IMG/VR virus record: IMGVR_UViG_3300000117_006037
Location: 1-24,435 of that record
Origin: a virus
Length of the DNA stretch: 24,435 nt
Reading direction: 5' to 3' (one strand)
The notes below the pieces were generated by a model, which ran no database searches, had not been told where the DNA came from, and was given only the letters and a program-made list of their open reading frames with translations. Made by a program: the position numbers and the translations under genes. How positions within the stretch are numbered: position 1 is the stretch's first letter; each line of letters opens with the position of its first letter. Shown here one piece after another: positions 1 through 24,435 of this stretch.

Positions 1-1
1 T

Positions 2-1306
2 ATGGAATCAGTCAAGCAGTTCGGTGAGCCAGGATTTGTCTTCGTTGAATCAACAGAGCATACTACTAATCCGTGTGTTGAGATTGGTATGTTCCCTCAA
101 ATTGATAACAAGTCTGGATGGCAGGGTTGTAATCTAACTGAGATCAACGGTGGCATGTGCAATACCGAGGAAGATTTTTATAAGGCATGTCGAGCAGCAT
201 CTATCCTCGGTACTCTACAAGCAGGGTACACAGACTTCAAATTTCTTGACGAAACTTCGAAAAAGATATTTGATCGAGAGGCATTGTTAGGAGTATCAAT
301 TACAGGATGGATGAATAACCCAGGAATCTTATTCGATCCTAAAGTTCTTGAAAAAGGGGCAAAGATTGTCAAAAAAATCAACAAAGAAATTGCAGAAAAA
401 CTGGGAATCAATCCAGCGGCTAGAACAACTTGTGTTAAGCCATCGGGTAACGCTTCGGTTCTATTGCAGACTGCTTCTGGCATTCACGCTGAGCATTCTA
501 ATATGTATATTCGTAATGTTCAAATGAATAAAGAATCAGAGATCACACAGGCAATTCAAAAAGCAAATCCATATATGGTCGAAGAATCAGTTTGGTCACA
601 AAGTGGCACAGACGTTGTTGTATCATTTCCGATTATACCACATAAAGATTCTATATTAAAAGATGATCTTCTTGGTGTAACACACCTTGAGAAAGTCAAA
701 CTTGCACAAAAATATTGGGTAAATTCTGGTACAAATGAAGAACTTTGTGCAGACAAAGGTATTCGTCATAATGTATCTAACACAATCATTGTAGAAGATT
801 GGGATGAAGTAGAAAAGTATGTATTTGAAAATAGATATTCTTTTGCTGGTATTTCATTCTTGTCTATGAGCGGTGATAAAGATTATAACCAAGCACCAAA
901 TACAGCAGTCATTACTGCAAAGGAAATGGTAAAAAAGTATGATACTGCTGCAGTTTTTGCGTCTGGTATGGTAGTTGATGCTCTGAAATGTTTCCGTAAT
1001 TTATGGGACGCATGTTCAACTGCACAAGGATTTGGTGAAGATTTATCTTTAGACGATTCTTCTACAACAATGAAAAAAGATTGGGTGCGAAGGTTCAATC
1101 AGTTTGCTGAAAATTATACAAACGATGATATCACAAAAGCAGAACATTGTTTGAAAGATGCTTATCTCCTACATAAATGGAATAAGATACAAAAGAATTT
1201 AAAACCAATCGAATGGAAAAACGATTTGACAGCAAAGAAATATGTCGATGTCGATACTCTTGCTGCAGCAGCATGTGCTGGTGGTGCTTGTGAAATCGAC
1301 TTCTAA
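2..1306 (+). CDS. nrdJ: Adenosylcobalamin-dependent (class II, monomeric) ribonucleotide reductase, C-terminal part
   Basis: Reduces ribonucleotides (probably triphosphates) to deoxyribonucleotides for phage DNA synthesis. The gene enters from before the window: the frame is open from base 2 and the visible ATG there is internal, so roughly the first 300 residues of a ~740-residue family are missing. Visible residue numbering: the NPCVE motif at 23-27 carries Asn, the thiyl-radical Cys25 and Glu27. A CNL motif at 43-45 supplies the likely second redox cysteine. A substrate-phosphate segment VKPSGNAS lies near 144-151. The C-terminus has a CX4C pair (Cys425, Cys430), the re-reducing cysteines of Lactobacillus-type RTPR. 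No small subunit gene follows, consistent with class II. Most cyanomyoviruses are known to carry class I NrdA/NrdB instead. Class I remains a less likely alternative. Confidence 0.87.
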   Translation: MESVKQFGEPGFVFVESTEHTTNPCVEIGMFPQIDNKSGWQGCNLTEINGGMCNTEEDFYKACRAASILGTLQAGYTDFKFLDETSKKIFDREALLGVSITGWMNNPGILFDPKVLEKGAKIVKKINKEIAEKLGINPAARTTCVKPSGNASVLLQTASGIHAEHSNMYIRNVQMNKESEITQAIQKANPYMVEESVWSQSGTDVVVSFPIIPHKDSILKDDLLGVTHLEKVKLAQKYWVNSGTNEELCADKGIRHNVSNTIIVEDWDEVEKYVFENRYSFAGISFLSMSGDKDYNQAPNTAVITAKEMVKKYDTAAVFASGMVVDALKCFRNLWDACSTAQGFGEDLSLDDSSTTMKKDWVRRFNQFAENYTNDDITKAEHCLKDAYLLHKWNKIQKNLKPIEWKNDLTAKKYVDVDTLAAAACAGGACEIDF

Positions 1307-1466
1307 TGTCCCTTCACCTTGTGTGAAAGTCTGTGATATAAAAGAAGGATATTGTATAGGTTGCGGTCGTTCTCAAGATGAGATCAGAGAATGGTTTTAT
1401 TGTGATGACGATCGCAAACTCGAAATATTAGCTAACAGACTTTTGGAGAAAATAGTAAATGGATGA
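1242..1466 (+). CDS. DUF1289-type small Cys-rich protein
   Basis: Function unknown; the DUF1289 family is small, cysteine-rich and presumed metal-binding. The core reads SPCVKVC, then GYCIGCGR, then an EIREW segment and an R-x-x-E-I-L tail, matching the family pattern of four cysteines followed by a Trp and a helical end. The start is unclear. ATGs at 1242 and 1248 would overlap the reductase by about 60 bases and add a hydrophobic leader. A GTG at 1290, giving a protein of about 58 residues beginning just before the DUF core, fits the family better but has no good ribosome binding site. The stop overlaps the next small gene by 8 bases. Confident about the domain, not about the 5' end. Confidence 0.72.
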   Translation: MSMSILLLQQHVLVVLVKSTSNVPSPCVKVCDIKEGYCIGCGRSQDEIREWFYCDDDRKLEILANRLLEKIVNG

Positions 1467-1611
1467 ATTCGAAATAGACTGCGAAGAGTGCGGTATAGGT
1501 TCAATGGTACATTCCTATGAACCACCAGACTTTTGTCCTTTATGTGGACGTAGAGCAGAAGCGGAAAAAACTGATTCAGTCATGGATGAAGCGTTTTATA
1601 TTGAAGACTAA
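1459..1611 (+). CDS. Small zinc-ribbon protein (50 aa)
   Basis: Unrecognised 50-residue protein beginning MDEFEIDCEECG. Two CXXC knuckles (CEEC at residues 8-11 and CPLC at 26-29) are spaced as in a rubredoxin/zinc-ribbon fold; the rest is acidic. It starts inside the end of the DUF1289 gene (8-base overlap, with GGAG about 10 bases upstream), suggesting translational coupling. Two consecutive tiny Cys-rich proteins behind a cysteine-dependent reductase may be incidental. The reading frame is clean and the knuckles argue that it is real. Role unknown. Confidence 0.65.
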   Translation: MDEFEIDCEECGIGSMVHSYEPPDFCPLCGRRAEAEKTDSVMDEAFYIED

Positions 1612-1619
1612 ATACCTTT

Positions 1620-2045
1620 ATGTGGTATTATAATAATAAAGAATATAAAGTAACCCCAGAGGAGTATCAAGGTTTTGTTTACGAAATTACCGAATCACGA
1701 ACTGGTAAAAAGTATATTGGAAAGAAAAATTTCTGGCGTCCAAAAACTCTTCCGAAAAATAGCAGACGATCTAGACGTGTTAAAACAAGAGTTGAATCCG
1801 ACTGGAGAGAATACTACGGATCAAACGTGGTACTACAAAGACTCGTGGAAGAACACGGATCAGAATCCTACAAAAGAGTAATATTACATTTGTGTAAAAC
1901 AAAAGGTGAAATGTCATACATGGAAGCAAAATTCCAGTTTATGTTTGATGTTTTACTTTCTGATAACTACTACAATGAATTTATTGGATGCAAGATACAT
2001 TCGAAACATGTCTCTAAGTTAAAAGAGAATTTTAAATTAAAATAA
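1620..2045 (+). CDS. GIY-YIG-like endonuclease domain protein
   Basis: 141 residues. The N-terminal part has FVYEITESRTGKKYIGKK (about 19-36), which matches the two-strand GIY-YIG core with YEI in place of GIY, followed by a basic arginine-rich patch (about 46-60), ESDWREYYGS and a later LCKTKGEMSYMEAKFQF with a candidate metal-binding Glu. GIY-YIG enzymes cleave DNA; in T4-type phages they occur as Seg-type homing nucleases and as free-standing small nucleases. The first motif is degenerate and the protein is shorter than T4 Seg enzymes, so it may be a specialised nuclease rather than an active homing enzyme. It starts 9 bases after the previous stop and ends just before an early promoter. 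Confidence 0.7.
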   Translation: MWYYNNKEYKVTPEEYQGFVYEITESRTGKKYIGKKNFWRPKTLPKNSRRSRRVKTRVESDWREYYGSNVVLQRLVEEHGSESYKRVILHLCKTKGEMSYMEAKFQFMFDVLLSDNYYNEFIGCKIHSKHVSKLKENFKLK

Positions 2046-2048
2046 TTC

Positions 2049-2077
2049 TTTACTATTCTGAGAAAGTATGATACAAT
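2049..2077 (+). promoter_or_regulatory. Early (sigma70-like) promoter P1
   Basis: TTTACT at 2049-2054, a 17-base spacer, then TACAAT at 2072-2077 preceded by TG at 2069-2070 (extended -10). A GAGGAG ribosome site follows about 20 bases downstream. It drives the 2108 gene and, by coupling, RNase H. It is one of eight copies with identical spacing in this window. Confidence 0.88.
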
Positions 2078-2107
2078 TGTACTTCATAAACTACGAGGAG
2101 TTAAATT

Positions 2108-2269
2108 ATGGGTGATATGATTTTATACACAGTACACTATATTCAGTTTCAAGCATTAGAAACACCTAAAGCTAAAATTAATTATCTACTGAAAAATAAA
2201 GATTATTTAGAATCAAACTATGATATAAAAGTTATGAATTTAATTAAGTCTTGGGATAACGTTAGATGA
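2108..2269 (+). CDS. Hypothetical small protein (53 aa)
   Basis: Unrecognised. The product begins MGDMILYTVHYIQFQALE and continues with a lysine/asparagine-rich helical stretch, with no cysteines or membrane segment. The start is well supported by GAGGAG about 7 bases upstream and an early promoter just before it. Its TGA overlaps the ATG of the RNase H gene (ATGA), so it is the first gene of an early operon with RNase H and the DUF6433 gene. Confidence 0.65.
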   Translation: MGDMILYTVHYIQFQALETPKAKINYLLKNKDYLESNYDIKVMNLIKSWDNVR

Positions 2270-3117
2270 TTATTGTAGATTTTAGTGGTATTTGTTTATC
2301 AAGTATTATTGTAAATAAAGAACTTGACGAGGGTCTCGTCAGGCACATGACTTTAAATACATTAAGAATGTATTATACAAAATACAAAAAAGATTATGGT
2401 GAAATGATTCTTGCTTGTGATGGCATGAATAACTGGCGTCGTGGATACTTTCCGCAGTACAAAGGGAATCGTAGAAAAAATCGTGAAGAGTCTACATTTG
2501 ATTGGAATGAAGCATTTCGTATTATGCATATGATCAAAGAAGAAATAAGGGATAATTTTCCTTACAAAGTAATTCATCTTGAAGGTTGTGAAGCAGACGA
2601 TGTGATCGGAACATTAGTTGAACATACTCAAGAATTTGGAAATTATGAAGATGTAATGATTATATCTTCAGACGGAGACTTCAAGCAATTACAAAAATAT
2701 GGAAATGTAAAACAATTTTCTCCTTTGATGAAAAAACAAGTAATAGATGAAAACCCCAAACTTAATCTTCAACTAAAAATTCTTAAAGGAGATTCGGGTG
2801 ATGGTGTTCCGAACATATTATCTGACGATGATACACTTGTAGAAGGTCGTAGGCAAACACCTTTGTCTAAGAAAAAGATAGATGTTATATTAGAAGATCT
2901 TGCCGAGGGTGAATTACTCTATGCTGCATCATGGTATCGTAATTATCAGAGAAATGAAACTTTAATAGATTTAACAAAAACTCCACAAGACTTAAAATCA
3001 AAGATTATAAATAACTTTGAAGGACAAGATCCATGGAAAAACAAAGGAAAAGTATTTCCCTATCTTGTTAGTAAAAGGATGAATCGTTTGATTGAAAGTG
3101 TACAGGAGTTTATTTAA
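2266..3117 (+). CDS. rnh: T4-type RNase H (5'-3' exonuclease)
   Basis: Removes RNA primers and adjacent DNA from lagging-strand fragments, working with gp32. The 283-residue length is close to T4 RNase H (about 305). It shows the FEN/5'-nuclease acidic layout: Asp5 in IIVDFSG, Asp52 in ACDGMNNWR, the basic bridge region YFPQYKGNRR, the EGCEADD cluster (106-112), SSDGDF (Asp136, Asp138) and the helix-hairpin segment GDSGDGVPNI (176-184). These are the metal-binding carboxylates of the family. It is coupled by ATGA to the small upstream gene, and its TAATGA end overlaps the following gene. The assignment is firm. Confidence 0.93.
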   Translation: MIIVDFSGICLSSIIVNKELDEGLVRHMTLNTLRMYYTKYKKDYGEMILACDGMNNWRRGYFPQYKGNRRKNREESTFDWNEAFRIMHMIKEEIRDNFPYKVIHLEGCEADDVIGTLVEHTQEFGNYEDVMIISSDGDFKQLQKYGNVKQFSPLMKKQVIDENPKLNLQLKILKGDSGDGVPNILSDDDTLVEGRRQTPLSKKKIDVILEDLAEGELLYAASWYRNYQRNETLIDLTKTPQDLKSKIINNFEGQDPWKNKGKVFPYLVSKRMNRLIESVQEFI

Positions 3118-3524
3118 TGAAGTATATTTATGAAATTTTGTTTGAAATAGGCAGTAAAAAAAATAAAAGTGATAAAATTAATTTATTAAAAAATAATGAG
3201 TCTTGGGCACTTAAAGATGTCTTAAAAGGAACATTTGATGATAGAATAAAATGGTTATTGCCTACAGGAGAACCTCCCTATCAAGAATCAGAACCACATA
3301 ACCATCCCTCAAATCTTATCAGAGAACATAAAAAGTTTCGATATTTTGCAAAAGGTGGTCCAGGATCTAAATTATCTGCAGTCAAAAGAGAAAGTATTTT
3401 TATTGGTTTGATAGAAAGCATCCATCCAGAAGATGCTAAAATTGTTATTAACATGATAAATAAAATGCCACCAAAGGGTATTAGTAAATCAATCGTACAG
3501 GAGGCGTTTCCTGGATTGTTATAA
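3117..3524 (+). CDS. DUF6433 family protein
   Basis: A conserved protein of T4-type marine phages with no established function. The 135-residue length and segments ESWALKDVLKGTFDD, a proline-rich LPTGEPPY, FRYFAKGGPG, KRESIFIGLIESIHPEDA and the closing QEAFPGLL fit what I recall of DUF6433 proteins. The pattern LIESIHPxDAxxVxxMxNK suggests a helical protein. It starts one base inside the RNase H stop codon, so it is part of that early operon. A strong terminator lies 40 bases after its stop. Confidence 0.75.
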   Translation: MKYIYEILFEIGSKKNKSDKINLLKNNESWALKDVLKGTFDDRIKWLLPTGEPPYQESEPHNHPSNLIREHKKFRYFAKGGPGSKLSAVKRESIFIGLIESIHPEDAKIVINMINKMPPKGISKSIVQEAFPGLL

Positions 3525-3563
3525 TATATTGGTTTTTTTATTTTTTAACTTTAACACTAACCT

Positions 3564-3595
3564 GAGTGTGCCCATTCGAGCACACTCTTTTTTTT
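3564..3595 (+). terminator. Rho-independent terminator
   Basis: A perfect 8-bp stem, GAGTGTGC (3564-3571) with GCACACTC (3580-3587), an 8-base loop and eight T residues (3588-3595). It ends the RNase H/DUF6433 operon. The T-tract directly touches the GGAGA ribosome site of the next gene. Confidence 0.9.
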
Positions 3596-3609
3596 GGAGA
3601 AACTCAAAA

Positions 3610-3771
3610 ATGGTATTAGCACAACTAGAAAGACTTAAAAAAGATTCAAAAGAACTTGGGATTTATGCCCGAAAATTAGAAAAAAAAGGTAATATAGAAA
3701 GAATGACAAAGATTCTTAAAAAACAAGATTTTCTTGAACGTCGAATAGAACAAGTGCAATATTCAAATTAG
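3610..3771 (+). CDS. Small basic coiled-coil-like protein (53 aa)
   Basis: Unrecognised. The product MVLAQLERLKKDSKEL... is a highly charged, Lys/Arg/Glu-rich helix throughout. The ATG at 3610 is chosen because GGAGA at 3596-3600 lies about 10 bases upstream; any upstream in-frame start would have to translate through the terminator stem. No promoter is visible between the terminator and this gene, so it probably depends on read-through. The frame is short and compositionally simple, so function cannot be guessed. Confidence 0.55.
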   Translation: MVLAQLERLKKDSKELGIYARKLEKKGNIERMTKILKKQDFLERRIEQVQYSN

Positions 3772-3786
3772 ATTAAAGGATAAAAC

Positions 3787-3815
3787 TTTACTTATCCCTG
3801 CTTTTGTGATATAAT
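3787..3815 (+). promoter_or_regulatory. Early promoter P2, inside a stem-loop
   Basis: TTTACT at 3787-3792, 17 bases, then TATAAT at 3810-3815 with an extended TG at 3807-3808. The spacer contains the left arm of a 10-bp inverted repeat. AATAAATA at 3813-3820 overlaps the -10 and resembles the late-promoter box, so the site may be used early and late. Confidence 0.85.
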
Positions 3816-3838
3816 AAATATATTGAAGAAGCAGGGAT
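3794..3838 (+). repeat. Inverted repeat spanning promoter P2 and the next ribosome site
   Basis: ATCCCTGCTT (3794-3803) and AAGCAGGGAT (3829-3838) are perfect complements separated by 25 bases. The right arm contains CAGGGA (3832-3837), the only Shine-Dalgarno-like sequence for the gene starting at 3848, and is followed by TTTATTATT. RNA started at P2 lacks the left arm, while RNA reading in from upstream contains both. Confidence 0.85.
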
Positions 3839-3847
3839 TTTATTATT

Positions 3848-4420
3848 ATGAACATTTTTATACTATCAACCGATCCAATCAAAGCAGCACAACAGCAGTG
3901 CGACAAACATGTAGTCAAGATGGTTACTGAGTCGGGGCAAATGTTATCAACTGCTCATCGTCTTCTTGATGGAGTTTTGACTAAAAGACTTTCCAAGTCT
4001 GGTAAAACTATGGCAAAATATTGGGAATTATTTGGCAATCCTCTAGAAGATATATTACACAGAGCAGTACATACTGGTCATCCATCTATCTTATGGACTG
4101 CCGAATCTTCTGAAAATTATATTTGGCATTACAAACATTTTATCGCACTTTGTGATGAATATACATATCGATATAGCAAAATACATAAAGTTGATCGTGA
4201 TCTAAGAGATGCTCTATCAAATTTACCAAAAAATATTCCGATCGGCGGACTTACAAAATTTAGACTTGCTATGGGTTCTAATCCAGAATGTATGTTTGAT
4301 GACCCAGTCAAATCTTATCGTGCATTCTATCAAACTAAACAATATCGTTTTGACATGAAGTGGTCAAAACGTCAAGTTCCGGAGTGGTTCAAATATGCCA
4401 ACTTACACGCTGCGCAATAA
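3848..4420 (+). CDS. Conserved hypothetical protein with a DKHVVKM signature
   Basis: 190 residues; I know the look of the family (DPxxAAxxxxDKHVVKMxxExxQMLSTAHR at the N-terminus) from other phage and viral genomes but not its function. Other visible features are HTGHPSILWTAESSENYIWHYKHF, an arrangement of conserved His, Trp and Tyr residues that suggests an enzyme, and a basic C-terminal tail YRFDMKWSKRQVPEWF. There is no signal peptide or membrane segment. The ATG is preceded by promoter P2 and an AGGGA ribosome site. The end overlaps the next gene by 26 bases. Confidence 0.72.
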   Translation: MNIFILSTDPIKAAQQQCDKHVVKMVTESGQMLSTAHRLLDGVLTKRLSKSGKTMAKYWELFGNPLEDILHRAVHTGHPSILWTAESSENYIWHYKHFIALCDEYTYRYSKIHKVDRDLRDALSNLPKNIPIGGLTKFRLAMGSNPECMFDDPVKSYRAFYQTKQYRFDMKWSKRQVPEWFKYANLHAAQ

Positions 4421-4625
4421 AAAAACACAAGAAGAATGGAATGTTAAATGTACATTTCATGAACTCGCACCAATGCTAGAAGATGATGATATAATTAAAG
4501 TTCTCACTGTTCCTAAAATAGTTTCTGGTGTAGGAAATCTACACAGTAAAGTTCCAGATGGATTTAAAGATAAACTTGGACAAATCAAGAAAAGTTCTGG
4601 TAAAGGTAATACAATTAAAACATGA
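4395..4625 (+). CDS. Small FmdB-like protein, zinc cysteines lost
   Basis: 76 residues beginning MPTYTLRNKKTQEEW, which resembles the first strands of FmdB-type zinc-ribbon proteins (MPTYxYxC...) and their phage relatives. The C-terminal half (PDGFKDKLGQIKKSSGKG) resembles the basic tail of those phage relatives. Only one cysteine (Cys19) is present, so a zinc ribbon cannot form as in the classical family. It overlaps both neighbours (26 bases upstream, ATGA with phoH downstream) and is probably co-translated with them. Role unknown. Confidence 0.62.
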   Translation: MPTYTLRNKKTQEEWNVKCTFHELAPMLEDDDIIKVLTVPKIVSGVGNLHSKVPDGFKDKLGQIKKSSGKGNTIKT

Positions 4626-5302
4626 GTAAACAACATGCAATCAAAGTAGATGATTTATATACCTATGAACCACTTACAGAGAATCAAAAGAAAGCTTATA
4701 ATGCTTGGGATGATGGTGAACATTTGTGTCTTACTGGAACAGCAGGTACTGGCAAGACGTTCATTGCATTATACCTTGCCTTGGAAGCTGTACTGGAGAA
4801 ACAAACTGCCTATCATAAGATCACAGTTATAAGATCTGTCGTACCGACACGTGATGTGGGATTTTTACCAGGATCTCTTATAGAGAAGCAAGAGGTGTTT
4901 GAAACTCCATATAAGAATATTATGTTAGAACTTCTTGGTGACGATACACCTTATCGAAGACTCGTCCACAACAATCAACTCGAGTTTATTACTACTTCTT
5001 ATATCCGTGGTATGACAATCGATAATAGTATTATTATTGTCGATGAGATGCAGAATCTCAATTTTCATGAACTTGATTCTGTGATCACAAGAGTTGGTCA
5101 AAATTGTCGATTGATATTCTGTGGTGACTATCATCAATCAGATTTCCGAGAAGGATCTGAACGAGATGGTATAATGAAGTTCATGAGAATTATCGAATCA
5201 ATGAAAAACTTTACGACTGTTACATTTGGTTGGGAAGATATTGTTCGTTCAGATTTTGTAAGAGATTATATAATGACAAAAGAAATGTTAGGGATAAGAT
5301 AG
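4622..5302 (+). CDS. phoH: PhoH-family P-loop ATPase
   Basis: A cytoplasmic RNA/DNA-associated ATPase family very common in marine phages, where its role is still unsettled. The Walker A motif GTAGTGKT is at residues 39-46 and Walker B is in IIIVDEMQN (about 138-146). The helicase-like NLNFHEL and FCGDYHQSDF segments follow, as in the PhoH core. At 226 residues it is a core domain without extra RNA-binding modules. Its ATG overlaps the preceding stop (ATGA) and its TAG overlaps the GTG start of the exonuclease gene, so the three genes form a coupled set. Confidence 0.92.
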   Translation: MSKQHAIKVDDLYTYEPLTENQKKAYNAWDDGEHLCLTGTAGTGKTFIALYLALEAVLEKQTAYHKITVIRSVVPTRDVGFLPGSLIEKQEVFETPYKNIMLELLGDDTPYRRLVHNNQLEFITTSYIRGMTIDNSIIIVDEMQNLNFHELDSVITRVGQNCRLIFCGDYHQSDFREGSERDGIMKFMRIIESMKNFTTVTFGWEDIVRSDFVRDYIMTKEMLGIR

Positions 5303-5973
5303 TGGAGTTTATACATGAAACAATTGATATTGGATATGATGACTTGGTTGCTGATACACAGCCGTCTGGTAGGACTTACATTGATCCTGATGGTAATAGG
5401 TATCCTAGCATCACAACAGTTCTAAGCATACTCTCTGAAGATTCTATAAGAGAATGGAGAAATAGAGTTGGTGATGAAGAAGCAAATAAAATAGGGCATC
5501 GTGCTGCAAGTCGTGGCACATCAGTTCATGCAATTATAGAGAAGTATTTACTAAATGAAGATATTACAGGATATTTACCACATATTAGACAAAGTCTCGA
5601 AAACGTTCGTTCAATACTTGATGAAAATATTACTAAGATATACGGTCTTGAGACTCCTCTTTATAGTCGTCATCTTGGGGTGGCTGGTCGGTGCGATTGC
5701 GTCGGTGTATTCGATGGTGTTCCCTCTATTATAGATTTCAAAACATCACGTCGAGTTAAGACACACGACAAAATATCGAACTACTTTGCACAGATGGCAG
5801 GTTATGCTGTCATGTGGGAAGAACGCACTGGTATGCCAATTACCAATACAGTTATTATTATGGATGTTGATGATAACGAACCACTTGTATTTCGAGAGCA
5901 TCGCGATAACCATATTAGTCTTTTAATTGATACAATAAAAGAATACAAAAGAAGACAATTATTTTTCAAATAA
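5302..5973 (+). CDS. PD-(D/E)XK exonuclease, Cas4/RecB-like
   Basis: A probable DNA exonuclease of the phage Cas4/RecB nuclease group. With GTG 5302 as start the protein is 223 residues. Visible motifs are His76 in RGTSVHAIIEKYL, Asp132 in GRCDCVGVFDG, the IIDFK core (Asp145, Lys147) and the QMAGY box (Gln164, Tyr168), i.e. the four RecB-nuclease motifs in order. There is no cluster of four cysteines, so the Fe-S cluster of true Cas4 is absent. GTG 5302 is chosen because AGGGA lies about 8 bases upstream and it touches the phoH stop; a TTG at 5230 would give a 73-base overlap. Such nucleases are taken to act in recombination or host DNA breakdown. Confidence 0.85.
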   Translation: MEFIHETIDIGYDDLVADTQPSGRTYIDPDGNRYPSITTVLSILSEDSIREWRNRVGDEEANKIGHRAASRGTSVHAIIEKYLLNEDITGYLPHIRQSLENVRSILDENITKIYGLETPLYSRHLGVAGRCDCVGVFDGVPSIIDFKTSRRVKTHDKISNYFAQMAGYAVMWEERTGMPITNTVIIMDVDDNEPLVFREHRDNHISLLIDTIKEYKRRQLFFK

Positions 5974-5986
5974 TTACATTTTTTCC

Positions 5987-6015
5987 TTTACTTCTCTCGG
6001 ATGTTGTGATAGAAT
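5987..6015 (+). promoter_or_regulatory. Early promoter P3
   Basis: TTTACT at 5987-5992, a 17-base spacer, TAGAAT at 6010-6015 and an extended TG at 6007-6008. The 34-base leader (6016-6049) with GAGGAG is 31/34 identical to the leader of the promoter at 19588, and both start codons lie at the same distance. Confidence 0.88.
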
Positions 6016-6049
6016 ATATGTATAAGATGAAAAAAGAGGAGAAAATATT

Positions 6050-6385
6050 ATGATCAAAGTTTTTCAAATTCAAGACCAAAAGTCAATCTTTCCAAAAGTA
6101 TCATTCACTTATGGTATGGGTGAGGGTTTCGGTATGTCTAACACCGACGTTCTTAACTATTTCCGAAATGGTCTTTATGTCGAGGTTGCTGAAATCGATA
6201 CTGTAATTCCAGAGGTTGCTTTTAAAGTAGGTAATACTGGATATGGTGCTGATATGTATAAAACTCCTGGTCAAAGAATGAGATCAGTATCAGTTGGTGA
6301 TGTCCTTATGTTAGAAGGTGACCTTCTTGTGGTTGCCGATGAGGGTTTCGTAAATCTTGGTCGTCCATTAGAGGAGGTTGCTTAA
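6050..6385 (+). CDS. Hypothetical protein (111 aa)
   Basis: Unrecognised. The product is MIKVFQIQDQK..., glycine-rich in the first half (YGMGEGFGMSNTD), then a beta-rich, acidic region with repeated short hydrophobic strands (SVGDVLMLEGDLLVVADEGF). It looks like a small beta-barrel, with no cysteines and no membrane segment. It has a dedicated early promoter with a strong GAGGAG site, so it should be well expressed early. Its stop shares a base with the next small gene's ATG. Confidence 0.7.
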   Translation: MIKVFQIQDQKSIFPKVSFTYGMGEGFGMSNTDVLNYFRNGLYVEVAEIDTVIPEVAFKVGNTGYGADMYKTPGQRMRSVSVGDVLMLEGDLLVVADEGFVNLGRPLEEVA

Positions 6386-6558
6386 TGATGAAAATGAATA
6401 CAGCAATGAAACAACTAAAAAAAGATGCAGATTTTTATGGTTGGAGTTTAGAAAAATTTATACGATATATGGAAACCCGTGAAGTGCTTTGGGAGTTTAA
6501 TCAGGCAACCGTAAAAGCTTTTAACAGATTACAAGAGTTCAATAGGAGACACCAATAA
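6385..6558 (+). CDS. Small hypothetical protein (57 aa)
   Basis: Unrecognised helical protein, MMKMNTAMKQLKKDADF..., rich in Lys, Phe, Trp and Arg, with a basic C-terminus. Start candidates are ATG at 6385 or 6388; GAGGAGG at 6371-6377 serves either. Both ends overlap neighbouring genes by one base (TAATG at each junction), a pattern expected of a true gene in a coupled operon rather than a chance frame. Confidence 0.62.
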   Translation: MMKMNTAMKQLKKDADFYGWSLEKFIRYMETREVLWEFNQATVKAFNRLQEFNRRHQ

Positions 6559-7103
6559 TGAGTGTAATTTATTTAGATATGGATGGAGTCCTTGCTGACT
6601 TCTTTGGTGGGATTGAAGATCTTTATAATGTAGATCATTGGAAGTCAATCAAGGACAAAGACAAAGTTTTTGTCGATCTTCGTAATACGGACTTCTTTAA
6701 CACGTTAAACACTTTCCCAACAACTTCTGCATTAATTGAACGTGTGAGGAACATTTCGTCAGAAAATGATATCCGTTGGGGAATCAATTCGTCTCCTCTA
6801 CGCGGAGATAAGTATAACTCTGCTTATTGGAAACGTGTTTGGTTGCAAAGGTTTGGTTACATGCCTCCAGATCTTGACGACTTAGTCTTCACTGAGAACA
6901 AGCATAAGTTTGCAAAAGATCCTGTCGATCGTAGACCAAACATCTTGATTGACGACAAACCTGAAAACATTGATAATTTCAATGCTGCTGGTGGTATCGG
7001 TATTCGCTATCAAGCAAATCAGGACGATCTTTACGAATACCTTTTTGTGAATCTAAGAAAGGCAGTGTATGACGTTAATGCAACTCCTAAATCTTCGAGT
7101 TGA
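6558..7103 (+). CDS. 5'-deoxynucleotidase-like HAD phosphatase
   Basis: Probably dephosphorylates deoxynucleoside monophosphates (NT5C type 5'(3')-deoxyribonucleotidase family), recycling host or phage nucleotides. Motif I, YLDMDGVLADF, has nucleophile Asp7 and Asp9. NSSPLR (about 77-82) carries the motif II Ser, a lysine lies in the KHKFAKD segment, and motif IV is ILIDDKPENI (about 133-142). The 181-residue length fits the single-domain NT5C family. AGGAG about 10 bases upstream supports the ATG. It is third in the P3 operon. Substrate is inferred from family, not visible. Confidence 0.82.
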   Translation: MSVIYLDMDGVLADFFGGIEDLYNVDHWKSIKDKDKVFVDLRNTDFFNTLNTFPTTSALIERVRNISSENDIRWGINSSPLRGDKYNSAYWKRVWLQRFGYMPPDLDDLVFTENKHKFAKDPVDRRPNILIDDKPENIDNFNAAGGIGIRYQANQDDLYEYLFVNLRKAVYDVNATPKSSS

Positions 7104-7317
7104 TTTCGAAGAACAAACTCGAGGGTATAATTTATCGGTCGGAGGATCGTGTATAAATACTCTCGAGTGGTTCGTAGAGAATGGTCATAGATCAAACTCG
7201 CTTCGTAATGGATTTTATTATGCAAAACAAATTGCAGAAAAGATCATTTCGGAGGAAAACGAATGGCAGAGGAAACAAAAACAATTGATGCTTCAGCAGT
7301 TGCAGGAGCAGATCTAA
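7069..7317 (+). CDS. Hypothetical protein (82 aa)
   Basis: Unrecognised function, although the segment TRGYNLSVGGSCINTLEWF looks conserved-type, with aromatic and glycine residues. The C-terminal third is a Gln/Glu/Lys-rich helix (ENEWQRKQKQLMLQQLQEQ) that lies over the start of the next gene in another frame. It overlaps its neighbours by 35 and 55 bases. The upstream AAGG is moderate. The long double overlap lowers confidence in the full extent, but the central part does not look like a random frame. A late-promoter box lies inside it at 7152. Confidence 0.55.
   Translation: MTLMQLLNLRVDFEEQTRGYNLSVGGSCINTLEWFVENGHRSNSLRNGFYYAKQIAEKIISEENEWQRKQKQLMLQQLQEQI
7152..7159 (+). promoter_or_regulatory. 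T4-type late promoter box TATAAATA
   Basis: An exact TATAAATA, continuing ACT, matching the consensus used by T4 gp55-modified polymerase. It lies about 100 bases before the strong ribosome site (GGAGG) of the small membrane protein at 7263, which would make that gene late. Confidence 0.6.
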
Positions 7318-7598
7318 ACGGTGACGGACATGTCTCAGCAGAAGAGATGGAGATGCACTTAGAGTTCAAAAGGAAAGCATTGGAAGATCAAGACGCACAA
7401 AGAGATGCTATAAGAAAAATGGCATGGTTTGCATTGATAGGTCTTTTGATATATCCAATTGGAATCGCGATCACATCGTTACTTGGACTCGAGACTGCTG
7501 CTAATTTGATTGCTGATATTGCACCGACTTACTTTGCATCAATTGCTGTATTGGTTTCAGCATTCTTTGGAGCAGATGCACTCGGCAAAAAGAAGTAA
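7263..7598 (+). CDS. Small membrane protein with an EF-hand-like loop
   Basis: 111 residues. An N-terminal loop DLNGDGHVSAEE (17-28) has the calcium-ligand spacing of an EF-hand (Asp17, Asn19, Asp21, Glu28). A charged helix follows, then two hydrophobic membrane segments (about 54-75 and 86-105) and a basic tail GKKK. GGAGG lies 7 bases upstream, and a late promoter box precedes it by about 100 bases. Small size, two membrane spans and probable late expression would suit a holin-like or membrane-signalling role, but I cannot assign one. The gene closes the nucleotide block and precedes the glycan island. Confidence 0.72.
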   Translation: MAEETKTIDASAVAGADLNGDGHVSAEEMEMHLEFKRKALEDQDAQRDAIRKMAWFALIGLLIYPIGIAITSLLGLETAANLIADIAPTYFASIAVLVSAFFGADALGKKK

Positions 7599-7620
7599 TA
7601 TATAATCTAAAGGATTTGTT

Positions 7621-8406
7621 ATGAAAAGATTGATATATCAAGTTTACACTGGTAAACGTTCTAAACTTTATGATCATTGTGTAGACTCGGTCAAAAATTA
7701 TTGTAGAGATCATGGCATAGGTCATGTGGTTCAAAAAACTCCTATCCTTAGAATAAAACCCGACGTATTTGTTACCAACCGTAGTAAAGAATCCTACGAA
7801 AAATATGGCGGGTTTCTTCCTATCTACGAAAAAGAAAACGCATTCGATTACTTCAACGAATATGACCAGATTGGTATTATTGATGCTGATATTTGGATTC
7901 GTTCTGGTTCACCAAACATATTTGACGACTTAGATCCAGAAGTAGACTTTGGTGGTGTAGTTGAATCCGATCTTCCACTTCTCCCATGGTATCAACAAAA
8001 GATACTTAATTATTCCCGAATGCAATATTCAAGTCTAAGGATTGATTGGGTACACAATCCCCGAACAGGTTTTCCATTTATGAATATGGGAATGATGATG
8101 ATGAACAAAAGTTTTTCTAAATACTTAAACGGCCAAACCCCAAAGGAATTTATTAATAGACAAGAATTTAAAATGTTTGTTGATGGAATGGGACCATGGA
8201 AATGGTCGACAGATCAAACACTTTTGAACTATTGGATTCGTAATGAAAGAATGAATATACAAAAATTAGATTGGAAATGGAATGCTCTTTACACTGCAAT
8301 AGATAATGAGAAGATTAAAGAAGCAAACTTTGTACATTTCTTTTTAAAAGATAAGTTACCAAACAAAGGTGAAAATGTAGAAGAATTGTTAAGGATGGTT
8401 AAATGA
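7621..8406 (+). CDS. GT-A-type glycosyltransferase (paralogue A)
   Basis: Probably transfers a sugar from a nucleotide-sugar donor. The N-terminus MKRLIYQVYTG and the metal-binding IIDADIW motif (Asp88, Asp90) match two further proteins in this cluster (11640 and 13204), so the three are paralogues. A PFMNMGMMMMNKS stretch, a GPWKWSTDQTLLNYW segment and a late HFF follow, resembling the acceptor region and terminal His of GT8-like enzymes. No signal peptide or membrane span. It has an AAGGA ribosome site and starts the island 22 bases after the membrane protein gene; no early promoter is seen here. It ends ATGA-coupled to the next gene. Confidence 0.75.
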   Translation: MKRLIYQVYTGKRSKLYDHCVDSVKNYCRDHGIGHVVQKTPILRIKPDVFVTNRSKESYEKYGGFLPIYEKENAFDYFNEYDQIGIIDADIWIRSGSPNIFDDLDPEVDFGGVVESDLPLLPWYQQKILNYSRMQYSSLRIDWVHNPRTGFPFMNMGMMMMNKSFSKYLNGQTPKEFINRQEFKMFVDGMGPWKWSTDQTLLNYWIRNERMNIQKLDWKWNALYTAIDNEKIKEANFVHFFLKDKLPNKGENVEELLRMVK

Positions 8407-8846
8407 AGTTAATATCGCACAGGGGTAATACTAATGGAAAAGAGCCTCTTCAAGAAAATCATCCATGGCATATTAAGAAAGCATTAAATCAAGGTTATGA
8501 TGTTGAAATAGATGTTTGGTATGATAATGGCTGGTGGCTTGGTCATGATAATCCCCAACATAAAATAAGCATTGATTATTTAAATGATAGTAGGTTTTGG
8601 ATTCATTGTAAGAATTTAAAAGCATTGGCTTATCTACAAAATACAAGACTTAATTATTTTTGGCATGATACTGATTCATATACACTTACATCTCATGGAT
8701 GGATATGGGCTTATCCAAAAAGTCCGTCAGTAGCTGGGTGTCAATCTATTGCGGTTTTACCGGAGATAGATAATATGGATACTAACTTATTTAGTGGGAT
8801 CTGTTCAGATTATATTATAAATTATGATAAAACTAATACTCTTTGA
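8403..8846 (+). CDS. Compact glycerophosphodiester phosphodiesterase-like protein
   Basis: Would hydrolyse a glycerophosphodiester or related phosphodiester. It has the GDPD signature HRG (6-8), EN (18-19), the EIDVW metal site (Glu35, Asp37) and LGHD with the second catalytic His48. At 147 residues it lacks roughly the C-terminal 100 residues of usual enzymes, so it is a minimal barrel. There is no signal peptide, so it acts in the cytoplasm. ATGA coupling upstream and a 23-base overlap with the HAD fusion downstream tie it to the glycan genes, where it may trim or supply a glycerol-phosphate decoration (inference). Confidence 0.78.
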   Translation: MKLISHRGNTNGKEPLQENHPWHIKKALNQGYDVEIDVWYDNGWWLGHDNPQHKISIDYLNDSRFWIHCKNLKALAYLQNTRLNYFWHDTDSYTLTSHGWIWAYPKSPSVAGCQSIAVLPEIDNMDTNLFSGICSDYIINYDKTNTL

Positions 8847-10179
8847 TTTAGATGGTGTTTTAATTGATGCCAAAAAGTTACACTACGATGCGCTAAATAC
8901 GGCACTTGGTGATAAGTATTTTATCACTGAAAAAGAACACCATGATCTTTATGATGGTAGGAAGACATTTGAGAAATTAGAATTACTTTCCAAAAATAAA
9001 AATTTACCAGTTTCAAAGCATCCGGAAATTTATCGTAAGAAACAAGAAATTACGATTAACCTTATATCCCAGCTTCAACAAATCGACGAAATAGTATTAC
9101 TTTTCCAAGAACTTGAAAGTCAAGGATATGAAATTGGTGTATGCTCTAATTCTATACGTCGTACAGTTTTAACTTCTCTTGCTAAAACTAATTTAATGGA
9201 ATATTGTTCAGTGATATTATCTAACGAGGATGTGAAAAATTCTAAACCCCATCCTGAAATGTACTGGAAGGCAATGTCAATTATGGGTAGGCTTCCAGAA
9301 GAAACTTTAATTGTGGAAGATTCTCCTCCTGGACTTCTTGCTGCAGAAAGATCCCGTGCGAATTATATAAGAGTAAATAACCCATATGATGTTACTCGTG
9401 AAAAAATATTATCAAATCTAAAAGGTGCTAAATTGAATAATGTATGGAAATCAGAAAATCTAAACGTTCTTATTCCAATGGCTGGTGCGGGATCACGATT
9501 CCAATCCGCTGGATATACGTTTCCTAAACCCCTAATTCAAGTACACGATAATCCAATGATTCAAGTTGTTGTAGAAAATATTGGTCTTGATGCAAATTAC
9601 CATTTTGTGGTACAGAAAGAACATAGAGAAAAATATAACCTTGATACAATGCTTGGATTAATTGCACCAAAATGTAATGTAATTGAAGTTGATGGAATGA
9701 CAGAAGGTGCAGCTTGTACTGCATTACTTGCAGAAGAGTTTATTAACAATGATGATCCGCTTTTCTTTGCCAATAGCGATCAGTGGGTAGATTGGAATCC
9801 AATTGAATTTATGTATCGAATGCAAGAAACAGATGCCGATGGTGGCATTGTAACATTCGAAGCAACACATCCAAAATGGTCTTTTGCAAAAGTAAATGAA
9901 AGTGGTATTGTAACAGAAGTTGCAGAAAAGAATCCTATTTCTACACATGCAACTGTTGGTTACTACTATTGGAAACATGGATCAGATTTTGTTAAGTATG
10001 CCAATCAAATGATTGAAAAAAATATTAGAGTAAACAATGAATTTTATGTTTGCCCAGTTTATAATCAAGCAATTGAAGATAGTAAAATTATACGAATCTA
10101 CGAAGCCAAAAAAATGTGGGGTCTTGGTACACCCGAAGATTTAGAATATTTTATTAAAAACAAGGAAAGACAGTTATGA
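8824..10179 (+). CDS. Fused HAD phosphatase and sugar nucleotidyltransferase
   Basis: Two enzymes in one 451-residue chain. Residues 1-210 are a class I HAD phosphatase of the beta-phosphoglucomutase type: FDLDGVLID (Asp8, Asp10), a cap, VCSNS (motif II), KPHPEMYW (motif III Lys) and IVEDSPPG (motif IV). From about 214 comes an NTP-transferase domain: LIPMAGAGSRF and FPKPLI (the G-x-G-x-R-F and PKP nucleotide-binding signature), ANSDQWVDW as the metal-binding Asp site, and later GTPEDLEYF. Together they would remove a phosphate from a sugar bisphosphate and activate the sugar-1-phosphate to an NDP-sugar. The substrate is not visible. The frame is continuous with no frameshift. ATGA couples it to the methyltransferase. 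Confidence 0.87.
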   Translation: MIKLILFDLDGVLIDAKKLHYDALNTALGDKYFITEKEHHDLYDGRKTFEKLELLSKNKNLPVSKHPEIYRKKQEITINLISQLQQIDEIVLLFQELESQGYEIGVCSNSIRRTVLTSLAKTNLMEYCSVILSNEDVKNSKPHPEMYWKAMSIMGRLPEETLIVEDSPPGLLAAERSRANYIRVNNPYDVTREKILSNLKGAKLNNVWKSENLNVLIPMAGAGSRFQSAGYTFPKPLIQVHDNPMIQVVVENIGLDANYHFVVQKEHREKYNLDTMLGLIAPKCNVIEVDGMTEGAACTALLAEEFINNDDPLFFANSDQWVDWNPIEFMYRMQETDADGGIVTFEATHPKWSFAKVNESGIVTEVAEKNPISTHATVGYYYWKHGSDFVKYANQMIEKNIRVNNEFYVCPVYNQAIEDSKIIRIYEAKKMWGLGTPEDLEYFIKNKERQL

Positions 10180-10913
10180 GTTTAGATCAATATATCAAAA
10201 TGCAGTTTAACCATTATGAGCAGGCTGCTAACAAATGGTCTTTAGAAAATAGAAATCCAGTTGTTGGAGGATATGATAAACATAATAACTGGGAAGATTA
10301 TGATGAATATCTATTTAAAGAATTTGATACAGAAGATCTTGTAGCTTTAGATTATGGAACTGGGCCAGGCAGAAATATTATTAAGTTTAATGATCGATTC
10401 AAAAGAATCGATGGTGTAGATATTGGTAAAAAGAATATTGAAAACGCAAAAATTAATTTAAAAAATGCTGGTATTGATAATAGCAATCTATATGTATGCG
10501 ATGGAAAAAGTACACCGATCGACGATGAATCGTATGATGTTTGGTTTAGTGTTATTTGTTTACAACATATTGCGTGCTATGATATTAGATATTCTATTTT
10601 GCAGGATGCATACAGAGTACTAAAACCTGGAGGACATATCTGTTTTCAAATGGGGTTTGGTGGAAGAAATACGAAATCTAACAACTATAGGGTTTACTCT
10701 ACATCTAATACTATACTTACAGCAGATTATTACGATAATGATACCCACGCAATAACAACAAATGGTTTTCATGATGTAAGTGTAACCGAAGACGATCAGA
10801 TTATTAAAGATCTAGAAAAAATAGGTTTTAAAAATATTTTAATTGATCATCGACCTACTGGTCCTGGGTGTACTCATAAAGAATGGATTTTCGTTCAAGG
10901 AACCAAAAAATGA
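10176..10913 (+). CDS. Class I SAM-dependent methyltransferase
   Basis: 245 residues. The SAM-binding motif I is VALDYGTGPGRN (57-67), followed by an acidic motif II (GVDIG), VCDGKSTPI and the Methyltransf_11-type post-motif segments FSVICLQHI and DAYRVLKPGGHICFQM. The substrate is not visible; within this island a sugar or sugar-nucleotide O-methylation is most plausible. ATGA coupled upstream to the HAD fusion and downstream to the next transferase (ATG 10910 within its TGA). Confidence 0.83.
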   Translation: MSLDQYIKMQFNHYEQAANKWSLENRNPVVGGYDKHNNWEDYDEYLFKEFDTEDLVALDYGTGPGRNIIKFNDRFKRIDGVDIGKKNIENAKINLKNAGIDNSNLYVCDGKSTPIDDESYDVWFSVICLQHIACYDIRYSILQDAYRVLKPGGHICFQMGFGGRNTKSNNYRVYSTSNTILTADYYDNDTHAITTNGFHDVSVTEDDQIIKDLEKIGFKNILIDHRPTGPGCTHKEWIFVQGTKK

Positions 10914-11638
10914 AAGTAGCAGTCTGTGTATCGGGATTAGTTAAAAGCGACTATCTACAAAGAAATAATAGAGTACTAAAGCAGAAATTTCCAACTGCTG
11001 ATTTTTACTATGCAACATGGAATGACCAAAAAGATAGTTTTGAAAAAAACTTTCCTGGAGAGCATTGCTACTACTATATCCCACCGGAAATGCATTACCA
11101 TCCTTATATGGATATTAAAGACTTTACCTCTCCACATTGGGAGGAAACTAAGGCATGGATTAAACGTACAAATAGGATAGAATGGTCATCGCATCATACT
11201 AAACAAATTATTATACATTCTTGGTTGTTAAATGAATTAAAAGAAGACTATGATGTTATTGTTCGTACACGATTCGATGGATTTATTTGGAAAGAATTAA
11301 AAGCAAATTTCACACCTTTTGTAGATGATACATGTGCAAACGAAAGAGCAAACTGTTTTGCAGTTACAAATAAATCGCAGTTTGAAAATCTATACGAATC
11401 TGATTATGTAAAAAATCCTAAAATGAGGAAGTGGATTCTTGATCAATTAATTATACACCCAGCTGGTTTTGTAAAAAAAGAAGAAGTAGATAAACTACAT
11501 CAAGAGGGTAAACTAAGAGCTGCAGAATACGGATGGCATCAAGTTATAAGTATGCCATATAGTGATAACCATAGAAATTGGCATGGATGGGTTAATCATG
11601 ACAAGAATATTAGTCCAGAATTTTTATTGAAAGCTTGA
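10910..11638 (+). CDS. Putative glycan glycosyltransferase (capsule-type)
   Basis: 242 residues from ATG 10910, chosen because AAGG lies about 10 bases upstream and it overlaps the previous TGA; an upstream in-frame ATG at 10883 has no such site. The N-terminus MKVAVCVSGLVKSD and the central YDVIVRTRFDGFIW (with R-x-R-x-D) resemble a family of surface-polysaccharide transferases found in marine bacterial capsule loci. Paired histidines (SHHTKQ, NWHGWVNH) may bind acceptor or metal. There is no classical DXD. The family link is from recollection, so the function is moderately sure only. Confidence 0.62.
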   Translation: MKVAVCVSGLVKSDYLQRNNRVLKQKFPTADFYYATWNDQKDSFEKNFPGEHCYYYIPPEMHYHPYMDIKDFTSPHWEETKAWIKRTNRIEWSSHHTKQIIIHSWLLNELKEDYDVIVRTRFDGFIWKELKANFTPFVDDTCANERANCFAVTNKSQFENLYESDYVKNPKMRKWILDQLIIHPAGFVKKEEVDKLHQEGKLRAAEYGWHQVISMPYSDNHRNWHGWVNHDKNISPEFLLKA

Positions 11639-11639
11639 T

Positions 11640-12311
11640 ATGAAAAATATAATTTTACAACATTTTGATGGCAAACTTCGTGAGTTAGATAAACTATCGA
11701 TGGAGAATATTAAAGACTATGCAGGAATGGTTGGGGCAGATTACCAATTAGTCAAAGGAAGACCGTTTCGTAAACATCTAACATCTCCTTGCCAAAAAGT
11801 AGTATTGCTTGATGAAGAATGGGACGAATACGATCAGGTGTTAATGTTAGATATAGATATGTTTGCCCCAAAAGGAATGAATGATAACGTATTTGAAGAA
11901 CAAGGCATTGGTCTATACGAAGATACCCAGAAAAGATTGCATAATAAAATTTCTCACATGTATCCAATAATTGCTAATATGAATACTCCTTATTGGGGTG
12001 GTGCAATTTATAAAATGGACAAAGCAACCAGACAGAAATTAAGAAAAGAACTTGGTGGTAACGAAGGATGGATGCTTCATTATAATCAATTGTACCACTT
12101 TGAAGATGAAGGTATTATGCACAGTTTAGCATTTAAAGCTGGATTTAATACTATACATCCGTACCTAGATAAACGCTGGTGTCAGTGTAGTTTCTTACCA
12201 AACCCACAAGATGCAGGATTTATTCATATTCGTACCAAGATTACCCCATCAGGTCCAAAAAGAGAAAAAATAGAAAATTATAAAGAGTTAGTTAGTAAAG
12301 GTATTTTATAA
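11640..12311 (+). CDS. GT-A-type glycosyltransferase (paralogue B)
   Basis: 223 residues, beginning MKNIILQHFDGKLREL, with SMENIKDYAGMVGADYQLV and the metal motif VLMLDIDMFA (Asp71, Asp73). Shares N-terminal pattern and DXD placement with the proteins at 7621 and 13204, and like them has an acceptor-side glycine motif (YWGGAIYKMD). Starts two bases after the previous stop and ends by sharing one base with the epimerase ATG. Sugar and acceptor unknown. Confidence 0.76.
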   Translation: MKNIILQHFDGKLRELDKLSMENIKDYAGMVGADYQLVKGRPFRKHLTSPCQKVVLLDEEWDEYDQVLMLDIDMFAPKGMNDNVFEEQGIGLYEDTQKRLHNKISHMYPIIANMNTPYWGGAIYKMDKATRQKLRKELGGNEGWMLHYNQLYHFEDEGIMHSLAFKAGFNTIHPYLDKRWCQCSFLPNPQDAGFIHIRTKITPSGPKREKIENYKELVSKGIL

Positions 12312-13207
12312 TGAATGTTCTTATTACAGGTAGTTCAGGATTCTTAGGAAGTCATCTTGCAGAAGAGTTTATTCAAAATGGCCATAATGTATGTGGTATT
12401 TCAAGAGCACCGAACAACAGAAACCTAAAAGAATATCCAATCGATATTAACAACTTCGAAGCAATTCGTGGTTTAATCTGTGAAAAGAATATTGATTATA
12501 TTGTACATGCTGCAGGTAAACCAATTGTTTCTGACTGTGAAAAGAACCCATACGAAGCATACAAAATTAATGGGCTTGGTACTTCTGCTATATTAGAAGC
12601 AGCAAAACAATATGGCGTAAAAAAAGTCGTATCGATTGAAACTGATAAGGTGTATGGATATCAAGAAATTATTCCTACACATGAAGAATTAGAACCAAAA
12701 CCCACAACCCCATACGAGTTTTCTAAATACCTTTCTACTATGTTTTCTGAATTTTATCGTCAGTGCTATGGAATGAATATTGTAAGTGTACGACCAGCTA
12801 ATATCTTCGGTTCTGGTGATTTATCCTCAACACGTATTATACCACGTGCACTTGCAAACCTAAAATCTGGCCAAGGTATTCTTATTTATAATACTGCCCT
12901 AAATATGAAAAGAGACTTTATTTATGTAAAAGATGCAGCACGTGCAATTTACCTTTTAACAGTTTCCAAATGTCAAGATAACGTATATAATCTAAGCGAT
13001 GATGATCCGATTACAATCAAAGATTTAGCAGATCGTATTATCAGTCAACTTAATTTAGATATCCCACATCAGATCGTATCAAAACCAGATACTTTCCAAG
13101 AAATACCACTTCAGGAAATTGATGGTGCAAGATTTAAATTTGAATTTGATTTTAAATATAAATCATTCGAAGAAGCAATCCAAGAAACTTGGGATACAAT
13201 GCAATGA
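12311..13207 (+). CDS. NAD-dependent nucleotide-sugar epimerase/dehydratase
   Basis: An extended short-chain dehydrogenase acting on nucleotide sugars. The Rossmann motif GSSGFLG is at 7-13, the catalytic YxxxK is Tyr135/Lys139 in PYEFSKYL, SIETDKVYG holds Thr111 (the usual active-site Ser/Thr position), and RPANIFGSGD follows. At 298 residues it is typical in length. It should convert the NDP-sugar made by the nucleotidyltransferase at 8824 or taken from the host; whether it is a 4-epimerase, dehydratase or reductase cannot be told. It overlaps paralogue C by ATGA. Confidence 0.86.
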   Translation: MNVLITGSSGFLGSHLAEEFIQNGHNVCGISRAPNNRNLKEYPIDINNFEAIRGLICEKNIDYIVHAAGKPIVSDCEKNPYEAYKINGLGTSAILEAAKQYGVKKVVSIETDKVYGYQEIIPTHEELEPKPTTPYEFSKYLSTMFSEFYRQCYGMNIVSVRPANIFGSGDLSSTRIIPRALANLKSGQGILIYNTALNMKRDFIYVKDAARAIYLLTVSKCQDNVYNLSDDDPITIKDLADRIISQLNLDIPHQIVSKPDTFQEIPLQEIDGARFKFEFDFKYKSFEEAIQETWDTMQ

Positions 13208-14019
13208 AAAATTTAATCTATCAATATTATGATGGACCAATTTTATCTGGAACTAAAGCATCTGTAGATATAATGAAAGAGTATGCCAATCGAATCGGTG
13301 CTGAACATCTTTTCGAAGAAAATCCCCAGTGGATTATTAAGAGGGGTAAAAACCTCGGAAGATATACACCACACTATGGTCAATTTAAAATTGTATACGA
13401 TCCGTTTTTTGAACAATATGATAGTGTACTCTTTTTAGATAGCGATATATTCGCTGTTGATAAGTTAGAAGAAAATGTTTTTGAAGTACCAGTTGGTCAT
13501 CTTGGTATTTGTACAGAAGGTTTACAACCTGATATTCGGAAAACAATAGGTGGTCATATTAACCATGCTGCAGATGAAAAATTTGCTAAAATGATTAAAG
13601 AAGTATACAAAAAAGATTTACCAAGAAGAAAAGATGGTCTTCTTAAAGTATATAATTCGGGTGTGGTGCTTTATACTAAAGAAGGAAGGCAACACTGTAA
13701 AAAAAATTTTATTAAATTCGAAAATTTTAAAAACCAAGTAATGAGATATGGAATTAATGATTTCTATGCATCAGATCAAGGATATATTCATGCAATGCTT
13801 GAAGTAGCAAATTTAAACTGGAAAGAACTACACCCAGGATGGAATAGTTATATTCACTATAAACCTGAAACTTCTGGACCAAGAAGACCAGTAGTCGATA
13901 CACGAACTAATGAAACTAAATTTGTACACGTACAATTAAGAGCTGCAGATCATTATGATTATGATAAGTTATGGAGAATTACCAATCAAGAAGAATCAAC
14001 TTGGGAAATCTACGAATGA
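13204..14019 (+). CDS. GT-A-type glycosyltransferase (paralogue C)
   Basis: 271 residues from ATG 13204, which sits in the ATGA junction with the epimerase. An in-frame ATG at 13189 is possible but lengthens the overlap. N-terminus MKNLIYQYYDGPILSG and the metal motif VLFLDSDIFA (Asp79, Asp81) match the proteins at 7621 and 11640. KVYNSGVVLYTKEG is the acceptor-side NSG motif of GT8-like enzymes, and HPGWNSYIHY and KFVHVQLRAADH end the domain. The protein is cytoplasmic. The next gene starts in its ATGA. Confidence 0.78.
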   Translation: MKNLIYQYYDGPILSGTKASVDIMKEYANRIGAEHLFEENPQWIIKRGKNLGRYTPHYGQFKIVYDPFFEQYDSVLFLDSDIFAVDKLEENVFEVPVGHLGICTEGLQPDIRKTIGGHINHAADEKFAKMIKEVYKKDLPRRKDGLLKVYNSGVVLYTKEGRQHCKKNFIKFENFKNQVMRYGINDFYASDQGYIHAMLEVANLNWKELHPGWNSYIHYKPETSGPRRPVVDTRTNETKFVHVQLRAADHYDYDKLWRITNQEESTWEIYE

Positions 14020-14582
14020 AAGTATATAAACATAATACATACGAAGAATATGTAGAAGCGCAAACAGTATGTAATAAAGCAAAAGTAAGTTGGGTATATG
14101 CGCACCCATCTACTATCGAAACAATTAGTGAAGATAAAAAAGAAGCAAAGTTTATTATATGTCATGGTACAAGAAACGGTGCTGAACAAAAATTCTTTAA
14201 AAAACATTTTCCAAATGCTTACATTATTGGGACAGAAATTAGTGACAATGCATGGCAATTTGAAATGACAGTTCAACATGATTTTTCTATTGAAAAAGAA
14301 GAATGGGTTGGTAAGGCAGATATTGTTTATTCTAACTCGTTTGACCATACAAACGATCCACAAAAGACAATACTTACTTGGAAAGATCAACTTAATCCAA
14401 CAGGTAAAATCTATATGGAATATAATGAAGGAGATAGTGTATCTGAGCCAGCAGATTGCTTGGATGCAAGAGAATCGGAAGTTGTAGAACTAATTCAAAA
14501 AAATGATCTAAATATTACTAATACATTTAGAGGAAGTAAAGGGTCTACAGTTTTAGTTTGTGAAAGGAAAGATAATGATTAA
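14016..14582 (+). CDS. Methyltransferase-like protein
   Basis: 188 residues from ATG 14016 (ATGA junction). It has a Rossmann-like arrangement: ICHGTRNGAEQKFF (49-61) in the place of the glycine motif, IIGTEIS with an acidic residue (Glu74) at the end of the second strand, ADIVYSNSFDHTND and LNPTGKIYMEY as the fourth and fifth strands. This fits a SAM-dependent methyltransferase that acts on a glycan. The glycine motif is imperfect (HGTRNG), so SAM binding is inferred from layout only. Coupled on both sides. Confidence 0.62.
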   Translation: MKVYKHNTYEEYVEAQTVCNKAKVSWVYAHPSTIETISEDKKEAKFIICHGTRNGAEQKFFKKHFPNAYIIGTEISDNAWQFEMTVQHDFSIEKEEWVGKADIVYSNSFDHTNDPQKTILTWKDQLNPTGKIYMEYNEGDSVSEPADCLDARESEVVELIQKNDLNITNTFRGSKGSTVLVCERKDND

Positions 14583-15150
14583 CTCTGAATTAGGTCATGT
14601 TAAAACATTAGAGGAGTTTAATTCCTCGATTATTGAACAGCAAGAAGAAGCACATGGTGAGTATTATTGTGCTATACATGATGCGATAAAAAAATATATG
14701 AAAGATTGTAAATCATATATGGAACTTGGTGTTCATCAGGGTGGTACTGCATCAACAGGTATTTTATGCAATCCAAAAAATGTATGCCTGATTGACAATG
14801 ACATATCAAGATATAATAAATTTTTGAAACCAATTGCAGAAAAATATTGTAAAGAAAATAATATTAGTCTGGATGTAAGACAAACTGATTCAACAGGATT
14901 CGGATCGGTAAATTATACTGATATGCTCGTAATTGATTCGTACCATCACCCAGCACATATGAATCGAGAGTTAGCGGTTCATGGATTGAATGTAAAAAAA
15001 TATATTATTGCTCACGACACTAGTATATTACACGGAAAACAAAATCCAGCATTATATAATGTTTTACAGGAATATTCTGAGGCATATAAATTTGATATAA
15101 TAGAACGTGAAGTCAGAAACGTCGGATATACAGTGTTACAAAAAATATGA
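14575..15150 (+). CDS. Methyltransferase, CmcI/Methyltransf_24-like
   Basis: 191 residues from ATG 14575, overlapping the previous stop by 8 bases; AAGGAAAG just upstream acts as ribosome site. SYMELGVHQGGTAS (47-60) is the motif I form (E-x-G-x-x-x-G-G-S/T) of the cephalosporin hydroxylase/Methyltransf_24 group, which includes sugar O-methyltransferases. VCLIDND follows as motif II, then TDMLVIDSYHHPAHMNREL and IIAHDTS with conserved His and Asp residues that could bind metal. The likely role is O-methylation of a surface sugar. ATGA couples it to the next gene. Confidence 0.74.
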   Translation: MINSELGHVKTLEEFNSSIIEQQEEAHGEYYCAIHDAIKKYMKDCKSYMELGVHQGGTASTGILCNPKNVCLIDNDISRYNKFLKPIAEKYCKENNISLDVRQTDSTGFGSVNYTDMLVIDSYHHPAHMNRELAVHGLNVKKYIIAHDTSILHGKQNPALYNVLQEYSEAYKFDIIEREVRNVGYTVLQKI

Positions 15151-15851
15151 AATGTTATGTCATTACACTGAAAGATAATGAAGATTCTTTAAAAGCTGCT
15201 TCGAAATGTATTCATTCTAGTAGAGAGGTTTCTAATAATTTTGATGTAATTCAATTTGATGCCATCACCCCTGATCGTGTTGATGAAATGATGAAAAATG
15301 AAAATATAAAATGGAATTATCCGTGGGAAGGAACTGTTGTCGATTTTTCAAGTGGTCTTACAAAAAATTCATATCCAACTAAAAATAAAAAAGCAAGAAT
15401 TGCTTGTTCATTAAGTCATTATCACTTATGGAAATCTTGTGCATTTGAAAATGAATCTTATATGATTTTAGAGCACGATGCATTTTTCATAGATAAAATA
15501 GATTATAATAATATTGAGCAAAGTTTAAAGTTGATAATAAGTATAAACAATCCTCGTTTTGCTACAAGACGTGCGGTAGATTATTTGAATAAGATAAAAC
15601 AATCATATCCAGACAAACAAGGTATTGTTTCTGCACCATATATAGATGATATGAATATTCCACAAGGACTTCCTGGTAATAGTGCATATATTATAAAACC
15701 TAAAGGTGCAAAAAAGATGCTTCAACTAGTGAAAGATTATGGTCTTTGGCCAAATGATGCATTAATGTGTAATCAGTTAATTCCTCAACTTGGTTGTACA
15801 CAAAAATTTTACACAAGAGTACAGGGGATACGATCAACAACATCGTTATAA
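15147..15851 (+). CDS. Glycosyltransferase family 25-like (paralogue 1)
   Basis: 234 residues with the GT25 layout known from lipooligosaccharide transferases: MKCYVITLK at the start, ACSLSHYHLWKSC (87-98), the catalytic acid strand MILEHDAFF (Glu109, His110, Asp111; usually EDD) and GNSAYIIKPKGAKKML near the end. The C-terminus lists the paired WPNDALM motif. It is followed after 3 bases by a second GT25 gene. Likely adds hexose to a host or virion glycan; the donor is not visible. Confidence 0.84.
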   Translation: MKCYVITLKDNEDSLKAASKCIHSSREVSNNFDVIQFDAITPDRVDEMMKNENIKWNYPWEGTVVDFSSGLTKNSYPTKNKKARIACSLSHYHLWKSCAFENESYMILEHDAFFIDKIDYNNIEQSLKLIISINNPRFATRRAVDYLNKIKQSYPDKQGIVSAPYIDDMNIPQGLPGNSAYIIKPKGAKKMLQLVKDYGLWPNDALMCNQLIPQLGCTQKFYTRVQGIRSTTSL

Positions 15852-15854
15852 ATT

Positions 15855-16499
15855 ATGAAAGCATATGTGATAAGAATTAAAGGACACGAGTTGTCCGAGC
15901 AAGCAGCAAAACGTTGTATCAAGTCTGCTAAAAAACAGGGATTAGAAGTATATCCTTGGGACGCATACACACCAAAAGATAAACCAATGCTATTATTGGA
16001 AAATTTAGGTATCAATCCGTCACCGTTTAATGAAGCATTTTCACGAACTTTGAATTGTGCTTCAGCTTTTTTATCCCACTATTCACTATGGCAGCATTCA
16101 GTTGAAATCGATGAAGATATTGTTATATTCGAACATGACGCTATCATACATGATAAAATTCCAGTAAAATCTAACTTTACTCATGTCATGACATTTTCGA
16201 AACCATCATATGGAAAATATAATACACCAGCAATGTTAGGAGTCAATCCTTTGACTCAAAAAGAATATTTTGGGGGTGCACACGGATATATAGTAAGACC
16301 AAATGGTGCAAAAGAATTAATTAAACAAGCTAAGATACAGGTAAAACCTGCAGATGTATTTTTAAATTTAAAATATTTCCCATGGTTACAGGAGCATTAT
16401 CCATGGTCATGTATTGCTATGGATAATTTTACAACTATACAAACAAAAATGGGATGTCGTGCAAAACATCGTTATGGAGAAACATATGAAATTGTATGA
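15855..16499 (+). CDS. Glycosyltransferase family 25-like (paralogue 2)
   Basis: 214 residues, a diverged tandem copy of the preceding gene: MKAYVIRIKG, AAKRCIKSAKK, CASAFLSHYSLWQHS (68-82), the acidic strand IVIFEHDAII (Glu93, His94, Asp95) and HGYIVRPNGAKELIKQ. The middle is shorter than in paralogue 1. Both use EHD instead of the commoner EDD. The stop overlaps the next gene's start by 14 bases. No ribosome site better than weak is seen, so it probably relies on coupling. Confidence 0.83.
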   Translation: MKAYVIRIKGHELSEQAAKRCIKSAKKQGLEVYPWDAYTPKDKPMLLLENLGINPSPFNEAFSRTLNCASAFLSHYSLWQHSVEIDEDIVIFEHDAIIHDKIPVKSNFTHVMTFSKPSYGKYNTPAMLGVNPLTQKEYFGGAHGYIVRPNGAKELIKQAKIQVKPADVFLNLKYFPWLQEHYPWSCIAMDNFTTIQTKMGCRAKHRYGETYEIV

Positions 16500-17130
16500 T
16501 CAAGCATTTTTAACAGGATGTGATAAATCTACTGAATGGATGCTACCATGGTTTATCAAAAATTATAAAAAGCATAATGATAACCCGATTATCTTTTCTA
16601 ATTTTGGTGTTTCAGATCACGTTTTGAGAATCGTTGAAAGTAATTTTCATGCTGTAATGGATATGACAAAGGTAAAGGAAAAAGGATGGTTCAAAAAACC
16701 AAGATCGATGCTTTATTCACCGTCAAAGAAAACTGTTTGGATTGATACTGATTGTCAAATTTTAGATGATATTAGTCCTATTTTTGACATGTTAGAAAAA
16801 GATAAACTTTGTATGGTAGAAGATAAACCATGGTCTGAGAGAAGAGGTGCAGTTTGGCATAATTCGGGTGTTGTTGGATTCATAGATAAACCTATTATAT
16901 TACATCAATGGTGTCAAGAAGTACATGACAATCCAACTATTGGTGATCAGGAAACATTACATACGATTTTAAATCCAATCACAAAAATAAAATATATAAA
17001 AGATTTACCAAATGAATATAATGTGATGAGATTACAAATACAAGATGATGGTTATTCTGGTGATAAAAAAATAATTCATTGGACTGGAAAAAAAGGAAAA
17101 GAACGAATAAGGAATATAATGAATGACTAG
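16486..17130 (+). CDS. Putative GT-A glycosyltransferase
   Basis: 214 residues from ATG 16486, which has GGAGA 7 bases upstream; in-frame starts further up would overlap the GT25 gene deeply. The core shows TVWIDTDCQI (Asp87, Asp89), VWHNSGVVGF (acceptor-side NSG), IGDQETLHTIL and IIHWTGKKGK, in the order seen in GT8-like transferases. Not obviously a recent copy of paralogues A-C, as the N-terminus (MKLYDQAFLTGCDKSTEWML) differs. It overlaps the next gene by 8 bases. Confidence 0.75.
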   Translation: MKLYDQAFLTGCDKSTEWMLPWFIKNYKKHNDNPIIFSNFGVSDHVLRIVESNFHAVMDMTKVKEKGWFKKPRSMLYSPSKKTVWIDTDCQILDDISPIFDMLEKDKLCMVEDKPWSERRGAVWHNSGVVGFIDKPIILHQWCQEVHDNPTIGDQETLHTILNPITKIKYIKDLPNEYNVMRLQIQDDGYSGDKKIIHWTGKKGKERIRNIMND

Positions 17131-17746
17131 AACTGTTCATGTAATTGGAAATGGTGATCATGCATTTTTATATAATTATAAAGAAAGAAAAGGATTAAAA
17201 CTTACTTGTAATCTACCACCATTTGAAATACGAGATGTTTATTCTACTACAATTGTAGATTTCAAAATGATGAAAGCAATTACCAAAGGAGAGATTATAG
17301 TTCCTGGATTTTGGATAATAGGTATGCGTCCAAAAATATGGATGGAAAAAAATCCTGGTTTTTATATGAAAGTTGCAAATCAAGTAAAAGAAATATATAC
17401 CGATCTGCCCCACTATTGCCCGAACTATACTGATTTTAATTGTGGGCATTTTGCAGCACATTATGCTGCTAATAAATTGAGAGCAGAAAAAATACACTTA
17501 TATGGATTTGACTCCTGCTTTGATTTTAATCTTCGAAGTGTATCAGACTTTTATCAGCATTCTGATCGTGGTAATATGAATAACAATCGACTTGCCAGTA
17601 ACTGGAGACCAGTATGGACAGGAATGTTCAACGAGTTTCCTGATACTGAATTTATCTTTCACCATAGTCATGATAATTATAAAATGGAAATTTCTGATAA
17701 CGTTAGAACTGAAGTTTATTCAAAAAAAGATATGAAAAATTTATAA
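17123..17746 (+). CDS. Glycan-associated conserved protein, possible sialyltransferase-like
   Basis: 207 residues; the family is recognisable (VHVIGNGDHAF at the start, CNLPPFEI, FNCGHFAAHYAA, IHLYGFDSCFDF, DTEFIFHH), but the function is not certain. GNGDHA followed by a later LYGFDS and paired histidines recalls DUF115- and sialyltransferase-type GT-B-like proteins that act on surface glycans. It is the last gene of the island, overlaps the previous one by 8 bases, and is followed immediately by an early promoter, marking the island's right end. Confidence 0.6.
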   Translation: MTRTVHVIGNGDHAFLYNYKERKGLKLTCNLPPFEIRDVYSTTIVDFKMMKAITKGEIIVPGFWIIGMRPKIWMEKNPGFYMKVANQVKEIYTDLPHYCPNYTDFNCGHFAAHYAANKLRAEKIHLYGFDSCFDFNLRSVSDFYQHSDRGNMNNNRLASNWRPVWTGMFNEFPDTEFIFHHSHDNYKMEISDNVRTEVYSKKDMKNL

Positions 17747-17751
17747 TTTTC

Positions 17752-17780
17752 TTTACTATTCTATTGAAATATGATATAAT
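17752..17780 (+). promoter_or_regulatory. Early promoter P4
   Basis: TTTACT at 17752-17757, a 17-base spacer, TATAAT at 17775-17780 and an extended TG at 17772-17773. It restarts transcription after the glycan island. The downstream leader lacks a clear GGAG. Confidence 0.87.
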
Positions 17781-17812
17781 AATTGTATATGATAAAATAA
17801 TAGAGTATAATT

Positions 17813-18232
17813 ATGATTGTTGTTAATGGTGGTTCTAAAAAACAAAAAAATGTGGCGTATGATGTCGCATTTTTTTGTTATAATCAATTGATTCCTCGCA
17901 TTCGTAAGTGTAATATTGAGATAAATATAAAGAGAATGAAAGGATACGAAGGGACTTGTATTGATGGAGATGAAAGAGAATATTTTATTGAAGTTAATAA
18001 AGACCAATCTTTCGAAAACTTTTGTGTAACAATATGCCATGAAATGGTTCATGTGAAACAATATGTTAGAAAAGAACTTTTCAGTGATGTTATATTTTAT
18101 AAAACAAGAGAAGAATATTTGAATCTTCCTTGGGAAATAGAGGCATACGAGAAACAGGAGATACTATTCAAAAAATGGAAAAAACATACGAAACTAGCTT
18201 CAATGATAAAGCGGAACTTCTTAGGATTATAA
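17813..18232 (+). CDS. SprT-like zinc metallopeptidase
   Basis: 139 residues with the zincin motif CHEMVHVKQY (His76, Glu77, His80). PWEIEAYEKQE at about 106-116 supplies Glu108/Glu110 as candidates for the third zinc ligand, as in short phage and bacterial gluzincins of the SprT/WSS1 neighbourhood. There is no signal peptide, so it is cytoplasmic; SprT relatives act on DNA-bound proteins, but that role is not shown here. An early promoter precedes it but the ribosome site is weak (AGAG). Codons 10-22 encode a 39-base terminator-like stem. The following small gene starts inside it. Confidence 0.77.
   Translation: MIVVNGGSKKQKNVAYDVAFFCYNQLIPRIRKCNIEINIKRMKGYEGTCIDGDEREYFIEVNKDQSFENFCVTICHEMVHVKQYVRKELFSDVIFYKTREEYLNLPWEIEAYEKQEILFKKWKKHTKLASMIKRNFLGL
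17841..17879 (+). repeat. Terminator-like stem inside the SprT-like gene
   Basis: AACAAAAAAATG (17841-17852) is fully complementary to CATTTTTTTGTT (17868-17879). The inner TGGCG/TGTCG can extend the stem in RNA by five pairs, three of them G-U, leaving a 5-base loop. The A-tract and U-tract arms give the look of an intrinsic terminator on both strands, 28 bases into the coding region. Confidence 0.75.
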
Positions 18233-18354
18233 GTGATAAAGAAGGTGAGTTACAATTGCTTAGACAAAATGTTTATGATCTTCAGGAACAACTACAAAAT
18301 TCTTATATAAGAATACGAGAATTAAGAGAAGAGTCATATGGTAAAACTGACTGA
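18175..18354 (+). CDS. Small coiled-coil protein (59 aa)
   Basis: Unrecognised. The product MEKTYETSFNDKAELLRI... is almost wholly a heptad-like helix (LLRQNVYDLQEQLQNSYIRIRELREE), indicating a coiled coil and probable oligomerisation. The ATG at 18175 follows AGGAG by 14 bases, a long spacing. It overlaps the SprT-like gene by 58 bases and the Fe-S carrier gene by 17. An in-frame ATG at 18130 would overlap even more. The stretch after 18232 is coding-like; the exact start is uncertain. Confidence 0.6.
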   Translation: MEKTYETSFNDKAELLRIISDKEGELQLLRQNVYDLQEQLQNSYIRIRELREESYGKTD

Positions 18355-18619
18355 ATCGGCAAAAATATATCTTCAAACAGTAGGAAACCCAAATGTATTA
18401 CTTTCTGTCAAAGGTGGTGGATGCTCTGGTTTCCAATACGAGTGGGGGATAACAGATAAAGAACCAACAATAGAAAATTTGTATATTGATCCAATTGCAG
18501 AGTTTGCTATCTTTGGTTGTACTGTTGATTATGTTACAGAACTTGGTGGTTCATATCTAAAGATAATCAATCCTAATGCAACAGCAAGTTGTGGATGTGG
18601 AGAGAGTTTTGCAGTGTAG
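18338..18619 (+). CDS. A-type Fe-S cluster carrier (HesB/IscA family)
   Basis: Carries or delivers iron-sulfur clusters. All three conserved cysteines are present: Cys29 in KGGGCSGFQY, and Cys85 and Cys87 in the C-terminal SCGCGESF. The 93-residue length is typical of an IscA/ErpA-type protein. Cluster recipients in the phage-infected cell are unknown; the neighbouring glutaredoxin is a natural partner, since monothiol and some dithiol glutaredoxins exchange clusters with A-type carriers. The ATG has AGAGAAG just upstream. Confidence 0.92.
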   Translation: MVKLTESAKIYLQTVGNPNVLLSVKGGGCSGFQYEWGITDKEPTIENLYIDPIAEFAIFGCTVDYVTELGGSYLKIINPNATASCGCGESFAV

Positions 18620-18752
18620 TGATTGTATATATGATGAACATGGTAAATTAACTCACTATTGTGGACCATGTGAAGAAAAAAATATATCCGAAAGAGTCAA
18701 GTGGTGGCAAGATGGTAAGAGAGAGTTAAGAAATAAGGAAGATAACTCATGA
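18576..18752 (+). CDS. Small zinc-ribbon protein
   Basis: In another frame over the end of the Fe-S carrier. CSDC and CGPC knuckles are spaced 14 residues apart (CSDCIYDEHGKLTHYC), then a helical, charged tail (ERVKWWQDGKREL). ATG 18576 gives 58 residues but has no ribosome site. TTG 18609, with GGAGAG shortly upstream, would give 47 residues that begin two residues before the first cysteine and is perhaps the true start. The stop overlaps the glutaredoxin ATG by 4 bases. Binding of zinc or another metal is inferred from the four cysteines. Confidence 0.6.
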   Translation: MQQQVVDVERVLQCSDCIYDEHGKLTHYCGPCEEKNISERVKWWQDGKRELRNKEDNS

Positions 18753-18979
18753 AAAAATGGAAAGTTTATTCAAGAGACGGATGTATTTTTTGTGATGCAG
18801 CAATGGAAATACTTGAAGAAAAAGGTATTCAGTACGAAGAGATCAAAGTTCCTGGCAACGAAGAAGCAGAAAATTTATTTAAGATGAATCGATTTAAGAC
18901 CGTACCACAGATCTTTACAGATAAAGATGTTTGGGTTGGTGGTTATGAAAATCTGAAAAAAGTAATAAGCAAACTATGA
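18749..18979 (+). CDS. grx: Glutaredoxin
   Basis: A 76-residue thioredoxin-fold reductant. The active site is CIFC (Cys12-Cys15), the cis-proline is in TVPQIF (Pro53), and GGYENL closes the fold, as in small phage glutaredoxins such as T4 NrdC. It could reduce ribonucleotide reductase or other disulfides and could help the adjacent Fe-S carrier. The CIFC site differs from the usual CPYC by replacing Pro-Tyr with Ile-Phe. Coupled on both sides by 4-base overlaps. Confidence 0.92.
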   Translation: MKKWKVYSRDGCIFCDAAMEILEEKGIQYEEIKVPGNEEAENLFKMNRFKTVPQIFTDKDVWVGGYENLKKVISKL

Positions 18980-19548
18980 TAGAAAGTTGGTGGCCTACAG
19001 AGATAGGTTTTTATGACAATCCAAACCACAATAATTTAGATTTGATAGATTATTGTTATGAAATACAAAGTAAAACTGAAAGTGGTGGAAAGCAATGGGT
19101 ATCATCAGATACCTATAATACTAGTAATTATAAATTTCAACCCCATAAAGATGATAAATTTAAAATATTAAATAATTGGATTGATGAGCAAGTAGAAACT
19201 TATATAAAAGAAACAGATATAAATTATAATCCTTATAAACCTAGAACAGCATCTTGGTTTAATATCTACAAAACAGGTGATTATCAAGAGGTGCACCAGC
19301 ATCATGGGAACATATTATCAGCAGTATATTTTTTGAAATCTAATCCAGATTTTAGTCCTTTATTATTCTTTTCGAACTTTACAGATATGCAAGGCATAAA
19401 TAAAAATAATAGTGTTTCTATAAATTCTACGATTAGATATAAAGCTATTTCAGGTCGACTTATAGTTTTTAGAAGTTATGTTCCTCATTGTGTTGAAAAG
19501 CATAAAGATACAGAAGATAGAATATCCATCGCATATAATTTCAGTTAG
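18976..19548 (+). CDS. 2-oxoglutarate/Fe(II)-dependent oxygenase-like protein
   Basis: 190 residues. A double-stranded beta-helix oxygenase of the putative 2OG-Fe(II) family common in marine T4-type phages. VHQHHGNILSAVYFLK (106-121) has the HxH-type iron site (His107, His109 or His110), VPHCVEKH has distal His171, and Arg182 in EDRISIAYNF is placed to bind 2-oxoglutarate. A Trp/Asn-rich start (SWWPTEIGFYDNPNHNNLD) is typical. The substrate is unknown. It ends the P4 operon, 39 bases before the next promoter. Iron-dependent chemistry fits the Fe-S and redox neighbours. Confidence 0.84.
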   Translation: MIESWWPTEIGFYDNPNHNNLDLIDYCYEIQSKTESGGKQWVSSDTYNTSNYKFQPHKDDKFKILNNWIDEQVETYIKETDINYNPYKPRTASWFNIYKTGDYQEVHQHHGNILSAVYFLKSNPDFSPLLFFSNFTDMQGINKNNSVSINSTIRYKAISGRLIVFRSYVPHCVEKHKDTEDRISIAYNFS

Positions 19549-19587
19549 ATAATCGCGAAAAAAATTGTAATTTTATCAAGATTTTCC

Positions 19588-19616
19588 TTTACTATTCTCT
19601 GAGAATGTGATACAAT
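19588..19616 (+). promoter_or_regulatory. Early promoter P5
   Basis: TTTACT at 19588-19593, a 17-base spacer, TACAAT at 19611-19616 and an extended TG at 19608-19609. From TTTACT to ATG it aligns without gaps to P3 at 56 of 66 positions, including the leader with GAGGAG. Confidence 0.9.
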
Positions 19617-19650
19617 ATTTGTATAAGATTAAAAATGAGGAGAAAATATT

Positions 19651-19929
19651 ATGATTAATTATGTTACTGGTCACGAGTATTCAGGTCAAAACTTCACATC
19701 ACTTATGATGGCAGGATATGACGAGGGTGATTCTTTTGTTACTTTCAAGCAAGCAATCAAATTAGATGGCATTTCTGGAAAGTCTTTGAAAGGAATCAAA
19801 AAAGCTGCAACTCTTGTTCGTTTTTCTCGTACCGAGCAAGTTCAAGATGAGAATGGTAAGATGGTTTCTAAACCAATTTATTTTTCAGTATTTGATGTTA
19901 AAGAAGTTATGAAAAGGAAAGCAGCATAA
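19651..19929 (+). CDS. ArdC N-domain-like small protein (candidate antirestriction)
   Basis: 92 residues, not certainly recognised. FVTFKQAIKLDG, then a glycine/lysine turn, then TLVRFSRTE, DENGKMVSKP and FSVFDVKEV follow the same order as the ArdC N-terminal ssDNA-binding domain (F-x-T-x-x-QA, KGxKG, V-V-F, DENG, Y-x-VFNV). The ArdC metallopeptidase domain is absent. ArdC-type proteins protect incoming DNA from restriction, and expression from a strong early promoter with GAGGAG would suit that. It could equally be a small DNA-binding protein of other purpose. Shares one base with the following start. Confidence 0.6.
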   Translation: MINYVTGHEYSGQNFTSLMMAGYDEGDSFVTFKQAIKLDGISGKSLKGIKKAATLVRFSRTEQVQDENGKMVSKPIYFSVFDVKEVMKRKAA

Positions 19930-20135
19930 TGTTACCTAAAATCGACACTTATATTAATCTTTTACAAACACACGATTGGTCATACGATTATTCTGATGAT
20001 CACAGTAAATGGACTCGTGGTTTAGCAGAACGTGAAACTTTAAAAGAGTATGCACGTGAAGTAGATCCATCATATAAGATCTGGAATGAATATGCACCAG
20101 AGGGATTCGAACAAAAAGTATTTTTACAGGATTAA
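19929..20135 (+). CDS. Hypothetical protein (68 aa)
   Basis: Unrecognised; aromatic- and Asp-rich. WSYDYSDDHSKWTRGLAE and a later EVDPSYKIWNEYAPEGF look like a conserved compact domain rather than a random frame. AAAGG about 10 bases before the ATG, which overlaps the previous TAA by one base, indicates co-translation with the ArdC-like protein. Its stop lies inside the left arm of a 9-bp palindrome. Confidence 0.65.
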   Translation: MLPKIDTYINLLQTHDWSYDYSDDHSKWTRGLAERETLKEYAREVDPSYKIWNEYAPEGFEQKVFLQD

Positions 20136-20159
20136 TTGAATGGACTATTACATTCAATT
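20134..20159 (+). repeat. Perfect 9-bp palindrome at gene end
   Basis: AATTGAATG (20134-20142) and CATTCAATT (20151-20159), with an 8-base loop. It covers the stop of the preceding gene and the ATG of the small hydrophobic reading frame. Confidence 0.8.
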
Positions 20160-20295
20160 ATTGAGCACCACAGAACCACTATTCCTTTTTAAGTTAATTT
20201 TTATCTCCATAACGGTTCTGTGGTTGCTCAAAATTATTCTAATGCTCAGGTTCTGGGTAGTTTTGCTTGCAATCTTTTTATTGACACTTATATAA
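20140..20295 (+). CDS. Tiny hydrophobic membrane protein (51 aa), tentative
   Basis: The frame reads MDYYIQLLSTTEPLFLFKL and then an almost uninterrupted run of Leu, Ile, Val, Phe and Trp to the stop, so it would be membrane-embedded, with perhaps two short spans around a Lys/Arg. The ribosome site is weak (AGGAT about 7 bases upstream). The TAA stop lies inside a TATAAATA late-promoter box. The region also holds two palindromes, so this may be a structured DNA or RNA element in which the frame is incidental. Confidence 0.4.
   Translation: MDYYIQLLSTTEPLFLFKLIFISITVLWLLKIILMLRFWVVLLAIFLLTLI
20161..20231 (+). repeat. 17-bp inverted repeat with one bulge
   Basis: TTGAGCACCACAGAACC (20161-20177) pairs with GGTTCTGTGGTTGCTCAA (20214-20231): 7 bp, one unpaired base on the right, then 10 bp, around a 36-base A+T-rich loop. 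There is no T-tract after it, so it is not a standard terminator. Confidence 0.85.
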
Positions 20296-20298
20296 ATA
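20291..20298 (+). promoter_or_regulatory. T4-type late promoter box TATAAATA
   Basis: Exact TATAAATA. A start site about 6 bases downstream would fall at or next to the ATG at 20304, so that gene would be leaderless; the gene at 20449, with a strong AGGAG, is the likelier beneficiary. Confidence 0.55.
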
Positions 20299-20303
20299 TT
20301 GAT

Positions 20304-20456
20304 ATGAAAAAAATACACTTTGGCGATATACTCGTCACGATACCATTTGCATACATAATAAGTCAATCATTGTTGACCATGAATCTGTTTTGGTTTTTTG
20401 GTGCACTTTGGACGTTTGATGTGTATGCGCATATGAGGAGAAAAAAAGATGTCTGA
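20304..20456 (+). CDS. Small membrane protein (50 aa), tentative
   Basis: MKKIHFGDILVTIPFAYIISQ... has one or two hydrophobic spans (about 8-23 and 25-40), then a basic end HMRRKKDV, so a cytoplasmic C-terminus is likely. No ribosome site is visible before the ATG; upstream in-frame GTGs would run through the inverted repeat. It overlaps the following gene by 8 bases, with that gene's AGGAG lying inside its last codons. Function unknown. Confidence 0.5.
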   Translation: MKKIHFGDILVTIPFAYIISQSLLTMNLFWFFGALWTFDVYAHMRRKKDV

Positions 20457-20712
20457 TGATTTTTTTGACTTTGGATTTACTGCTGTAGATGAAGATGAAT
20501 TGCAAGTAGTTCAAGATGCTCAAAAAGCTGTAGGTGATACAGCAGTCGAAGCAAAGACTAACCAAGAGAAACTCGATAATCTCTATAATGCTATTACACC
20601 ACTTTTAAACAATCTTAAAAAGAATCCAGAGAAGGAATATATTCTCTGGCCAGATCGTCTGAAAAAAGTTGAAGCATTCGAATCACACCTTCAGAAAATA
20701 TATTCAAATTAA
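20449..20712 (+). CDS. Conserved acidic phage protein (87 aa)
   Basis: I recognise the pattern (SDDFFDFGFTAVDEDEL at the N-terminus, LDNLYNAITPLLNNLKKNPEKEYILWPDR in the middle) as typical of marine T4-type phages, but no function is known to me. The N-terminus is strongly acidic and aromatic, which suggests a short interaction peptide; the remainder is helical with a KNPEKEYIxWPxR box and an ending SHLQKIY. AGGAG 8 bases upstream fixes the start. A promoter for the following non-coding region begins 13 bases after its stop. Confidence 0.75.
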   Translation: MSDDFFDFGFTAVDEDELQVVQDAQKAVGDTAVEAKTNQEKLDNLYNAITPLLNNLKKNPEKEYILWPDRLKKVEAFESHLQKIYSN

Positions 20713-20725
20713 TTACAGATTTTCC

Positions 20726-20754
20726 TTTACTATTCTGAGAAATTGTGATAGAAT
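20726..20754 (+). promoter_or_regulatory. Early promoter P6, before the non-coding region
   Basis: TTTACT at 20726-20731, a 17-base spacer, TAGAAT at 20749-20754 and an extended TG at 20746-20747. It is followed by AGGAG at 20764-20768 and a two-codon frame ATG GTA TGA (20777-20785) instead of a gene. Confidence 0.88.
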
Positions 20755-20760
20755 AGATGT

Positions 20761-21030
20761 AAGAGGAGATTCTAAAATGGTATGACGATATTCTAAAGAC
20801 GTAAAAAGTGTGAGTAGGTTCGCCCCAATGAATTGAAAACTATGTCTAAACAAGGTGATTGGGGGACTCTGATTAAAAATCCTGGATCAGAGTTAGGCAG
20901 TGAGACGACCACGTTAAAAGTCAGGTAATAATTGTCGAGTGAGTATAAACACTGTTAAACCTGTAAACGACAATAAAATTAAGACGCAGGTGGGAATGAT
21001 AATCGCCCTCAGTAGAAAGGATTATCTTTT
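20761..21030 (+). ncRNA. Candidate structured non-coding RNA
   Basis: About 270 bases with stops in all three + frames, directly behind an early promoter, and less A+T-rich than true intergenic spacers here. Perfect stems: CCCCAAT 20823-20829 with ATTGGGG 20858-20864; ACTCTGAT 20866-20873 with ATCAGAGT 20886-20893 (12-base loop); ATTGTCG 20931-20937 with CGACAAT 20968-20974, containing AGTG/CACT (20938-20941/20950-20953); and GATAATC 20998-21004 with GATTATC 21020-21026 followed by TTTTATT. ACCTG at 20959-20963 could pair with CAGGT at 20922-20926 or 20987-20991 as a pseudoknot. No match to tRNA, tmRNA, RNase P or 6S features that I know. Confidence 0.5.
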
Positions 21031-21036
21031 ATTATT
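20998..21036 (+). terminator. Weak terminator-like hairpin at the end of the non-coding RNA
   Basis: GATAATC (20998-21004) and GATTATC (21020-21026), a 15-base loop, followed by TTTTATTATT. The stem is only 7 bp and A+T-rich, so termination may be partial; the next gene's AGGAG begins 3 bases beyond. Confidence 0.4.
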
Positions 21037-21050
21037 ATGAGGAGTATATC

Positions 21051-21278
21051 ATGGCACAGACTCAAAAACAACGGATGGCACTCATTCGTAAAGTCTCTAA
21101 AAAATTCAATAAAAAATTACAACGCAATCAACGTGTGCGTAAAACCGAAACATCTTTTCTTGATAAGGTTGATAATGGTGATAACATCTATGCGTATACA
21201 GATGCACCAAAATATGTCGATGAATATTATGGCGATCGTGCTCGTAGTCAGGAGTCATACGAAAGGGATTGGGACTAA
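21051..21278 (+). CDS. Hypothetical basic protein (75 aa)
   Basis: Unrecognised. The N-terminal half is highly basic and helical (RKVSKKFNKKLQRNQRVRK), a nucleic-acid-binding look. The C-terminal half is acidic and aromatic (NIYAYTDAPKYVDEYYGDRAR). AGGAG at 21039-21043 precedes the ATG by 7 bases. It is the first gene after the non-coding region and probably shares promoter P6. Its stop shares one base with the next ATG. Confidence 0.7.
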   Translation: MAQTQKQRMALIRKVSKKFNKKLQRNQRVRKTETSFLDKVDNGDNIYAYTDAPKYVDEYYGDRARSQESYERDWD

Positions 21279-21460
21279 TGGTAGATTATCAAAGAATGTC
21301 TTCAGATCGTATGGCAGCATGTCGTGTATTTTCTGGTGAGATAATGCGTATCCGTACAAAAATTGTTGAAGGTGATCAAGATGCACAGTTCCTTAATCAA
21401 GTAATTAATTATTTAGAAATGCGTATCGACTCTATGAAAAAGAAGGAGCATTATAGATGA
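21278..21460 (+). CDS. Small hypothetical protein (60 aa)
   Basis: Unrecognised helical protein: MVDYQRMSSDRMAACRVF..., with RTKIVEGDQDAQFLNQVINYLEMR and a basic end. ATG 21278 is chosen over an upstream TTG (21269) because AAGGGA lies 9 bases before it and it overlaps the previous stop by one base. The last bases overlap the next start (ATGA). Confidence 0.65.
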   Translation: MVDYQRMSSDRMAACRVFSGEIMRIRTKIVEGDQDAQFLNQVINYLEMRIDSMKKKEHYR

Positions 21461-21792
21461 CAATGCATTTATTACCATCTTATTATACTACGACTGATCT
21501 TCGTAAACGTAAAAAGAAAAATGTTTCTCAAGAAGATATCAAAACTCAAAAACTTCTTGAAAGACTTGGTTATAATAAAAATCATAATTTTCGTCCTGAT
21601 ATTCCAGACTATCGTATATCAAAGTCAGACGTTCAAACATCTGATAGAGTTGGCAATGGTTTCAAAAATATAGCAAAGCAGTACACTGGTGACGAGTTAG
21701 CAGGCATCGGTACACTCCATAAATCAAATATGGTGCCAGTTCGTAAAGACAGTAATGATGCTAAAGAAATCGCAAGGATGAGAAGAGGATGA
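21457..21792 (+). CDS. Conserved hypothetical protein (111 aa)
   Basis: A conserved-looking phage protein of unknown function. LLPSYYTTTDLRKRKKK at the start, KLLERLGYNK, DIPDYRISKSD, TSDRVGNG, YTGDELAGIGTLHKSNMVPV and DAKEIARMRR at the end look like short conserved blocks separated by polar linkers. The blocks IPDYR and LxGIxTLHKSNxVPV recur, as I recall, in proteins of many unrelated phages. No catalytic motif is visible. ATGA coupling on both sides. Confidence 0.72.
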   Translation: MTMHLLPSYYTTTDLRKRKKKNVSQEDIKTQKLLERLGYNKNHNFRPDIPDYRISKSDVQTSDRVGNGFKNIAKQYTGDELAGIGTLHKSNMVPVRKDSNDAKEIARMRRG

Positions 21793-22049
21793 AGAATCCA
21801 GTTGCAAAATATTTAATGTGTTCATATGCATACTATATTGATGATGAACCACTTATCTCGGATGCTGAATACGATAAACTTGCTAAATCTATATTAGAAA
21901 ACTATGATACGATTGATCATCCACACAAAGTTCATATTACAAAAGATGATTTGAAAGCAGGAACATTTCTTGGTAAATACCCAACGATGATAAAAGGTGC
22001 AGTTGAAAGTTATAGAAGACAAATGAAAAAATATCGTCCTGTTGTGTAG
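21789..22049 (+). CDS. LigA N-terminal-like small protein (86 aa)
   Basis: The segment AYYIDDEPLISDAEYDKLAKSIL (residues about 14-36) resembles the first part (domain Ia, NAD-binding) of bacterial NAD-dependent DNA ligase, where YY..D.P.ISDAEYD.L...L is the hallmark. The remaining 50 residues (HKVHITKDDLKAGTFLGKYP and a basic tail) do not resemble ligase, and the adenylation domain is absent, so it is not a ligase by itself. It could bind NMN/NAD or be a co-opted domain; this is inference. ATGA-coupled upstream; an early promoter follows the stop. Confidence 0.65.
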   Translation: MKNPVAKYLMCSYAYYIDDEPLISDAEYDKLAKSILENYDTIDHPHKVHITKDDLKAGTFLGKYPTMIKGAVESYRRQMKKYRPVV

Positions 22050-22056
22050 ATATTCC

Positions 22057-22085
22057 TTTACTATTGTTTTAAAATGTGATACAAT
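22057..22085 (+). promoter_or_regulatory. Early promoter P7
   Basis: TTTACT at 22057-22062, a 17-base spacer, TACAAT at 22080-22085 and an extended TG at 22077-22078. A GAGGAG ribosome site lies before the ATG at 22119. Confidence 0.88.
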
Positions 22086-22118
22086 GATTATAAGAAACCA
22101 TTCTGAGGAGAAAAAATT

Positions 22119-23261
22119 ATGGGTTTAACAGCATTAAAAGGTAAAAGGTCAAAGAAGAAAGCACCACGTGCAAAGTCTCGCATCGGCATTGCTGGTGTTC
22201 CACTTGACAAAGGATTCTCAATTTTCAAAGACGAGTTTCATTTCAATGTTGATCGTAAAGAAGTTTCAGCAACTATGAAGTCTTACATCAAGTCTAAGAT
22301 GACTAAAGATGATCAACGCGATATCTTTGCATGTCCTGAATATAAATTTTATACATTCAGTCATTATGCTGCAACTGCATTTTGGTCGTTAAATAAATTA
22401 GAGTCTGAGGATCTGTTTGTTTATTATGAAGCAAAACTTTATGATTATCTCTTAAATCTAATTGAATTAGGAAGAGAGATTCGTAAAGAACAAAAAGAAG
22501 AAGTGAAGATAGAAAATGTAATTTCACTTTCTCCTATGGAAAGGTTACAAAATAAGATCAGTGATACTATTATGCAGGATCTACTTGATCTTGAAGATCA
22601 ATGGATGAATGGTGAAAAAACTACTATTGATATTTACAAATTATTTCAAACACACAGTTTGTCTGGTAGTGCAACATTACCAGTCAGAAAGGTGATTGAG
22701 GGTTGGTTGCTAGATTATGAAGATGCTTATTATAAGCGTGATGATGATGCCGTCGAGGGTTATTCTCATTTGAAAAAAACCGAACTCAATCACCGAATTA
22801 AATCTTGTCAAGAGATACTCCTCGATCTCGACAAGATACAGTCAGCAGCAAAAGCAAATCGTAAGGTTCGTAAACCGAAGATAAAGTCTGCTGATAAACA
22901 AGTGGGTCGGGTGCAATACAAAAAAGAAGATCAGAACTTTAAGTTGGTGTCTATCAATCCAATTCTCCTCATTGGATCTCATAGACTTTACGCATTCAAC
23001 TGTAAGACGAGAACTTTTATAGAGTATTGCACCCAATCTGCTAATGGTTTCGAAATATCTGGTAGCACAATTAAAAACTTCGACAAAGTCAATAGTCGTA
23101 AAATTAAATTAAGAAAACCAGATGTAATATTATCTTCTATTGGTAAATTAAAAAGACCATCACAGATTGATGACATGTTAAAAACATTAAAGACTAAATC
23201 ATCTATACCAAACGGACGTATCAATAAAGATACTATATTATTAAAGGTAATGAACAAATGA
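22119..23261 (+). CDS. Large conserved phage protein of unknown function (380 aa)
   Basis: A conserved protein of marine T4-type phages that I cannot name functionally. It has a basic N-terminal tail (KGKRSKKKAPRAKSRIG), SRIGIAGVPLDKGFSIFKDEFHF, a helical region with ACPEYKF and FSHYAATAFW, a middle DLLDLEDQWMNGEKTTIDIYKLFQ, LDYEDAYYKRDDDAVEGYSHLKKTEL and a basic C-terminal domain ending PNGRINKDTILLKV. There is no nucleotide-binding motif. It is early-expressed, coupled by ATGA to gp33 and adjacent to gp32, so a role in replication or transcription switching is plausible but unproven. Confidence 0.75.
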   Translation: MGLTALKGKRSKKKAPRAKSRIGIAGVPLDKGFSIFKDEFHFNVDRKEVSATMKSYIKSKMTKDDQRDIFACPEYKFYTFSHYAATAFWSLNKLESEDLFVYYEAKLYDYLLNLIELGREIRKEQKEEVKIENVISLSPMERLQNKISDTIMQDLLDLEDQWMNGEKTTIDIYKLFQTHSLSGSATLPVRKVIEGWLLDYEDAYYKRDDDAVEGYSHLKKTELNHRIKSCQEILLDLDKIQSAAKANRKVRKPKIKSADKQVGRVQYKKEDQNFKLVSINPILLIGSHRLYAFNCKTRTFIEYCTQSANGFEISGSTIKNFDKVNSRKIKLRKPDVILSSIGKLKRPSQIDDMLKTLKTKSSIPNGRINKDTILLKVMNK

Positions 23262-23500
23262 CAATAGAAGAAAATTTTCTAACAAAATCAAAATTTACGA
23301 AACTGATTGAATCTACAGTCAGTGAATTAAGAATTCCATATATGGATGCAGTATTACATCTCTGTGAAAAAAATGATATTGAACCAGAAGATGTCAAAAA
23401 ATTTATCTCACCTATCATTCGAGATAAAATCGAAGCAGAAGCAATGAATTTAAATTTCTTACCGAAACAAAATTCTTTAGATTCTGCACTTTTCGAGTAA
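23258..23500 (+). CDS. 33: gp33-like late-transcription coactivator
   Basis: 80 residues, MTIEENFLTKSKFTKLIE... T4 gp33 links the sliding clamp to host RNA polymerase to activate late promoters. Its place next to gp32, its size and the pattern PYMDAVLHLCEKNDIEPEDVKKFISPIIRDKIEAEAMNLNFLP match proteins annotated as gp33 in marine T4-type phages. The C-terminus LDSALFE is an acidic-hydrophobic peptide like the clamp-binding ends of gp33 and gp55. TATAAATA boxes at 7152 and 20291 would be its targets. The assignment rests on remembered homologues. Confidence 0.74.
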   Translation: MTIEENFLTKSKFTKLIESTVSELRIPYMDAVLHLCEKNDIEPEDVKKFISPIIRDKIEAEAMNLNFLPKQNSLDSALFE

Positions 23501-23503
23501 ATG

Positions 23504-23520
23504 TGTATATATAATATACA
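23504..23520 (+). repeat. 7-bp A+T palindrome before P8
   Basis: TGTATAT (23504-23510) and ATATACA (23514-23520) around ATA, just downstream of the gp33 stop and upstream of the gp32 promoter. It could be a protein-binding site, a weak hairpin, or chance in A+T-rich DNA. Confidence 0.4.
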
Positions 23521-23527
23521 TAAACGC

Positions 23528-23556
23528 TTTACAAAGTGTTCATATTATGATACAAT
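23528..23556 (+). promoter_or_regulatory. Promoter P8 for gene 32
   Basis: TTTACA at 23528-23533, a 17-base spacer, TACAAT at 23551-23556 and an extended TG at 23548-23549. It is the only one of the eight with TTTACA as -35. It leaves a ~40-base leader before the gp32 ATG. Confidence 0.83.
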
Positions 23557-23603
23557 TATACTTCAGTAAATATTTCAGCACATACAAGGATACAAAAAAA
23601 TAT

Positions 23604-24435
23604 GTCATTCGAAAACTTAAAACGCAATCGCGATCAAATCTCCAAATTAGTACAAGCAGCAGAGTCAGTCGGTGGATCTACAGAGACTAAATCTTATGTA
23701 GATGAAAGACTGTGGAAACCAACAGTAGACAAAGCAGGTAATGGTTATGCAGTCTTACGATTCTTACCAGCAACTGAGGGAGCAGAACTCCCATGGGTCA
23801 GATACTGGGATCATGGATTCAAAGGACCAACTGGTTTGTGGTATATCGAAAACTCACTTACATCTATTGGTCAACCTGATCCAGTGGGTGAACTCAACTC
23901 AAAACTTTGGAACTCCGGAAACGATTCAGATAAAGAAAAAGCAAGATCACAAAAACGTAGATTACACTATGTAACAAATGTTCTTGTTCTTCAAGATCCA
24001 TCTAATCCCCAAAACGAAGGAAAAGTATTCCTCTATAAGTTTGGTAAAAAAATCTTTGATAAACTTATGGATTCAATGCAACCTGAGTTTGCCGATGAGT
24101 CACCAGTTAATCCATTTGATATGTGGGAAGGTGCTGACTTTAAACTAAAAATTAGAAATGTAGAGGGATATCGTAATTATGATAAATCCGAATTTGCTTC
24201 TCAGTCCACTCTTTATGATGGTGATGATTCTCGTTTGGAGTCTGTATATAATCAACTACACAATTTAAATGAGTTTACAGATCCTAGCAATTATAAAACA
24301 TATGATGAGTTGAAAACTAAACTCATGCGTGTTCTTGGTGAGGAAGCATCTGCTGGTGCTTATACAGTAAGGCAGGAAACTCAAATCAACGAACCAGTGT
24401 CGACTCCTGAACCACAAAAACTTGAACCAGTAACT
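23604..24435 (+). CDS. 32: gp32 single-stranded DNA-binding protein, partial
   Basis: Coats ssDNA in replication, recombination and repair. 277 codons are visible and the gene runs past the window end; T4 gp32 has 301. The N-terminus MSFENLKRNRDQI gives a basic LAST-like patch (KRNR, 7-10) for cooperative binding. The core has AVLRFLPATEG, VRYWDHGF, GLWYIENSLTSIGQPDPVGE, KRRLHYVTNVLVLQDP, GKVFLYKFGKKIFDKL and KLKIRNVEGYRNYDKSEF, all characteristic of T4-type gp32. The zinc-binding cysteines of T4 gp32 (77, 87, 90) have no counterparts in this stretch, as in cyanophage relatives. An acidic C-terminal domain would follow. Confidence 0.93.

Follow-up and report, generated by a model that had tools for sequence, protein, structure and literature searches.

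ToxI type III antitoxin RNAs and their phage mimics are small phage-borne pseudoknot RNAs that occur in series, and phage lambda bar is an example of minigenes. A two-codon minigene, mg2 of axe-txe, acts as a regulator in a bacterial toxin-antitoxin operon (PMC8708949), and the AUGUAA start-stop upstream frame of Arabidopsis NIP5;1 acts as a regulator in plants (PMC11915504). In phage T4, the late-class RNAs rnaC and rnaD (species 1 and 2) have been referred to as 'RNAs of yet unknown functions' (PMC9697503).

The DNA analysed here, called the window, is a stretch of 24,435 nucleotides (positions 1 to 24,435 of IMG/VR virus record IMGVR_UViG_3300000117_006037). It is a fragment of a marine T4-type phage with genes for PhoH, ribonucleotide reductase and iron-sulphur assembly, and with a homologue of the late-transcription coactivator. 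The nearest matches of its PhoH are cyanophage PhoH proteins, yet identity to these is below 52%. Comparison with related viral contigs indicates that an intergenic gap at 20713-21050 comprises two independent RNA modules, A (20763-20927) and then B (20929-21028), which share a single early promoter, and that each module is a pair of tandem H-type pseudoknots.

T4 rnaC and rnaD are the nearest known RNAs to these modules in setting but, judged by models R1 (for B) and R2 (for A), are not homologous to them. They are small structured RNAs that adjoin tRNA genes, and B likewise occurs beside phage tRNAs. However, neither model matched them in a search of the T4 locus (L121), and homology was rejected for this reason. 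Furthermore, rnaC and rnaD are classed as late, unlike A and B with their early-type promoters, and rnaC ends in a tRNA-like T arm which by inspection is absent from A and B. In regards to the minigenes, module A has a Shine-Dalgarno sequence (SD), an AUG, 0-2 codons and a stop, and it shares with lambda bar, axe-txe mg2 and NIP5;1 the order of an initiation site followed by AUG, 0 or 1 codon and stop. It differs from them in that its frame keeps a set distance to a pseudoknot RNA that is itself conserved, and recurs throughout a virus family upstream of unrelated genes or of no gene at all. A structured phage small RNA is a known kind; for the start-stop frame fixed relative to a pseudoknot we know of no counterpart. 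A short frame and a pseudoknot chain are also found in tmRNA, but A has no tRNA-like domain and no tag and is half the length, and ARAGORN and Rfam searches returned no tmRNA. ToxI RNAs resemble A and B as small phage pseudoknot RNAs in series but are of a different size, and ToxI-like tandem repeat units were looked for in the region and not found. Group I and II introns had no Rfam intron match, and the downstream gene 21051 starts from its own SD (21039) and its own AUG.

Searches for known relatives gave a consistent picture. Rfam 15 returned no relevant match for the window, either at the gathering score or at E<=10, and none at E<=5 for divergent relatives of A and B; overall these searches yielded only tRNAs and matches due to chance. 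Queried by BLAST against 50,697 phage records, A and B sequences of several lineages gave nothing beyond short chance matches, and our literature search found no paper on pelagiphage or other phage small RNAs with these features. A and B thus appear to be previously undescribed families that match no Rfam family or isolated phage, which agrees with the initial annotation, where the region was read as a structured RNA of the phage that is driven by a promoter and matches no known class. These are two RNA families with strong support from sequence comparison, found in neither Rfam nor isolated phages despite their presence in dozens of marine viral contigs.

The gap, its promoter and its two modules

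The main features of the gap are as follows.

20726-20754, + strand: early sigma-70-like promoter, consensus match TTTACT-17-TAGAAT
20763-20768, + strand: Shine-Dalgarno GAGGAG of the start-stop frame of A, 8 bases before the AUG
20777-20785, + strand: start-stop mini-frame AUG GUA UGA at the head of A, with a start-stop frame also in relatives
20763-20927, + strand: module A with pseudoknots d/a and b/e, from model R2 and covariation
20929-21028, + strand: module B, an RNA of ~100 bases with pseudoknots P1/P3 and P4/P5, from model R1, covariation and its precise absence from L008

At 338 bases this is the largest intergenic gap in the window, where the median intergenic gap is -1, so that the initial annotation rightly singled out some 340 bases without a gene among overlapping genes. 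The next-largest gaps (1307-1619, 2046-2265 and 6386-6557) apparently have small ORFs inside, and the 338-base gap is the sole real non-coding stretch of the window. The early promoter that had been read as leading into the gap matches the consensus, and the same form also lies directly upstream of B or A in relatives. The statement that the region is non-coding with all + frames closing holds in that the longest + strand ORF within the gap is ~33 aa at most, but it had overlooked the two-codon start-stop frame behind its SD.

Seven further early promoters, of the form TTTAC..TGATAnAAT, are present in the window (2049, 3787, 5987, 17752, 19588, 22057 and 23528), most of which are soon followed by a ribosome-binding site and a start codon. 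Separately, the match of a small ORF at 21789-22049 to DNA ligase is limited to the N-terminal NAD-binding part (PF22745), and this ORF is conserved in relatives as a gene of its own.

The division into modules is evident from an alignment of four close relatives. L006 has the entire region and L009 has the first part only, while L008, which is very close to L006 here, lacks exactly the final 100 bases, namely module B. The final part of the gap is also found alone in other phages upstream of different genes. A is therefore present without B in L008 and L009, B is present without A in most phages, and models R1 and R2 find phages in common only inside the window's own clade. Since each module occurs without the other, a reading of A and B as one RNA was dropped, and the single 270-base RNA that had been proposed gives way to two separate elements. 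The folding energy of the gap is not beyond that of shuffled sequences (z = -0.08), so the evidence for structure is covariation and not stability.

Folds and relatives of the two modules

Scans for A found 13 contigs and a looser pattern raised this to 61, of which R2 confirms 38 new-set loci besides the window. The looser pattern was written without the mini-frame, the SD and helices d and e, which means that these features were not selected for. Comparison of these sequences supports the following helices.

20797-20800 with 20844-20847, + strand: helix d, AGAC/GTCT, at least nine 4-mer pairings
20823-20829 with 20858-20864, + strand: helix a, CCCCAAT/ATTGGGG, pairing across relatives
20866-20873 with 20886-20893, + strand: helix b, complementary arms whose sequence differs among relatives
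20881-20884 with 20922-20925, + strand: helix e pseudoknot, CCTG (loop of b) with CAGG, paired in 31/41 sequences
20900-20912, + strand: helix c, GTG/CAC hairpin with loop AGACGAC

Helices a, d and e are paired in 176/176 cells in 12 sequences. For helix a alone, 266/266 cells are paired in 38 sequences, against a mean of 220 and a maximum of 236 when shuffled, a comparison that ignores kinship among sequences that are phylogenetically linked. Helix d is maintained as AGAC/GTCT, AGCC/GGCT, AGGC/GCCT, GGAC/GTCC, TCCC/GGGA, CACC/GGTG, CGCC/GGCG, TGGC/GCCA and TGCC/GGCA, helix e occurs in six different pairings among the 31 sequences that form it, and the arms of helix b differ in sequence yet are fully complementary in L009, L130, L131, L138, L160 and others. 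Helix c occurs as GUG/CAC, CUG/CAG and GAG/CUC, as seen by eye in the alignment. Another segment takes the place of the b/e half in the most divergent members, indicating that the core of A is the mini-frame plus the d/a pseudoknot. A UAUUC/GAGUA pairing proposed by RNAalifold was dropped because it is absent from L135 and L130.

Module B is recognised by model R1 with an E-value of about 1e-24 (E-values of R1 and R2 are rough). Pattern scans found it in 26 and later 58 viral contigs, giving ~40 distinct sequences. The 5' half folds as hairpin P2 within the loop of P1, with P3 joining that loop to bases 3' of P1, and in the 3' half P4 and P5 cross to form a second H-type pseudoknot.

20931-20937 with 20968-20974, + strand: P1, five conserved pairs, the outer one AU, UA, CG, GU or UG
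20939-20941 with 20950-20952, + strand: P2, GTG/CAC, ACG/CGT, GCG/CGC or GGG/CCC
20959-20963 with 20987-20991, + strand: P3 pseudoknot, ACCTG/CAGGT, 99.5% of cells paired
20992-20994 with 21006-21008, + strand: P4, GGG/CCC, 100% of cells paired
20998-21004 with 21020-21026, + strand: P5, crossing P4, 73% of cells paired

Covariation was run on 22 sequences and then on 41. Among the 41 distinct sequences 92.4% of cells are paired, compared to 78.4% with partners shuffled (0/500 shuffles reached the observed share, ignoring kinship) and at most 49.7% in slid controls, and the covariation score is 0.353 against 0.120. Two-sided changes are observed in 13 pairs with P1, P2, P3, P4 and P5 all represented, and P5 has them in all five counted pairs. 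P3 and P4 were left out of the structure used to align B, so that their support is not circular. P3 is found in relatives as GCCAG/CTGGT, GCCTG/CAGGT and, in L135, GCTTA/TAAGC (cores CCTG/CAGG and CCAG/CTGG), and P4 as GGG/CCC, AGC/GCT, AGG/CCT and GGC/GCT. The outermost pairs of P1 (20931, 20932) are not generally conserved. Long unpaired stretches of B are nearly invariant, namely GGTTAAGCC, GTAAACGAC, AAAATTAAGACGC and TCAnnAGAAAG, in part because some of their letters were in the search pattern. Gathering relatives with sequence patterns means that selection accounts for some of the invariant core, but not for the helices and the frame. One B copy (L014 2746-2800) has a P1/P2 region that is seemingly part-duplicated (AGTCGAGCGGTTACCGCGGTCAAG, then GAGCGGGAAACGCGGTTAAG).

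With compensatory changes found in relatives of both modules, all four stems of the initial annotation (20823/20858, 20866/20886, 20931/20968 and 20998/21020) are present, each backed by such changes. Its pseudoknot from ACCTG 20959 had two suggested partners; the pairing with CAGGT 20987 is borne out as P3, but CAGGT 20922 pairs instead with CCTG 20881 in helix e of A. The AGACG and GTGAG repeats are present as described, but their copies differ in structural role, and relatives do not keep them as repeats (L009 has AGCCG at the first place).

The start-stop mini-frame of module A

An AUG followed by 0-2 codons and a stop is found in 34/35 relatives of A that have enough upstream sequence, the window included, while 1000 shuffles gave a mean of 7.5 and a maximum of 16 (ignoring kinship). 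The sole exception is L146. Among the 34 there are 0 codons between AUG and stop in 7, 1 in 22 and 2 in 5, and the stop is UGA in 23, UAG in 7 and UAA in 4. The use of three stop codons and of 18 distinct mini-frames indicates that this is not a frozen motif. What is held is the position of the stop, which ends at the identical place in 23/34 and within one base (-26 to -28 from the core) in 28/34; the AUG shifts by whole codons and so stays in frame with the position-fixed stop. The mini-frame is displaced by 5-10 bases in L147, L150, L160, L164, L170 and L177. An SD-like 4-mer lies 4-17 nt 5' of the AUG in 26/34 relatives as compared to 1/34 control windows. The distance from the stop to the first pseudoknot is mostly ~10 bases; in the window, 11 bases lie between the stop and helix d.

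Genomic surroundings and possible roles

B is found in at least four different genomic settings.

Setting 1: promoter, tRNA-Leu, tRNA-Trp, B, then an iron-sulphur gene
Setting 2: hairpin module C, B, tRNA-Arg or tRNA-Gly, then a homologue of 20449
Setting 3: promoter, B, then a homologue of 22119
Setting 4: A, B, then a homologue of 21051

Whole-record searches found one strong copy of B per record in 12/12 records, including one 152.7-kb phage. A scan of a genome collection gave a single match to B, taken as chance since its flanks are unlike those of B, and apart from this match B is confined to viruses. A likewise has one strong copy per record in 10/10 records and precedes many different genes. 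In L133, L137, L145 and L156 a U-run and a new promoter come after it, and in these A resembles a transcription unit of its own.

What A and B do we infer from these surroundings and from their conserved features. The promoter type points to early expression, and both modules would be transcribed from the promoter at 20726. An element acting in cis on early genes would be expected in several copies and a trans-acting RNA in one, so the single copy favours action in trans, as do the changing neighbours and the A copies that precede a U-run and new promoter. We lean, by a modest degree, towards A and B being two unrelated early phage RNA genes in tandem that act in trans, with A engaging the ribosome at its start-stop frame. 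Both would work as RNAs and not as leaders of 21051. A ribosome would load on the AUG of A and have the stop codon in its A site within 0-2 codons. By ribosome geometry, a stop in the A site would put a pseudoknot 11 bases away at about the mRNA entrance, where the d/a pseudoknot would then lie. The RNA and the terminating or stalled ribosome would form a complex. Its effect would be either to hold ribosomes or to protect the RNA and bring it to the translation machinery early in infection. The placing of a start-stop frame against a pseudoknot gives the direct prediction of a ribosome held on the AUG.

The compact fold and long invariant unpaired stretches of B suggest that it may bind a protein, the ribosome or a tRNA-processing factor. 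B probably binds a host or phage factor, with a protein or the translation apparatus as the most likely partner. A sponge or protein-binding RNA, as put forward in the initial annotation, is possible. Many A and B copies are located in 5' untranslated regions, where they may have a cis role in 5'-end protection or as a translation set-point, and copies of B in tRNA arrays could undergo other processing. A stronger version, which we consider rather doubtful, is that A is a dedicated ribosome trap with the start-stop frame as lure and the pseudoknot as lock at the mRNA entrance, with which marine phages would capture, tag or park ribosomes of the host early in infection. If this were true, then B and the other array modules would make up a small phage RNA kit aimed at the translation machinery.

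Other readings have to be weighed against trans-acting RNA genes. That A and B are cis-acting 5' leader elements of a downstream early gene, either stabilisers or riboswitch-like, fits the order of promoter, element, ribosome-binding site and gene in the window, L069/L070, L092, L108, L116 and others, and the ribosome-binding site near the 5' end of A resembles 5'-end shielding. We nonetheless find this rather unlikely given that the downstream gene varies among lineages, that there is one copy per record despite many early promoters, and that copies lie within tRNA arrays or ahead of a new promoter. For 21051 in particular, the same gene is preceded by no B in L008 and L009 and by neither module in L021, the + strand of the leader shows no terminator-like site, and no helix extends past 21026, which by inspection leaves the start region with its SD at 21039 uncovered. 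The riboswitch-like leader for 21051 suggested initially is thus not supported, as there is neither an association with one gene class nor a terminator-like or RBS-sequestering platform. We assign a similarly low likelihood to A and B being decoy or antitoxin-like RNAs that imitate an RNA of the host and tie up one of its defence or RNA-processing proteins, as the pseudo-ToxI RNA of an escape phage reportedly does. The early promoter, modular gain and loss, tandem pseudoknots and virus-only occurrence of B would all suit such decoys, but there are no ToxI-style tandem repeats and no candidate target, and the start-stop frame is left unexplained.

A start-stop frame would be accounted for if A were an inhibitory minigene in which repeated translation of 1-3 codons frees short peptidyl-tRNAs, depleting tRNA or blocking ribosome recycling as with lambda bar, while the pseudoknots merely stabilise the RNA. 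Two-codon frames with good ribosome-binding sites are indeed seen, and regulation by minigenes is known from bacterial operons (PMC8708949). However, the codon after the AUG is variable (GUA, GGA, UAU, AUG, UUG, ACC or none), seven relatives have a stop at once after the AUG and would make no peptidyl-tRNA beyond fMet, and the fixed distance from stop to pseudoknot goes unexplained, making this less likely still than leaders or decoys. Finally, the suspicion that sequencing errors have broken a conserved protein-coding frame can draw on 20833-20928, which is open in the window and in L009. In L006, L130 and L131 that frame is interrupted early by a stop, and these stops in relatives refute the suspicion; the compensatory pair differences among relatives and the closure of every + frame also argue against coding, and we regard it as having almost no chance of being correct. 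The two findings that would have spoken against the initial annotation, missing compensatory changes or a conserved coding frame, were thus both looked for and not found.

The arrays in which these modules occur offer a second, comparative handle on small RNAs of T4-type phages beside the tRNA genes. Module C, present just 5' of B in many arrays (L016 4565-4625, L087 947-1007, L071 on the - strand and 10 further loci), is a stem of ~13 pairs with many compensatory changes and a nearly invariant pyrimidine-rich loop, TCCTGTCTCGCTCCTCTCTCAGTnGAT; its two CUCCU motifs are complementary to ribosome-binding sites, so that it resembles an anti-Shine-Dalgarno RNA. Module D, AACAAAGGAGAAnGCA..CC(A/T)G..TATAA..C(A/T)GGCTCTGC, is a small element that recurs 3' of B and of tRNAs (L014 2870, L041 4391, L071, L086, L087 and others). 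Directly 3' of B we also observed element E (AAAGTCCTgAGTAtGACTAACTCGCG; L041 4071, L072 11730, and L086 and L104 on the - strand) and element G (GGGTCCTaAGCACGACTGTAAAAGGC; L067 6417, L077 2219, and L081 on the - strand), which are perhaps related to each other. Around A, seven loci (L133, L137, L138, L145, L146, L149 and L156) have the module directly 5' of a gene whose product start resembles MAHMVETMAYAGELPWHGLG, and this gene has its own promoter in several of them. Divergent A copies in L139, L140, L150, L155, L161, L164, L174 and L176 are followed by long non-coding stretches that look like an array of more RNAs of no known kind, and several of these stretches contain an element near CATTAAGGTTGGTTGG..CAGTAAAGTTCC with GAGAGA/TCTCTC flanks.
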